Of a stretch of 64,000 bases of DNA, positions 1 through 64,000 are shown one piece after another. Source of the DNA: Methanobrevibacter millerae (GTDB taxonomy: Archaea > Methanobacteriota > Methanobacteria > Methanobacteriales > Methanobacteriaceae); the NCBI RefSeq assembly GCF_001477655.1, contig NZ_CP011266.1, positions 1,472,001-1,536,000 of the forward strand, in the 5' to 3' direction. The position numbers and the translations under genes were made by a program. Within the stretch, counting starts at the first letter, position 1. Every line of letters starts with the position of its first letter. The notes below the pieces were generated by a model, which was not told the origin of the DNA, ran no database searches, and saw only the letters and a program-made list of their open reading frames with translations.

Positions 1-904
1 CATCAAGCATTCCCATCATGAAATGTCCGCCGTCACTTATCTCAGGCATTATTAAAGCTATTATACCAGATACTACAAATACAATTATAAATTTAATTTC
101 CAGACTTAAATTAGGAATTTTAGCCCATAAATCCTCTGCCTTAATCATACCCACATTATAAAGATAACCAAGCAAACCCAATACCACACCAAGCAGCACC
201 AGCAGCCAGTATGAAGATAATGGAATGTTGGCTACAGGAAAAGACAATATTGTGGACTGGCCAAAAATCATTTTTGATATAAAATCAGAGACAATTGCTG
301 AAACTAATGCAACAAAAACCAAAGTTTTATCAAAACCATGATTTATCTCTTCCAAAATAAATATAACCCCTGCCATGGGAGCATTGAATGCCGCAGTTAT
401 ACCAACAGCAGATCCGACAAGAACCAGTCTTAGCTCATCTGTTTTGGATTCTTTAAATATTTTAGAAACACCTTTACCTGCCATTGCACCAATCTGAACG
501 GAAGGACCTTCAGGACCTAGGGACAGACCGCCCAATGCAGTGAAAATTCCACCAACTATCTTTGCAAACAAAGTCTTATACCAGTTTACATCCATAAATC
601 CTTTCAGTTCAGCATTTACCTGAGGAATACCGCTTCCCCTTGCATCACTTTCCCAACGCATCAGATAAGCAGTCAATAATGCCAAAACTATTAAAAATAC
701 AAAAAATAATACAATGTAAATTACATTGCTGTTAATAATACTTAAATAGCCCCTTAATATATCCTCAGAGCCATTTAAAAGAAACCTATACAAACATACC
801 ATCAAACCTGAAAAAATACCTACTAGAATACCCTGTACTGTTAGTTTGAAAATATGTCTTGGGTTTTCAACAATGGATTTGAATGTCTTTTGTACTTCCT
901 TCAT
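1..904 (-). CDS. ClC-family chloride channel/transporter, C-terminus cut by window edge
   Basis: The gene starts at the ATG at 902-904 and runs off the left edge, leaving about 300 residues. The translation is a polytopic membrane protein with ClC hallmarks in the usual order. These are GSGIPQ (the GSGIP anion-binding motif), then LGPEGPSVQIG (matching GxEGP), then AAFNAPMAGVIFILEE. ClC proteins are dimeric anion channels or Cl-/H+ antiporters in the cytoplasmic membrane. In the EEI run the second glutamate position of the family could be judged only by alignment. There is no clear ribosome site before the ATG, but a TTTATAA-like box lies about 20 bases upstream, which suggests a leaderless transcript. 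Transporter versus channel activity cannot be settled from this fragment. Confidence 0.93.
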   Translation of the reverse strand, partial: MKEVQKTFKSIVENPRHIFKLTVQGILVGIFSGLMVCLYRFLLNGSEDILRGYLSIINSNVIYIVLFFVFLIVLALLTAYLMRWESDARGSGIPQVNAELKGFMDVNWYKTLFAKIVGGIFTALGGLSLGPEGPSVQIGAMAGKGVSKIFKESKTDELRLVLVGSAVGITAAFNAPMAGVIFILEEINHGFDKTLVFVALVSAIVSDFISKMIFGQSTILSFPVANIPLSSYWLLVLLGVVLGLLGYLYNVGMIKAEDLWAKIPNLSLEIKFIIVFVVSGIIALIMPEISDGGHFMMGMLD

Positions 905-967
905 CAATTAATATATTGAAGTTTATAAATTAAATAATTTATTTAAAAAAAAGAAAAGAAAAAAGAT

Positions 968-1513
968 TTAGATATAACTTTCATCCTTTTTTCTAAAGTG
1001 AGCTTGTGGGTGATCGCATAACGGACATACTTCAGGAGCTTCTTTTCCGTAATGGATATATCCACAGTTATTACATTTCCATGCAATTTCTTCGTCTTTT
1101 TTGAATACTTTGTCTGCTGCAATTTTTTCAGATAAAGCATTATACCTTTCTTCGTGAGCCTTTTCAGTAGCTGCTGCCGCATCGAATAATTCTGCAATGT
1201 CATCTAAACCTTCTTCACGAGCGGTTTGTGCGAATTCCTTATACATTACAGTCCATTCTTCATGTTCGCCTGCTGCTGCATCTGCAAGGTTATCAGTTGT
1301 AGGAGGTACTTTACCGCCATTCAACAATTTGAACCAGATTTTTGCATGTTCCTTCTCATTGTCAGATGATTCCTGGAAAATTTCCTTGATTTCAACATAT
1401 CCATCCTTTTTAGCTTGGGATGCGTAAAATTCATATTTTACACGAGCTTGAGATTCGCCTGCAAGTGCAGCTTTTAAATTCTCTTCAGTTTTTGTACCTT
1501 TTAAATCTGCCAT
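968..1513 (-). CDS. rbr: Rubrerythrin
   Basis: This is a 181-residue two-domain protein. Residues 1 to about 140 form a ferritin-like helical domain with the E/ExxH di-iron pattern (for example EHAKIWF and EKAHEERY). Residues from about 145 form a rubredoxin-type FeS4 knuckle domain, with CNNCGYIH and CPLCDHP supplying four cysteines. Rubrerythrins reduce hydrogen peroxide in the cytoplasm of anaerobes using electrons from rubredoxin-type donors. The start is supported by a GGAGATG-like ribosome site about 6 bases before the ATG. It stands alone, separated from TFS by 276 bases in which I find no convincing gene. A role in oxygen/peroxide defence is inferred from the family. Confidence 0.96.
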   Translation of the reverse strand: MADLKGTKTEENLKAALAGESQARVKYEFYASQAKKDGYVEIKEIFQESSDNEKEHAKIWFKLLNGGKVPPTTDNLADAAAGEHEEWTVMYKEFAQTAREEGLDDIAELFDAAAATEKAHEERYNALSEKIAADKVFKKDEEIAWKCNNCGYIHYGKEAPEVCPLCDHPQAHFRKKDESYI

Positions 1514-1789
1514 ATTATCATCTCCGATACAAGTGTATCTATTACTAGTTTGTAGATTATAGGATATAACTGTTATTTAGAAAAAGAAAAATATTGAAAA
1601 ATCTTAACGTTAGTATTTTCAAAAAATCAATTAATTTCCAATATCTTTTAATAATTGATCTATTAACACATCATTTAATTTTTGTGAGTTTTCACGTGAT
1701 TATCCTTTGTTTAAAAAGAATATGGGTCAGACAAAGGAAAAACTTTCATTGATGTGTTTAAAAAAAGGTTTTTGTAAAGAATATTATGT

Positions 1790-2107
1790 TTAATTGGAGC
1801 TTCTCCAGGTGTTGCCGCATTTTGCGCATCTGATGAAATTGGTTGGTGCCTCATCGGCAGATCTTGTCTGAACTGTCCACCAATAGCCTTTGGTTCCGCC
1901 GCACTTATAGCAGGTTATTCTTGTTGTCGGCAGTGCAACATTATTGTTGTCAGTTACAATGACTTCCAAATCCTTATTCTTTTCGCCTTCAAATTTGTAC
2001 TGCTCTTCCAAATCATTTTCAGTTAGGGATTTTGTATATCCACATCTGCATTTGATTTTGCCATTATCAGGCATTAACATTGAACCGCAATTAGGACAGA
2101 ATTCCAT
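1790..2107 (-). CDS. tfs: Transcription factor S (archaeal TFIIS/RPB9-like transcript cleavage factor)
   Basis: This 105-residue protein has two zinc ribbons. The N-terminal one is CPNCG...CRCG (residues about 4-22). The C-terminal TFIIS-type one is CYKCGG...CAKCGN (about 66-99). Between the C-terminal cysteine pairs is the acidic hairpin RSADEAPT; its adjacent Asp-Glu pair is the catalytic feature that reaches into the RNA polymerase active site. Archaeal TFS stimulates cleavage of backtracked transcripts and so rescues stalled polymerase. Length is typical of the family. A GGTG ribosome site precedes the ATG. The gene appears to be monocistronic. Confidence 0.95.
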   Translation of the reverse strand: MEFCPNCGSMLMPDNGKIKCRCGYTKSLTENDLEEQYKFEGEKNKDLEVIVTDNNNVALPTTRITCYKCGGTKGYWWTVQTRSADEAPTNFIRCAKCGNTWRSSN

Positions 2108-2172
2108 ATAAAAAACACCATTAAAAATTCGTAAGTATTAGTTTAGTCAACCATACTTATAAAATAATCGGT

Positions 2173-2211
2173 TGAAAAAAAAAGAAAAAAGATTCTAGCA
2201 AATGCTAGAAT
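2173..2211 (-). terminator. Hairpin plus T-tract terminator of the YhgE/Pip-like gene
   Basis: ATTCTAGCA (2192-2200) and TGCTAGAAT (2203-2211) form a stem that contains the stop codon at 2205-2207. On the minus strand it is followed by a long T-rich run (2173-2190). T-tracts alone terminate archaeal transcription; the hairpin is an extra feature. Confidence 0.7.
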
Positions 2212-3974
2212 AATCCTGAATCCTCAAGTTTTTCCTCAAAGAAGTGTGAAGCCTTGTCAGCTTTCTCTTTGATAATAAGGGATAGTATAATTGTAGCAAT
2301 AGCTATTGCCATAAGGACTAAAAATGAAGGAATATAATTGCTCCAAATAAGTCCAAGTACAGTTTCTCTTACTATATTTATAGCATATGTCATCGGCAGA
2401 TATGGATACAGTGCCTGGAAAATAGGATTCATGATTTCAATTGGATAAATACCTCCGGTTCCAGAAATCTGGAATACAAGAAGTAAAATTGCAACCATCT
2501 TTCCTACTTGGCCTACCGCCGATACGAATGAATATATCAATGTCATAAAGATTACCGATACAAAAATCGATGTGAATATAAACATTCCTAAATTGTCAAC
2601 ATGAACACCGATAGCAAATGTGAATACAATAGTTACAATGGCCTGCAATATAGATAATGCAATGAATAAAGCCAATTTACCAAAGTACATTTCCAGTGGA
2701 GAATATTTTGTTCCTGTACTTGTCCCTGCAGATAGCATTGCAGATGTGATTAATGCACCGACCCACATGGACAATACAATATAAAATGGTGCCACCTGGT
2801 CACCATAGTGGTCTGAAGGGAATTCCTCAATCTTGTCTAATGTAATTGGAGCATAGAAATATTCACCCAGTAATGTTTCATTAATTCCAGTTACATCAGA
2901 TAATGAATTTGCAGCACTTGAAAGAGATGATGCTGCTGTTATTAATGCATATGCAGCCCCATTAGATAGTAATTGTGCACCTGCAGCCAAACTCAAGGAA
3001 CCTTCAGCCAATTGAGCAGATCCTTGAGCAAGCTCTGCTGAACTGGCAGACAATTTAAGGGAACCCTGTGCTACATCATTTGTACCTTGTATCAGTTGAT
3101 TTGCAGAATTTTTATAGCCAATCAATGTGTTAATTGTATCTTTTGCTTTTCCGTCAGGTAATTTATCAATGTCCTGTTGAGATATGTTAATTTTGGATTC
3201 TGCCTGTGATACCTTATCCTGAACTGTAGACCATCCGGTTGATACCTGTTCTGCACCTGTTGAAAGCTGAGATGCACCATCTGTAATTTGATTTGCACCG
3301 TCAACGACCTGAGCTTCACCACTGGCAACCTGTGATGCACCTGATGAAACCTGCGCTGCACCTGAAGACAACTGAGCTGCACCTGAAGACATTTGTGATG
3401 CACCTGAAGCTAAACCAGACTGCAGTTCACCCAATTTACCATAAGCCGCTAAATTGATAAACTGGATAATTTTTGCATTCATCTCATTATAAATCATGTT
3501 TGCACCCTGCTGAGTAATTCTAGGAGCAACAGGATTTGTCTTATCATTTACAATATAAACTAATTTTGCGGATTGAGGGTCATCAGTTGTAATAGAAACA
3601 ACATTTTTACTCAGGTTTTGCGGTATTATAATTCCTGCATAATAAGTTCCATTATGAACTCCCTCACGCAATGTATCTTCATCAACATAAACCCAATGGA
3701 ATCGGGTTTCATTTTTAAGCCCTTCCACCAAATCCTCACCAACATTTAACTTCAATCCCTGATATTCTGTTCCGTTATCCATATTTGCTATAGCAAAATC
3801 CATATCATTTGTTTTTTCATACGGATCCCAGCAAGCATTGATGTTTATAACCGCATATAGAGATGGTAAAATAATGATAGCAATTAAAGTAATTACTACT
3901 ATAGGATTTGAACGAGCAGCTCTGAAATCATTTTTCATAATTTCAATTACATTACCAAAATCTCGTTTTCCCAT
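2205..3974 (-). CDS. YhgE/Pip-type ABC-2 family membrane protein
   Basis: This is a protein of about 590 residues with one N-terminal membrane segment, a long extracytoplasmic region and about five C-terminal membrane segments. This is the layout of the YhgE/Pip (phage infection protein) group within the ABC-2 permease-like fold. The extracytoplasmic part carries a run of Ser-Gly-Ala repeats of the form SSGAAQL, ASGEAQV, DGANQI at about residues 190-245, and again around 295-330. These coiled-coil-like repeats are typical of the family. I place the start at the ATG at 3972-3974 because GAGGTT lies just before it; an in-frame codon 18 bases upstream is less likely. The function in archaea is not known, with export or cell-surface assembly possible. 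No ABC ATPase gene is adjacent. Confidence 0.85.
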   Translation of the reverse strand: MGKRDFGNVIEIMKNDFRAARSNPIVVITLIAIIILPSLYAVININACWDPYEKTNDMDFAIANMDNGTEYQGLKLNVGEDLVEGLKNETRFHWVYVDEDTLREGVHNGTYYAGIIIPQNLSKNVVSITTDDPQSAKLVYIVNDKTNPVAPRITQQGANMIYNEMNAKIIQFINLAAYGKLGELQSGLASGASQMSSGAAQLSSGAAQVSSGASQVASGEAQVVDGANQITDGASQLSTGAEQVSTGWSTVQDKVSQAESKINISQQDIDKLPDGKAKDTINTLIGYKNSANQLIQGTNDVAQGSLKLSASSAELAQGSAQLAEGSLSLAAGAQLLSNGAAYALITAASSLSSAANSLSDVTGINETLLGEYFYAPITLDKIEEFPSDHYGDQVAPFYIVLSMWVGALITSAMLSAGTSTGTKYSPLEMYFGKLALFIALSILQAIVTIVFTFAIGVHVDNLGMFIFTSIFVSVIFMTLIYSFVSAVGQVGKMVAILLLVFQISGTGGIYPIEIMNPIFQALYPYLPMTYAINIVRETVLGLIWSNYIPSFLVLMAIAIATIILSLIIKEKADKASHFFEEKLEDSGLF

Positions 3975-4081
3975 GATTAACCTCAAAAGCAAATTTATTA
4001 ATATAATTTTTTTAAAAAAATATATCTATTAATAATGTTTATAAAAAATAATATTTAAAAGTAATTAATTTTTAACAGAAT

Positions 4082-4126
4082 AAAAAAAATAGAAAAAAAG
4101 TTTGAAGTAGAGGCTCAACCCTCTAC
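4082..4126 (-). terminator. Terminator of the DUF2162-ExbB-DUF2149 operon
   Basis: GTAGAGG (4107-4113) and CCTCTAC (4120-4126) form a perfect 7-bp stem that spans the stop codon of the DUF2149 gene (4115-4117). On the minus strand it is followed by a T-rich run (4082-4100). Confidence 0.7.
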
Positions 4127-4453
4127 CATTATCAGCTTACCTGTCGATGGATCCTTGTATACTTTACCCATTTCAGTATAACCTTGACCTGAACTATTAG
4201 AAGTATCAGGAGTCTCATTTAACTGTTGGCCTTGATTAACTTCAGAAACACTCTTAATAGATTGCATTACTTGTTGTTTTTGTTCAGGAGTCATATCCTC
4301 ATTGAAAACTATGGCCTGCATGTTCCAACTGATAATTACAAAAACAAGAAAACCAACAGCAATAACAAGCATAGCATCAACCAAGTTAGCTGTACCCGCC
4401 ATCGGATCTTCTTCGACACGATTAGATCGCCTTCTTTGTTTTTTACGAACCAT
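4115..4453 (-). CDS. DUF2149-type, ExbD-like single-span membrane protein
   Basis: This is a small protein of about 112 residues with a basic N-terminus, one membrane segment and a hydrophilic tail. The tail has 'STGKLIM'-like ending residues and a Gln/Asn/Ser-rich middle. Just inside the membrane segment is LVDAMLVIAVGFLVFVI, which closely follows the ExbD/TolR pattern PLVDVMLVLLIIFM, including the membrane aspartate that carries protons in ExbD. I recognise it as DUF2149 by its pairing with the channel gene. The ATG at 4451-4453 has GTGA upstream; a GTG nine bases earlier would overlap the ExbB stop. It is the last gene of a three-gene operon. Acting as the ExbD partner of the neighbouring ExbB-like channel is inferred from the motif and position. 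Confidence 0.8.
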   Translation of the reverse strand: MVRKKQRRRSNRVEEDPMAGTANLVDAMLVIAVGFLVFVIISWNMQAIVFNEDMTPEQKQQVMQSIKSVSEVNQGQQLNETPDTSNSSGQGYTEMGKVYKDPSTGKLIMVEG

Positions 4454-4458
4454 TTGAA

Positions 4459-5106
4459 TCACTGTTTGTTCATATAATCTAAAACAGCATCTGACAAAGC
4501 ATCTAAATCAGATAAATAACGGTCATACCAACCGCTTCTAATTTTACCGATAACATAACATAAAGCACCTGAACCAATACCTACAATTGTAGTGTTAAAT
4601 GCAAGAGTTAATGATTCTGCAAGAGTATTTACATCTCCGGCACCTAAAGCCGCAAGCCCAGGACCCATAGGAATTAAAGTACCCATTAATCCTAAAGTAG
4701 GACCTACACGAGTAATAATATCAGTTTTTTGTAATGTTTTATCAGTTTTTTCTTCTTCATATTCAACTAATTTACGTGCTAAAGCTTCTCTTGAATTATT
4801 ATCTAAAGCAGATGAACTTGCAATTTCAGTCAAAACCTTTTTTTGAGATTTTGGAATTTCTGCTGATTCAATAATACTTTTAAGTTCATCAACAGAAGCT
4901 GCAGAGTTAATTTTATAAATCAAATCCCTAACTGTTCCGACAGGAACTTTTTTTCTTGAAGTATATTCAGATATTACTCCTCCTAATGTAATGATTGAAA
5001 TTACAACTATAATTAAAAGAATAACCAGTACGGGAATAGTTAAACTTTGGGAAATAACATCCAAAGAACCGGTTAAAAATTCTCCACCAGGTATACTTAC
5101 ACTCAT
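4459..5106 (-). CDS. MotA/TolQ/ExbB proton channel family protein
   Basis: This 215-residue membrane protein has an N-terminal span (about residues 22-48), a cytoplasmic helical region (about 50-125) and two C-terminal spans. The signature region runs TRVGPTLGLMGTLIPMG and then LAESLTLAFNTTIVGIGSGA. It matches the ExbB/TolQ pattern of glycine-rich TM2 followed by TM3 with the conserved Thr pair. ExbB/TolQ proteins use ion flow to move a partner that does work beyond the cytoplasmic membrane. A good AGGTGA site precedes the ATG. It lies 16 bases after the DUF2162 gene and just before the ExbD-like gene. Archaea of this group have a pseudomurein wall and no outer membrane, so the energised target is unknown; the CobN-like and DUF3344 surface proteins next door are the obvious candidates. 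Confidence 0.9.
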   Translation of the reverse strand: MSVSIPGGEFLTGSLDVISQSLTIPVLVILLIIVVISIITLGGVISEYTSRKKVPVGTVRDLIYKINSAASVDELKSIIESAEIPKSQKKVLTEIASSSALDNNSREALARKLVEYEEEKTDKTLQKTDIITRVGPTLGLMGTLIPMGPGLAALGAGDVNTLAESLTLAFNTTIVGIGSGALCYVIGKIRSGWYDRYLSDLDALSDAVLDYMNKQ

Positions 5107-5122
5107 TATATATCACCTTAAT

Positions 5123-5833
5123 TTAATCTAAAAGACTTTTACTTCTTTTGTTTAAAAATATTCCAATAATCACCAATGCAATTATTATTAAGATTACTGC
5201 AATAATAGATTCAGGAGAAGTCATTGAAATAGTACTGAAATCCTTACTTAGGGAACCTGCAATATTTGGAATAACAATTGCAGAAAGTAAGAAATAAGCA
5301 CCTAAAAGCAACATGAAATTTCCTAAAATAATCGGATAAGGTTTGCTTAAATACTTTACAATAACATTAGAAGCAAAGTAAGTTATAACAATCACTGCCA
5401 CCAAAGCAGCAGCTGCAAACCAACTTAAATAAAAAGCACCAACACCAATAGTTGGAGCAACAATCAAAATACTTGCAACAATTGACCCGAAACAACATGG
5501 ACAAGGTGCAATTACCGCAAGAGAAGTTGCAGTACTTGTATTATGATTATGCACTTTCCACTCACGAATTGTGAATAAACCTGCAATAATCATTATTAAC
5601 GCCATGATTATATAGAATATTGAATTATAACTATAAATAGCTTGAGTGATTTGTTCTGCATACAATGATGCGATAGCAGAAATTATTAAAACTCCACCAC
5701 CATATCCAACACAGATAATAGCAAATAATTTTTTTGACAAATTAGCTAAACCAGAAGCTAATCCCACTTTTATACCAAAAACGAGAATTGCCGCAAGAAT
5801 ACCAAATTGCCATAAAACACTCATCATATCCAT
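5123..5833 (-). CDS. DUF2162-type polytopic membrane protein (putative transporter)
   Basis: This 236-residue protein has about seven membrane segments and very short loops. A central APCPCCFGS motif (about residues 110-118) has three closely spaced cysteines at the start of a membrane helix. This resembles the Pro-Cys turn in LysE/DsbD-like transporters and could bind a metal or a thiol. It is the first gene of the operon with the ExbB- and ExbD-like genes. I assign DUF2162 from this gene order and the overall pattern, not from a search. A GGGGATGA ribosome site lies before the ATG. A role in moving the substrate of the surface system across the membrane is inference. Confidence 0.75.
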   Translation of the reverse strand: MDMMSVLWQFGILAAILVFGIKVGLASGLANLSKKLFAIICVGYGGGVLIISAIASLYAEQITQAIYSYNSIFYIIMALIMIIAGLFTIREWKVHNHNTSTATSLAVIAPCPCCFGSIVASILIVAPTIGVGAFYLSWFAAAALVAVIVITYFASNVIVKYLSKPYPIILGNFMLLLGAYFLLSAIVIPNIAGSLSKDFSTISMTSPESIIAVILIIIALVIIGIFLNKRSKSLLD

Positions 5834-5894
5834 ATTAAAATCATCCCCATAATTAATTAAAAATCAATTACAATTTACATATTTATTTTTTAAA

Positions 5895-5915
5895 CTATAT
5901 AAAGTAAATTATTAC
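5895..5915 (-). promoter_or_regulatory. Probable promoter of the DUF2162-ExbB-DUF2149 operon
   Basis: On the minus strand a CTTTATATAG TATA box lies at about 5895-5904, roughly 65-70 bases before the start codon. GTAATAA (5909-5915) sits immediately upstream of it. This is one mismatch from the GTAATAC motif found at the cobN-like and DUF3344 promoters. I see no second exact copy, so membership in that regulon is uncertain. Confidence 0.45.
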
Positions 5916-6040
5916 ATTTCAAAATTAAAAACCCCAACAAAAGACACATAAAGTAAATCTTATAGAGCCTATTTATCAATATTAAATTTACATTATTATA
6001 TTTATACGTTCATTTTATTAAAACATTATTTAAAAATTTA

Positions 6041-6075
6041 AATAAAAAAATTAAAGAATAACTTTAAAGTTATTC
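6041..6075 (-). terminator. Palindromic terminator after the CobN-like gene
   Basis: A perfect 20-base palindrome (6056-6075, centre CTTTAAAG) follows the stop codon. It is followed on the minus strand by a T-rich run (6041-6055). Confidence 0.6.
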
Positions 6076-6081
6076 AATTAA

Positions 6082-9000
6082 TTAAAATTCATCTTGTTTA
6101 TTTTTATTTCTAAAGTATCCAATAGCAAAAATTCCAACTAAAATAATTACACATATTATCAACTGTATAGACATGGATTTTTCAGTTGTTGTACTGCTAC
6201 TTGAAACTGATTTTTCAACTTCGTAACTTTTGGATGAAGAATCAGCGCCTTCTTCACCAGTATTTTCCGGACCATTTATTTCAGAAGCACTGGATGCAGT
6301 GGCTGATTGTGATGAAGTTACACCAATACCTCTAGCAGTATCACCATTATTAAAACCGGATGTAGCACTGTCTGATTTTAAAGTGGATGAAGTGGTATTT
6401 GATTTAACATTGGCATTTGTAGTGTTCATACCAGAATTTTCATCTGTTTGGCTATCTGCACTGTCAGTATTAGGATTATTCTGGAAATTAGCTGGATTGA
6501 AGAAATTATGATTAGTTGCCTGGAAAATTTGATCAGCAAATTTGGCAAGCAAATCAGGATTAATAAAATCAACTGCCCATTGCATCATAGCTATGTTACC
6601 ACAACTACAGTCACAACATGCAACACCATTTGCAATTACAGCTTCTGCCCATTGATTTGCAACATTGGATAATGTTGCGGAATCTGTTTTCCAGTAACCT
6701 TCATAAGCCGCAGTCAATAATGTACCTGCAGAAGATATAAATGCATAATTATTATTTCCTGTTTTTAACCAATCTGACACTCCTATTCCATACTTATCAT
6801 TAAAGTAAACATCATATGCATCATCCCACATATAATTTGAAACAGCTTCAGGTCTTGTTACAGACCAACCAAGCAAATCAGTTAAAAATTTATTGGAAAT
6901 ATATCTAGCACCACTATAACCTTCCTGCATCATTCCAGATATCCAATCAGGATTTGAGTAGCGAGTGAGAATTTCTTTTGCAATAGCCTGTTCAATTGAT
7001 GTAGTATATGGAGTATTTTTATTTCCATACATCAATACATTCATGTTTGGAGTATTTCCATTTACATAAGCCATTGTCATTGAAAGTCCACCCCAATAAT
7101 CAAAGAAATCATCATTATCTAAAACACCATAAACATTAGTGTTACGACTAACAATCAAATCATTTGTATTGTTCAATGCTCTTGCAAATACTAATGGATT
7201 TGTTTCACCCCAATAGAATCTGGAATACATATTTCCCATTCTGCCTAAATAGAAATCAGCTAATTCATCAGTATCATTCCAAGTCCAACTTAAAGATACT
7301 GATTTTGCAATTCCTGCACCGTAATCACCATTCGGTGGTGCAAAAATGCGTGTTATTGCACATTCAGCAGCATAAGTAGTATTATATCCTAACTCCTTAT
7401 AGTAAATGAAATCATTAATCCAATGTTTAGCAACATAGTTTTCTTCAAATGATTCACCACCAACACCATAATAATCAACGCTGGCCATGATTTGATCCAA
7501 ACCTTCTTCAATATCCTTAGCCCATTTGCTATTCATTAATTCATCATTGTCTAAAATATACATATATGATCTGGCCAATGCAACTCTAAATGCATTATCC
7601 ATCAATATAGCTTGGGTAGAATATAAATCTCTAAAGTTACCACTTGTGATAACAGTAACGTCAATTCTTTTTTTAGCCCATCCATCAGGACGAGTCAAAT
7701 CATTGAGTTTGATTACAGAAGGCATGATTCTAGTTTTTACACCAACACTAACCTCATCATCATCGTGTTCATGGTCATCATGGTCTTCATCATTACCCAC
7801 CTGAACATATCCACCGGCACTTGGTGAAGATGAATAAATAGGTTCCATTCCAAGTAAATACAAAACAACTGAAATTAATGCACCATTATCTCTTGCTGTT
7901 TCAACACACCAAATTCCCATTACAAGCTTTTCAGTATCATCTGTTAATCCTTCTAATGCAAGCAGTGTTAAAACACTTCCATATTCATATGCTTCTGCAG
8001 TTGGAAGTTCTTGAGATTGATCATGGAAGAAATTTCCTCCAGTAGGTAAAGAATTAACATCCAATACATCACCTGCAGGACCAGGAGCAATATATTTTCC
8101 ATTCAATGCATCAATAAATGAATTTATTTCTTCATTAACAGACAGTTTTATCAAAGATATATACAATTTTGCATAGTCAAATGCTGCAATTAGACTAGAT
8201 GAATTTACACCTAACACCTGTGCCACTTCATTACTTGAATAGTAAATCAAGGAGATTACAACATCTGAAGATAAATTCATTACTATGTCTCTTTCAAGAG
8301 AATTAAGCTCATTATATTTTTTAGAATATTTTATTTGTGCAATTTCATCATATAATGAAGTAGTTACGCCATTATATGTAAATTGTTGAGATAAGGCTGT
8401 CGATACTGACAATCCAATATCCTTATCTGTCCAATTCTGTCCAATCGCATGCAAACCCCAAGTATAAATTTCATTTTGAACAGATTTAATGAAAGAATCG
8501 ACTGTGGAAACAACATCATCCGAAGATAACTTATTGAATGTATCATTGCTTATGCCCATAGAATGAACATAGTTATTTGTTTCAACAAGATGTCTGATTT
8601 CAGATACGAGTGCATCTTTAGAACTTTGATTTAATGAATTTTCATATTCATTTATCAGATTGGCTAAAGAAGTTAAGTTTCCATAAAGTTGAGTATAAGC
8701 CAAAGGAGAAGTCAAATGAGAAATCATTACTGCAAAACCTCTTCTTTTAGCCTGAATTCCTTCACCAAGACCATCAGAAATGTAGAAATATATTTGAGGA
8801 GTATCGCCAACAACAATAGAACCGTAATCTGTAGAAGATAATAAGACCTCCTTACCAGGCAACCATTCATGAGTTGCATGTCTTCCAACAAATACCATTG
8901 ATTGTGGATAATATTCCTGGAAATAATAATATGCAGCCAAATATTGATGTGTTGGAGCAACTGCAGAGCTGTGATATAATGCATCAGAATCTGCTTCCCA

Positions 9001-11091
9001 TCCTCTTTGAGGTTCAGGTGCCACAAACACATTACCGAATGTTAAACCCGGAATTACAAAGTATTGTGTTCCATTTCTCCAAACGGTCATAATATTGCCC
9101 GGAGCATCTCCCCAACCATTCAAACCAGGCACATTCAAATCAGCCCATTGCTTTTTATATTTTAAAAAAACATCATAATCTGATTCTAAACCTGTCTTTA
9201 AATACTGTTTTAAAGATGCAACAATATTATCTAAAATTGGAACTGCCTGAGAAGTATAATTGTCCGGAAGCAATGCAATAATTTCACTATACCATTCAGT
9301 CAGCCTCTCATCCATAGGATCTGTGTAATTAATGGCTATTGCATTTCTTGATAACTCACCAATATAAGCAACAGGCCCTTCCACAACCTGTAATTTAGAG
9401 ATAGGCTGTAAATTTTCAAACCATCCTATGTATTCAGAAACCGGAAGCAAGACTACATTAGACCTATTAGCTAATTTTTCAAGTTCACCTGGAGCCCATG
9501 TAGCTACATTAATACCGCATTTAATAATCATATCTTCCAATTGGCTGGTATTTTCTGGAAGTTCACCAACATCATATCCTTCAGTTTTCAAAGCAAGCAA
9601 AAGATTATAGATACTAGTTATTGAATCCAAGTAACTTGAACCGATATTTTGTTTTCCCGGAGGATAATTATAATAGATTAATGAGATTTTTTTATCTGCA
9701 TTTTCTGTATACTTCAAATCTATCCATGAAACAATACGATTAGTTAATAAATCAATGTTTGTATCATGTGGTTTGTATCCAGAACGTTCCGCACCAGTAT
9801 TAGGGGATATTTCATGAGTTACACCACCAACAAAAGTAGCTTCAATTATACCTTGTGCTTCACCAATGGCAACATGCCACCATTTGTCACTTCTGTTTCC
9901 TGGAAGACCTGTAGTACTTAATTCCCACTCACCATTATTCACATAATCTGAGTGGACAGCTCTAAATACTTGTACTCCGGCAGTTTCAAAAAATTCAGTT
10001 ACTTTATCAAATAATGTTCCTCCAATACCATAAGCAGGCATTGAAACGATTGCATCAACATGACTTTCATATTCTGATGGATTATCTAAAAATGATTGGT
10101 AATCTGGAGCATTGGTAAAATATTCAACCATGACTTTATATTGGTCATCTGAACCTCCTGCCGCTACAACAGGAATAACATTAGCACCTTTGGATTCTAA
10201 TGATTTTATTAATGCATAATACGGTTCTAAAGAAGCACTGGATACATACATATTACTTTCAAGCAAACCAACAGTATATTTTCTTGATGAATTGAAATAC
10301 TGCTTTTTGTATTCTTCCAATGACATATATTTTTCCCTATATATACCATATTGATAGGACTGATGGAAAACCGGATTAGCATACTGGCAATTAAAACCGC
10401 AGGTATTCAATGCCCATAATATCTGATTAATTTGATTTTCTTTATCATTGCAGTCTTTATATAAAACCGCCTGATTATATTTGGAATCCACTTTATTTCC
10501 ATTCCCATTGGTCAGATAATCATTTACAGATGTGTATGATTGTCCTCTTTTTGTTGTTTGGAAATATTCATTTAAAAAGTCGGCTGTGTATGTACTATCA
10601 TCGAAGATTTTATGATAATTTATAGTAGAATTTTTAACCAAATTAAATGTTTTAAGCTGTGAAGAAGAGGATGTTTCCAATATTAAAAACATTTCTTTAT
10701 TTGACAAATTAGGATATTTTAATAACAAATTTGTAAAAACAGAATCAGCATCTGTAGTTAACCAGTTTGCCATGACAATATCACTTTTATCAACAAGTTC
10801 ATAGAGTTCATCTTCTTTCATAGTAGAAATCTGATTTGAACTTCTAACCTGAATATTAACATTTGAATAGTTATTTAACACTTCATTAGCCGCTGAATCA
10901 AAAATATTTGTTCCTCCATTATCACTAATAAGCAACATAGATTTATCATATTGATTTGAATCAGCAGAGGTAATTGTATTATTATTATCCTGTGCAAATG
11001 AAATATTTAAACTACACATAATTAAAACAATTAAAATAGCTAAAATTGCTATATACTTAAAATTAAAAGTATTAAAATTACTCCTAATTAT
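6082..11091 (-). CDS. Secreted, membrane-anchored CobN/magnesium-chelatase-H-like protein
   Basis: A CobN-type protein of about 1650-1670 residues, longer than the usual cytosolic CobN of roughly 1250-1300. The family signature GRHATHEWLPGKEVLLSS lies mid-protein. CobN inserts cobalt into corrin rings using ATP with CobS/CobT, but neither partner is present here. The N-terminus is a signal peptide ending about SFAQ. The C-terminus has a long Ser/Thr/Asn linker, one membrane span (IICVIILVGIFAIGYF) and a short basic tail, so most of the protein should be outside the cell. A His/Asp-rich loop DHDDHEHDDDE (about residues 1080-1090 from the first Met) could bind metal. The first in-frame ATG (11019) splits the signal peptide, whereas an ATA at 11091 lies 7 bases after GGAGG. 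Acting as a metal/tetrapyrrole binding protein rather than a chelatase is my inference. Confidence 0.88.
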   Translation of the reverse strand: MIRSNFNTFNFKYIAILAILIVLIMCSLNISFAQDNNNTITSADSNQYDKSMLLISDNGGTNIFDSAANEVLNNYSNVNIQVRSSNQISTMKEDELYELVDKSDIVMANWLTTDADSVFTNLLLKYPNLSNKEMFLILETSSSSQLKTFNLVKNSTINYHKIFDDSTYTADFLNEYFQTTKRGQSYTSVNDYLTNGNGNKVDSKYNQAVLYKDCNDKENQINQILWALNTCGFNCQYANPVFHQSYQYGIYREKYMSLEEYKKQYFNSSRKYTVGLLESNMYVSSASLEPYYALIKSLESKGANVIPVVAAGGSDDQYKVMVEYFTNAPDYQSFLDNPSEYESHVDAIVSMPAYGIGGTLFDKVTEFFETAGVQVFRAVHSDYVNNGEWELSTTGLPGNRSDKWWHVAIGEAQGIIEATFVGGVTHEISPNTGAERSGYKPHDTNIDLLTNRIVSWIDLKYTENADKKISLIYYNYPPGKQNIGSSYLDSITSIYNLLLALKTEGYDVGELPENTSQLEDMIIKCGINVATWAPGELEKLANRSNVVLLPVSEYIGWFENLQPISKLQVVEGPVAYIGELSRNAIAINYTDPMDERLTEWYSEIIALLPDNYTSQAVPILDNIVASLKQYLKTGLESDYDVFLKYKKQWADLNVPGLNGWGDAPGNIMTVWRNGTQYFVIPGLTFGNVFVAPEPQRGWEADSDALYHSSAVAPTHQYLAAYYYFQEYYPQSMVFVGRHATHEWLPGKEVLLSSTDYGSIVVGDTPQIYFYISDGLGEGIQAKRRGFAVMISHLTSPLAYTQLYGNLTSLANLINEYENSLNQSSKDALVSEIRHLVETNNYVHSMGISNDTFNKLSSDDVVSTVDSFIKSVQNEIYTWGLHAIGQNWTDKDIGLSVSTALSQQFTYNGVTTSLYDEIAQIKYSKKYNELNSLERDIVMNLSSDVVISLIYYSSNEVAQVLGVNSSSLIAAFDYAKLYISLIKLSVNEEINSFIDALNGKYIAPGPAGDVLDVNSLPTGGNFFHDQSQELPTAEAYEYGSVLTLLALEGLTDDTEKLVMGIWCVETARDNGALISVVLYLLGMEPIYSSSPSAGGYVQVGNDEDHDDHEHDDDEVSVGVKTRIMPSVIKLNDLTRPDGWAKKRIDVTVITSGNFRDLYSTQAILMDNAFRVALARSYMYILDNDELMNSKWAKDIEEGLDQIMASVDYYGVGGESFEENYVAKHWINDFIYYKELGYNTTYAAECAITRIFAPPNGDYGAGIAKSVSLSWTWNDTDELADFYLGRMGNMYSRFYWGETNPLVFARALNNTNDLIVSRNTNVYGVLDNDDFFDYWGGLSMTMAYVNGNTPNMNVLMYGNKNTPYTTSIEQAIAKEILTRYSNPDWISGMMQEGYSGARYISNKFLTDLLGWSVTRPEAVSNYMWDDAYDVYFNDKYGIGVSDWLKTGNNNYAFISSAGTLLTAAYEGYWKTDSATLSNVANQWAEAVIANGVACCDCSCGNIAMMQWAVDFINPDLLAKFADQIFQATNHNFFNPANFQNNPNTDSADSQTDENSGMNTTNANVKSNTTSSTLKSDSATSGFNNGDTARGIGVTSSQSATASSASEINGPENTGEEGADSSSKSYEVEKSVSSSSTTTEKSMSIQLIICVIILVGIFAIGYFRNKNKQDEF

Positions 11092-11097
11092 TTTAAA

Positions 11098-11106
11098 ACC
11101 TCCTTT
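11098..11106 (-). promoter_or_regulatory. Ribosome binding site that fixes the CobN-like start
   Basis: On the minus strand this is AAAGGAGGT. The only start-like codons at a normal distance are ATA (7 bases on, 11091) and ATT (10 bases on, 11088). There is no in-frame ATG, GTG or TTG before 11019. Confidence 0.7.
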
Positions 11107-11174
11107 GAAAAGAACTATAAAATAATCCCTTTCAGATTATATTTTGAAAATAATTATTAATATATTTAATCAAA

Positions 11175-11213
11175 GTATTACCAATTCAATAAAATCATAT
11201 AAAAAAGTATTAC
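11175..11213 (-). promoter_or_regulatory. Promoter and paired GTAATAC operators of the CobN-like gene
   Basis: On the minus strand GTAATAC copies occur at 11207-11213 and 11175-11181, with starts 32 bases apart. Between them is a TTTATATG TATA box (11196-11203). The upstream copy abuts the TATA box and the downstream copy falls near the expected transcription start. The same 32-base arrangement occurs before both DUF3344 genes. Confidence 0.7.
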
Positions 11214-11246
11214 TAAAAAAAAGAATGGATGATAAAAAATCATCCA
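11214..11246 (-). terminator. Terminator of the first DUF3344 gene
   Basis: TGGATGAT (11226-11233) and ATCATCCA (11239-11246) form a perfect 8-bp stem that includes the stop codon at 11240-11242. It is followed on the minus strand by a T-rich run (11214-11225). That run directly touches the upstream operator of the CobN-like gene, so the two genes are packed with no spare sequence. Confidence 0.75.
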
Positions 11247-14200
11247 CGAATTGAAATAGTATTTGCAATGTTTGCACCATTATAACTTGAAGTTATAATA
11301 TATTCACCGGCCATCAAATTAATATTAAGCCTTGCAACACCTGTTGAATTAGTAGTTCTGGTGTAAAATACACCATTTACATTAAATTGTATTTTTTCGT
11401 TTGCTAATGGAATACCTTTTCCATCTAACAGTTTGGCTTTAAACGAAGATCCGTCCCTATAAGACATTTTTAAATCACTGGCTGACAAAACAGGCAAAAT
11501 TTTAATATTATTTGATACCTTACAATCACCATATTCTGCGGTAATTATATAATCACCAGGTTGCAAGTTAAGATTAAGTTTAGCAATGCCTGATTCATTA
11601 GTTGTGCGAGTATAGAATACTCCATTAATATTGAATTTTACATCGATACCTTTACCAACAGCTTTACCATCATCACCAATAATTTTAACAGTATACTGGC
11701 TTGCATTCCTATAATATTTAGTCAAGTCATTATTTTCAACAATCTTTGATATGACTTCAATATTATTAGCTGCATTTTCACCAGTTACACTATTTGTTGC
11801 TGTGATAACATATTCTCCTTTAGGTAAATTAATATTTAATTTTGCAAGACCTTTATCACCATTTATAGATCTAGTATACAATACACCATTAATATTGAAT
11901 TGAACTTCAGTTCCATCAGCCAAATATTTTCCTGTTGAATCTCTAAATGTGGCATAATATTGAGTTCCATTTCTGAAAACTTTAACAACATCAGTACCGT
12001 TTACAGTTGGTTTAATAATTACTTTAGATGTTATTTTAGCAGAATTATATTTTTTACTGCCATTAAATGCAATATCGGCATCATATTCATTACTTCCTAA
12101 ACCTAAAGCAATAGAAACGACACCATTTTTATCAGTTTGACGATTATAACTTACTCCATTTAATTTAATGGAAATTGATTCATTACTAATAGGATTACCT
12201 GCATAATCTTTAAGATAAACATATAATCTTTCAGACCCTTTGTAATATTTTTGAACATCAGGAGAAGTTAAATTAACTGATTTGTTATCTTTTACTTTGA
12301 CATTAACATCATTGCTGGTTGGATTATATTTATCATCACCGGAGTAATTTACTATAAATTTATAATCACCAACATCCAAATTGGAAATAACAAAAGTTGC
12401 TTTTCCATTTTTAATTGAAATAGTTGAATTGTTCAAAGTTACATTACCTGTAGCATCTTGAGGCAGTACCACATCAATGTTTACATTTTCACCAACAGTG
12501 ATATCTTCAGCACTTAAATTTAATTGAGGAGTAATTTTTTCAAATTCTACAACTAAAATATCATGTAATGATAAAATGGTAGATCCTGTAGCCTGGAAAT
12601 ATATTTTATTGGATTTCAATATGGAATTAGTCATATCAATTAAATGATAATTTAATGAATTACTTGTACCATTCCAAATATTATTATATCCTTTTTCATT
12701 TACCACAACATTAGCTTCACCAGCCTGTGCACCTGCAGCAAATACATATAATGTAGATTTAATTGAGTCATCAGAATTAACATCCATAAATGTGTATGAT
12801 CCGGATTCAATATTTGCAGGTTTGGATAATAAATCAGCATTTTCAGCAATATAAACCAATTTATAAGTAGTGCTTTTACTGTTATCAGTCAATAAAACCA
12901 AAGATGGAGGATAAACAGCACTTCCACCAGCATCCTTATTTAAAACCAACTTATTAGCACCAGATTTAACCAAAGCAGTAACATTATAAACAACCAAACC
13001 ATAACCGTACCTACCATAAGTACCTAGATTAGACTGGTCACGATAATTAGCAACAGGAGCAATGGTCTTACCATTAAATGCAATATTCCAAGAATTAAAG
13101 TCACCAGAAGCTACTTTATCCCAATTATAAGAAATATAAAGCAAAGCTTCAACAACACCAGAATCTTTAACATTAAATGTACTCTCAAGACCAGTGGCGC
13201 TGCTGCCGGCATAAACAGAATCATCCTGAGTCAAAACAACAACATCACCAGTAATATTATAAACACGATTAACAGTACCATTAAAAGCAGGATAAGCCAA
13301 ATCCTTACCTAAATTACCATTATATAAAACATTGAAAGAAGCACTAGTGGAATTTAAAACATTATCAAACTTATCCACAATCAAAAGAGTATAATCCTCT
13401 TTTTTATTTTTTTCACCATTAACCGTAGATTTATCAATTGGCCTAATTGTTTTATCAACAAAGGTAACTTTTCCAGTTGAATTATATTTGAGAGACAAAT
13501 CACTGGATGCTATTTCTTTACCGCCAGCCAATAATTTTACGCTACCATCAAATGCCTTATTACCATTAACAATATCAACGGTTAAAGTATTATTAACTCC
13601 AGCAAAAACAGTGTTTGCATATGGAGGTGTAATTGTTGCTGAAATTGTATTAAACTCCAATGATTTTTCACAGACAATAATTTGATGCAATGCCAAAATT
13701 GTTGAACCAGTAGCCTGGAAGTAAATTTTATTATTATTTTTAATATCATCAGTTGAATTAATCATGAAATAATTTAATGAATTGCTAGTTCCAGTCCAAA
13801 TGTCATTATATGATTTATCGTTGATAATTATATTTCCTTCACCTGATTGTGCACTGGCAGCAAATACATATAATGTAGATTTAATTAAATCAGTTGTATC
13901 AACATCCATAAATGTGTATGACCCTGATTCAATATTTGTAGGTTTGGATAACAAATCAGCATTTTCAGCAATATAAACCGTTTTAAAAGTTTTATTTTCA
14001 TCATTATTAGTTAATAAAACTAAAGATGGAGGATAAACAGCACTGCCACCAGCATCCTTATTTAAAACCAACTTATTAGCACCAGATTTAACCAAAGCAG
14101 TAACATTATAAACAACTAAACCATAACCATATCTTCCATAAGTACCCAGATTAGACTGGTCACGATAATTAGCAACAGGATTAACTAAAACATTATTAAA

Positions 14201-15661
14201 AGAAACTTTCCAAGAATTAAAATCACCAGAAGCTATTTTATCCCAATTATAAGAAACATAAAGCAAAGCCTCAACAACATCAGAATCTTTAACATCAAAA
14301 GTACTCTCAAGGCCAGCAGCACTGCTTCCAGCATAAACAGAATCATCCTGAGTCAAAACAACAACATCACCAGCAATATTATAAACACGATTAACAGTAC
14401 CATTAAAAGCAGGATAAGCCAAATCCTTACCTAAATTTCCATTATATAATACAGCATAAGAGACATCTGTTGAATTAACTATATTACCTGCACTATCTTC
14501 AATAACTAATGTATACTTTTCATAATTATTTTTTGCTCCATTTACAGTGTTGGCAGTTACGGGTCTGATTTTTGAATCAATGAAATATAATTTTTGATTT
14601 ATTCCATTTTTTAAACTAATTTGTTCATTGAAAACTAAATTTTTATTATTATATAATTTAACAGTTGCATTCAAATCTTGACTTGATTTAACGTTTATTG
14701 TCAAATTGTTCTGAACACCTGCATAAATAGTGTCCTTATATTGTGGAGTTATACCTGAAGTTACAGTAAGATATGATTTAACAACCTTTAATAATTGAAC
14801 ATTTGATTTAAAAGAACCATAACCATTTGTAGACGCCTTATATGAAAAATTAGTGTCTTGTCTTATTTGAAAATTATTTGTAATGTTCCATATATCATCT
14901 ATAAAATAACTTCCTGTCTTTTCATAAATCGGGTCATAAATCAACTTATTATTAATCCGAGATAATGCATTATAAGTAGATAAACCAATATTTTCAAAAG
15001 TTACTTCATCATATTCTCCGTCGAAATCTTTAGTATTAATTAAATTAGAACGCGTGGATTGAGTCCATGACTGTCCAATATTTAACCAATAATTGATTTT
15101 ATCATCATCTCCATCATCATAAATCAATATTATTGATATTAACTTTATTCTAGCATCAAAATTATAACCATCTTTTCTTGTATTTTCCACAGAAACAGTG
15201 ATTTTATCACCTGCAGATAAATTCTTAACTTTTTCAGTTATGTTAAAAACAGATTGATAATCAGAATATTGTTTTGTAGTATGATTATTCACTACATAAA
15301 CTAAAGGATCATTAGTCATACTAAATTCACTATATAAATCTTCATAGCCCAATACTTCAAATCCGTTTGATGTATTTAATGTTATATTAGAGTATAAAGC
15401 ATAAGTAGGAGCACCGCTCCCAGAGTACGAATTTACAATTGCATAAGCCGATTTAATTTCATCAACATTATCCGGAATTATATATTCAACACTTCCAGAT
15501 GTTTTCCAAGGATTTGCACTTTCAATATGCGCATCCCCTGATACAGTTCCAGTTTCAACTAATTCCATAGCAGGTGCCTCATCAGCAAATGCTACACCTA
15601 CTGTCATTATAATCAAAAATGAAACCAATAAACATAATAAAAAATTATTTCTAAATTTCAT
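11240..15661 (-). CDS. Giant secreted DUF3344/Ig-like surface protein, 1473 aa
   Basis: The signal peptide is residues 1-26 (ends GVAFA). There follow three related units of the type I recognise as DUF3344. The first covers about residues 35-290 and contains NSYSGSG. The second and third start near 405 and 780 with NGNLGKDLAYP and are separated by linker domains containing YAGVQNNLT or FAGVNNTLT. An Ig-like domain follows at about 1040-1125 (YSGDDKYNPTSND). Last come four C-terminal modules of about 85 residues, each with an F/L-NGV-YTR core, that are shared with three other proteins here. The protein is Asn/Thr-rich with many N-x-S/T sites and has no membrane anchor, so the C-terminal modules probably hold it to the pseudomurein wall. 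It sits between the CobN-like gene and a second DUF3344 gene and shares their operator. Binding of a ligand for the CobN/ExbB system is inference. Confidence 0.88.
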   Translation of the reverse strand: MKFRNNFLLCLLVSFLIIMTVGVAFADEAPAMELVETGTVSGDAHIESANPWKTSGSVEYIIPDNVDEIKSAYAIVNSYSGSGAPTYALYSNITLNTSNGFEVLGYEDLYSEFSMTNDPLVYVVNNHTTKQYSDYQSVFNITEKVKNLSAGDKITVSVENTRKDGYNFDARIKLISIILIYDDGDDDKINYWLNIGQSWTQSTRSNLINTKDFDGEYDEVTFENIGLSTYNALSRINNKLIYDPIYEKTGSYFIDDIWNITNNFQIRQDTNFSYKASTNGYGSFKSNVQLLKVVKSYLTVTSGITPQYKDTIYAGVQNNLTINVKSSQDLNATVKLYNNKNLVFNEQISLKNGINQKLYFIDSKIRPVTANTVNGAKNNYEKYTLVIEDSAGNIVNSTDVSYAVLYNGNLGKDLAYPAFNGTVNRVYNIAGDVVVLTQDDSVYAGSSAAGLESTFDVKDSDVVEALLYVSYNWDKIASGDFNSWKVSFNNVLVNPVANYRDQSNLGTYGRYGYGLVVYNVTALVKSGANKLVLNKDAGGSAVYPPSLVLLTNNDENKTFKTVYIAENADLLSKPTNIESGSYTFMDVDTTDLIKSTLYVFAASAQSGEGNIIINDKSYNDIWTGTSNSLNYFMINSTDDIKNNNKIYFQATGSTILALHQIIVCEKSLEFNTISATITPPYANTVFAGVNNTLTVDIVNGNKAFDGSVKLLAGGKEIASSDLSLKYNSTGKVTFVDKTIRPIDKSTVNGEKNKKEDYTLLIVDKFDNVLNSTSASFNVLYNGNLGKDLAYPAFNGTVNRVYNITGDVVVLTQDDSVYAGSSATGLESTFNVKDSGVVEALLYISYNWDKVASGDFNSWNIAFNGKTIAPVANYRDQSNLGTYGRYGYGLVVYNVTALVKSGANKLVLNKDAGGSAVYPPSLVLLTDNSKSTTYKLVYIAENADLLSKPANIESGSYTFMDVNSDDSIKSTLYVFAAGAQAGEANVVVNEKGYNNIWNGTSNSLNYHLIDMTNSILKSNKIYFQATGSTILSLHDILVVEFEKITPQLNLSAEDITVGENVNIDVVLPQDATGNVTLNNSTISIKNGKATFVISNLDVGDYKFIVNYSGDDKYNPTSNDVNVKVKDNKSVNLTSPDVQKYYKGSERLYVYLKDYAGNPISNESISIKLNGVSYNRQTDKNGVVSIALGLGSNEYDADIAFNGSKKYNSAKITSKVIIKPTVNGTDVVKVFRNGTQYYATFRDSTGKYLADGTEVQFNINGVLYTRSINGDKGLAKLNINLPKGEYVITATNSVTGENAANNIEVISKIVENNDLTKYYRNASQYTVKIIGDDGKAVGKGIDVKFNINGVFYTRTTNESGIAKLNLNLQPGDYIITAEYGDCKVSNNIKILPVLSASDLKMSYRDGSSFKAKLLDGKGIPLANEKIQFNVNGVFYTRTTNSTGVARLNINLMAGEYIITSSYNGANIANTISIRG
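12540..14412 (-). repeat. In-frame internal duplication with 1122-base period
   Basis: The second and third DUF3344 units are repeated at DNA level. For example GGATAAGCCAAATCC begins at 13290 and again at 14412, a period of 1122 bases (374 codons), with long nearly identical stretches between. The copy nearer the C-terminus is incomplete and ends where the Ig-like domain starts, near 12540. Confidence 0.8.
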
Positions 15662-15728
15662 TTATTATACACCTATCAAATAATGTATAATAAAAAGTTT
15701 AAAAAAATAATATATAAACATAGTTAAA

Positions 15729-15767
15729 GTATTACTATACTGTTAAATTTTATAAAAAAAGTATTAC
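15729..15767 (-). promoter_or_regulatory. Promoter and paired GTAATAC operators of the first DUF3344 gene
   Basis: On the minus strand GTAATAC occurs at 15761-15767 and 15729-15735, with starts exactly 32 bases apart. A TTTTATAAA TATA box lies between them (about 15748-15756). Layout and flanking T/A runs match those before the CobN-like gene. Confidence 0.72.
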
Positions 15768-15803
15768 TAAAAAAATAAAAAGTGAATGAAGCTAATCATT
15801 CAC
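15767..15803 (-). terminator. Terminator of the second DUF3344 gene
   Basis: GTGAATGA (15782-15789) and TCATTCAC (15796-15803) form a perfect 8-bp stem with a 6-base loop, just after the stop codon (15805-15807). A T-rich run follows on the minus strand (15767-15781), again touching the operator of the next gene. Confidence 0.75.
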
Positions 15804-15804
15804 A

Positions 15805-18800
15805 TTAAGCAGATACAGTTACAGTGTTTGCGATGTTTGCACCATTATAGCTTGAAGTTATAATGTACTGACCTGCCTGTAAGTTAATATTTAGTTTTGC
15901 CTGACCTGAAGAGTCAGTAACTCTGTTGTAGAAAACACCATTGATGTTAAACTGAATAGTTTGACTAGCATATGCCTTACCTTGACCGTCAACGAGAGTT
16001 GCAACGAATTTTGTTCCGTCACGGTATTTCATTGAAATGTCTTTTGCGGACAATACAGGCAATACTTTAATCTTGTTTGAAACTTTACAGTTTTTATATT
16101 CCGCAGTGATGATGTAGTCTCCAGGCGGCAAGTTCAAGTTGAGTTTTGCAATTCCTGATTCGTTGGTTTGACGAGTGTAGAATACACCATTGATGTTGAA
16201 TGTTACGCTTTCACCAGCGCCGACAGCTTTACCGTCATCACCAATGACTTTAACTGTGTATTGTGTTGCATTTCTGTAGTATTTGGTAATATCTCTGTTT
16301 TCTATGAGTCTTGCTATGATAGTAATGTTGTTTGCTGCATTTTCACCAGTTTCAGGATTCATTGCAGTAATCACATAACTACCTTGCCCCAAGTTGAGGT
16401 TCAATTTAGCTAAACCTTCATTACCAGATATTTTACGTTCATACATTACACCATTGATGTTAAATGTTACAACAGTTCCTTCTTTAAGGTAGTTACCTTC
16501 ACTGTCACGGAAAGTAGCATAGTATTGAGTTGCGTTTCTAAAGACTTTAACAACATCAGTACCGTTAACGGTAGACAATATAGTAACGACTGAATTAATA
16601 GTCTTGTTATCAACAGTTACAGTAGCATTGTAAACACCACTGTTCAATGACAATCCAATACTTGTTGTACCATCAGCTTTAGTAGTTCTGTCGTATTTTT
16701 GACCGTTAATAACAATAGTAACAGACTTGTTAGCAACAGGATTACCTTCACTGTCTGTTACATTTACAACAAATCTTTCAGATCCGCCATAGTATTTGGT
16801 TACGTCAGGAGCGGAGACGATATCTGATTTGTCAGCCTCTTCAACTTCGTAAGGAATATCTTTTGAAGCAGGGTTGTATTTATCATCACCTGAGTATGTT
16901 ACATGAGCTGTGTAGTTTCCAGGTCTTAAACCAGGAATAGAAATAGTTGCAGTACCGTTTACAACAGGAGCAGTGTATGGATTGCCCTCAACAACAGCAG
17001 TCACATTACCTGTAGAATCTTTAGGTAAGTTTACAGTAATTGTAGAGTTTTCATCTTCAACTGCCTTATCTGCAACAACATCCATAGTAGCATTCTCCTT
17101 AGAAGGAACAGGTTCTTCTTTTGGATTAACTGTTATTGTTACATTATCTTCTGCAGGGTTATACTTATCATCACCGGAATAAACAACAGGCAAAGTAGTA
17201 TTACCAACAGCTAAACCAGAAACAGGAACACTAGCAGTACCATTAACCACAGGAACAGTAGTATTGCCAACAGTCACATTACCAGTAGCATCTTCAGGTA
17301 AAACCACAACAACAACAGCATCTTCACCATCACTAACAGGATCAGCAGTAATATTCATAGTAACATTTTCTTTAGAAGGAACTGGTTCCTCCTTAGCATT
17401 TACAGTTAATGTAGAGTTTGCAGTTGCATTATTGAAATTATCATCACCAGCATAAGCTAAATCAATAGTATAGTTTCCTTTACTTAAATCAGGAATTACA
17501 AATATGACTTTACCATCAGTTAATGAATCTGTTTTTGTAATATTACCGACAGTTATTGTTACATCACCAGTAGCATTTTCTACAGTTACTGTAATTGTAG
17601 CGTTTTCTCCTTCTGTTATTTCAGGAGCATCAATGACAATTGTAGCATTTTGTTTAATGACTTCCGGAATAATATTTTCCACAACAACCATTTGTTGTAA
17701 TGCTAAAATAGTAGCACCGGTTGATTCAAAGTAGATTTTGATATTTCCTGAAGTTACATTTGCAATGAATGCTTCAACAGAGTTAGATGTTCCATTCCAA
17801 ACGTCAGTATTAGTTTCACCATTTATAATCAAGTTTCCTTCACCAGATTGTGCACTTGCAGCAAAGACAAATAAAGTAGCATTGCCATCAATCACATCAA
17901 AGATGGTGTTAAATCCAGCATCCAAATTCTTATTGTTAGATTTAGATAACAAATCAGCTTCTTCCAATATATAAACAGTTTTTTCAATTGAACTATTTTC
18001 AGCATTAGTTAAAACTATTAAAGTGCTTGGATAAACAGCAGCATTACCTTTAGTCTTATTTAAAACAAAGGTATTTACACCATCAACAACTAAACCAGTT
18101 ACATTATAAACAACTAAACCGTAACCATATTTACCATAGTTACCTAGGTTAGACTGATCTCTGTAACTAGCAATAGGAGTGATAGTTTGACCGTTGAATG
18201 TAGTAATCCAAGTATTGAAGTCACCATTTGCGATTTTATCCCAGTTATATGAAACATAAAGCAATGCATCACTGACAACATCATCATTTAAAGCAACATC
18301 AAACACATCAGTTCTGTTTGTTGCAGCACCTGCACTATATTCTTCAGTAGTCACTACAATAACATCACCAGTGACAGTGAATTCTCTTAATGTGGAGTTA
18401 GCATTAGGATATTCGAAGTCTTTTCCTAAATTACCATTGTATAAAACAACAACAGTATAATTGCTTTCATCAATAATGATACCTTCATCATTTTCAACTA
18501 TTACAGTATAATTTACTTTCTCATTATTATTTCCGTTAACAGTGTTTTCGGTTACTGGTCTTATTGTTGAATCAATAATGTTTAAAGTGTAGGACTCATT
18601 TGCATCATATTTGGCAATGGTTTCACTACCAATCTCTTCATCACCAATTAAAACACGGACAACAACATTTTCAGCAGAAATTCCAGTATTTTTAACGGTT
18701 AAAGTTAAATTATTGACAACACCTGCATAAATAGTGTTGGCATACTCAGTTTTTAGTGAAGTTTCAGCACCAGGTAACTCCTTAGCTCTTGTTACTACCA

Positions 18801-21800
18801 ATATTTGTTCATATACAACAACAGTAGACATCAATTTAGGGTTGGTTAAGTACCATGCATCATTATTTTCACCGATTACATCAGTTACATTTGCAATATA
18901 TGGATAACAACTGTTACTGCTACCTTCATCCCATAAATCAGAGAATACTTTATCATTGAATGATATGTTTCCATCATGTTTTCCATCGGCAGAACCCGCG
19001 AATACATACCATGAAGCATCCTGAATATCAGTTATGTCAATGCCATTGAATGGTACATATACATTTGTTTCATTTGCATATTCTTTATTATAATATCCAT
19101 ATAATACATCACAAATATCGCTAAAGTAAACATCTTTAATGGTTTTAGAAGCAGTTGTATTGTATAAAACAACTAAAGTGGATGGATATAATGCACAGTT
19201 TCCGGTTTTTGTTATGTTGAATGTATTTTCACCATTGACAAAGTAGTCGCTTACATCAAATACTAAGGAACCATATTGGTAAATACCCCATCCTCCGAGG
19301 TTTCCTTGGTCAATATCCCAGAAAATGTATTTTTCAGTGATATCATTTCCATTGAATGTTAAAGTCCATCCTTCAGGGAAGAAAGAAGTATCCCAATTAT
19401 AATTGAAGTATAAGAATGCTTTAACTAAAGTTGAATCATCTGGAACAGAAATATTCCAGGTTTCAGTTCTTTGTCTTGAGAACTGATCCATATATACATC
19501 AGTAGGCTGTGGTGAAACGATAACATCACCAGTAATGGTGTAATTTCTATTAATTTTATTATCTGAACCATCATAAGCATATGTCTTGTTTAGATAACCA
19601 TTATATGCAACAATTTTATCAAATGATTTATTGATAATATCACTATCAGCATATTTTACATTAATATTATATTTGATTTTATTGTTTTGAGCACCAGGCC
19701 AAACAGTATTTTCAGTTAAATCCCTAACAGTTGGATCAGTAATGACAATAGTTGAAGTTCCAGTAGGTAATGAATCAAATACATATGTTGCTACAATTTC
19801 ATCAGTTTCATTGCTATATACTTCAACAACAACATTATCAAGAGATTCTGATGCTTTATTGTTGATTTGAACAGTTAAATTATTTTCAACACCTGCATAA
19901 ACACCGCTAGACCATGGAGTTTTCAATGAATCAATGTCTATTTCAGGTAAAATTCCATACTCAACAACAACCATCTGGTGTAATGCTAAAATAGTAGCAC
20001 CTGTTGACTCAAAGTAGACATTTATATTATCAGAATCAACCTCTGTAACATAAGCCTCAACAGAATTAGCAGTTCCACACCAAACATTTTCATTTTTCTC
20101 ATCATTAATAATTAAGTTTCCTTCATTATTTTGAGCACTTGCAGCAAAGACATATAAAGTAGCATTGCCATCAACCACATCAAAAGCCGTACTGAATCCA
20201 GCATCCAAATTCTTATTGTTAGATTTAGATAACAAATCAGCTTCTTCTAAAATATAAACAGTTTTTCCAACAAGACTGCCAGATTTATTTGTTAAAGCTA
20301 TTAAAGTACTTGGATAAACAGCAACATTACCATTAGTCTTATTTAAAACAAAAGTATTCTCACCATCAACAACAAAACCAGTCACATTATAAACAACTAA
20401 ACCATAACCATAAACACCATATTTTCCCAAGTTAGATTGATCCCTGTAACTAGTAATAGGAGCAATAGTTTGACCGTTGAAAGTAGTAATCCATGTATTA
20501 AAATCACCATCTGCGATTTTATCCCAATTATAAGAAACATAAAGCAATGCATCACTGACAACATTAGTGTTTAAAGCAACATCAAACACATCAGTTCTGT
20601 TAGTATCAGCACCTTTCATATATGTGGAATCACTTTGAGTTAAAACAATAACATCACCAGAAATAGTAAACTCCCTTAAAGTAGGATTAGCTTTAGGATA
20701 TTCGAAATCCTTACCTAAATTACCATTATACAAAACAACAAAAGTAAAATTGCTTTCATCAAGAACAATACCATCATCATTTTCAACAACAACAGTATAA
20801 TTAATTTTTTCATTGTTGTTTCCATTAACAGTATTCTCAGTTAAATCTCTAACAGTAGAATCAACAATATTTAAAGTATAAGTTTCACCAGCAGCATAAT
20901 CAGCTATAGTTTCGCTACCAATCTCCTCATCACCAATCAAAACACGAACAACAACATTCTCACCAGAAATGCCAGTATTTTTAACAGTCAAAGTTAAGTT
21001 ATTGACAACACCAGCATAAACAGTATTAGTATACTCAGTTTTAAGTGTAGTTTCAGCACCAGGCAACGGCATATCTCTTGAGACAACCAACATCTGTTCA
21101 TATACAACAACAGTAGTCATTGTTTTAGGATTTGTAATATACCATGCATTATTGTCTTCACCAATAACATCACTTACATCAGCAACATAAGCAAAACAGC
21201 TATTATCACTTGACTGGGTTGACCATATACTTTTAAACTCTTTACCATTGAATGATAAATCACCATCATTTGCACCACTTGCAGCACCAGCAACAACATA
21301 CCATTGTGCATCTTTAATATTATCTACATTAATTCCATTATAAGGAACATAAATATTAGTCACACCATCATATTCAGTATTGTAATAACCATATAATAAA
21401 TCACATATGTCAGTGAAGTATACATCTTTAAGTGTTGTACTTCCAGTAGTATTATATAATACAATCAATGTTGATGGATATAATGCAGCAGCATTACTTC
21501 CTTTAGTTATAGCAAATGTATTTTCACCGTTTACAAAATAGTCACTTACATCATATACTAGAAGACCATATTGATAATCTCCCCAACCAATGTTACCTTG
21601 GTCCTTTTCAAATGATACATAATCATTTATAATATCCTTTTCATTGAATGATAAAGTCCATCCATTAGGGAAATATGATTTGTCCCAATTATAATTGAAG
21701 TAAAGGAATGCTTTAACCAAATTAGAGTTCTCAGGAATAGAAATATCCCATGTTTCAGTCCTAGAACCCGCACCAGCACTTACATATTTATCTAATGATT

Positions 21801-23631
21801 GTGATGATAAAATTACATCACCAGTAATTGTATAATTTCTATTAATTATGTTATCATGCCCTTCATAAGCATAAGTTTTATTAATATAACCATTATATGC
21901 AAGTTTTTTATTATAAGATTTAGAATCCAAAACATTTCCATTATATGTAACATTTACAGTATATTTAACCAAATTAGCATTATAATTACCAATGACAGTG
22001 TTTATATCAATATCTCTAACAGTTGGATCATTAATAATAAATTTAGAAGTGCCGCTGGTTAAAGAATCCACATTGTAACTTGCCACAGCATCATCACTTT
22101 CATCAACATATACATCAATAATTACATTTTCCAGAGCATTAGATTCCTTGTTATTCAAGGTGATAGTCAAGTTATTGTCCAAACCTGCAAAAATTCCATC
22201 ACCCCATGGAGTAGTTAAAGAATTTATGACTACTTCAGGAATAACTTCTGCTTTTTCAGTTGCAGTCAATAACAACATGTTAGTTTTGTAAGAACCATAT
22301 CCTGAACTACTAGCTGAATAAGAATAAACAAGATTACTGCCTGAATTGAAATAATTAGTCAGGTTATCCCAAACAGCATAAATATAATAATTACCACTAT
22401 TTTGACTGGAAGGACTATCAGCAGCTTTATTGTTAAATTTAATATCATATGCTAAAAAAGAAGATAATGCGATTGTTTTAAAAGTAATATTGTCTGTTGG
22501 GCCAGTATAACTATTTGTGTTTAAATTAATTGAAGAGGATGTCTGGGTCCAAACCTGACCTACATCAAACCAATAGTTAATCTTATCATCATCACCATCA
22601 TCATAAGCTAAAAACAAAGAAATTAACTTAATTCTACCATCAAAACCATAATTACCATACTTTGAATTAGCCACATTAATCCTGATTGTATCGCCAGGAG
22701 ACAAGGCAGCTAAATCATCAGTAATATTATAAGTATATTGATAATCTGAATACTGTTTTGATGTATGGTCATTAATTACATAAACCGTATCATCATTTGC
22801 CTGATTACCAGAATATGTTAAAGCCTCAGAACCTAAATTTTTTGTTGAAGAACCAGTAGTTAAAGTTACATCAGAAGTTAATGCATAAGTATCACTATTA
22901 CCACTACCAGAATAAGAATTTATAACCACAATAGCAGATTTAACATTTTTAACATCATTAAGAATTGCATATTCCAAACTTCCAGAGGTAGTCCATGGAT
23001 TAACGGCAATAATATCTGCACTACCTGATACAACACCAGATTCCCTCAAATATACGGAATCCCAATTTGTTGGAAGAACTTGTTTTTCCTTAACTTTAAT
23101 TAGAACATAAGAATTATCCATTTCCGGATATCCTCCACCTCCTAAAAATTCACCAATATATTCCCCACTTTCTTCCGCACTAAAAGTTAATTTATAACTA
23201 GAGCTACTAGCCTTTAAATTCCATGAAGATATGTCCAAAGAAAATATACCATTTCTCATGTCAATATATCCCAAATCATTAGTTTTTAAATTATTATACT
23301 CCAAAGGAAAATTTCCATCAGTATTAATGGAATTTCCAGTATATAAAGTACCTTTTATGACACAACTATCACCTTCAGTAATAGTTATATCATCATTTTC
23401 AAATTTCAAATAGGAATTACTTGATGAAGCGGGATAACTTAAAACATCATCAGAATTTCCTTGATTAAATGTTTCTAAAATATTATTTTCATCATTATTT
23501 GTTAAAATATTATTATCAGTTGAATTAACCGAAACATCATCAATTTCGGCTGCAGAAATAGCAGATAACGAAATTAACAATGTAAATATTAAAACTAAAA
23601 TGAAAATTGAATTTTTAATATTTATTTTCAA
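15805..23631 (-). CDS. Giant secreted DUF3344/Ig-like surface protein, 2608 aa
   Basis: The signal peptide is residues 1-28 (ends AISAA). After a Ser/Asn-rich stretch there is an N-terminal unit at about 195-455 (ESGVVSGSADI, NSYSGSG) like that of the 1473-residue neighbour. Four more DUF3344-type units alternate in two subtypes: YNGYLNKTYAYDG (or EG) and YNGNLGKDFEYP. They are separated by CARDB-like linkers containing YAGVVNNLT. Three Ig-like repeats with YSGDDKYNP lie at about 1985-2260. The last 345 residues or so are the four shared C-terminal modules. The start is TTG, 7 bases after GGAGG. It is the first gene of the DUF3344-DUF3344-CobN series, each with its own operator pair. Surface location is well supported; ligand binding is inferred. 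Confidence 0.88.
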   Translation of the reverse strand: MKINIKNSIFILVLIFTLLISLSAISAAEIDDVSVNSTDNNILTNNDENNILETFNQGNSDDVLSYPASSSNSYLKFENDDITITEGDSCVIKGTLYTGNSINTDGNFPLEYNNLKTNDLGYIDMRNGIFSLDISSWNLKASSSSYKLTFSAEESGEYIGEFLGGGGYPEMDNSYVLIKVKEKQVLPTNWDSVYLRESGVVSGSADIIAVNPWTTSGSLEYAILNDVKNVKSAIVVINSYSGSGNSDTYALTSDVTLTTGSSTKNLGSEALTYSGNQANDDTVYVINDHTSKQYSDYQYTYNITDDLAALSPGDTIRINVANSKYGNYGFDGRIKLISLFLAYDDGDDDKINYWFDVGQVWTQTSSSINLNTNSYTGPTDNITFKTIALSSFLAYDIKFNNKAADSPSSQNSGNYYIYAVWDNLTNYFNSGSNLVYSYSASSSGYGSYKTNMLLLTATEKAEVIPEVVINSLTTPWGDGIFAGLDNNLTITLNNKESNALENVIIDVYVDESDDAVASYNVDSLTSGTSKFIINDPTVRDIDINTVIGNYNANLVKYTVNVTYNGNVLDSKSYNKKLAYNGYINKTYAYEGHDNIINRNYTITGDVILSSQSLDKYVSAGAGSRTETWDISIPENSNLVKAFLYFNYNWDKSYFPNGWTLSFNEKDIINDYVSFEKDQGNIGWGDYQYGLLVYDVSDYFVNGENTFAITKGSNAAALYPSTLIVLYNTTGSTTLKDVYFTDICDLLYGYYNTEYDGVTNIYVPYNGINVDNIKDAQWYVVAGAASGANDGDLSFNGKEFKSIWSTQSSDNSCFAYVADVSDVIGEDNNAWYITNPKTMTTVVVYEQMLVVSRDMPLPGAETTLKTEYTNTVYAGVVNNLTLTVKNTGISGENVVVRVLIGDEEIGSETIADYAAGETYTLNIVDSTVRDLTENTVNGNNNEKINYTVVVENDDGIVLDESNFTFVVLYNGNLGKDFEYPKANPTLREFTISGDVIVLTQSDSTYMKGADTNRTDVFDVALNTNVVSDALLYVSYNWDKIADGDFNTWITTFNGQTIAPITSYRDQSNLGKYGVYGYGLVVYNVTGFVVDGENTFVLNKTNGNVAVYPSTLIALTNKSGSLVGKTVYILEEADLLSKSNNKNLDAGFSTAFDVVDGNATLYVFAASAQNNEGNLIINDEKNENVWCGTANSVEAYVTEVDSDNINVYFESTGATILALHQMVVVEYGILPEIDIDSLKTPWSSGVYAGVENNLTVQINNKASESLDNVVVEVYSNETDEIVATYVFDSLPTGTSTIVITDPTVRDLTENTVWPGAQNNKIKYNINVKYADSDIINKSFDKIVAYNGYLNKTYAYDGSDNKINRNYTITGDVIVSPQPTDVYMDQFSRQRTETWNISVPDDSTLVKAFLYFNYNWDTSFFPEGWTLTFNGNDITEKYIFWDIDQGNLGGWGIYQYGSLVFDVSDYFVNGENTFNITKTGNCALYPSTLVVLYNTTASKTIKDVYFSDICDVLYGYYNKEYANETNVYVPFNGIDITDIQDASWYVFAGSADGKHDGNISFNDKVFSDLWDEGSSNSCYPYIANVTDVIGENNDAWYLTNPKLMSTVVVYEQILVVTRAKELPGAETSLKTEYANTIYAGVVNNLTLTVKNTGISAENVVVRVLIGDEEIGSETIAKYDANESYTLNIIDSTIRPVTENTVNGNNNEKVNYTVIVENDEGIIIDESNYTVVVLYNGNLGKDFEYPNANSTLREFTVTGDVIVVTTEEYSAGAATNRTDVFDVALNDDVVSDALLYVSYNWDKIANGDFNTWITTFNGQTITPIASYRDQSNLGNYGKYGYGLVVYNVTGLVVDGVNTFVLNKTKGNAAVYPSTLIVLTNAENSSIEKTVYILEEADLLSKSNNKNLDAGFNTIFDVIDGNATLFVFAASAQSGEGNLIINGETNTDVWNGTSNSVEAFIANVTSGNIKIYFESTGATILALQQMVVVENIIPEVIKQNATIVIDAPEITEGENATITVTVENATGDVTITVGNITKTDSLTDGKVIFVIPDLSKGNYTIDLAYAGDDNFNNATANSTLTVNAKEEPVPSKENVTMNITADPVSDGEDAVVVVVLPEDATGNVTVGNTTVPVVNGTASVPVSGLAVGNTTLPVVYSGDDKYNPAEDNVTITVNPKEEPVPSKENATMDVVADKAVEDENSTITVNLPKDSTGNVTAVVEGNPYTAPVVNGTATISIPGLRPGNYTAHVTYSGDDKYNPASKDIPYEVEEADKSDIVSAPDVTKYYGGSERFVVNVTDSEGNPVANKSVTIVINGQKYDRTTKADGTTSIGLSLNSGVYNATVTVDNKTINSVVTILSTVNGTDVVKVFRNATQYYATFRDSEGNYLKEGTVVTFNINGVMYERKISGNEGLAKLNLNLGQGSYVITAMNPETGENAANNITIIARLIENRDITKYYRNATQYTVKVIGDDGKAVGAGESVTFNINGVFYTRQTNESGIAKLNLNLPPGDYIITAEYKNCKVSNKIKVLPVLSAKDISMKYRDGTKFVATLVDGQGKAYASQTIQFNINGVFYNRVTDSSGQAKLNINLQAGQYIITSSYNGANIANTVTVSA

Positions 23632-23714
23632 TGATTAACCTCCTAATTACATTATAACTAATTGATTAGTTACAAATAAAGATATAATAATTATTATTAA
23701 TAAAATTAATTAAA

Positions 23715-23753
23715 GTATTACATAAATAATTAAATTTTATAAAAAAGTAATAC
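23715..23753 (-). promoter_or_regulatory. Promoter and paired operators of the second DUF3344 gene, in a divergent region
   Basis: GTATTAC at 23715-23721 and GTAATAC at 23747-23753 (plus-strand reading) have starts 32 bases apart, with TTTTATAAAA between (23736-23744). The distance to the DUF3344 start codon is the same as in the CobN-like gene (84 bases from the nearer site). The divergent PaaK gene starts 72 bases to the right with its own AT-rich TATA region near 23790, so it could also be affected. Confidence 0.65.
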
Positions 23754-23824
23754 TATAATACAATAACTATAAACTAAACTAAAAACAACATATATAATAT
23801 ATTAAATAAAAATGAGGCTAATCC

Positions 23825-25126
23825 ATGATGTGGAATGAGAAAATAGAAACAATGTCAAGGCAAGACCTTGAAGAATTACAATTAAAGAAACTTCAAAAAA
23901 CTGTAAAAATAGCTTTTGATGAAATTCCTTATTATAACAAGAAATACAGTGAAGCAGAAGTTTATCCTGAAGATATTGAAACATTAAAAGACATTGAAAA
24001 GTTACCATTCATTACAAAAGATGACTTGCGTGAAAGCTATCCTTTCGGACTAATCCGTGTTGACATGAAAGAAATCAAAGAATTGCACTCTTCATCAGGT
24101 ACTACAGGTAAACCAGTAGTTTCAGGATACACCGAAAAAGACTTGGACACTTGGGCAGAAACAATAGCTCGTGGATTAACCATGATGGGAATTGGCGAAG
24201 AGGACATTCTTCAAAATACACACGGATACGGCATGTTTACCGGAGGATTCGGTGTTCACTACGGATGTCACAAGGTTGGAGCAACAATCATTCCTATTTC
24301 AACCGGACAGACCAGAAGACAAATCGAAATCATGAAAGATTTCGGCACCACAGGATTGATTTTTACACCATCATACGGAATACATTTAGGGGAAGTTGCA
24401 CTTGAAGATGGAATTGATCCTAAAGAATTGGGAATCAAGGCTATTGGTTTTGGAGCTGAAATGTGGACTGAAGAAATCAGACAGAAAGTGGAAGACATCT
24501 TCGGTGCAAAAGCATACAACATTTATGGATTAACAGAACTTATGGGACCCGGTGTAGGTGTTGAATGTGAAGCACAGGAAGGTTTGCACATCCCTGAAGA
24601 CATCTATTATCCTGAAATTATTGACCCTAACACATTAAGGACTTTAGGGCCAGACACTCCAGGAGAACTGGTATTGACTAACTTAGAAAGAGAAGGAATG
24701 CCAGTAATCAGATTCAGAACAAAAGACCTGACCAAAATAACCTATGAAAAATGCAGCTGCGGAAGAACACATGCTAGAATGAGCAGAATTACAGGAAGAT
24801 CTGACGACATGATTAAAGTTAAAGGTGTAGCTATTTTCCCATCACAAATCGAAAAGGCATTGCTTAAAGCAGGTGATGTAGAGCCTCATTATTTAATAAT
24901 AGTTACAAGACCTGGAACTTTAGATGAAATCGAAGTTAAAGTCGAAGCATCACAGGATATTTTCTTTGATGGTGTTAAGGAAATGATGGCAGTTCAGCAA
25001 AAAATCGGAAAATCAATTGAAAATGAAACTGGTATCAGAGTAAAAGTAACCCTTGTAGAACCAAAAACCTTACCTAGATTTGAAGGAAAAGCTAAAAGAG
25101 TTATTGATGAGAGGAATTTACATTAG
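23825..25126 (+). CDS. Phenylacetate-CoA ligase family protein (PaaK-like)
   Basis: This is a 433-residue AMP-forming acyl-CoA synthetase of the PaaK type. The P-loop-like motif SSSGTTGKP is near residue 90. The YGLTE motif with TELMGPG is near residue 240. The C-terminal region contains CSCGRTHARMSRITGRSDDMIKVKG, with the conserved RSDDM and a lysine-containing loop. PaaK activates arylacetates to their CoA thioesters. In methanogens the arylacetyl-CoA can feed indolepyruvate-type oxidoreductases for aromatic amino-acid synthesis from phenylacetate or indoleacetate. GAGG lies 7 bases before the ATG at 23825. The ACT-domain gene follows after 9 bases, a common pairing that suggests feedback by an aromatic amino acid (inference). 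Confidence 0.93.
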   Translation: MMWNEKIETMSRQDLEELQLKKLQKTVKIAFDEIPYYNKKYSEAEVYPEDIETLKDIEKLPFITKDDLRESYPFGLIRVDMKEIKELHSSSGTTGKPVVSGYTEKDLDTWAETIARGLTMMGIGEEDILQNTHGYGMFTGGFGVHYGCHKVGATIIPISTGQTRRQIEIMKDFGTTGLIFTPSYGIHLGEVALEDGIDPKELGIKAIGFGAEMWTEEIRQKVEDIFGAKAYNIYGLTELMGPGVGVECEAQEGLHIPEDIYYPEIIDPNTLRTLGPDTPGELVLTNLEREGMPVIRFRTKDLTKITYEKCSCGRTHARMSRITGRSDDMIKVKGVAIFPSQIEKALLKAGDVEPHYLIIVTRPGTLDEIEVKVEASQDIFFDGVKEMMAVQQKIGKSIENETGIRVKVTLVEPKTLPRFEGKAKRVIDERNLH

Positions 25127-25135
25127 GTGGTATAA

Positions 25136-25567
25136 ATGAAAATCAAACAGCTATCAATATTTTTACAAAACAAGATGGGCAGTCTAGCAAAACCCCTGGA
25201 AGTTTTAACAGTTGCCGATGTCAATATCAGGGCAATGTGTATGGCAGACACTTCCGAGTTTGGTATATTAAGACTTGTTGTTGATGATCCTGAAAAAGGA
25301 AAGGAAGCTTTAGAGCAAAACAATTTCCTTGTTAAGATGACGGAAATAATCGGTGTTGAAATGAACGATGCACCTGGAGGCCTTACCAGTGTTTTAAAAA
25401 TAATCAGAGACAACAACATTGATTTGGAATATCTTTATGCATTTACACATGACAAAGCGGACAAAGCTATCCTATTACTTCATGCATCAGATATTGACAA
25501 ATTGATTGAAGTTCTTGAAAACAATAATATTACAATAGTCAAAAGTGAAGAAGTTTACAATTTATAA
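25136..25567 (+). CDS. ACT-domain regulatory protein paired with PaaK
   Basis: This 143-residue protein is built of two ACT-like halves. The first starts with KIKQLSIFLQNKMGSLAKPLEVL (residues about 2-70). The second starts near residue 75 with GGLTSVLKIIRDNNIDLEYLYAF. Each has the beta-alpha-beta pattern with the Gly turn (KMGSL, PGGLT) where ligands usually bind. ACT domains sense amino acids. The gene follows the PaaK-like gene by 9 bases with a GGTGG ribosome site, so the two are almost certainly co-transcribed. The likely ligand is an aromatic amino acid or its precursor, from context only. Confidence 0.88.
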   Translation: MKIKQLSIFLQNKMGSLAKPLEVLTVADVNIRAMCMADTSEFGILRLVVDDPEKGKEALEQNNFLVKMTEIIGVEMNDAPGGLTSVLKIIRDNNIDLEYLYAFTHDKADKAILLLHASDIDKLIEVLENNNITIVKSEEVYNL

Positions 25568-25584
25568 ACTTCTTATCCTATTTT

Positions 25585-26235
25585 TTAAAAAATTAGATTA
25601 TCAACGCAGTTAACCAGTTCGCCAGCTAATTTTCGTGAAACTTCCATAGGTTCATATGAATAGCATTCATAAACAATAGTAGCGATTCCTGCCTCTGCTG
25701 TAGGCTCTGTAATGAATGATGGACTTGATCTGAATTCAGGTTCGTAATATACAACCTCATCAATCAGATTTATAATTTCATTTACATATTCTGTTGATTT
25801 TTCATCAAAGCCCGGTGCAAAAACAAAATTGGTAATCTTATACTCACCAGGACCGCGAGATCCTCTGTTGGAGTGAATATCCAAAAACAAATCATATTTG
25901 TTATTAATTATTTCATCTTTAACAAATTCCTGAGCCAGCAATTGACCTTCAAGACGGCCTTCGCTTTCACTTTCAGGATTGTCCACTTCAATATTATAAA
26001 GGTAATAGCAATAGTTTAAATTTTCACAACTGGTCAGTTCTTCAAACAGTGCCCTGTGGGATTTGCTTTCAAGAGGATGCATTCCAATGAGATATGCAAT
26101 TTTAATGTTTGAATCCGAATTGCCGAACGGACCATGAATATAAACACTGCCCAAGTCATTTTTACCAAGTAATTTAGAGTCGTAATCTTGAGAATTAATT
26201 TTAGCTAAAGTTGTTGGACTGTCAGGATAGTTCAT
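25585..26235 (-). CDS. Zinc carboxypeptidase-like (M14/AstE-type) hydrolase, putative
   Basis: This 216-residue cytoplasmic protein has the spacing of M14-type zinc hydrolases. GMHPLESKSHRALFE supplies a His and a Glu (HxxE) near residue 54. LFLDIHSNRGSRGPGEY supplies a third ligand His and nearby Arg near 120. VYECYSYEP supplies a candidate catalytic Glu near 193. The family includes carboxypeptidases and the succinylglutamate desuccinylase/aspartoacylase group. The protein is shorter than most, and the substrate cannot be predicted. A GGAG site precedes the ATG. It is convergent with the ACT gene (17-base gap) and follows ferritin by 42 bases, with ferritin's terminator between. Confidence 0.65.
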   Translation of the reverse strand: MNYPDSPTTLAKINSQDYDSKLLGKNDLGSVYIHGPFGNSDSNIKIAYLIGMHPLESKSHRALFEELTSCENLNYCYYLYNIEVDNPESESEGRLEGQLLAQEFVKDEIINNKYDLFLDIHSNRGSRGPGEYKITNFVFAPGFDEKSTEYVNEIINLIDEVVYYEPEFRSSPSFITEPTAEAGIATIVYECYSYEPMEVSRKLAGELVNCVDNLIF

Positions 26236-26249
26236 GGTAAAATCTCCAA

Positions 26250-26283
26250 AAATAAAAAAAATAGGACTAGAAAAAATCTAGTC
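26250..26283 (-). terminator. Terminator of ferritin
   Basis: GACTAGA (26265-26271) and TCTAGTC (26277-26283) form a 7-bp stem that includes the ferritin stop codon (26278-26280). It is followed by a T-rich run on the minus strand (26250-26262). Confidence 0.7.
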
Positions 26284-26778
26284 GTTTGAAGGTGCGCGTT
26301 CACCTAATTCTTTGTTCAATTCATACATTAATCTGTTGTCGCCGTCAGCAAATTTAGCTTTTGCGAGCAATTCCATTGCGTTTTCTTCTTCTTCAACTTG
26401 TTCTTCAACGAACCACTGCAAGAAGTTGTTGGTTGCATGGTCTTTTTCTTCAATAGCTAAGTTTACTAAGTCATTGATTAATCCGGAAACCATTTTTTCA
26501 TGTTCTAAAACATGTTCAAATGCTGCTAATGGAGAATCCCATTCAGTTTGAGGTCCTTCAATAGCAGATAAAGTTACAGAAGCCCCTCTTCTGATAATGT
26601 AATCATAAAATTTCATACCATGTTCTAATTCTTCTTCAGCTTGTACTCTCATCCAGTTAGCAAATCCTGCTAAGTCTTCATCTTCAAAATAAGCTGCCAT
26701 GGATAAGTATAAATATCCTGAGTATACCTCAGCGTTTAATTGAGCATTTAATGCTTTTTCCATATTTTCTGATACCAT
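26278..26778 (-). CDS. ftn: Ferritin
   Basis: This 166-residue protein has the classical ferritin four-helix pattern. The first ferroxidase Glu lies in [18 protein letters not shown]. The [13 protein letters not shown] motif follows near residue 50. [11 protein letters not shown] carries further metal ligands near 130. Ferritins form 24-mer shells that oxidise and store iron in the cytoplasm. A GGTGA ribosome site precedes the ATG. The gene stands alone with its own hairpin terminator. It adds to the iron and peroxide protection shown by rubrerythrin at the other end of the window. Confidence 0.96.
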
Positions 26779-26849
26779 TTTATATCACCATAATAAGTTT
26801 TGTAGTTTATTAAATATAAATTTAAAGAAAAAATAAGTTTATAAAAAAG

Positions 26850-27176
26850 TAGCTATTAAAATAAAATTTAATGAGATTATCTTAATAGCTATTGTAGACA
26901 GTGAAAGATAGTTATGGTTTCCATAACTCCTCTCTTTTTTAATTAAACAATTATTTTATATTAAGAAGGAAAAAATAATTAAAAAATTGGTTATGCCGAC
27001 AATTTAATAATTATACTCCGGGCTGATGTATGAATTTTTTAATATAAAATAATCAAATGAAAAATAATCAAACAGAAAGCTGTTTAAACTATCTTTCTAA
27101 CATTAGTATCTAAACACTAATCTTAGAAAGACAATTTAAGTGGGAGGGAAATAGCTATTAAATTAATAATAGCTAT
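26850..27176. other. Hairpin-rich intergenic element bounded by TAGCTATTA inverted repeats
   Basis: The 430-base gap between ferritin and the MvhD-like gene holds no credible ORF but contains four copies of the core TAGCTATTA or its complement. TAGCTATTAA (26850-26859) pairs with TTAATAGCTA (26882-26891). ATAGCTATTA (27151-27160) pairs perfectly with TAATAGCTAT (27167-27176). The two outer copies are themselves inverted, so the 327-base unit has matching hairpin ends. Inside are a 16-bp stem with one mismatch (27092-27107 with 27116-27131) and an 8-bp hairpin (26910-26928) followed by a plus-strand T-run. It could be a foldback/MITE-like element or a structured RNA gene. I see no flanking target-site duplication. 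Confidence 0.45.
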
Positions 27177-27208
27177 CAATAATAAACATATGGCTGACTA
27201 TTTATTAT

Positions 27209-27613
27209 TTACTCCAATTCCAATGGACCTAATTTAGAGAGAGTCTTATAAAATTCGTCCATTGTTGTTTGAAATTTTTCTCCTTCGGAAGCAGATATCC
27301 ATTCGAATCTGAATCTTTCTTTTTCAATTCCAAATTCTTCTATGATATCTTGGACAATTTTTGCTCTACGTGACCACTTGTAGTTACCGGCATCATAATG
27401 GCAGTCACCTATATGACAGCCTCCTACAAATACACCATCTGCTCCTTCTTCAAATGCTTTAAAAATCATTGAAGGATTGATTCTTCCAGAGCACATTACA
27501 CGAATAATTCTTATATTAGGCGGATATTGCATACGTGCTGTACCTGCAGTATCTGCTCCACCATAACAACACCAATTACATAATAATCCTACAATTTTTA
27601 AATCTTCAGACAT
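27209..27613 (-). CDS. MvhD-type hydrogenase/electron-transfer iron-sulfur subunit (FlpD-like)
   Basis: This 134-residue protein of the methyl-viologen-reducing hydrogenase delta family has [10 protein letters not shown] near residue 12 and then VMCSGRINP and [14 protein letters not shown]. The cysteines of these motifs hold a [2Fe-2S] cluster in MvhD. MvhD-type subunits dock hydrogenase or formate dehydrogenase onto heterodisulfide reductase HdrABC. It is the last gene of a four-gene operon, 9 bases after the FrhB-domain gene. No hydrogenase large or small subunit lies in the window. The set resembles the flp (formate dehydrogenase-like protein) operon known near mrt and mvh in Methanothermobacter, so I read it as FlpD-like. 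Confidence 0.9.
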
Positions 27614-27622
27614 GATCTCACC

Positions 27623-28771
27623 TCATAATTCCTCTTTAGCTGGACTATATAATGGAGGTTTGATATCATCACTTACACCTGCAATATAACCAGTCCTATC
27701 AGAATATTTCTTTTGCAATTTATCAAAAATCAATGAAACAGGAATATCCATTGGACAGACATCATCACATTGGCCGCAGTCAACACAACTGAAACTCATA
27801 TGAGACAATCTGATTCCTTGGAATGCAATTGGTTTTGGAGGAATTCCTGAATTTTCAAAGTATGATTTATTGATTTCACAGTTTTCATGACACCAGCATA
27901 TTGGACAAACATCACGACATGCATAACAACGAATACATCTGTCCCATTCTTCCATTTCATCAACTTTATCATAAACGGAATCCTGTGTTTTCTTAGACAT
28001 TTTAATCATGATATTTTCAACTTTTGCTCTTGCATCAATTGCATCCTGTGATGGTGATTTTGTTTCAATTAATCCTGCTTTAATAGCACCATTAATTAAT
28101 TCATCACCTTTTTCATCATTAATTTCAACGAATGTCCATCCATCAAGTGATCCCCAATTACCACAAGCAATATTTGCTTTTCTTGGGATTTTAACATCAC
28201 ATCTTTGGCAATTCAAACGACGTCCAAATCCTTCTTCTTCTAAATCATGGATTTTTACACCTTTTTCAGTACCATCAGCAAGTTCTACAATGAATTGACC
28301 TTTGTCAATTTCTTCACTTACTACATCATCAGGATTAATATCATAGAACAATTCAATCATTTTTCTTCCAGTTACTGGAGAAACTGTTCCTCCACAGTTT
28401 AATCCAACAGTGAATATATTATCTGGATTAATTTTATGTCTTTTTATTAATTCATCAATAGAACGAATATCACAAGGTTTTACTGCAACAGCAATTTTTT
28501 TATCAGACAAATATTTTTGAATTAAATCACCAAACATGGTAGGTGCACAATGATAAGATCCTGCAGTGTTAATTAAATCATCTGAATTTGTTACAAATGT
28601 TGGAACACCATCATATATATCATCACCAGGACTTAAAGCTAAAACTCCATCAACCAATCCTTCATCCAATAAATATTTGAAAATACTCGTAACAGCCCCA
28701 CCACATTCTCCGGCTTCAAGAATGTCTGAGTTTTTTGATCTAGCTAATACGTAACTCATATTATCACTCAC
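27623..28771 (-). CDS. FrhB/FdhB-type F420-dependent oxidoreductase beta subunit (FlpB-like)
   Basis: This 382-residue protein has the coenzyme F420 hydrogenase/dehydrogenase beta fold in its first 230 residues or so. Clues are [13 protein letters not shown] and the [18 protein letters not shown] loop of this family. Two ferredoxin-type [4Fe-4S] motifs follow: [16 protein letters not shown] near residue 285 and [12 protein letters not shown] near 335. Such subunits pass electrons between F420 and iron-sulfur chains using FAD. Its start overlaps the stop of the FdhA-like gene by 4 bases (ATGA), which shows tight co-translation. It is FdhB-like, but in this operon it pairs with a short FdhA-like protein and an MvhD-like protein, as in flp operons. 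Confidence 0.9.
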
Positions 28772-29784
28772 AATTTATTTTGAATTTTTTCAATAATTTC
28801 TATTTCACTAAGGTTTTCAGATTCAACAACATTTTCAAAACTTTGGGAAAGACCCATTGCATTGACATAACTACCATCAGTTTCAAGCCAAGTTTTAATT
28901 GGGACAACAATTGTTGAAATATCAGATGTAGAATTTGAACATGGAACAAAAGTAATGATTTTTGAAATGGATTTATAATCATAATCTATTTCAGCAACAA
29001 GATCATCATTAAAAATTAACAAAACATCTGTGTTATCTAATAACTCAATCATATCTTCTTTTGATTTTGCATCAATAATTTTTGAAACACCTTTAGAATT
29101 ACATTTACTGAATACAGGTAATGATTTGCAATTGCTGTTAGCAATAGCTTCAACGATTTTTTCTAAATCATCACTAGATTCGATTTTACTGTAGACAACA
29201 ACACTATCATCATCTAATTTATTAATAAGAGATTCAATAGAATCTGCAATTTCATCAGAGACATTTGCTGTAACAGTTTTTTCAGGAGCATATGAAAAAA
29301 TATTTGCACCATTTTTCTTTGCATGAACAATTTTTCTTCCAATCAAAGGATTTTCATATACTACATCACCAATAACAATAACTTTAGATGCATTTTCAAT
29401 TTCATCATAAGATGCAATATCATCATTTAAATTTACAAAATTATCTGCATAAAATGCAATATTAAAATTATTTAATTCAGCAAAATTTTTTATCATTTCT
29501 GCTTCTTCAACACTATTATTTCCAGAGCAAACAACAGTAATTTTATTAGCATCATTAGATTTTAACTCATTAGATACTTCATCAATAATTTTTTCAATAT
29601 CAGAAACTTCCAATTTATTTTTATAAATTTCTATAGAATTTCTACCATTTAAACAATTTTTTCCTTCATTAATTTGATGTCTTTTGTAGGAATAAGTTCC
29701 TACTACATCACCATCCTGTGAAACAACATTAATACCACAACCAACACTACAGGAAGGGCATAACGTGTGCTTAATCTCCAACAT
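28768..29784 (-). CDS. Short FdhA-like molybdopterin-oxidoreductase homologue (FlpA-like), probably non-catalytic
   Basis: This protein has 338 residues, about half the length of a formate dehydrogenase alpha subunit. The N-terminus keeps the [4Fe-4S] site CPSCSVGCG (residues 8-16) and GKNCLNGRN (near 43) in the FdhA arrangement. After that come Rossmann-like segments (VIVIGDVVYENPLIG) and a degraded C-terminal part with SDISTIVVPIKTWLETDGSYVNAMG, which resembles the GSYVN segment of the FdhA/NuoG group. I see no equivalent of the Cys/Sec that coordinates Mo or W, and the C-terminal cofactor-binding domain is missing. The reading frame is open throughout, and the gene sits in a compact operon, so it is not a fresh pseudogene. 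An electron-transfer or scaffold role is inferred. Confidence 0.8.
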   Translation of the reverse strand: MLEIKHTLCPSCSVGCGINVVSQDGDVVGTYSYKRHQINEGKNCLNGRNSIEIYKNKLEVSDIEKIIDEVSNELKSNDANKITVVCSGNNSVEEAEMIKNFAELNNFNIAFYADNFVNLNDDIASYDEIENASKVIVIGDVVYENPLIGRKIVHAKKNGANIFSYAPEKTVTANVSDEIADSIESLINKLDDDSVVVYSKIESSDDLEKIVEAIANSNCKSLPVFSKCNSKGVSKIIDAKSKEDMIELLDNTDVLLIFNDDLVAEIDYDYKSISKIITFVPCSNSTSDISTIVVPIKTWLETDGSYVNAMGLSQSFENVVESENLSEIEIIEKIQNKL

Positions 29785-29799
29785 AATATATCACCAAAA

Positions 29800-30165
29800 T
29801 TAGTTAGAAAGAGTATCTGAAATCTTTTCACTGCCAAAATAATTGCATGATTCATTTCCTTCCAATACATGAGTAGATTGTCTAGTTAAAGAAAACATAC
29901 CCATTAATACATCAAAAGCCTTATCAAAGATTAATTGTGAACAAGAAGCTTGAGAAAATTCCTCAAAACTTTCTAATTTCAATAAACCTTCAACTTTAAA
30001 ACTTAAATCTAATGAATTGATAGATTTTAATATACAATCATATCTAATCTCCCTAAGATCAGTATCATAATATTCAACTGACCAATCAATTTCTAAATTT
30101 AACTTTTTATTTTTTGGATTTGAATAAGGTCTTATCATTCCAATTTTTTCTATATATATTTGCAT
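29800..30165 (-). CDS. Conserved-looking hypothetical protein, first gene of the flp-like operon
   Basis: I do not recognise this 121-residue protein. It is soluble and acidic, with alternating beta-like stretches (NLEIDWSVEYYD, RYDCILKSI, SFKVEGLLKLESFEEF) ending in an Asn-rich tail. It has only a few cysteines, which do not form an iron-sulfur motif. It lies 15 bases before the FdhA-like gene and directly follows the operon's promoter, so it should be co-transcribed. The beta-rich N-terminal half would be compatible with a small chaperone or assembly factor, but nothing in the sequence proves that. It occupies the position of one of the small flp genes. Confidence 0.6.
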   Translation of the reverse strand: MQIYIEKIGMIRPYSNPKNKKLNLEIDWSVEYYDTDLREIRYDCILKSINSLDLSFKVEGLLKLESFEEFSQASCSQLIFDKAFDVLMGMFSLTRQSTHVLEGNESCNYFGSEKISDTLSN

Positions 30166-30252
30166 ATTACTCTCGCCAACAATTTAATCAAATTTTAAAG
30201 TGTAAATTATTCAACTAAGGATTTAATTAAATAATCTACTTTGTTATTGGTA

Positions 30253-30285
30253 GTATTAACCATATAAATGTTATTAAAGTATTAC
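30253..30285 (-). promoter_or_regulatory. flp-like operon promoter with paired operators (26-base period)
   Basis: On the minus strand GTAATAC (30279-30285) lies 10 bases upstream of a TTTATATG TATA box (30261-30268). TTAATAC (30253-30259) follows it immediately. The starts are 26 bases apart. Every position is matched at the mrt promoter with an offset of exactly 6109 bases. The 888-base gap from here to mtd has no convincing gene. Confidence 0.7.
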
Positions 30286-30574
30286 TTTATTATAAATTGT
30301 TTAAATTAAAAATTAAGGATTTTTTAATCATAATATAATAAAAAAAATATAACTAATTTTCAATACTTCAAATAAGAAACGTAGAATCGTTGAAATCAAA
30401 AATGTAATAATTAATGAAAATTAGACTTTTTGACTTATATCAACTAAAAACGTGAAAAATATAATTAAATCATGCAAATTTTAAAAATATCCACAATAAT
30501 TATATTTTAACTATAAATAATTAAATTTATAAATTTATTAATAAAAAAACCTAAAATATGATAAAAATAAAAAA

Positions 30575-30635
30575 GTAATACTTTTTTTAAAATTATTACT
30601 ACTTGAAAACATAAAAAAATTCAAAAAAGTATTAC
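30575..30635. promoter_or_regulatory. Distal three-site operator-like element upstream of the flp-like operon
   Basis: GTAATAC (30575-30581), TTATTAC (30593-30599) and GTATTAC (30629-30635) are spaced 18 and 36 bases apart. The element contains a T-run and AAAATTATTACTACTT. A near-identical element lies at 36684-36744. Both lie 296 bases upstream of the proximal GTATTAC of their operons. Confidence 0.6.
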
Positions 30636-30659
30636 TAATTTTAGATGTACAAACCAAAA

Positions 30660-30800
30660 AAAAAACAAAATCAACAAAAAAAACTATCCTGAAAAACAAA
30701 ATCAAACATGAAAAACAATCAATAAAAAAAAAACAAAAAACTATCCATAAAAAAAATCAAACATGAAAAACAATCAATAAAAAACAAAAAACATCCAATT
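30660..30800. repeat. Short A-rich tandem direct repeat, about 55-57 bases, 2.3 copies
   Basis: ATCAAACATGAAAAACAATC begins at 30701 and again at 30756. Each copy is preceded by an AAACTATCC-like stretch (CTATCC at 30684 and 30741), and a partial third copy has CATCC near 30791. The tract is nearly free of G and contains no spacers, so it is not a CRISPR. Confidence 0.65.
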
Positions 30801-30867
30801 AAAAACAAAATAAAATGCACAATAGCAAAATAATTAATTGATATTATCATTAAATAGAAGGGAAAGA

Positions 30868-30946
30868 GGTTAATGGCAAATGTTGATTTTAGAAGATAGA
30901 TATGTGTAGTTAAAATATATAATTTTCAACAATTAAACCATTAACC
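30868..30946 (-). other. Long-range stem-loop downstream of mtd
   Basis: GGTTAATGG (30868-30876) pairs perfectly with CCATTAACC (30938-30946). Inside, TGTTGA (30881-30886) pairs with TCAACA (30926-30931). The 79-base fold lies about 108 bases after the mtd stop and is followed on the minus strand by a pyrimidine-rich run. It may end or stabilise the mrt-mtd transcript. It is not a tRNA: it has no T-loop or anticodon arm pattern. Confidence 0.4.
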
Positions 30947-31053
30947 TATGTTGTATTACAAAAGATATCTTGGCCAATAATTAATAAATACCATCATCAA
31001 AAATTGTAAATTGGGATAATAATAAAAATTTTTAATTATCAGCCAAAACAATT

Positions 31054-31884
31054 TTATTCTGGTTTTGAAATTAAATCTTTTTTAGATCCTGTTTGACCTT
31101 CCTTCATATGAGGAGTTCTTAAAACAGTATCATTAGATTTTTCAATTTCACGAGCTTCACTAGCTAATTTTGCAGCACATGAAGCCATTTCGTGAGCTGC
31201 TGCAACTAATGGAATGAAATTTTCATAACCTTTTGTCATGAAACAACCTTTCATATCTAAATTAGCAACTGCACCTGCCATTTCATATGCAGCAATAGCT
31301 TTTGCTTTAGCATATGGATTTTCAAAACCAGCAACATCAACAGCTTTTTCAGCAGTGATGATTAGTTTTGGTAATTCAATTTCATCTCCATTATCAAATG
31401 CATTGATAATATCATCAATGGTGTTTTGTACCAATCTTAATGCACCAGTTTCTGCAAGAACTTTTAAAATGTCTGAATTGAATATAGCCATTTCTGTTGG
31501 GTCTAACCATTCTCTTTTTGCACCAATCATTGGATCAGACATTACAATAATGTAACCTAAACCTTGTTCATCCATTTCTTCAGTTTTGCTTTTACCTGGA
31601 GCATCACCAATAATTACTGCAGGTTTATCCATTGCAGATAACAATTCTCTAGCTTTAGCTGGTCCAGGAGCTCCTGGATTTGGGCTAATGAAAATACAGA
31701 AATCTGGGTCAAATTGTTCTACTTTTGGTACAACATCTTCGACTTGTTCAGGATTCATTTTTGCACCAGATCCAAATACTCTAACATCAATATTTGGTCT
31801 ATCAGCTCTTTCATCTAATAACAAATCTAATACTGGAGAAACTCCAATATTTCCGCTTTTTACTATTCCAATTTTTACTACCAT
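31054..31884 (-). CDS. mtd: F420-dependent methylenetetrahydromethanopterin dehydrogenase
   Basis: This 276-residue protein opens with KIGIVKSGNIGVSPVLDLLLDERADR, the typical Mtd N-terminus. It continues with ISPNPGAPGPAKARELL and VIIGDAPGKSK, and has the conserved MKEGQTGSKKDLISKP-type end. Mtd oxidises or reduces the C1 unit between methenyl- and methylene-H4MPT using coenzyme F420 in the cytoplasm, a core step of CO2-to-methane conversion. It starts 24 bases after the mrtA stop with a GGTGA site. This implies co-transcription with the MCR II genes. Linkage of an F420-dependent step and MCR II would let both respond to the same signal. Confidence 0.97.
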   Translation of the reverse strand: MVVKIGIVKSGNIGVSPVLDLLLDERADRPNIDVRVFGSGAKMNPEQVEDVVPKVEQFDPDFCIFISPNPGAPGPAKARELLSAMDKPAVIIGDAPGKSKTEEMDEQGLGYIIVMSDPMIGAKREWLDPTEMAIFNSDILKVLAETGALRLVQNTIDDIINAFDNGDEIELPKLIITAEKAVDVAGFENPYAKAKAIAAYEMAGAVANLDMKGCFMTKGYENFIPLVAAAHEMASCAAKLASEAREIEKSNDTVLRTPHMKEGQTGSKKDLISKPE

Positions 31885-31907
31885 TTTTTCACCATTAAAT
31901 TTAATTT

Positions 31908-33563
31908 TTAAGCTGAAGGAATTATAATATCCCTTTCACCAGAAGGCATGAATTCTCTTAATGCACCCTTAGCTATTTCTTTTCTTGGATGTTTAAAGTC
32001 AAATGTCAAATTATCATCTGCAAATGCAATTTTAATTAATGGATTTGTACAGAATGCATCGCCTCTTGCAGCGTGAGGTGCTTGAGCAATACCTGCATAT
32101 TCAGGTTGGTGACCTACATTCATTGCATAATTAGGATAATTAGGACCTCTTAATTCATGGATAAGACCTTCATCACTCCTAATTGATAATGAATTAGAAG
32201 CACCTGCTTGGTCTTGTAAATCATATCCATAAAATCCAAGTCTGGAATGAGCTTCTTTATGTAAAATCATACTTAAATACCATCCATTTACACCAGCATT
32301 GGAATTTCCTGTTGCAAAAGCAGTTGAACAACCTGCAGCGGCGGAAATAACTGATGCTCTTTGAGAACCACCAAAGTGAGTTTCTAAAAGAGTAGGTATC
32401 TCATACTGTTCTAAACCATAAAGGGTTACTTCAGTAGATATATCACGTACAGTATCCATATCTAATTCAGCATTACACATCCCATAATTCTTTTCGACAT
32501 AATCCATTCCATAATAAATGAAATCGTCAAGGATATCATCAGTATAAGCTGCACTAGCATATTGTGTAAAACCAACACCACCAGACATATAAGAACCCAA
32601 CCAAACTTGGTCATATAATACAGCTGCAGCAGCAATAACTTCTAAAGTTACTTCTGCAGGATCATCAGAGATTCTTGAAGTTTGAACCATATCTGCCAAA
32701 TTACCGAATGCTACACCACCCGGCTCATTAGGACCTCTTGCACGCCTAGATGGTAAAAATGCTCCCATTCCGATTACATCAGCGTGTTTTGCAGCATATG
32801 AAAAGTCAGCAATAGCTGCTTCACCAGCACATAACTTATATGCATTGATAAAACTCATACCAATTTGCATTGCAGACCATCTTGAAACAGTACCACCGTC
32901 ACAAGCCCTTACAACTAAAGTAGGAACTCTACTTACTTGGTAAGTTTTATTTCCAACATATTTTTTAAGCATTTCTGCTTGATCTTCCGGAAATTCTTTA
33001 TTGATATCAATTAGAACTCTTTTGTCTAATTCATCTGCTAAATCATCATTTCCAGTGAATATTTTTGCATAACAGTCATCGACAAGACTAGGGTGTACTT
33101 CAACCATATGTTCCTGTACAACAGCTCCTCCAGGAAGTGCGTGGTTAATATTTTCCATGTACTCGTTGATTGTTTCCGGAGTTACTTCAACCCCTAATCT
33201 TTCTTGTAAAACAGAATGAGCAGTATCCATACCTACGATAATAGTTCTTTTAATATCATCAACCAATTGTTGAATTGCTGCATTGTTACAAAAGTGTAAA
33301 TCATCACCTTCAACATAATCTTCAGTTCCAGAAATCTTATATGCCATTAACTGTCTTTGACCTAATGGCACCCCAATATCTGGATTATAAAAAGGCATAT
33401 TTCTTTCTTTAGCTAATTTTTCAGCAGCATCATTAAATTCTCTTTTTCTTTCAGATTGTTTCCATCCATCGAAACAATAAAAACTGGTGTGATCACTTTC
33501 CTGATCTTCACCTTTGAATTTTTGATTTAATGCGTTTAAAAATTTTTTATCTTCCAAACCCAT
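31908..33563 (-). CDS. mrtA: Methyl-coenzyme M reductase II alpha subunit
   Basis: This 551-residue protein is the catalytic subunit of the nickel F430 enzyme that releases methane. Active-site segments are clear: [68 protein letters not shown] and [15 protein letters not shown]. Gly446 (thioglycine site) and Asp451 (didehydroaspartate site) are kept. Ala453 stands where Methanothermobacter MCR I has S-methyl-Cys452. I chose the ATG at 33561-33563 over a GTG nine bases upstream because AGGTGA lies just before it and the length fits the family. It is the last mrt gene, with mtd behind it. Isoenzyme II is assigned because no C gene lies in the operon. Confidence 0.97.
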
Positions 33564-33564
33564 T

Positions 33565-34359
33565 CTATTCACCTAATTTCTTTTTTAAATCATTAGAAAA
33601 TACTCCCATACCATATCCTCCTTTTGTTCTAGCGGTATGGATATTTTCAACGACTTCAATTGCTTCTTTATCCTGTCTCATACCAATATTATCTTCCCTA
33701 TATATTGTTGTGATATCTTTTAGATATTCTTCATCCAATGGAGCTCCCACATCAATCATTTCATCTAAAGGACGACCAACCTGGTCTTTTACATAATAAA
33801 CATGACCATCTTCCTCATTGAAAATATATCTTTGAAGTCCATCAAACATCAAACCATTTTCATCAAGTCTTAATGAGTGTCCATGTACAGTAGCTCCTCT
33901 CATACCACATCTAGCAGGATCAAAAATATCTGTTTCAACCAATTCTTTAGAAATTTTTTCTAAATCCTGTTCCCTTATTTCAATTACCTGCCTTCCAGAT
34001 AATGTACCAGTATCCACTCCCCTATATCTCCACATGTAAGTTCTTGCCCTATCATATGGCTGAGCAGGAGCATGATACATTGAATCTGCAAATTGAATAT
34101 ATCTAATTCTTATTCCTTCTTTAGCACCAGGAGTTGGCTCAACAATACTTTTAATAATATCACCATCGTCTTCCATTTCAGCTAATGGTGGGTGGACAGT
34201 TTTATAACTTTCACCAGGACTCCTGTGACCTAAAATTTTAACTAAACCTTCATCAGATACAGATCTAATCTTTTTAAATTCATGGTCAGGATTCATATGC
34301 TTTCTTCTATTTTCAGCAATTTTTGTTTCTCCAGGACCAAATTGAGCTTTATATTCCAT
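33565..34359 (-). CDS. mrtG: Methyl-coenzyme M reductase II gamma subunit
   Basis: This 264-residue subunit starts [21 protein letters not shown]. It contains [41 protein letters not shown] and the [21 protein letters not shown] stretch typical of McrG. Two gamma subunits complete the (alpha-beta-gamma)2 enzyme and help line the F430 and coenzyme sites. A TTGGTGA ribosome site precedes the ATG. The gene follows D directly, with only 17 bases and no C gene between, the hallmark of the mrtBDGA order. It ends one base before the mrtA start, which suggests coupled translation. Confidence 0.97.
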
Positions 34360-34376
34360 AATTCACCAACATAATA

Positions 34377-34871
34377 TTATTTAATAACTTTAACTGTTTC
34401 AGATGATATTGAACGTGCATCAACCAAACCGATATAACGTTTATCAATAGCACTTTCGAAATTATTGCCATATTTTAAATAGTCAGTGATTGTTGATTTT
34501 GTTCTGGTAAAAATACCGACCAATATACTATAATCACATGGCATATTTTCATCTAAAATTTCATGTAAATTATCCATAAAATCATTAAAATTAGTCATAT
34601 CAACTGTAATGATAATTTCTCCAACCATTACTCTTAATTCCAAATCAGTATCTTTTACACTAATGATTTTCCTGTCAGTATGATTAACGATATGGCCTTT
34701 TCCAGGACCATAAAATACTTTTAATGGTATTGATGGACCATGAATTAAAACCCTTTGTTGACCTTCCAAATCATAAATGCAATTTAAAATATTTTCAGTT
34801 GTATTAGGCTTCAAATATCTATTTGGAACAATTTTTATGTCAATAACATTAATTTTTTCTGATTCTTCCAT
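34377..34871 (-). CDS. mrtD: Methyl-coenzyme M reductase II operon protein D
   Basis: This protein has about 164 residues. Recognisable parts are INVIDIKIVPNRYLKPNTTENILN near the start, QQRVLIHGPSIPLKVFYGPGKGHIVNH in the middle and a C-terminus rich in Lys and Ile. McrD-type proteins are not part of the purified enzyme and are thought to help assembly or F430 loading. The ATG at 34869-34871 has AAAGGTG upstream; a GTG six bases earlier would place the start inside that ribosome site. It lies 10 bases after mrtB in the same operon. Confidence 0.93.
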   Translation of the reverse strand: MEESEKINVIDIKIVPNRYLKPNTTENILNCIYDLEGQQRVLIHGPSIPLKVFYGPGKGHIVNHTDRKIISVKDTDLELRVMVGEIIITVDMTNFNDFMDNLHEILDENMPCDYSILVGIFTRTKSTITDYLKYGNNFESAIDKRYIGLVDARSISSETVKVIK

Positions 34872-34881
34872 GAACACACCT

Positions 34882-36213
34882 TTAAAGTTTATCTTTTATT
34901 TCACCTGCAACATTTGCTACATTAGGAATTGGATTTCTAAGATTATCAATAGTTCCATATACAGTTCCAATCAATGCAGAAGTTCTTTTAACAGAAAACA
35001 TCTGAGTTCCTGCATCCAAACACATTGCAGCAGACGCACAAGGAATTGCAGTTCCTTTAGCATGTCTTGTTACTACGTGATTTCCATGAAATGTACCTGG
35101 TCCTCCTCCACCATAAATTGAATGTGAGAAGAAACTAAATCCTACACCAACACCTTCAGTTCTACCATAATCTACACCAGGAAGCCCAGTTTCGTATTCT
35201 AACATATCATTATAATACAATACAGTGGATGCTACTGCTTGAGCAGCCCTAGCAGCACCAACATTAACAATTACTGCAGCAAGTAATCCTGCAGCAGCAT
35301 ATGCATTCCATAATGCCCAATCAACAGGCTCATACATATTATATCCAGAAGGCATTTTTTTAGCTACTTTAATTACATTATCTTCTATTGCTCTTCCAAC
35401 TAATGATTGAATTACAGTTCCAACAGTCCCTTTCGCATTCTCTTTAACTATGTCAAAAACCAAATTATCAGCATTCAATCCCTGATAAGCCAAAGTCAAT
35501 AAATGCATTCTTTCAAATGCACCAGTAGCATCACCAGTTTCAAACATTGCGGTTTGTTCCATAATTGATGATAATGCAGCAGCATTTAAAGTTTGTTTAT
35601 TAGTAATTGCAACAACATGGTTTGCCATAATGTTCCTAAGACCATATCCCAAACCTTCTAAAAGAACCGGTGGTCCTAAAAGAGCACTAATATGAGCACC
35701 TGAAAGATCCACAGTTCTTGGATAAGCACCCATTACTGAAGTTTTAATTGTGGATGCATCAAACATATTAATATCAAAAGTATCAATAATTGCCTGAATT
35801 GTTGCAGCACCTGTTTGTAATGTTGAAACAGAATAATCTGCAGCCACATTTAATCTTTCAAATGGAAGTTGGACTAATAATTGCTGTCCTTCATTTATTA
35901 GATTAACAGAAGTATCATCATCCTCATTAACTTGAAGAATCTTTTTTATTTTTTCACCAATCAATTCAGCATTTTCAACAATAGGAAGATCTAATTCCCT
36001 ACCTGGAATAAAAACAGATTTACCACCCATAGCAGCAGTTTTTAATCCTTTTTCAATACCTGCCAAATTTACAGCAGCAGATCTTTTGATATCATATATC
36101 ATTTCTTGAATTGCGGAATTTTTTAGTGGACTAATTGCTTCTAAAGGCACATCTCCTTGGAGAAGTTTACCATTAGGACCATACAAATCTAATTGATCAT
36201 CATATATTTGCAT
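34882..36213 (-). CDS. mrtB: Methyl-coenzyme M reductase II beta subunit
   Basis: This 443-residue subunit starts [18 protein letters not shown]. It has family stretches such as [50 protein letters not shown] and [24 protein letters not shown] (near residue 365). The [11 protein letters not shown] region lies close to the coenzyme B binding channel in known MCR structures. A strong GGAGG lies 6 bases before the ATG. It is the first gene of mrtBDGA-mtd. Its upstream region carries the same operator layout as the flp-like operon, which suggests co-regulation. Confidence 0.97.
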
Positions 36214-36361
36214 TAGTAACCTCCTACAAAAAAGTATTAAAAAAATATTTTATAATTAATACAATCCCCAAAATAGGATTAATAAATTAAAAAGTTATTA
36301 TTTTAATACTAATTTAACTAAAATCGATTATCATATGAAATAATCAATTATATACTTGATA

Positions 36362-36394
36362 GTAATAAACATATAAATATTTTTAAAGTATTAC
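36362..36394 (-). promoter_or_regulatory. mrt operon promoter with paired operators (26-base period)
   Basis: On the minus strand GTAATAC (36388-36394) lies 10 bases upstream of a TTTATATG TATA box (36370-36377). TTATTAC (36362-36368) follows. Transcription should start about 25 bases further on, giving an mrtB leader of roughly 130 bases. The 567-base gap up to nudC holds this promoter, the distal element and AT-rich sequence without a gene. Confidence 0.7.
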
Positions 36395-36683
36395 TTTATT
36401 CAAATTACTTAGATTTAAATAAAATAAGTTAAAAATCCTTTTAAAATAATATATTAATTTATTATTTATTTAAATTAAAAATAAATATTAAAATAATAGT
36501 TAAATTAAAAAAGTAATAATTTAAGCAAAAATAAAAAATTTCAAAAAAAATAGCCTAAATAAATTTAAAAGATTCATAATTAATTAAATACCCCAATATA
36601 GGCAAATCATATTTTAAATTAAAATTAAAGAAAAAATATCTTAAAAATCTAAAAAAAACTAAAAAATAAATGATAAATAATAA

Positions 36684-36744
36684 GTAATACTTTTTTTAAA
36701 ATTATTACTACTTAAAGACATAATAAAATTTATTAAAGTATTAC
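36684..36744. promoter_or_regulatory. Distal three-site operator-like element between mrt and nudC
   Basis: GTAATAC (36684-36690), TTATTAC (36702-36708) and GTATTAC (36738-36744) are spaced 18 and 36 bases apart, as in the element at 30575-30635. It ends 36 bases before the nudC start, so it could act on nudC. However, the twin copy has no divergent gene beside it, which favours a role in mrt and flp control. Confidence 0.58.
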
Positions 36745-36780
36745 ATAATATTTAATGTAAAAACAAACATAAATTAAAAT

Positions 36781-37566
36781 ATGATAGAAAAATCCGTCTA
36801 CGAAGATTATGAAATAGAATTCAGCGATACATACACCAGCAATGATGCCTATTATTTTGCTTTCAATGAAAACAGAGAGTTGTATTTGAAAAATAAGAAA
36901 TTAATTACAGAGGTTAATGAATTAGATATTAATTTCTCATTATTCATAGGCAAATACAAAAATAAGGACTGTTTTGTTGTAAATGCCAATTTTAAAGCGG
37001 GTTTCGATTTAAGGGAAGTCTATGAATTTGACAAAGATTTATACCTAATGGGTACAAAAGCTGTTTTAGTTAACGATTGGTATATATCACATCAATTTTG
37101 CGGAAGATGTGGAACACAAACACAAGTAGATGAAAAGGACATGATGTTAAAATGCCCTTCCTGCGGACAAGTGCACTATCCGCGCATCGCTCCTGCAATT
37201 ATTGTGGCTATCCGAAATGAGGATAAACTTCTTATGGCAAAACACTCATACCATGACAACATCAGATATGCTTTGATAGCAGGATTTGTAGAACCTGGCG
37301 AGTCAATAGAAGAAGCAGTCCACAGAGAAGTAAAAGAAGAAGTTGGAATCAAAATTAAAAACCTGAAATATCTAAAAAGCCAATCATGGCCATTTCCAAA
37401 CTCACTGATGCTGGGCTTTGAAGCCGAATATGACTCCGGTATCATCAAAGTAGACGGAGATGAAATTGTAAAGGCAAAATGGTTTAAAAAAGAAGAAATT
37501 ATTCGTTATGAATCAGACATAAGCATTTCTGATTGGCTAATACAGAAATTCATTAATGAGAATTAA
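36781..37566 (+). CDS. nudC: NADH pyrophosphatase NudC-type Nudix hydrolase
   Basis: This 261-residue protein has the NudC layout. After a variable N-terminal domain comes a zinc ribbon, CGRCGTQ...CPSCGQVHYPR (about residues 102-135). The Nudix box GFVEPGESIEEAVHREVKEEVGI follows near 165-187. Next is SQSWPFPNSLM near 200, matching the SQPWPFPxS motif that marks NADH/NAD(+)-cleaving NudC enzymes. The enzyme hydrolyses NAD(H) to NMN(H) and AMP, and bacterial NudC also removes NAD caps from RNA. It is the only plus-strand gene in this part of the window. Its start codon has no strong ribosome site, which suggests a leaderless or short-leader transcript. Confidence 0.93.
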   Translation: MIEKSVYEDYEIEFSDTYTSNDAYYFAFNENRELYLKNKKLITEVNELDINFSLFIGKYKNKDCFVVNANFKAGFDLREVYEFDKDLYLMGTKAVLVNDWYISHQFCGRCGTQTQVDEKDMMLKCPSCGQVHYPRIAPAIIVAIRNEDKLLMAKHSYHDNIRYALIAGFVEPGESIEEAVHREVKEEVGIKIKNLKYLKSQSWPFPNSLMLGFEAEYDSGIIKVDGDEIVKAKWFKKEEIIRYESDISISDWLIQKFINEN

Positions 37567-37569
37567 AAA

Positions 37570-37602
37570 AAAAGAAAAAAGAGGTTATATTTTAACCTCT
37601 TT
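37570..37602 (-). terminator. Terminator shared by the 2727-residue adhesin and nudC
   Basis: AAAGAGGTTA (37578-37587) and TAACCTCTTT (37593-37602) form a perfect 10-bp stem with a 5-base loop. On the minus strand the stem overlaps the end of the adhesin stop codon and is followed by a strong T-run (37567-37580). It also sits just after nudC on the plus strand. Confidence 0.78.
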
Positions 37603-40600
37603 AAGCAGATATTGTAATAGTATTTGCAATGTTTGCACCATTATAGCTTGAAGTTATAATGTATTTACCTGCCATTAAATTAATATTTAATTTTGCTTGA
37701 CCTGAAGAGTCAGTTACTCTGTTGTAGAAAACACCATTTACATTAAACTGAACAGTTTGACCAGCAAACGGCTTACCTTGACCATCAACGAGTGTTGCAA
37801 CGAATTTGGATCCGTCACGATATTTCATTGATATATCTTTAGCAGACAATACTGGCAAGATTTTAATTTTGTTTGAAACTTTACAGTTCTTGTATTCTCC
37901 AGTTATAATGTAGTCACCAGCCGGCAAGTTCAAGTTAAGTTTTGCAATACCTGATGCGTTGGTTTGACGGTTGTACATTACACCATTGATATTGAATGTT
38001 ACAGTTTCACCAGCACCAACAGGATTACCATCATCACCAATGACTTTAACAGTGTATTGAGTTGCATTTTTGTAGTATTTGGTAATATCGCTGTTTTCTA
38101 TGAGTCTGGATATGATAGTAATATTGTTTGCCGCATTTTCACGAGTTACAGGGTTCATTGCAGTAAGCACATAAGTACCTTGGCCCAAGTTGAGGTTCAA
38201 TTTAGCTAAACCTTCACTACCACTGATTTTACGTTCATACATTACACCATTGATGTTGAATTTAACAACAGTTCCTTCCTTAAGGTAGTTTCCTTCACTG
38301 TCACGGAAAGTAGCGTAGTACTGGGTTCCGTTTCTGTAAACTTTTACAACATCAGTACCGTTAACTGTAGATAAAATAGTTACAACAGCATTTGAAGTTT
38401 CATTGTCAACTGTTACAGTTACATTGTAAACACCACTGTTTAATCCTAAAGCTATGCTTGTAGTACCATTGACATTAGTTGTTTTTGTATATGTAACTCC
38501 ATTAATGACTATAACAACAGTTTTATTTGATAAATAAGTGCCTTTGTTATCGGTTACAGTTACAACAAATCTTTCAGATCCTTTGAAATATTTAGTTACA
38601 TCAGGAGCAGATACAATAATTGCTTTTTCTACTGTTGCATTTAATGATTTTTCAACAGGTTCATAATTATTGTCACCAGAGTATTTCACATCAACTGTGT
38701 AGTTTCCATCGCCTAAGTTTGGAATGGAAATTGTAGCTTTTCCATCTTTAATAGGAACAGTGTAATCTTTACCGTTTACACTAACAGTAATATTACCTTT
38801 TGCATCAGCAGGTGCTGTAACATTTACAATCAAGTCTTCACCTTTTACCGGTTTGTTAATATCAATTGCAATATCAGCATCAGTCTGATTAATGGATGCA
38901 TCAGCATCAACAGATTCTTTTGAATATCCGTCTTCATCAATTGAATATTCTAAAGTGTAATTGCCTGCATCCAATTTACCTAAATCAAAACTTGCAATAC
39001 CATTTTTGTCAGTTTTAGCAGTATATGTTTTATTGCCAACAGTTAATGATACAGGAATATCACTTACAGGATTTCCTTCATAATCTGTGACAGTTGCATT
39101 GACTTTGACATTTTCACCGTAAACCGCTTCGACATCACTTGCAGTGACATTTACTTTTTTCATTGCAGGAACATTATCCTTGACTGTTGCATTTCCTGGA
39201 ACATAGCTGACACTAGCATCACCAGTCAATTCATCAGCAACCAAATAGTTTCCAACAACGTTTACATCATCATTAGTTGTTAAAACAATTGAATTGTTAC
39301 CTGTAGTTGTAATGTTGTTGTTTTCCACATTTACTTTTCCAGCAATTGCTTTAATACCTGTTGTTTCATATGGTATTGACTCCCATACACTAGGAGATCC
39401 TACATTGGAACCAGCAGACACAATGGTATTATCTTTAACATCAAGTTCTTTTGCTCTTGATGCAATACCAATAGTGTAATTACCTTCCAAGTTAATATTG
39501 TTTCCTGTTACAGTTTCTTTTGCTCCTCCTAATTCCATACCATAGATAACTGCAGCCTTACCTGAAATGTTGTTGTTTTTATGTTCAACTTCCACATTTC
39601 CATTGGACATTGCAGAGTATACAGGATATGCTGAAAGCGGAGCATTAGCAACAATATTGTTATCTTTGATAATACCTGAGGCAGGTCCCTCAACATCGAT
39701 GCCATTTGCATAATATGAATCAGATTCGGAAGTGATGTTGTTATCTGAAATTGTGAAGTTTTCACCGCTGACAATCAATCCATAAATGTATGTGTGACCT
39801 TTTGCGTCAATGGTATTTGATTTTACTTTTGCATTATCAGAATTCTTAATGTCAACTGCATAGATTGTATCATAAGATCCAACGACATTGTTATAATTTA
39901 CAGCAATATCATTTTCACTTAATTCCAAATTATCACAGTTATCAAATACCAATCCTTCAGAAACAGGACTGCTTACCCAGTTGCCTGATCCTGCTGGAAC
40001 TTCAGCCCAAGGAACGTAACTTGATGGAACAGTAATATTGAAAACATTATCGTTTACAACTACATCTTTGGACTCAGAAATAAGAACCGCATTGTTTAGA
40101 GCAGTACCGTTAGTATTTCCTTCATAATTAACTGTGTTTCCTGAGATATTCAAATTATCTGCTTTATTAGCAAGAATTGCATAAGCATCTTTATCAGTTT
40201 CACCAACAACATTTAAAACATTGTTAACAATATCCACATCAGATGCATTATCCACAATTATTGCAGATGTAATATTATCCGCTTCAATAGTGAATCCATC
40301 AACACATACATCATCAGAAGTTATATTAATAGCAATATTGTTTAATGTTGCATTTTCACCAAGCAATTTCATTGGACGATTGATATTGATTTTATCAGTG
40401 TTTTTGTTTGAAATAACACCATCAAAGATCAACTCATCGCATTTTACTTCATCTCTTAAATTACCTTTTTCATCGAAGAATTTTTCAAATGTATCGTTAG
40501 TTACAATATTTGATACTTCAAATGAAACGGTAGTTGATTTATTGGCGTATTTTTCATCACCAGAATAAGTTACATCAGCATTATATTTGCCATTTTCTAA

Positions 40601-43600
40601 TTTTGGAATAGAAACACTAGCAGTTCCTTTAGATACTATTGATTCATAGTCTTTTCCATTTACCTTAACAGTAACAATACCTTTTGCATCATCCGGAATG
40701 CCACTGACAGTAACAATCACATCATTTCCTAAAATAACATCATTTGCAGATGCATTAATTTCGAATTCAGAGATTTTAGATACAGCAAATGATACTTCAG
40801 TTGTGTTTGCAGTGTATTTGTCATCACCTGAGTATGTAACTTCATAAGTGTAGTTACCTTCACCTAAACCAGAAATAACAAATTTAGCAGAACCGTTTTC
40901 AACTTTTGCAGATTTACCGTTTATGCTTACATTGCCTGTTGCATCACGAGGAAGTGTTACTTCGATAATTGCATCCTGACCCACTTTAATGTCATCAGCT
41001 GATGCTTCAAATTCATAGTCACTTACTTTAGATACTTCAAATTTGACCTCAGCAGTTTCTTTGGTGTATTTGTCATCCCCTGAATATGTAACTTCATAAG
41101 TGTAGTTACCTTCACCCAAATCAGAAATTGTGAATGTAGCAGCACCGTTTTTAACTTCTTTAGTTTCATTGTTAACTGTTATGGTTCCTGTTGCATCGCT
41201 GTCAACGGTTACTGTAATTATTGCATCTTCACCAACTTTAATGTCACTAGCATTAGCAGTGATGTTTGTTTTGAATGCGACAACAGTTAAGTTTGATGAA
41301 TTGGATGCAGGATTATAAACATTATCCATATTAATTGAATATTCCAAAGTATATACACCATTAGGCAGTACATCAATGTCAAATGTAGCAGTGCCGTTGA
41401 TAATATCTGCAGTGTAAGTTTCATTGTTTAATTTTAAGGTAATTACACCTTCAGCTACAACAATGCCGCTTTCTTCCAATACAGTTACATTGATTTGAGT
41501 TTCACCATAGGTAATAATTACATCTTCAGCCAAAATAGTTACATTTCCAATAGCCAATTTATCTTCAACAGTTAAATTGACGGTTTGATTATCAACAGTA
41601 GCTTCGATATAGTAACCTTGGCCTTCAGTTCCTTCAAATGCATTGACAACAGCATTGTCTATGGTACCATTTTCATCTGCTAAAGTACCGTTGGTAGCAG
41701 ACATTACAAAATCACGAGGATATAAACTGCCTTCATAATCAGTTACGTTTTCACCGTCAGTTGATTTAAATGCTAAAGTTACATCCTGTAATAATCCTGT
41801 TTTATTGGTTGCATTTAAAGTTAATACCAAAAAGTTTTCAGGATTAACAACTTCTGAACTGGTTTCTTTGAGTTTTAAAACATAATTACCAATGAAATTA
41901 GAAGTTGTGATTGTAGCATTTTTATATGTAGCATTGTTGCTTCCCCACCAGTTGTCGGAAATATCCATATCAATAGTTTTACCAGCTGCAATTCCTATTT
42001 TAGTAATATTATCTGATAAGATTACAGAATTATGTATGGCTACAGATAAGTTATCTCCAGAATTAAGAGCAGCGATTAAATATTCTACATTTTCAAATAA
42101 ACATCCGTCAAATAGTCTGTGAGAGTGGTATGAACTGCCATCAGTTCTTGTATAGAATAAGCTTACGGATTGTAGGTTTCTGAATGTTGAATTATATACT
42201 TCAACGTCTCCAGGCACCAGAGTATAACCTCCCATTGCTAAGTTCCAGGAATTAATTCCACCGAATGCATTTGGAGTGTATCTTCCGCCTTTATCTTCAA
42301 ATGTGGAGTTAATAATTGTTACATGTTCGGATGATCCGATTGCAAGACAGGTCAATGAATTTTGTGGCATGTATATGCGGTTGGACAATTCATCAACTGT
42401 TCTGTTAGTAACTGTGAAAATGGAGTTTTCTATTGTGATATTACCTTTTTGACCACCGAATGCACCGATAGCTACTAAATCCATATTCATTGAATAAGCA
42501 TTAAGGCTGTCAGTTACTTTAGAATTGTTCATGTATAAAGTACCCTGATTTGCAATAGTGGATAATCTGCCTGCATGGTTTGCTTCAAATGTTGAATTAT
42601 CAATAATTAAAATACCATCATTACAAATAGCTCCACCATAATATGCATTTGCTTTTTTAGATACATCACCATATCCGTTATCAAAGAAATATGAATTGTT
42701 TACAACTAAAGTACCTGCAGTGTTAATAGCTCCACCATAGTTACCCTGTCCACCAATGAATTTGACATTGTCAATTTCGACATTAGCTCCTTCTTCAACA
42801 TAAATTGCAGATTGGGTATCTCGAGCAGCCCTATTTAATGTAACATTAGCTAATGTTAATTTCGCATTACCTGTCAATGCAGTTATGAAGTAATCTGCAG
42901 CACTGTCAGTGACAATAACTTTATCAGCATCTTCACCAACAATAGTTACATCAACAGTTGTCGGAATTCTTAAGTTAGTATTCAGTTCACCAGTGTAATT
43001 GCCTTCTAAAACATGAACAGTGATATTCGTAGATTTAGTATAACCTTCACTTAATGCTTTAGAAATAGATTTGAATGGATTGTTTTGACTACCATTACCG
43101 TTTTCATCACTGCCTGTGCTGTTGGATACATATAACTCTATACTATCTACAGCATCAGCAATGTTTGTAGAAACAACACCACTTATATAAGTATCGTTTT
43201 CAGTTGCATATTCATAAACGCTTGTGAATTGATACTTGGTATTGTTTTTAAATCCTACATATTCCAAAGTTGCATTTTGATTAATTAAATCAGATTTACC
43301 AATCACATCACCACCAAAGTAGAATGTTACCTGACCTCCACCAATGATTGCACCTGATGGATGAGATACAGTTACTGTTATGAAATCTGACAATTCAGTC
43401 ACGTTTTGACTGTTTGCAGTGATTGTTAAATCAGTTAAGTTTGCAAAAACATTGCTTCCAGCACTAGGAGCAATGAATATATCATTTCCGCAAGCTGCAG
43501 TATTATCTTTAAAAGTAACATCTTCAATACTCATTTCACAAACCGGACTGGTTTTACCATGATTCAATAAGTATATTGCACCACCATTACCGGCAGCAGT

Positions 43601-45784
43601 GTTGTTGATGAATTTAGCACCTTTGATTTTAGCACCGGTAGTTACTAAACCTGCACCGTTTGCAGATGCCCTGTTGTTGATGAATGTAATGTTTTCTACA
43701 ATAATTTCAGGGTCATTACCGCTGCTTCTATATTGAGCAACATAACTGGTTACATTGTTGTTGATAAACTTATCATTGATTGAAGTAATTTGATTACCAC
43801 TGGCATATGCAATATTTGATGCAGAGCCGGTTACTGTATTTGAATCAAAAGTGTTATTGATACTTACCAAATCACCTTGATTATAATATGCCGCACCACC
43901 AGAATAACCACCAATGGTATTGCCTATGAAAGTATTGTTTTCCAAATGTATTACATTATCATCCCTAGTTGCTAACCATAATAAACCTGTTGAAGTTTTA
44001 CCATCACAGTTTTCAAATAATGAGTTGGTTAAAACTAAATTATAAGCATTGATTGCTTGACCAGACCCGTTAATGACTTTTAAATTATCAATGAATACTC
44101 CATCATTAGGAGCTTGGGCACGAACAGTACTTGAGTTTATGACAATATTATCATTCATGGTTAATGCATATGCATCGACAGGATTTCCGTCACAGTTAAT
44201 AAAGGTTAAGTTGACCAATTTTATTTCAAGATTTTGACCAAATGTGAATATGTTTGATCCGGATGCCAACCATCCAGTACCTGATTTTGCATGTTCAGCA
44301 TCAATGATTACATTTCCATATGATTCACCTAAAATAGTAATTTTTCCTACATTGGAATAGGACAAGTCCCTGTTTTCAGACCCGTTGTATAAACCATCTT
44401 TAATATGTACTATTAAATCCACACTAGTTGCAGTTCCATAATCCAAAGCTTTTTTAAGGGTTAAAAATGGATTAGCTTCACTGCCATCACCAGTTGTATC
44501 ATTTCCTTCAGTTGAAACCCATACTTCTGCAGGTGAGTGGTCAAAGTTCACTGTTGCCTTACCGTCAACGACAGTCACTTCAAAAGGATTGACATCTGAA
44601 TAAGCCTGTGTACCTGAAATTGTGTATTCACCGTTTTCCAATAATTTGTTTACAGTTAAGGATGCAACACCGTTTGCTTCGGAAGTTGCTGTACCAACAG
44701 TTTTACCGTCAATAGTGAAAACAACTTTTGCGCTTTGAACAGTATTGTCACCATCATCAGTTACATTAGCTTTTAATACAAATTGAGTACCGTCAATTTC
44801 CACATCTTCAAAAGCAACTTTTGCATTGAAATCAGATACAGAATAAAGTGTAGCAGTTGTAGATGTACAATCTATGAATTTATTGCCTTTAAGATATGAA
44901 TTTTGGAAAAATACAATTCCTCCATTTGAACCTGTATATGTACAGTTGATGAAAGTATTGTCAGTAATATTTGCAATATTGTCTCCATTATTGTATCTTA
45001 CGGCCAATGCTGCTGCGCTATGTGAACTGGTTAAATTTTTAAAGGTATTTCCTTTAATGACAGATTTACCAGTACCAACAAAAACTGCAGGAGTATTTGC
45101 CGAGCTACTTGTTGCAGTACCACTTTCAAATATGTTATTTATTAAAGTTACTAAACCCTCATGGGAGAAATATAAATCTACATATTGATAACCTGAATTT
45201 TTGTAAAATTTAGAATTTTTAATAGTTAAGTTACCCTTTTCAGAATAAATCGCACCTAAATTGGTAACATAATTTTCTTCAAATACACAGTTATCAATTG
45301 TCAAATCTCCGGATGACCTGATTGCTGAACCCATATCAGTTCTACCATGAGTAAAAGTAATATTTATAAAAGTCACTATTGAGTCAGCACTTATTGATTT
45401 GAATATTGGTGCTGAGTCATCACCATCAAAAATAGTTCCCCCATTTGAATCTCCAATGAAAGTAAGAGATCCATTATAATTTCTATGAGCTAAGTTAATT
45501 TGTAAGTTTGTATTGCTTTCACCGGAATACGTTCCAGGACCAACATGAATCACAGCATTATCAGAAGAATTTACTTCTGAAATAGATTTGTTTAATGTAG
45601 CATAAGGACTAGCCTGACTACCTGATCCGGTATCCTCCCCAGTGTCACTTACATAAATTTCTTTGATACTTCCTGCAGAATCATCTGCTGAAAGTATATT
45701 ATCACTATCTTGTGCACTTGCTGCACCTATTGATAATATAGTTAGTAATATTAAGCTTACTAACATTATTTTATTTAATTTCAA
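37601..45784 (-). CDS. Giant secreted adhesin-like protein, beta-helix plus Ig domains, 2727 aa
   Basis: The signal peptide is residues 1-25 (ends GAASA). Three right-handed beta-helix blocks each open with a DUF1565-type motif: YVSDTGEDTGSGSQASPYAT near 48, WVSTEGNDTTGDGSEANPF near 430 and YVSNSTGSDENGNGSQNNPF near 880. They are rich in NNTF/NSTF turns. From about 1475 there are several Ig-like repeats with YSGDDKYT or YSGDEKYA. A NosD-like helix region follows at about 1760-2170, then two more Ig-like domains. The four shared C-terminal modules end the protein. The start is TTG, 8 bases after GGAG. Proteins of this kind in Methanobrevibacter are thought to bind host or microbial surfaces; the ligand is unknown. 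No GTAATAC operators precede it. Confidence 0.88.
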   Translation of the reverse strand: MKLNKIMLVSLILLTILSIGAASAQDSDNILSADDSAGSIKEIYVSDTGEDTGSGSQASPYATLNKSISEVNSSDNAVIHVGPGTYSGESNTNLQINLAHRNYNGSLTFIGDSNGGTIFDGDDSAPIFKSISADSIVTFINITFTHGRTDMGSAIRSSGDLTIDNCVFEENYVTNLGAIYSEKGNLTIKNSKFYKNSGYQYVDLYFSHEGLVTLINNIFESGTATSSSANTPAVFVGTGKSVIKGNTFKNLTSSHSAAALAVRYNNGDNIANITDNTFINCTYTGSNGGIVFFQNSYLKGNKFIDCTSTTATLYSVSDFNAKVAFEDVEIDGTQFVLKANVTDDGDNTVQSAKVVFTIDGKTVGTATSEANGVASLTVNKLLENGEYTISGTQAYSDVNPFEVTVVDGKATVNFDHSPAEVWVSTEGNDTTGDGSEANPFLTLKKALDYGTATSVDLIVHIKDGLYNGSENRDLSYSNVGKITILGESYGNVIIDAEHAKSGTGWLASGSNIFTFGQNLEIKLVNLTFINCDGNPVDAYALTMNDNIVINSSTVRAQAPNDGVFIDNLKVINGSGQAINAYNLVLTNSLFENCDGKTSTGLLWLATRDDNVIHLENNTFIGNTIGGYSGGAAYYNQGDLVSINNTFDSNTVTGSASNIAYASGNQITSINDKFINNNVTSYVAQYRSSGNDPEIIVENITFINNRASANGAGLVTTGAKIKGAKFINNTAAGNGGAIYLLNHGKTSPVCEMSIEDVTFKDNTAACGNDIFIAPSAGSNVFANLTDLTITANSQNVTELSDFITVTVSHPSGAIIGGGQVTFYFGGDVIGKSDLINQNATLEYVGFKNNTKYQFTSVYEYATENDTYISGVVSTNIADAVDSIELYVSNSTGSDENGNGSQNNPFKSISKALSEGYTKSTNITVHVLEGNYTGELNTNLRIPTTVDVTIVGEDADKVIVTDSAADYFITALTGNAKLTLANVTLNRAARDTQSAIYVEEGANVEIDNVKFIGGQGNYGGAINTAGTLVVNNSYFFDNGYGDVSKKANAYYGGAICNDGILIIDNSTFEANHAGRLSTIANQGTLYMNNSKVTDSLNAYSMNMDLVAIGAFGGQKGNITIENSIFTVTNRTVDELSNRIYMPQNSLTCLAIGSSEHVTIINSTFEDKGGRYTPNAFGGINSWNLAMGGYTLVPGDVEVYNSTFRNLQSVSLFYTRTDGSSYHSHRLFDGCLFENVEYLIAALNSGDNLSVAIHNSVILSDNITKIGIAAGKTIDMDISDNWWGSNNATYKNATITTSNFIGNYVLKLKETSSEVVNPENFLVLTLNATNKTGLLQDVTLAFKSTDGENVTDYEGSLYPRDFVMSATNGTLADENGTIDNAVVNAFEGTEGQGYYIEATVDNQTVNLTVEDKLAIGNVTILAEDVIITYGETQINVTVLEESGIVVAEGVITLKLNNETYTADIINGTATFDIDVLPNGVYTLEYSINMDNVYNPASNSSNLTVVAFKTNITANASDIKVGEDAIITVTVDSDATGTITVNNETKEVKNGAATFTISDLGEGNYTYEVTYSGDDKYTKETAEVKFEVSKVSDYEFEASADDIKVGQDAIIEVTLPRDATGNVSINGKSAKVENGSAKFVISGLGEGNYTYEVTYSGDDKYTANTTEVSFAVSKISEFEINASANDVILGNDVIVTVSGIPDDAKGIVTVKVNGKDYESIVSKGTASVSIPKLENGKYNADVTYSGDEKYANKSTTVSFEVSNIVTNDTFEKFFDEKGNLRDEVKCDELIFDGVISNKNTDKININRPMKLLGENATLNNIAINITSDDVCVDGFTIEADNITSAIIVDNASDVDIVNNVLNVVGETDKDAYAILANKADNLNISGNTVNYEGNTNGTALNNAVLISESKDVVVNDNVFNITVPSSYVPWAEVPAGSGNWVSSPVSEGLVFDNCDNLELSENDIAVNYNNVVGSYDTIYAVDIKNSDNAKVKSNTIDAKGHTYIYGLIVSGENFTISDNNITSESDSYYANGIDVEGPASGIIKDNNIVANAPLSAYPVYSAMSNGNVEVEHKNNNISGKAAVIYGMELGGAKETVTGNNINLEGNYTIGIASRAKELDVKDNTIVSAGSNVGSPSVWESIPYETTGIKAIAGKVNVENNNITTTGNNSIVLTTNDDVNVVGNYLVADELTGDASVSYVPGNATVKDNVPAMKKVNVTASDVEAVYGENVKVNATVTDYEGNPVSDIPVSLTVGNKTYTAKTDKNGIASFDLGKLDAGNYTLEYSIDEDGYSKESVDADASINQTDADIAIDINKPVKGEDLIVNVTAPADAKGNITVSVNGKDYTVPIKDGKATISIPNLGDGNYTVDVKYSGDNNYEPVEKSLNATVEKAIIVSAPDVTKYFKGSERFVVTVTDNKGTYLSNKTVVIVINGVTYTKTTNVNGTTSIALGLNSGVYNVTVTVDNETSNAVVTILSTVNGTDVVKVYRNGTQYYATFRDSEGNYLKEGTVVKFNINGVMYERKISGSEGLAKLNLNLGQGTYVLTAMNPVTRENAANNITIISRLIENSDITKYYKNATQYTVKVIGDDGNPVGAGETVTFNINGVMYNRQTNASGIAKLNLNLPAGDYIITGEYKNCKVSNKIKILPVLSAKDISMKYRDGSKFVATLVDGQGKPFAGQTVQFNVNGVFYNRVTDSSGQAKLNINLMAGKYIITSSYNGANIANTITISA

Positions 45785-46128
45785 TTTTTTATCTCCGTAA
45801 ATTATTTAATTCCCAAAAGGAAGCTAATCGTTTACATAAAATATTTATCAACTATTAATTAATAATTAACAAACATAATTGATTTAAATTTAATGTATGC
45901 ATATCCCAAATTCATAAAAAAAATCATGAAAATAAGATATGAAGTAATATATTAATAAAATAATATTTAAAATTTTTCAATTATAATATATAAAAATAAT
46001 GTAAAATTTATATTTTTTAAAGTTAAATTATATAAAACATCCCAAAATACATAATCAAAACAGAATAAAACACAAAAAAATATAAAATAAAATAGAAAAT
46101 ATTCAAAGAAAAAAAGAAAAAAAATCTC
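45785..46128. other. AT-rich intergenic region between two adhesin genes
   Basis: This 344-base gap holds no ORF, repeat or exact GTAATAC site that I can see. The GGAG ribosome site of the 2727-residue gene is at its left end. A T-rich run that probably ends the 2355-residue gene's transcript, without a hairpin, is at its right end. Confidence 0.6.
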
Positions 46129-49100
46129 CTAATTAATAATAATTGTATTTGAAATTGTACAACCATTATAACTAGAAGAAATTATATATTTTCCAGCCAT
46201 CAAATTAATGTTTAAATAAGCAAATCCATTTTTATCAGTCATACGATTATAAAAGACCCCATTAATATTGAATTTAATTGATTTATCAGCAAATGGCTTT
46301 CCATTGCCATCCAAAAGAAGTATTCTGAATTTGCTTCCGTCCCTATATTTCATCTTCAAATCATCAGCAGACAGCACATGAAGAACAGTAATTTTGTTAG
46401 TGATTCTAAGGCCGTTTGGATGGATTGCAGTCAAAATATACTCCCCCGGAGCCAAATTGATATTCAAACGAGCAATACCTAAATCATTAGTTGTGCGTGT
46501 GTAAAATACTCCATTGATATTCATTGTAACATTCTTATTGACTAAAGGATTACCTTTATCATCCAATAATTGCACACAATACTGAGTATCATTTTTATAA
46601 TATTTCACAATATCTGCACCCATTATTGTTGGAAGAACTGTGATATTAAATGATTCTGCAAAATTGCCGTATGGATTATATGCCGTTAAAATATACTCAC
46701 CAGGAACAAGATTGATGTTCAACCGAGCAATACCTTCATCATTCGTAACCCTATTATAAAACACACCATTGATATTCATAGTTACGTTTTTTCCGACAAT
46801 AGAAGAACCAGTACCGTCAATAATTTTCACATAGAATTGAGAATCATTTTTATAGTATTTTACCAGATTATCTCCAAAAATAACTGGAAGAACAGTAATT
46901 TTAGCAACTGCAAATGAATTCTCTTCAGGATTATCTGCATAATATGCACAGGCAATTGAATAATTACCTGGATTTAAATTTATATTAAATGTAATCCATC
47001 CACCTTTATCACTGGTACGGACATATTCTTGTCCATTAATAGTTATGTTAATTCTTTTTCCAGACAATGGATTTCCCAAGTAATCCACCAGCTGTGCATT
47101 GAACTGGGTTCCGTTTCTGTAATATTTGACAATATCATAAGCAAAAATATAAGTAAGATTACCTGATATGATTATTGTATCATCAAAGCTGGATTCCTTA
47201 TAAGCTGGGTTTCCGTTGAATGCAGCATGAATTTCATATATTCCTCCGTTTGAACCTAAATTGATAAATACATCGCCATTGCCATCAGTTGAAACATTAT
47301 AATTTTTATCATTGACCTTCACATTTACAGCAGCATTGGCAATTCCCACACCATTATCATCAACCAAAGAAAGTTTATATGTGGTGTTTATCAATACACC
47401 GTTGAAACTGGAATTTTTAAGAACAGAATATGATAGAACAGTAATATTAAATGATTCAAGCAGCCCGTCATAAGGATTCTGAACTGTTATATCATATGTT
47501 CCAGGCTCCAAATCAATATTCAATCTTGCAGTTCCATTCTCATCAGATAAACATGTATAGAATATTCCGCTTAAGTTCATTGAAATATTTTTATTAGCAA
47601 TAGGAGTTCCGTCACCCTGCAATAGTTTTACTCTGAACTGTGAAGAATCCATATAGTATTTCACCAAATCTTGACCAATGACTGTAGAAAGTACAGTGAT
47701 TGTAGATGTCTTATATGCATTTTCAGATACATTATCAGAGACATATGATGTGGCCACGTTATAAAATCCTGGCTTTAAGTCTATCTTTAAGCTGACCCAA
47801 CCATTTTTATCAGTTATGTTGGTGTAATTTGTACCGTTAATGGATATTGTCAGCAATTTATCAGATAATGGTGAACCTAAATAATCTAAGAGCTGCGCAT
47901 AAAATTGAGTTCCGTTCCGGTAATATTTAACCAGATTAAATACAAACAAGTAAGTTGAATTGCCTGAAATGACTGTGGAATCTGAAGTTTCAGATTTTTC
48001 ATAAGTGTTATCCCCATCAAATATAGCATGGATATTATACATACCTGCAATGAATCCTAAATCAACATTTGAAATACCATTTTTATCAGTTACTCCAGAA
48101 TAGCTTTTATTGTTGATTTTAAATATTATTTGTTTTCCTGAAAGCAGATTATTATATTCATCAATGAGAATAACTTCATAGGTGTTGTTTTGTAAAAAAT
48201 TACCTTTTAAAATTGTTTTGGTTAAGTTATCTGAAGGTAAAACCTTAATATAATTTGTTGTAAAGCTTTCAAGGTATTTCTGTGAACCCGCATAAGCAGC
48301 AGATACCAGATAATCACCATATTTTAACCTGAATCTGAATAATGCTTCACCTGAATTATCCGTATTCTTTTGATAGGAATTGATTAATTCACCAGTTATT
48401 GTTGAAACATTGATTAAAATATTTGCTCCAGTAATTGGATTATCCAACAAATCCTTTAAAACAACTTTAAATTCTAAACTTTCATTATCACAAGTCGTTT
48501 GATCTTTTCCATTGAGATAAGTTGAGGTTTTATCTGAATCAACAACCAATATTCGAGCATCAGATTTGGATGATATGTAATTAGCTGCACTCATAGAAAA
48601 TGAAGCCAAATAATTTCCAATTCCTTTATTGATTAATAAACGTGCCAATCCTTCATTATTTGTTGTTACATTGTATTTTGTACCATTAATATCAACATTT
48701 ATTGGCATATTTGTTAAAGGATGATTATTTTTATCCTTCAAGAATATTTCCAAATACTTATTGTCTCCAACCTTCATTATAACATCAGAGGCATATATTG
48801 AAGTCGGCATATCATAAACAAGAATATTATTAGTTTTTTCACAAAATATTCCATAATATTCATTGGTATAACGATAAGTAATGTTGTAAGTACCAGGAAG
48901 GAGCTTGATTTGCATACGTGCTTGGCCGAATGCATCAGTTGTCAATTTATATGTTTCTACAATTTTATCTGAAGAAATTGTTGCAAGAATTGTTTTACCA
49001 TACTGACTGAAAGCATTAGGGTCATTGAATGAAATTACAAAGTATTTATTCTCACTATAATATTGTGCCAGGTCACTTGCATTCATTGAAATCTGTTCTA

Positions 49101-52100
49101 TTACAGTTTTGTTGCTTACAATAATTGTAGCGGCAGCTGTTGAATCTTCATACCAGATATTTCCTGCATAATCCAAAGTTGCCAGATATGAACCTTCATT
49201 TTCATTTATTACAAATGTTGCAGCACCGTTTCCATCAGTAACACGACTTAAAGTTTTAATTACGTTTCCTTTGTATAAATTCATAATTATTGTTTCATTT
49301 GGAATGAATCTGCCATACATATCACTCAAGACAACATCATAAACTCCGTTTATTGGTATTGTTACATGATGGAATCCTGAAATGATTGAAATAACCTTTT
49401 CAATAGTTATTACTGCTGAACCCTCAGCTGATCCATAAATATTATCTCCAGCATATGTTGCCCGAATATTATAATTGCCTGGAAGATAGTTTATCGTAAG
49501 CTGTGCAACACCATCATTATTTGTTCTCAAGGAGAACTTATCTGAGAGATTTCCCTGTGTAATTACAACATTGATATTTTCACCGCGTATCAGTGTTCCA
49601 TGCTCATCTTTCAATGTGATGTTATAGACATTGCCTGTTCCATAAAATACAACATCCGGTACATCAATGGTTGAATTTACAGGACGAATGGTTATTTGTG
49701 ATTTTGATTTTGAAGGCAAATACCATGCATCACCGTTGAAGCTTGCTTCAATATTATATTTTCCAACATCCAGACTCAACAATAAATCTGCACGGCCAAA
49801 TTCATTTGTAACTGCATCAACAGTTTTAATCTCACCTTTTGAATTGACTATTTTGAATTGAATTGTTCTGTTTATTATTCCGTAACCGTTCACATCATTC
49901 AAAATTGCATTGAAATTATTGTTTTTACCGTAATATGTCTTGTTTTGAGTTACAACATATGTTGGAGATGATAAAACATTGACATATGCAGTATTATTTG
50001 ATGCTTCGAAATAACCGTTTCCATTATAATAGACATTTATTGTATATAAACCTACAGGATACTGGAAATTAAACTCATAGTATCCGTTATCATCGCTTAT
50101 GACATCAAATGTTACTGTTTTGTTTTTAGAATCTAAAATTTCAACTGTCAATGTCTGGTTTGATATTTTATATGAATTTACATTGATTAGATTAAATCCA
50201 TACCTGTTGTTTCCACCATAAAATACTGAATTTTCCATCAGTATCATTGTACTTGTATCAACTAAAGATAAATCAAGAATCTGATTGTCGATTCTTGCAA
50301 AAACATTCACATCTTTTGAGGTGTCAGCATGAGTAATGTTTGCATAAAGAATATTATTTGAGAGTGTTGAATTAAGTGGCTGTATAATTGCATTAAGACA
50401 TGATAAAAATACAGGTCTTTGATTAATAACATAATTTAATTTAACAACTTTCCCATTTTCATCCACCAATGAATCTAAAGCAACTTTTATGCTGTCTTTA
50501 GATAGATTAACTAAACTCATTACTATCCAGTTGTCCAATTTCAAATTGCCTAAGAACAGATAGATCTTTTTGGAGTTAGGCTTTTGATTGTCACCCCACC
50601 AATTAGATGAATAGTCCACATCACCAGAATATGAAAATATGTCATTACCTTCATAATAAGCACTGTTATTTACAAAGACAGAATAATGAACCTCTTTTGC
50701 ATTGTATAATGCACCGCCATAAGCCGCATTGTTTGAAATGAATGTGGAATTTATAACGGTATCTGCAGTTACAAGGCCATCCCCTTTATATGAATTTCCT
50801 TCTTTTATGATATTGGAATTGTTTTCAAAGTAGGAATTATTCACTTCCAATGATTTTATGGCAGCTAATTTGTTTCCAACAAAAACTGATGAATTGATTG
50901 AGTTAAAACGACCTAAAGGACCATAATTATTTACAAATACAGAATTATTAATAAATCCAGCAAAGGAACCGTGGTCTTCTGAAATGTAAAATCCATAGGT
51001 ATCAGAGTAATAATTCATGGAGTTGAACTTAAATGTGTTGTCAATGAATGATGAGTTTTCAACATATGCATAACTTGAATATGATGAATATTCAGACAAT
51101 GAAGCTGACAATACCACAATAGGATGCATATAAATAATACCCAATTCATTTTTTCTAAAAATTGAATTGTAAATCTCTATAGAACCATCAATTGGAAAGA
51201 GATAATTATAATTTTTATATATTGCATTAGTATAATATTTTGAGGCTGATTCAACTGTAATATTATTTACATAAAAACTGGCACTTCCAGTCATTATTGC
51301 ACCTCTGTTTTTATAGAATGATGAATTGATAACTTCAACCACCCCTCTACCGTCAATGATTGATGAGGATTCTACATTTTCAAATTTGGAATTTTCAATA
51401 GCTAATTTACCTCCGTTTACCACAAATAGTGAATCACCATACCCCTGAGAAAGAACTGTAAAAGTAATATTTTTTATTGTAAGGCTTCCCCATGACTGTA
51501 TTCTGAATATGTTTCGTGCATTATCCCTGCTCATTACTGCAGATTCTAAACCTACAATGGTCAAATTCTTATTAATTACCAAATTTGAATTGGCACTGTA
51601 TGAATATGTTCCATTAAGCAGATAAATTGTATTTCCATTTAATGCCTTGTTGATTGTAAAGTCCAATGTTTGGTAAGGAGATTCATAACTTCCATCACCA
51701 TATCCATTACTTCCCCTAGTTGGAGAGACATACAATTCATAATCAGTTAATCCAGTACCAACTACTAATCTAAGTCTTTGAGAGTCTATTATTGCATAAA
51801 CAAGTGAACTTTCCGTGTTTTCCAATAAATAATTATTGAATACAGCATTTGATAAAAATGCACTACCCTGTTGGAATCTTCCGTTTTGTGATTCAAATTT
51901 TACTTGCCTTATAGGAAGCAAGTCCACATCATCCAATTTGAATAATGATTTGCCGTCACTGTATTTATTTAGACTAACAGTGAATGGATCCGCTGTTCCT
52001 ACAGGAATTGGTGAATTTTTATTTTCAAAAGTCATTACAATCCAATTATCTGCAGAAGTTTTTGCATATTGAATATTAGGACCATGATTATCTCCCCACC

Positions 52101-53196
52101 AGTTTAAAGGAGCATAAACTTCACTTATACCACCATTGCCACTGACAGTACCCAAAATAATACTGTAAGTTACATTAACTTTTGATGAAAATGAATTTAT
52201 CCCATCATTGAATATTGATGAAACAGCATTTAATGTAGAGTTAGATAACAAAAAGGAATTTGAAAATCTTCCGCTTAAAGTAGTGACTCTATTGAAAGTT
52301 ACATTGGAATTGTGAATTCTTAACTCGCCAAAGGTAGAATTGAATGCAGTTAAAATTCCATTTTCTTGCTGTAAATTGTTAATGATGGAGTTTTCAACAT
52401 TGATGTTAATCCCGTAATTTTTTCCACTATCATAATCATAATTAGAAATCAATTGCCCAACTTTTGAATTTTTAACGCTGATTGATTTAGCATTATATAA
52501 TGTAGCCTCCACACCATTGCCTGATTTGAAATTCAAATTTGAATTTGAAATTGTTGCATTTCCAAGATTAACTAGTACCTGAGCCAATGTTGAAGAAGAA
52601 ATATCACTGAATTGTGAGTTATATATTCTTAAATCAGCATTGTTAAAGATAAGACCCATAAAAGAACTCATCTTTTTAAATGATACATGATCTAAAGCCA
52701 AATCACCATAATTTGTAATGATAGCAGTATTTTTTGAATTTACATCAGCAAAACCGTTGATAAAAGTCAAATTATACAATTTTAGAGAATTGGAATTTAA
52801 AATATTGAAAAATCCATATTTATTTTCACCGTCAATGACAACATTTCCTGACATTGACTGTATAGTTAAATTCTTATCAATCGTTAAAGCATTGTTTAAA
52901 GAACCTTTATAGGTACCTTCCATCAAAATAATAGTTGAATTATCTCCACCAGATTGAATAGCTTCGTTTAAATTTGAATATGGAGCATCATAACTACCAT
53001 TTGCATATCCGTTATTCGAAACATTTACATAAATTTCATTATGATTTATTCCTATAACATTATCAACAGAATTTGATATTAAATCCTGTGATATTGTTAT
53101 ATTTTCCTCTGTAGCACTAACAAAGGATAATGAAAGAATAAAAATTAATAATAATGAAAAATATAGAATTATATTATTATATTTAATTTTTAACAC
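46129..53196 (-). CDS. Giant secreted adhesin-like protein with many Ig-like repeats, 2355 aa
   Basis: The signal peptide is within residues 1-30 (ends FVSATEE). Two beta-helix blocks open with YVNVSNNGYANGSYDAPY (near 55) and YVSPTRGSNGYGDGSYESPY (near 490). From about 1000 the protein becomes a long array of Ig-like/Big domains of 85-95 residues, many with YYRNGTQF or YKNDSQF openings and a NINGVFYNR core. This array is longer than in its neighbours and ends in the same C-terminal module type (SADDLKMKYRDGSKF). The listed start is a GTG that overlaps the GAGG ribosome site itself. An ATT at 53187, 8 bases after that GAGG and still before the hydrophobic core, is a plausible real start. Adhesion is inferred from architecture. 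Confidence 0.87.
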   Translation of the reverse strand: MLKIKYNNIILYFSLLLIFILSLSFVSATEENITISQDLISNSVDNVIGINHNEIYVNVSNNGYANGSYDAPYSNLNEAIQSGGDNSTIILMEGTYKGSLNNALTIDKNLTIQSMSGNVVIDGENKYGFFNILNSNSLKLYNLTFINGFADVNSKNTAIITNYGDLALDHVSFKKMSSFMGLIFNNADLRIYNSQFSDISSSTLAQVLVNLGNATISNSNLNFKSGNGVEATLYNAKSISVKNSKVGQLISNYDYDSGKNYGININVENSIINNLQQENGILTAFNSTFGELRIHNSNVTFNRVTTLSGRFSNSFLLSNSTLNAVSSIFNDGINSFSSKVNVTYSIILGTVSGNGGISEVYAPLNWWGDNHGPNIQYAKTSADNWIVMTFENKNSPIPVGTADPFTVSLNKYSDGKSLFKLDDVDLLPIRQVKFESQNGRFQQGSAFLSNAVFNNYLLENTESSLVYAIIDSQRLRLVVGTGLTDYELYVSPTRGSNGYGDGSYESPYQTLDFTINKALNGNTIYLLNGTYSYSANSNLVINKNLTIVGLESAVMSRDNARNIFRIQSWGSLTIKNITFTVLSQGYGDSLFVVNGGKLAIENSKFENVESSSIIDGRGVVEVINSSFYKNRGAIMTGSASFYVNNITVESASKYYTNAIYKNYNYLFPIDGSIEIYNSIFRKNELGIIYMHPIVVLSASLSEYSSYSSYAYVENSSFIDNTFKFNSMNYYSDTYGFYISEDHGSFAGFINNSVFVNNYGPLGRFNSINSSVFVGNKLAAIKSLEVNNSYFENNSNIIKEGNSYKGDGLVTADTVINSTFISNNAAYGGALYNAKEVHYSVFVNNSAYYEGNDIFSYSGDVDYSSNWWGDNQKPNSKKIYLFLGNLKLDNWIVMSLVNLSKDSIKVALDSLVDENGKVVKLNYVINQRPVFLSCLNAIIQPLNSTLSNNILYANITHADTSKDVNVFARIDNQILDLSLVDTSTMILMENSVFYGGNNRYGFNLINVNSYKISNQTLTVEILDSKNKTVTFDVISDDNGYYEFNFQYPVGLYTINVYYNGNGYFEASNNTAYVNVLSSPTYVVTQNKTYYGKNNNFNAILNDVNGYGIINRTIQFKIVNSKGEIKTVDAVTNEFGRADLLLSLDVGKYNIEASFNGDAWYLPSKSKSQITIRPVNSTIDVPDVVFYGTGNVYNITLKDEHGTLIRGENINVVITQGNLSDKFSLRTNNDGVAQLTINYLPGNYNIRATYAGDNIYGSAEGSAVITIEKVISIISGFHHVTIPINGVYDVVLSDMYGRFIPNETIIMNLYKGNVIKTLSRVTDGNGAATFVINENEGSYLATLDYAGNIWYEDSTAAATIIVSNKTVIEQISMNASDLAQYYSENKYFVISFNDPNAFSQYGKTILATISSDKIVETYKLTTDAFGQARMQIKLLPGTYNITYRYTNEYYGIFCEKTNNILVYDMPTSIYASDVIMKVGDNKYLEIFLKDKNNHPLTNMPINVDINGTKYNVTTNNEGLARLLINKGIGNYLASFSMSAANYISSKSDARILVVDSDKTSTYLNGKDQTTCDNESLEFKVVLKDLLDNPITGANILINVSTITGELINSYQKNTDNSGEALFRFRLKYGDYLVSAAYAGSQKYLESFTTNYIKVLPSDNLTKTILKGNFLQNNTYEVILIDEYNNLLSGKQIIFKINNKSYSGVTDKNGISNVDLGFIAGMYNIHAIFDGDNTYEKSETSDSTVISGNSTYLFVFNLVKYYRNGTQFYAQLLDYLGSPLSDKLLTISINGTNYTNITDKNGWVSLKIDLKPGFYNVATSYVSDNVSENAYKTSTITVLSTVIGQDLVKYYMDSSQFRVKLLQGDGTPIANKNISMNLSGIFYTCLSDENGTARLNIDLEPGTYDITVQNPYDGLLESFNITVLSYSVLKNSSFNGVLINTTYKLSLVDDNGVGIANAAVNVKVNDKNYNVSTDGNGDVFINLGSNGGIYEIHAAFNGNPAYKESSFDDTIIISGNLTYIFAYDIVKYYRNGTQFNAQLVDYLGNPLSGKRINITINGQEYVRTSDKGGWITFNINLNPGNYSIACAYYADNPEENSFAVAKITVLPVIFGDNLVKYYKNDSQFYVKIIDGTGSSIVGKNVTMNINGVFYNRVTNDEGIARLNINLVPGEYILTAYNPYGNFAESFNITVLPTIMGADIVKYYKNDTQYCVQLLDDKGNPLVNKNVTMNINGVFYTRTTNDLGIARLNINLAPGEYILTAIHPNGLRITNKITVLHVLSADDLKMKYRDGSKFRILLLDGNGKPFADKSIKFNINGVFYNRMTDKNGFAYLNINLMAGKYIISSSYNGCTISNTIIIN

Positions 53197-53295
53197 CTCA
53201 AAATTTTATCATTTTAATGATAAAAGTCCATAATGTTTTAAGTTATGTTTGAAGTATTATAAAAAACTATTTAAAAAAAGAAGAAAAAGAATGAC

Positions 53296-56200
53296 TTAAT
53301 ATTCATCATCACTCTTTCGCTTATAACCAAATATTAACAAGAAAACTAGGATAATTACAAGCAGTATTGATAAATAAATTGCCATATCATCATCAATTTT
53401 CTTATCTACAGATTTATCCTCAATTTCATATGCATTTAAAGAATCACTTGAACTGGAAGATGAAGATGATTCACCTTCTGATGATTCTCCGGAACTTGAT
53501 GCAGATGGAGAAGTAGCGGAAATAGCATTGGATACTAAACCAAAAGTATCTAAAGACTCGTCAAATTGAGAGCTATTTACCTTACTTACACTATTACCCT
53601 GAGCAGTACCATTCTGTGCATTTATATTACTATTCCTTCCATTTCCACCAGAATTTATATCTGGATTAACAGAATTATCATTGTTTCTTGGATTGTAAGA
53701 AGGAATATTCTGATAGATAAACTCAGGATTTCCAGTATTTGTATTAGGATTTGGACTAGGAAGTGGAATGCCAATAACTTTAGCCACCACATCGTCAATT
53801 AAATTTCCTGACGGATTAGGATTAGGCAATCCTGGACCGCTATACTGTCCACCATCACCATCACCCAAATTAAATCCCTGACCCTCATGATTGCCATTCG
53901 GTCCGATTACATTACCGCTATAACCTCCTTCGGAATTGCCAGTTCCCCTTCCAATATTTGCATTTGTAGATGGATGTGAATTTGTTTGTGTAGGATTAAC
54001 CACACTTGGAGTATCACCTCCAGTATCCTGAGGATTAACTGGAGATGCAGGACCATCACCATTATCTTCATCTTCTTTTGGAGTAATCCATGAGACAATT
54101 TCACTCAATCTGGAACCAAGTCTCATGTTAGGGAAATTGTAAACAGAATCATCAGCATTAGCTGGACGTCCATTTAATTGTGTAGGACCCCAGTAGTTAT
54201 ATCTCATATCCGCAACTACTCTTGAGCTGTCACTTGTTATATAAGCTGAAGATATAGTACTTGATTCAGGAGCAAAATTATTATAAATGTTGGATTGATG
54301 CACTGTAATGTTAGCTTGTCCAACACGCATAGCGCCACCAGAAATTAAAGCCATATTGTCTGATATCGTTGAATTATAAATATTCAAATTATTTTGGACA
54401 TGACCATAGTAATAGTAAGAATCATAGCTTAAAGCTCCACCATATCTTGCTGAATTATTGGTGATTACAGTTCTAGTAATTAGGAAGTTGTTTGAAATGA
54501 ACAAAGCTCCACCAGTACTTCCTGCACGGTTTCCAACAAAATTACAAAAGTCAATTAATGCATCTGGTGATTGTACATATAATGCACCACCATCATTTAC
54601 TGCCTGATTATCAATGAAATTTGAATTAAGGGCATTAAATTTATTGAATGCACCGTAAACAGCCCCACCATCATGATTATTATTGTATAAATAATTATCT
54701 GCAAAACCACCATTTTGTACTTTAGTATCCTCTGCACGATTGTTTATAAATGAAGAATTTGTTATAATTAAATCAGCATTGGATTTAGCAGTGTTTGATG
54801 CTCCAACATACTTTGTAGCTATTGCACCACCTTTATGAGCAGAATTTTTATTGAATACTGTATTATCAATTATTAGGCCTGTGTTATTGGAATAAATCGC
54901 ACCACCTTCCCCAACAGGTAAGTTACACATTGAAGAATATGAATATGTTACTCCAGTAACAGACCATGTTGAAACTGCTTTTCTAATCATACAATAATCA
55001 AATGTAGTGATTGCTTTATTGTCATAAAATATTGTATTGTTTACAATCAAATCATGAACTGAATCTGTGTAAATCGTTCCTCCATGAACACCTTGATTCG
55101 CATATAAAACTGAAGAATTTATTATTATCTTACCAAAATCTGCTATTGCACCACCGATATGAGCCAGATTTCCATATATGAATGCATTTTCAATAATCAA
55201 ATTGCCATAATTTAAAATTGCACCACCTTTACCGGTATCTCTGCAGTCAATAGTGTATGCATGATCTTCATCCACCTCATTATCAAATGAAGGATTTGAA
55301 TTATCATAATATGAAGAGGAATTACATAATGTTGAATTATTAATGATTAAATAACCATTATTTATAAATAATGATCCTCCATTCACATTATGACCATTTC
55401 TAAATACAATATTGTTAACTGTTAAAATACCTGATTTTGATATAGTAAATAGCTGTTTTAAATCTGCATCAATGATTACATTTCCATCAAAACCAGTAAT
55501 TGTAATGTTTTTATTAACATCCAAATCAGATTCGAAATAAATTCCTCCTCCAACATAAATTACTGCATTGTTCAGTGCATTTTTCAATGCATGACCTATG
55601 CTCGCAAAAGGATTTGATTGGCTACCGTCACCAGTAATGTCACTACCATTTATTGATACAAATATATTATATGGAGTATTGTCGGTTACCAAATCATATT
55701 TGGCATTAACTGCATAATTGGAACGTTTAGACCCATTACTGCTTATCAAATAATTTTCAATTATCCTATTTGACAGGTTCGTATCGGAAATTATTTCAAC
55801 AGCATAATCATCAGCATTTAAAGAATTGGATATGATTCTATTATCAAATACATGATTATTAGATGATTTGTCTGATAGATAAATACCTGATTGATTTGTA
55901 ACTAAGGAATTACCATTAATTTTAATATCATTAGATATTATTGAATTGTAATGGGAGTTCAATGCATAATAACCAAATATTTCAGATGCGTTACCAAGAA
56001 TTATATTATCTCCAATAAGTGAATTATTTGAATTAGAAGAAATGATAAAAATCAATTTATCACCAATACCAGTGAAATGATTATTCAATACACTAATATT
56101 TTGAGAATTATTGATAATTAATGCATCAGATTTTGAATCTATATTGAACATATTATCAGATAATAAATCTGACAATGTATTATTCATTTTTATTATAGAA

Positions 56201-59085
56201 TTACTGATTGTATTATTTACCAAACAATTGCCATATCCTTCATCAATTAAAATTAAACTTCCATTAAAAGTATTGTTTAAAATATCCAATTTTGAAACGT
56301 TATTCAATTGAATGGTTGAGTTGACAAATTTGATATTTGACATGTTGGAATTATTTGAACCCTCATCGAATATCAAAATCACAGTATTATCCAAATTAGA
56401 TTTGTAACTTGAAACATTAACCGGAACATCAATTATTAACTTCTGATTATCTGATAAATTTAAAAGCAATGTATCATTTTGCCTGACAAAAGTTGAATTC
56501 AATTTGGGATTGAAATAAATGCCATAATTCAATTGACTAATAACATGAGTATTAGCAGTTAAATTGATTATGGATTCATTTTCAATGATATTTATTGGAT
56601 TTGTTCCATTTGAATAAATCGTATTATTTATAATGCTTACATTATCACAATGCTCGGAAACTAGAATTGCACTGCAACCCTGACCGATGACATCGAAAAC
56701 ATAATCCATTGTAATGTTATTTCCAAAAATGTCCAAAATGTTATTTGCAATTGAAATATTATTTGACCTGTATGATGCAATACCATAACTTCCGCCACTT
56801 TGTGAGAAAAGATAATTATTTTCAATATTCATTGAATCAGACATGTGCAATTCAATCAGGTAGGCCATTTTATCTGCATGAATGATTATTTCATTGTATG
56901 AAACATTCCACCCATAAAGCCTGCCGATTACATTTACAGCAGCAATTCCATATCCACAGTCATCAGAAACAATATTGATTTTATTACCAATAACTTCACT
57001 TTCAACAATAGCATCAGAAAATATAGCTTCACCCATATATGAAGTTATCATAATTATAGTATTATTGTTGATTTTATAATTTTTAGAAAATTCCCTATTA
57101 TAAATATATGAACGTGGACTATATGATGAAATACTGATTCCATATGCATAATCAATTTTCGAATTGACATAAATGTTATTGTTTGATATGATATTATCTT
57201 CACCAACTCCACAAACAAAAATTGCTGAGTCATAATCAGTCTTTTTCTTAAACATTGATGTTATATTATTGTTGACAACACTCATATCATTAACACCATC
57301 CAAAACAACAGCACTTTTATCATAATTGATAAAATTAAAATCCCTAATCAATGAACCTGAAGCGTCATCTTCAAAGGTTATTGTAACATTGAATAACAAA
57401 TTATTCTGCTTGTTGCTGACAACATTAATCTTTTCATTGAAGAAAATATTTTTATTTGAAATGAAAGTGAAAAATATTGTTTTGGTTGCATTTGCCTTGA
57501 ATGTATAATTCAAATATCCGTCCTCATCAAAATATTCATAGAAATTATCATCATCGATAACTAAAGCAGTAGCATCATATATAACACCATTGACCATATT
57601 GTCTGAATCAATATCTGCAACTGCATCAGTGATATCCTTATATATACCAACACTAGCATTAGTTTCAATGACATTGGATGAAATAGTTGTATAGTATACT
57701 AAACCTTTAAGATATATTCCATAACTGTCACTGGTAATCTTATTGTTGGATATTGTATTATTATAATACCTATCAGTACCAGAAGTTGTAATGGATACTC
57801 CTCTTGTATTAGTAATAATTATATTATTATCAACAGTATCATTATTACCATATATTGTAACTGCATCATCATGACTTGACTTGACTTTATTGTTATGAAC
57901 AGTAGAATAATTACCTACAATAGCTATGGCATTTCCATAATTATCTACACTTATAGTATTGCCATATACATCAAGATTGTTTCCTACATGCAAAGCCTCT
58001 TCAACATCAACATATGAAATATCATTTCGGGTAATAATGCCTGTTGTGCCTTCACTGCCATATACTGCTAGACCTATTTTTTGACTTGAACCGTATATGG
58101 TATTATCACAAACTGAAATATTTGCACCATTAACAGCAATTCCAACAGCACTACCATTTACATTATTGCCGTGAACTTGGGCATTGCTTCCCATTACATT
58201 AATACCGTAAGATCCCTTTGAAATGGTATTGTTTGCAATTACGGTATTTTCATGGTTTGCATAAACTGCCTGAATTATAATTGACATAGGCAATGTACAA
58301 AAGCCTATTAATTCATTGTAAGATATTGTGCATCCTTCACATAATGCAGTGTCAAGTCTGCCTGCAAATGCGAATGGAGAGAAATAAATCAAATTGGTAA
58401 CAGACATGTCTGAATAGCTCAATACTTCGATTTTATTTCTTGAAATAAAGTTATAATGACTGTTTGACATGATGATGTTTGATGAAACATATGTTTTCAT
58501 GTCATTGTAGACAATATTGTTCCTGCTTGATGAATGCATTGGAAGGGCATAGACTCCACCAGAGTTAGCAATTCTAATAACATTATAAGAAATGGTATTG
58601 TTGCTGGTATCAGATAACCATATTCCATGCAAATAGCCTACCTGATTGGAATTAATTGACAAAACAGCTTCTGTATTGTTGATTGTAAGTCCTGTTACTA
58701 TTGAACCGTCACTGCCTTTAATCAAATGGATAAATCCATTAGAAATTTGATCAGATGAACTGTTAGGCATTATTGTCAATTGACGGTCTATAACAAAACC
58801 TCTATCAGATATATTAGCTATTTTTAATACATCACCTGATTTGATATCTGCATCCTTTTTAATTTCACCAGTATATTTATTAAAATAATTATCATATGAA
58901 TCCTGATTAATTTCAATTGTTTTTCCTGAAATTGAATCACCAAACAATTCATTGACAACTGCCGAATCATTTAAATTATTAGCACCATACAAATCATCTG
59001 TCTGATTAGTTGCAAATACCATATTTAATGATAAGATAAATAAACAAATTAACATTAATGAAATCAAAATATTCTGTTTTCTTAT
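53296..59085 (-). CDS. Giant beta-helix surface protein with C-terminal membrane anchor, about 1929 aa
   Basis: The signal peptide ends about NMVFA. Residues to about 1130 are NosD-like beta-helix repeats with many 'NNTI' and 'GNxI' turns. A DUF1565-type motif (FVSINGSDITGDGSQSNPF) opens a Pmp-like helix to about 1600 with NNSARYGGALSYDS-type repeats. A Gly/Asn/Pro/Ser-rich linker follows, then one membrane span (YLSILLVIILVFLLIFGY) and a basic tail. It lacks the C-terminal modules of the other adhesins, so anchoring is by membrane, as in the CobN-like protein. TTG at 59067 leaves the signal peptide without its basic end and is 25 bases from GGAGG. ATA at 59085, exactly 7 bases after GGAGG, gives a full signal peptide beginning with Arg-Lys after the start, so I use it. 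Confidence 0.85.
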   Translation of the reverse strand: MRKQNILISLMLICLFILSLNMVFATNQTDDLYGANNLNDSAVVNELFGDSISGKTIEINQDSYDNYFNKYTGEIKKDADIKSGDVLKIANISDRGFVIDRQLTIMPNSSSDQISNGFIHLIKGSDGSIVTGLTINNTEAVLSINSNQVGYLHGIWLSDTSNNTISYNVIRIANSGGVYALPMHSSSRNNIVYNDMKTYVSSNIIMSNSHYNFISRNKIEVLSYSDMSVTNLIYFSPFAFAGRLDTALCEGCTISYNELIGFCTLPMSIIIQAVYANHENTVIANNTISKGSYGINVMGSNAQVHGNNVNGSAVGIAVNGANISVCDNTIYGSSQKIGLAVYGSEGTTGIITRNDISYVDVEEALHVGNNLDVYGNTISVDNYGNAIAIVGNYSTVHNNKVKSSHDDAVTIYGNNDTVDNNIIITNTRGVSITTSGTDRYYNNTISNNKITSDSYGIYLKGLVYYTTISSNVIETNASVGIYKDITDAVADIDSDNMVNGVIYDATALVIDDDNFYEYFDEDGYLNYTFKANATKTIFFTFISNKNIFFNEKINVVSNKQNNLLFNVTITFEDDASGSLIRDFNFINYDKSAVVLDGVNDMSVVNNNITSMFKKKTDYDSAIFVCGVGEDNIISNNNIYVNSKIDYAYGISISSYSPRSYIYNREFSKNYKINNNTIIMITSYMGEAIFSDAIVESEVIGNKINIVSDDCGYGIAAVNVIGRLYGWNVSYNEIIIHADKMAYLIELHMSDSMNIENNYLFSQSGGSYGIASYRSNNISIANNILDIFGNNITMDYVFDVIGQGCSAILVSEHCDNVSIINNTIYSNGTNPINIIENESIINLTANTHVISQLNYGIYFNPKLNSTFVRQNDTLLLNLSDNQKLIIDVPVNVSSYKSNLDNTVILIFDEGSNNSNMSNIKFVNSTIQLNNVSKLDILNNTFNGSLILIDEGYGNCLVNNTISNSIIKMNNTLSDLLSDNMFNIDSKSDALIINNSQNISVLNNHFTGIGDKLIFIISSNSNNSLIGDNIILGNASEIFGYYALNSHYNSIISNDIKINGNSLVTNQSGIYLSDKSSNNHVFDNRIISNSLNADDYAVEIISDTNLSNRIIENYLISSNGSKRSNYAVNAKYDLVTDNTPYNIFVSINGSDITGDGSQSNPFASIGHALKNALNNAVIYVGGGIYFESDLDVNKNITITGFDGNVIIDADLKQLFTISKSGILTVNNIVFRNGHNVNGGSLFINNGYLIINNSTLCNSSSYYDNSNPSFDNEVDEDHAYTIDCRDTGKGGAILNYGNLIIENAFIYGNLAHIGGAIADFGKIIINSSVLYANQGVHGGTIYTDSVHDLIVNNTIFYDNKAITTFDYCMIRKAVSTWSVTGVTYSYSSMCNLPVGEGGAIYSNNTGLIIDNTVFNKNSAHKGGAIATKYVGASNTAKSNADLIITNSSFINNRAEDTKVQNGGFADNYLYNNNHDGGAVYGAFNKFNALNSNFIDNQAVNDGGALYVQSPDALIDFCNFVGNRAGSTGGALFISNNFLITRTVITNNSARYGGALSYDSYYYYGHVQNNLNIYNSTISDNMALISGGAMRVGQANITVHQSNIYNNFAPESSTISSAYITSDSSRVVADMRYNYWGPTQLNGRPANADDSVYNFPNMRLGSRLSEIVSWITPKEDEDNGDGPASPVNPQDTGGDTPSVVNPTQTNSHPSTNANIGRGTGNSEGGYSGNVIGPNGNHEGQGFNLGDGDGGQYSGPGLPNPNPSGNLIDDVVAKVIGIPLPSPNPNTNTGNPEFIYQNIPSYNPRNNDNSVNPDINSGGNGRNSNINAQNGTAQGNSVSKVNSSQFDESLDTFGLVSNAISATSPSASSSGESSEGESSSSSSSSDSLNAYEIEDKSVDKKIDDDMAIYLSILLVIILVFLLIFGYKRKSDDEY

Positions 59086-59092
59086 GTTTTCA

Positions 59093-59097
59093 CCTCC
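59093..59097 (-). promoter_or_regulatory. Ribosome binding site pointing to an ATA start
   Basis: On the minus strand GGAGG (within AAAGGAGGTG) lies 7 bases before ATA at 59083-59085. The nearest canonical in-frame start, TTG at 59067, is 25 bases away. Confidence 0.65.
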
Positions 59098-59133
59098 TTT
59101 TAAGTCAATTATAGAAATTCAATAAATTTTATT

Positions 59134-59157
59134 TATAGTAAGAATTATTTTACTATA
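59134..59157. promoter_or_regulatory. Inverted repeat upstream of the membrane-anchored adhesin
   Basis: TATAGTAA (59134-59141) and TTACTATA (59150-59157) are perfect inverted repeats separated by 8 bases, about 50 bases before the start codon. It may be an operator or part of the promoter. The rest of the gap to 59359 is AT-rich with no gene visible. Confidence 0.45.
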
Positions 59158-59359
59158 AGAAAATATTAGTTAAAATAATATTTAAATATTTACAATTAGA
59201 ATTTAATAAAAGGTTTAGAAAAAAAAGCATAATACACTAATTATTTCCATCAATTCTGCAAATAACTATATGAAAAATAATCATAATTTACAGATATTAT
59301 ATAATATACTAAAATTAGACAATTAAAGAATAATATAAAATAAATTAATGATAAAAAAA

Positions 59360-60523
59360 TTAAAATGATTTAATATTATTCAGGCTAATGATTCCTGCCT
59401 TTAGTCTTCGAAGGCCTTCATCCAATAACTTTTCAGGACATGCTATATTCATCCTCAAGAAATTGTCGCCGCACCTGCCGAAATCACATCCTGCAGACAA
59501 GAACAATCCCTGATTAGTCCTTAAAAATTCGCTTAAAATTTTTGAAGATACTCCTAAAGCAGAACAGTCAAGCCACAGCAAATAAGTTGCATCGCTTTCA
59601 ACCAATTTTATTATCGGCAACTCATTGGCCAAATAATCACGAACAATAGATTTGTTTTTATATAAAACTTTTTTAAGCTCATCCAGCCATCCAGATGACT
59701 CATTATATGCTGCCATCACAGCTGATGTTGCAAATACATTGCAGGCATAGGAGTTGTCCACATGCATTTGAGTCTTGATTTTTTCAAGAAGTTCACTGTT
59801 CGTTGCATGAACAACTGAGCTTTGAAAACCAGCAATATTAAATGATTTTGATGGTGACAGGCATCTGATTACATTATCATCTGATACAAATGGATTATAA
59901 TCAACTCCAGGATCAGTCAAATCACAGTGAATCTCATCGCTTATCAAAATAACATCATGTTTTTTGCATAGATTGCCAATGCGGGCCAAATCACTTTCAG
60001 ACCAGATTTTACCAATAGGATTGTGGGGATTGCATAGAATCATCAGCTTAACTTTTGACAGTTTTTCATCCAAATCGTCAAAATCAATTTTATATTCACC
60101 ATTTTCATATATAAGTTCATTTTCTAGAACTTTTCTATCATTTTCTTCAATAACATAAAAGAATACATGATAGACCGGTGTCTGAATAAGTATTTCATCT
60201 CCGACATCTGTCAGACATCTAATCATTGATGAAATTGATGGCATCACGCCGATTGAATAGGCCATGTCTTCACGTGACATTTTCAAGTCATAGCGTGAAT
60301 CCCACCAGTTAATATATGATTCAAAAAGCTCATCAGGAACAATAGTATAGCCGAAAACAGGATGATTGGCTCTTTTTAAGATGGCATTCTGAATTGGAGG
60401 AGCCACCTTAAAGTCCATATCCGCTACCCACATAGGAATATCATCATCAAAATAGTCCCATTTAACGGAATTCGTATTATGTCTGTCTATAACGCTTTCA
60501 AAATCATATTCAGTATTTTTCAT
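59360..60523 (-). CDS. MalY/PatB-type PLP-dependent aminotransferase / cystathionine beta-lyase
   Basis: This fold-type I PLP enzyme has about 387 residues. The N-terminal WVADMDFKVAPPI motif is typical of the MalY/PatB group. CNPHNPIGKIW (near 160) and SDEIHCDLTD (near 190) bind the cofactor. SPSKSFNIAGFQSS near 225 carries the Schiff-base lysine. An FLRMNIACP segment near the end binds the substrate carboxylate. Members cleave cystathionine or cysteine C-S bonds or act as aminotransferases, and the substrate here cannot be fixed. I use the ATG at 60521-60523 (MKNTEYDF); an earlier ATG at 60544 is possible. It overlaps the nitroreductase end and is the last gene of a three-gene operon. Confidence 0.88.
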   Translation of the reverse strand: MKNTEYDFESVIDRHNTNSVKWDYFDDDIPMWVADMDFKVAPPIQNAILKRANHPVFGYTIVPDELFESYINWWDSRYDLKMSREDMAYSIGVMPSISSMIRCLTDVGDEILIQTPVYHVFFYVIEENDRKVLENELIYENGEYKIDFDDLDEKLSKVKLMILCNPHNPIGKIWSESDLARIGNLCKKHDVILISDEIHCDLTDPGVDYNPFVSDDNVIRCLSPSKSFNIAGFQSSVVHATNSELLEKIKTQMHVDNSYACNVFATSAVMAAYNESSGWLDELKKVLYKNKSIVRDYLANELPIIKLVESDATYLLWLDCSALGVSSKILSEFLRTNQGLFLSAGCDFGRCGDNFLRMNIACPEKLLDEGLRRLKAGIISLNNIKSF

Positions 60524-61028
60524 GATGGATTCTTTCCTCATCAAATTTATCCATGAACTTGTTTTCCCATCCTTCAGCAGGATAGCCTAATGTGATAATG
60601 CAGTATGGCTTTACATCAGTAATATCATCAATTCCAATGATTTCACCTATCTTAGTCATTCTTTCTTCTTCAGGTGCTACACCATTCCAAAGGCCACCCA
60701 AACCTAAGTTGACCGCTTCAAGCAACATATTCTCTGCTGCTGCACCCATATCCTGTTGCCAAACGGTTTTATAAAATGCCCTTTCAATATTTGCAACAAG
60801 CACAATTGCAACAGGTGCATTGGTTACTCTAGTCTTGATTTCTCCAAGCTTAGCCAAAGTATCCTTATCCTTTACAATAACAAATTCCCAAGGCTCAGCA
60901 CCCAATCTTGATCCTGGTGCCTGCATTCCTGCCTTTAGAATCTTTAGGATTTTTTCGTCTTCAACATCTTTATCCTGATATTCACGTATGCTTCTTCTAG
61001 TATTGATTATAGTTTCAAAATCACTCAT
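60510..61028 (-). CDS. Nitroreductase family FMN-dependent oxidoreductase
   Basis: This 172-residue protein opens with TIINTRRSIREYQDKDV, the RRSxRxY FMN-binding signature. It has MQAPGSRLGAEPWEFVIV near 35-52 and ends with CIITLGYPAEG, all classical for this family. These dimeric FMN enzymes reduce nitro groups, quinones or other electron acceptors with NAD(P)H, or F420H2 in some archaea. The electron donor here is unknown. It follows the flavoprotein gene by 4 bases and overlaps the MalY-type gene by 14 bases, so the three are co-transcribed. A joint role in redox or sulfur metabolism is a guess. Confidence 0.93.
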   Translation of the reverse strand: MSDFETIINTRRSIREYQDKDVEDEKILKILKAGMQAPGSRLGAEPWEFVIVKDKDTLAKLGEIKTRVTNAPVAIVLVANIERAFYKTVWQQDMGAAAENMLLEAVNLGLGGLWNGVAPEEERMTKIGEIIGIDDITDVKPYCIITLGYPAEGWENKFMDKFDEERIHHEKY

Positions 61029-61032
61029 GGTA

Positions 61033-61665
61033 TCACTTACTTAATTCGGCACCTATTTCAAAGGCCTTTTCTAAATCTTTTGGAAATTGAAGAACATATT
61101 GTTTTTGCTTTGCTTCTTCACTGAATCCTGCCATATTATATTTTGAATATTTTGCAACCTGCAGAGTATCACAAACTGGATATGATACGACTTTTCCATT
61201 TAAAAAGTTAAATAGATATTCTGTTTTTGCCAGATTGTCCTTCATGTTATTGTTGAAAAACTCCAAAGGAGCATTCATCGTATAGAATAATCCAACATTA
61301 ACCTTTCCGGCATAATAGCTTGATCCGTCATCATAGGACAATATGCAGAATACCAATCTTTCAACCAATGCTCTAAATTCACTTGTAGGCTCTCCGAAAT
61401 ATATTGGAGTGCCAATAAGTAATGCATCAGCATCAAAAATCCTTTCAATCAATGGTGACAAGTCATCTTTCCAGTAGCATTTACCTTTAGTTTTATCCTG
61501 CATTTTACAGATAAGACAACTTCTACAACCTTTAAAAGCCAAATCATATAAATTAATGTATTCTGTCTCAGCACCAACAGATTCTGCTCCCTTCTGTGCA
61601 GCTTGCATGATTTCTGCGGTGTTCCATTTTTTCCTTGGACTTGCATTAATCACAATAGTCTTCAT
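61033..61665 (-). CDS. Flavodoxin-fold iron-sulfur flavoprotein-like NAD(P)H/FMN reductase
   Basis: This protein of about 210 residues opens with the flavodoxin-like KTIVINASPRKKWNTAE loop that binds FMN phosphate. It has LLIGTPIYFGEPTSEFRALVERL near 90. Near residues 47-64 the cysteine cluster CRSCLICK...KGKC follows the compact CxxCxxC...C pattern of iron-sulfur flavoproteins, so a [4Fe-4S] cluster is likely. Such proteins transfer electrons to oxygen, peroxide or other acceptors. I use the ATG at 61663-61665 rather than a TTG 21 bases upstream. A CTTTATATG TATA box about 25 bases before the ATG suggests a leaderless transcript. It is the first gene of the operon with the nitroreductase. 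Confidence 0.85.
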   Translation of the reverse strand: MKTIVINASPRKKWNTAEIMQAAQKGAESVGAETEYINLYDLAFKGCRSCLICKMQDKTKGKCYWKDDLSPLIERIFDADALLIGTPIYFGEPTSEFRALVERLVFCILSYDDGSSYYAGKVNVGLFYTMNAPLEFFNNNMKDNLAKTEYLFNFLNGKVVSYPVCDTLQVAKYSKYNMAGFSEEAKQKQYVLQFPKDLEKAFEIGAELSK

Positions 61666-61770
61666 GAAATAAATTATATGAAACAATACATATAAAGTAT
61701 TTCAACAATCAAAAAAAACTTTTAAAAAAAATATAAAATTAAATATTGAAAATTAATTAGGTGAAAAATT

Positions 61771-62451
61771 ATGGAATATGAAATTAAAGGTGGAGCATTT
61801 CCAATCGTAGTTTGTAAACTCCAAAAAGGAGAAAGAATGAAAGATGAAAGTGGATCAATGGCATTTATGAGTTCCGGAGTTAAAATGGACACCAATACTG
61901 GTGGAGGAGTACTTAAAGGTCTTGGTAGGGCAATTTCAGGAAATTCATTCTTCATAAACACATTCGTAGCAGAAAAAGACAACCAAGAAATTGGATTTGC
62001 ATCAAATTTCCCTGGAAAAGTTATTCCAATCAAATTAGATGGTGCAAATTCAATCATTGGTCAGAAAAGATCATTTTTAGCTTCAGAAGATAGTGTAGAA
62101 ATTGATATGTATTTCCAGAAAAACCTTGGAACTGGAATATTTGGTGGAGAAGGATTCATTCTTCAAAAATTCACTGGAAACGGAATGCTATTTTTAGAAA
62201 TTGACGGTGAAGTAATTGAACGTTATTTAGAACCGGGAGAAGTATTGTTTGTAGACCAAGGACATATTGCTGCAATGGATGAGTCAATTGACTTTGACAT
62301 CGAAAGGATAAAAGGTGCTAAAAATTGGTTATTCGGTGGCGAAGGAGTATTTTTTGCTAAATTAGTAGGACCTGGAAGAGTATGGGTACAAACCATGCCG
62401 ATTACAAAATTAGCTCAAGCATTAATCCCTATGCTCCCTACAAAAAAATAA
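61771..62451 (+). CDS. TIGR00266/AIM24 family protein
   Basis: This 226-residue protein begins with YEIKGGAFPIVVCKLQKGERMKDESGSM and continues with MSSGVKMDTNTGGG. These are hallmark segments of the AIM24/TIGR00266 family. The rest is a beta-rich fold with repeated Gly turns such as GIFGGEGFILQKFTGNG and WLFGGEGVFFAKLVGPG. The biochemical function of the family is not established; its yeast namesake is mitochondrial. The start has AGGTGA 7 bases upstream. It stands alone and is divergent from the flavoprotein operon, with about 105 bases between starts. Confidence 0.93.
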   Translation: MEYEIKGGAFPIVVCKLQKGERMKDESGSMAFMSSGVKMDTNTGGGVLKGLGRAISGNSFFINTFVAEKDNQEIGFASNFPGKVIPIKLDGANSIIGQKRSFLASEDSVEIDMYFQKNLGTGIFGGEGFILQKFTGNGMLFLEIDGEVIERYLEPGEVLFVDQGHIAAMDESIDFDIERIKGAKNWLFGGEGVFFAKLVGPGRVWVQTMPITKLAQALIPMLPTKK

Positions 62452-62456
62452 ATAAA

Positions 62457-62495
62457 AAAAAGTTTATTTTCAATAAACTTTTTACTATTTTTTAT
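62457..62495 (+). terminator. Terminator of the AIM24-like gene
   Basis: AAAAAGTTTATT (62457-62468) and AATAAACTTTTT (62472-62483) form a perfect 12-bp stem with a 3-base loop. It is followed by a T-rich run to about 62499. Confidence 0.78.
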
Positions 62496-62499
62496 AATT

Positions 62500-62531
62500 T
62501 AAAAAATTAGTTAAAGTGTGTAAATACACAC
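62500..62531 (-). terminator. Terminator of serS
   Basis: GTGTGTA (62516-62522) and TACACAC (62525-62531) form a short stem just after the serS stop codon. On the minus strand it is followed by a T-rich run (about 62500-62515). Confidence 0.6.
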
Positions 62532-62545
62532 CAAAATTAAAAAAT

Positions 62546-63823
62546 CTATTTTTTAGCTTCAATAACTTTTTTTCCATTCATGTAAGGGACTAACACTTCA
62601 GGAACTTTAACACTACCGTCAGCCTGCTGGTAGTTTTCTAAAATACAGCACATGGTTCTTTCTGTTGCAATAGCTGTACTGTTTAATGTGTGTAAAGTTT
62701 GAGCATCTCCAGAACCTGCTCTTCCAATACGGGTTTTTGTTTTTCTTGCCTGATAATCTTTACAGTTGGTACAGGAAACCAATTCTCTGAATGCACCTGA
62801 ACCAGGGAACCATGCTTCCAAATCATATTTAATAGCAGCATTATCATTTAAAGCAGATGATACGATAGCTATTATCTGATATGGAAGTCCTAATTTTTGA
62901 TAGATTCTTTCAGTCACTTCCATCAAGTGGTCATGCTGGTTTCTTGAGTCTTCAGGTGCTGAATAGATAAACTGTTCTATCTTTTCAAACTGGTGGACTC
63001 TGAATATTCCTAATGTATCCTTTCCGTGTGAACCTGCTTCCTTTCTAAAACAGGTTGAAAGTGCACAATATCTTAAAGGCAAGTCTTCAGGTGAAATGAT
63101 TTCATTTCTGTGAAGTGCTGCCAAGGTTTGCTCAGCTGTTGCAATAAGATACATGTCCTCATTTTCCACTTTATATAAAGTCTCTTCAAACTCACCTAAT
63201 TCAGAGGTTTCTGCTGCAACTTCGCCTTTTACAAAGAATGGAGTTTGCATTGGAATATATCCTTCAGATTCAAGTTCAGATAATGCAAACTGAATTAATG
63301 CAAGGTTTAAATGCAATATATCTCTTTTCAAATAATAGAAACGTGCACCAGCAATGCTTGCTGCAGTTTCCAAATCTGCACCATCAATTTTATTAATTAA
63401 ATCAACGTGGTTTAACAATTCAAAATCATATTCTGGGATTTCACCATAGGTTCTCACAACGACATTATCGTCTTCAGTGTCTGATACAGGCACATCATCA
63501 TCTATGATGTTTCCTACCTTATACCTGTAGTCATCCCTAAGCTTGAGATACTCACTATTTTTAGCTGTTAATTCCTTAATTTCTGAAGCTACCTCTTTTG
63601 AACGTTGGATTACTTCTTCTAAATTACCTTCTTCTTTTGCTTTTTTGAATGATTTAGATAATTTATTTTTTTCAGATCTTAAAGAATTTAATTTTCTTTC
63701 ACCTTCTCTCCATAAGGTGTCATATTCTATAACTTTTTCAACATTTTCAGTATCTCTAAATCTTTTCTTCTCAGAGTCAATGATTAATTCCGGATTTTCT
63801 CTGAATAATTTTATATCTAACAA
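62546..63823 (-). CDS. serS: Seryl-tRNA synthetase
   Basis: This 425-residue class II synthetase is of the common (bacterial-like) SerRS type, not the rare methanogen type. Residues 1 to about 110 form the long coiled-coil arm that holds the tRNA (LRSEKNKLSKSFKKAKEEGN). Motif 2 is CFRKEAGSHGKDTLGIFRVHQFEK near residue 255. The serine site has GSGAFRELVSCTNCKDYQARKT near 345. Motif 3 is LNSTAIATERTMCCILENYQ near 385. The enzyme charges tRNA-Ser, and also tRNA-Sec where present. Translation starts at TTG, 6-7 bases after GGGGA; there is no in-frame ATG at a suitable place. Confidence 0.97.
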   Translation of the reverse strand: MLDIKLFRENPELIIDSEKKRFRDTENVEKVIEYDTLWREGERKLNSLRSEKNKLSKSFKKAKEEGNLEEVIQRSKEVASEIKELTAKNSEYLKLRDDYRYKVGNIIDDDVPVSDTEDDNVVVRTYGEIPEYDFELLNHVDLINKIDGADLETAASIAGARFYYLKRDILHLNLALIQFALSELESEGYIPMQTPFFVKGEVAAETSELGEFEETLYKVENEDMYLIATAEQTLAALHRNEIISPEDLPLRYCALSTCFRKEAGSHGKDTLGIFRVHQFEKIEQFIYSAPEDSRNQHDHLMEVTERIYQKLGLPYQIIAIVSSALNDNAAIKYDLEAWFPGSGAFRELVSCTNCKDYQARKTKTRIGRAGSGDAQTLHTLNSTAIATERTMCCILENYQQADGSVKVPEVLVPYMNGKKVIEAKK

Positions 63824-63881
63824 TTTATGTCCCCATTAATATTTAATCAATATATAATTATGAATCTTTTATTTTTTAAAG

Positions 63882-64000
63882 TTAATCCTTAACTTCCCTA
63901 TTTATCATCATTCTTCTCATTTTAGTGTTGTCCAACAGTTTCAAATTATCATCAACATCATATTTTAAATCTGCAATTAGGTTGATTTCTTCATCCCATC
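63882..64000 (-). CDS. C-terminal end of an unidentified protein, cut by the right edge
   Basis: An open frame enters from the right edge and stops at TAA (63882-63884), giving about 38 residues that end RRMMNREVKD. The fragment is charged and helical (DLKYDVDDNLKLLDNTK). It lies 58 bases upstream of the serS start on the same strand and could share its transcript. It is too short to identify. Confidence 0.55.
   Translation of the reverse strand, partial: WDEEINLIADLKYDVDDNLKLLDNTKMRRMMINREVKD

Follow-up and report, generated by a model that had tools for sequence, protein, structure and literature searches.

In Methanobrevibacter millerae, the gene of a large surface adhesin very probably starts at a genuine ATA codon, as one of a few genes of the order Methanobacteriales that begin with AUA, AUU or AUC (together AUH). 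A Shine-Dalgarno site would place the ribosome at these codons, and a methionyl initiator tRNA with the anticodon CAU would tolerate the mismatch and initiate weakly. Judged from comparisons of orthologues, all three codons appear to be real and conserved start codons in these archaea, and the phenomenon seems to extend beyond AUA and beyond giant secreted proteins. Directly supported are the position, spacing and reading frame of these codons, their conservation, and their interchange with AUG between orthologues. The adhesin gene was found in a stretch of 64,000 nucleotides (contig NZ_CP011266.1, positions 1,472,001 to 1,536,000), referred to as the window, and the coordinates given below without a locus label are those of the window (Table 1).

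The adhesin gene lies on the minus strand, where the region around its start reads gacttaaaaGGAGGTGAAAAC-ATA-AGA-AAA-CAG. The original prediction had described GGAGG, seven bases, ATA, Arg-Lys (AGA AAA) and a complete signal peptide, and both the sequence and its translation bear this out. The gene thus has a start other than AUG, GUG or UUG at normal Shine-Dalgarno spacing (GGAGG-N7-ATA, where N7 stands for seven bases). The upstream in-frame stop is 11 codons from the ATA, with no ATG, GTG or TTG in the interval. The product had been called a membrane-anchored adhesin, in agreement with the NosD (PF05048) and Beta_helix (PF13229) domains, i.e. right-handed beta-helix repeats, recognised by Pfam, and with a C-terminal hydrophobic segment followed by KRK. 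Being large, secreted, built with beta-helix repeats and C-terminally anchored, the product of 53296..59085 has the features of methanogen adhesin-like proteins.

Table 1. Coordinates of start-site features and coding sequences in the window
Feature	Position	Strand	Basis and remarks
Adhesin Shine-Dalgarno site GGAGGTGA	59097-59090 (GGAGG, 59097-59093)	-	Sequence; kept in L207, L208, L210, L211, L215, L222, L223
Adhesin start codon ATA	59085-59083	-	7 bases after GGAGG; orthologue conservation
Adhesin-like CDS, 1929 residues, secreted, C-terminally membrane-anchored	53296..59085	-	Translation
Adhesin signal peptide (M)RKQNILISLMLICLFILSLNMVFA	59011..59085	-	Translation, by eye; complete only if read from ATA
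TTG, first canonical codon downstream in the adhesin	59067..59065	-	25 bases from GGAGG
CobN-like gene, Shine-Dalgarno GGAGG	11099..11103	-	Sequence, orthologues
CobN-like gene, start codon ATA	11091-11089	-	GGAGGTTTTAAA-ATA; orthologue conservation
Secreted CobN/Mg-chelatase-like CDS, 1669 residues	6082..11091	-	Pfam PF02514, E 3e-214
Giant secreted protein 46129-53187, candidate ATT start	53185..53187	-	GAGGTG-TTAAAA-ATT (53185-53199); in-frame GTG 53196 overlaps the Shine-Dalgarno site

An initial search of the genome contigs with the adhesin gave no confirmed relative. Relatives spanning the N-terminus were identified in 20 of the 67 genus members. The codon located 7-8 bases past the Shine-Dalgarno site of these orthologues is ATA in six, ATT in five and ATC in seven, i.e. 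AUH occupies the start position in 18 of 20. The single plain ATG belongs to L209, and the L205 gene is ambiguous, with ATG at five bases and ATT at eight. The AUH codon is followed by Lys, Arg or Asn, then by Lys or Arg, and then by a hydrophobic core, so that a basic n-region is conserved. Whether orthologues carry ATG elsewhere had been named as a check on the original prediction; they retain ATA, ATT or ATC at the same Shine-Dalgarno distance. Third-base neutrality in a genome of 31% GC could be partly responsible for the near absence of a third-base G in the adhesin. A second adhesin family (L049 and its relatives) also has mostly ATA, ATT or ATC after GGAGGTG, and TTT or TTA stands in their place in a few members (L268, L275 and L276).

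The strongest case of a conserved AUH start is gatB, the only GGAGG-N7-ATT candidate in an 864-kb sample of the genome that heads a recognised gene. The 59 distinct gatB sequences came from the genus, from further genera of its family and from two additional families of Methanobacteriales. In 57 of them the Shine-Dalgarno site (GGAGG, in one case GGGGG) is followed after seven bases by an in-frame ATT (51), ATA (5) or ATC (1), while the remaining two (L251 and L380) carry ATT after eight. ATG, GTG or TTG occupies this position in none of the 59 sequences. The persistence of AUH in gatB throughout the order implies long-term selection on the identity of the start codon, and, as a single base change would restore AUG, it suggests selection for weak initiation.

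Gene callers take only ATG, GTG or TTG, and an in-frame canonical codon is always present a few codons downstream of AUH (TTG 59067 in the adhesin, ATG in gatB and in the CobN-like gene). It is improbable that this codon is the true start and AUH incidental, since the downstream codons lie at variable and unfavourable distances from the Shine-Dalgarno site, whereas the spacing of AUH is constant throughout an order. The first downstream ATG of gatB is found after 13, 16, 19, 25 or 34 bases, so its distance appears unconstrained. The predicted GatB peptide between AUH and the downstream canonical codon (e.g. SDDVDMMCGLEIHVQLETESK) also seems to be encoded by translated codons: in the 29 gatB sequences of the genus with ATG after 25 bases, most of the variation in the five codons that separate ATT from ATG falls on synonymous third positions (AGT/AGC, GAC/GAT, GTC/GTT/GTA), as in coding sequence. 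Downstream starts would, moreover, remove the basic n-region. The original prediction had pointed to both the 25-base distance and the lost basic end of the adhesin TTG; both were found at 59067, and on these grounds this codon was ruled out as the main adhesin start.

In 12 AUH-carrying species, including M. millerae, the interval that runs from the upstream stop to the AUH of the adhesin gene contains no canonical codon, and the nearest upstream stops are only four (L206) and three (L219) codons away. The same interval is free of canonical codons in 55 of the 59 gatB sequences. Five adhesin orthologues (L212, L213, L214, L216 and L217) have a GTG in frame that overlaps their Shine-Dalgarno site, and that of L218 has other in-frame canonical codon(s) upstream of AUH. 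The AUH codon might then be an internal isoleucine codon, conserved as an amino acid in a frame begun upstream, e.g. at the GTG within GGAGGTG, and the synonymous exchange of ATA, ATT and ATC does resemble a conserved isoleucine. This reading is very unlikely and seems largely refuted by the orthologues, not only by the intervals devoid of canonical codons. The frame that passes through the adhesin Shine-Dalgarno site is not constant between species, so an overlapping GTG cannot be a start common to the adhesins, and in a further gene, encoding a macro-domain protein, ATH and ATG swap at this place.

The macro-domain protein (L005/L144) is cytosolic, and its gene has a GGAGG-N7-ATA start. Of 20 genus members, 11 have ATG at the aligned start, eight have ATA, ATT or ATC, and one has a shifted start; the Shine-Dalgarno context is conserved. 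Placed on a maximum-likelihood tree, the start label changes at least three times, with two of the changes forced by well-supported branches. Other in-frame canonical codons occur upstream in L144 and L147.

A second gene of the window had been claimed to share the layout of GGAGG, seven bases and ATA, and this is the CobN-like gene, with ATA at 11091. Its first ATG is 24 codons in, within the signal peptide. GGAGG-N7-ATA is retained in the close orthologues L099, L100, L101, L104, L118 and L134, while L102 and L133 have ATT and the more distant L103 has ATG. The start codons of this clade are therefore ATA in seven, ATT in two and ATG in one case, i.e. ATA or ATT in nine of 10. The argument that two giant secreted genes speak against chance stood as far as chance is concerned, on the evidence of the orthologues; the tie to secreted giants did not, as gatB and the macro-domain gene encode cytosolic proteins. 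The giant protein encoded at 46129-53187 possibly starts at GTG 53196 or at AUU.

Further candidates were found in other loci. In L084, which represents another family of the order, a signal peptide is encoded behind GGAGGTGATTGA-ATA at position 1513 (plus strand). An apparent relative (L087:1513, minus strand) reads ATA-ATG at the corresponding place, suggestive of a shift of the start codon. The LGIGNE motif is found in hydrogenase maturation proteases; a protein with this motif (L176:1999, plus strand) has AGGTGATTTT-ATT and no ATG ahead of its conserved core, and is a candidate for an AUU start. Rejected as starts were an ATA with an apparent signal peptide (L007:1513 / L168:13561, plus strand), which heads a 150-residue C-terminal DUF4143 fragment, probably a pseudogene with a signal-peptide mimic, and the ATA sites in TrpB-like (L006), QueE-like (L047) and other long frames, which are internal codons. 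The alignment of L025 relatives stopped short of the N-terminus.

Raw motif counts were obtained for the whole genome of 2,543,538 bases, with the reversed pattern as a control. GGAGG-N7-ATA occurs 58 times (45 reversed) and GGAGG-N7-ATG 84 times (12 reversed); with six and eight bases before ATA the counts are 57 vs 42 and 47 vs 54, respectively. By itself the raw genome-wide GGAGG-ATA excess is weak. A frame filter, which kept open frames of 60 codons or more that have no canonical start further upstream in frame, was applied to the 864-kb census sample, composed of the window and a systematic set of 40 stretches of 20 kb. Seven bases after GGAGG, this left ATG 15 times, ATA four times, TTG three times and each other codon at most once. 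Omission of the window, which had been picked for the feature, gave 15 ATG, two ATA and two TTG, and one of these two ATA sites (L168) heads the DUF4143 fragment. The excess that the original prediction had expected of a genome scan is therefore small in the raw counts, and after frame filtering ATA is second only to ATG at GGAGG-N7. From the filtered counts AUH starts are rare: based on this one-third sample, we estimate that each genome has only a few of them behind strong Shine-Dalgarno sites. No excess of AUH was observed in a census of weaker, 6-base Shine-Dalgarno motifs, nor were other genus members enriched in GGAGGTGA-N4-ATA. It is the conservation in orthologues, not the counting of motifs, that appears to settle the question of the ATA start.

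Inspection of the initiator tRNA genes, also proposed with the original prediction, revealed nothing unusual. There is a single, standard initiator tRNA with the anticodon CAU, an A1-U72 pair and a GGG/CCC anticodon stem. Of two further CAU tRNAs, one contains an intron and was taken as the elongator for methionine, and the other was taken as the AUA-reading tRNA-Ile. No initiator-like tRNA with a non-CAU anticodon or otherwise unusual features was seen. The A1-U72 end pair, a hallmark of archaeal initiator tRNAs, was also observed in tRNA-Ile(GAU) (L336:1500-1575, minus strand).

This pair, and the fact that all three AUH codons specify isoleucine, could indicate that a different tRNA, isoleucyl or otherwise, initiates at AUH and that the proteins begin with Ile. 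There is little likelihood of this, because AUA on the one hand and AUU and AUC on the other require two distinct elongator tRNAs for isoleucine, yet exchange freely; AUG is found at the same sites, and the initiator tRNA is ordinary. An artefact of sequencing or assembly, or decay of the start codon in a single genome, for which one transition from ATG to ATA would suffice, is scarcely conceivable and seems refuted by the orthologues: AUH stands at the same positions in many genomes that were assembled independently, also as ATT or ATC, with long intact frames downstream.

The free interchange of AUA, AUU, AUC and AUG makes a third-base-tolerant Met-tRNAi the simplest mechanism for genuine AUH starts. 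Strong Shine-Dalgarno pairing would position the ribosome at AUH, where the CAU anticodon would pair with A and U and the mismatch at the third base would be tolerated. Staphylococcus aureus initiates in this manner at its AUA and AUU codons (PMC13009471). Such weak codons would probably give low, possibly tunable expression, and initiation at them may respond to initiation fidelity, in archaea to aIF1. Beyond initiation with methionine, we infer reduced efficiency and a purpose in dosage control, the latter with more confidence in the case of gatB than in that of the adhesin. Against a low-expression purpose stands the abundance of adhesin-like proteins, taken as a class, in vesicles from related species (PMC12134236). 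A more speculative and rather doubtful extension is a Methanobacteriales AUH-start regulon (gatB, adhesins, CobN-like and other genes), in which one fidelity signal would co-tune surface display and tRNA amidation; the signal may be the level of aIF1, the supply of initiator tRNA or rRNA modification.

Gene callers limited to ATG, GTG and TTG would truncate AUH proteins and strip their signal peptides, so that adhesins from methanogens of the gut and rumen can be mistaken for non-secreted proteins. Surface adhesins of these methanogens are studied as methane-mitigation and vaccine targets. Natural archaeal genes with AUH starts also make discrimination based on aIF1 testable.

Conserved AUA, AUU and AUC starts have so far been known from a handful of bacterial genes. 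The infC gene starts with AUU in Escherichia coli and with ATC in Streptomyces (PMC5472188), and pcnB with AUU according to a reference given in PMC13009471. As in infC, pcnB and ccpN, the AUH codons described here follow a Shine-Dalgarno site and are conserved in orthologues (adhesin 18 of 20, CobN clade 9 of 10, gatB 59 of 59), with coding evidence directly after AUH in the synonymous variation of gatB codons 2-6 and in the adhesin n-region. Like gatB, infC is translation-related. However, infC and pcnB are bacterial, belong to other gene families and are repressed by IF3, and an autoregulatory logic is not evident for gatB or the adhesin. In Staphylococcus aureus, infC, ccpN and citZ start with AUA and cvfC1 with AUU (PMC13009471). 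These starts likewise stand behind strong extended Shine-Dalgarno sites, are conserved in ccpN and cvfC1, and reach about 10% of the AUG output in poor medium (PMC13009471). They have been demonstrated experimentally in a bacterium, whereas the evidence from the methanogens is comparative, although it covers a whole order of archaea. Streptomyces sigR, with a GTC start, was misannotated since gene callers accept only ATG, GTG and TTG (PMC5472188); it resembles the present genes in having a start that such callers would miss, and differs in the first base of the codon (GUC), in its control by IF3 and in serving to balance two proteins.

Annotated switches from AUG to AUU were found once in 61,358 cases across 36 groups of bacterial and archaeal genomes (PMC5622118). 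No archaeal precedent for conserved AUH starts was found in the literature available, most subscription journals being outside its scope. Non-canonical starts are policed by IF3 in bacteria (PMC5472188); archaea are devoid of IF3, and aIF1 discriminates against such starts (PMC6237735). Haloferax cells that lack the rRNA dimethylase KsgA/Dim1 have raised levels of proteins with non-AUG starts (PMC7897474). The AUH starts of Methanobacteriales would thus follow the same principle as the bacterial ones, and what appears new is the other domain of life, the other fidelity factor, the gene families and the order-wide conservation.
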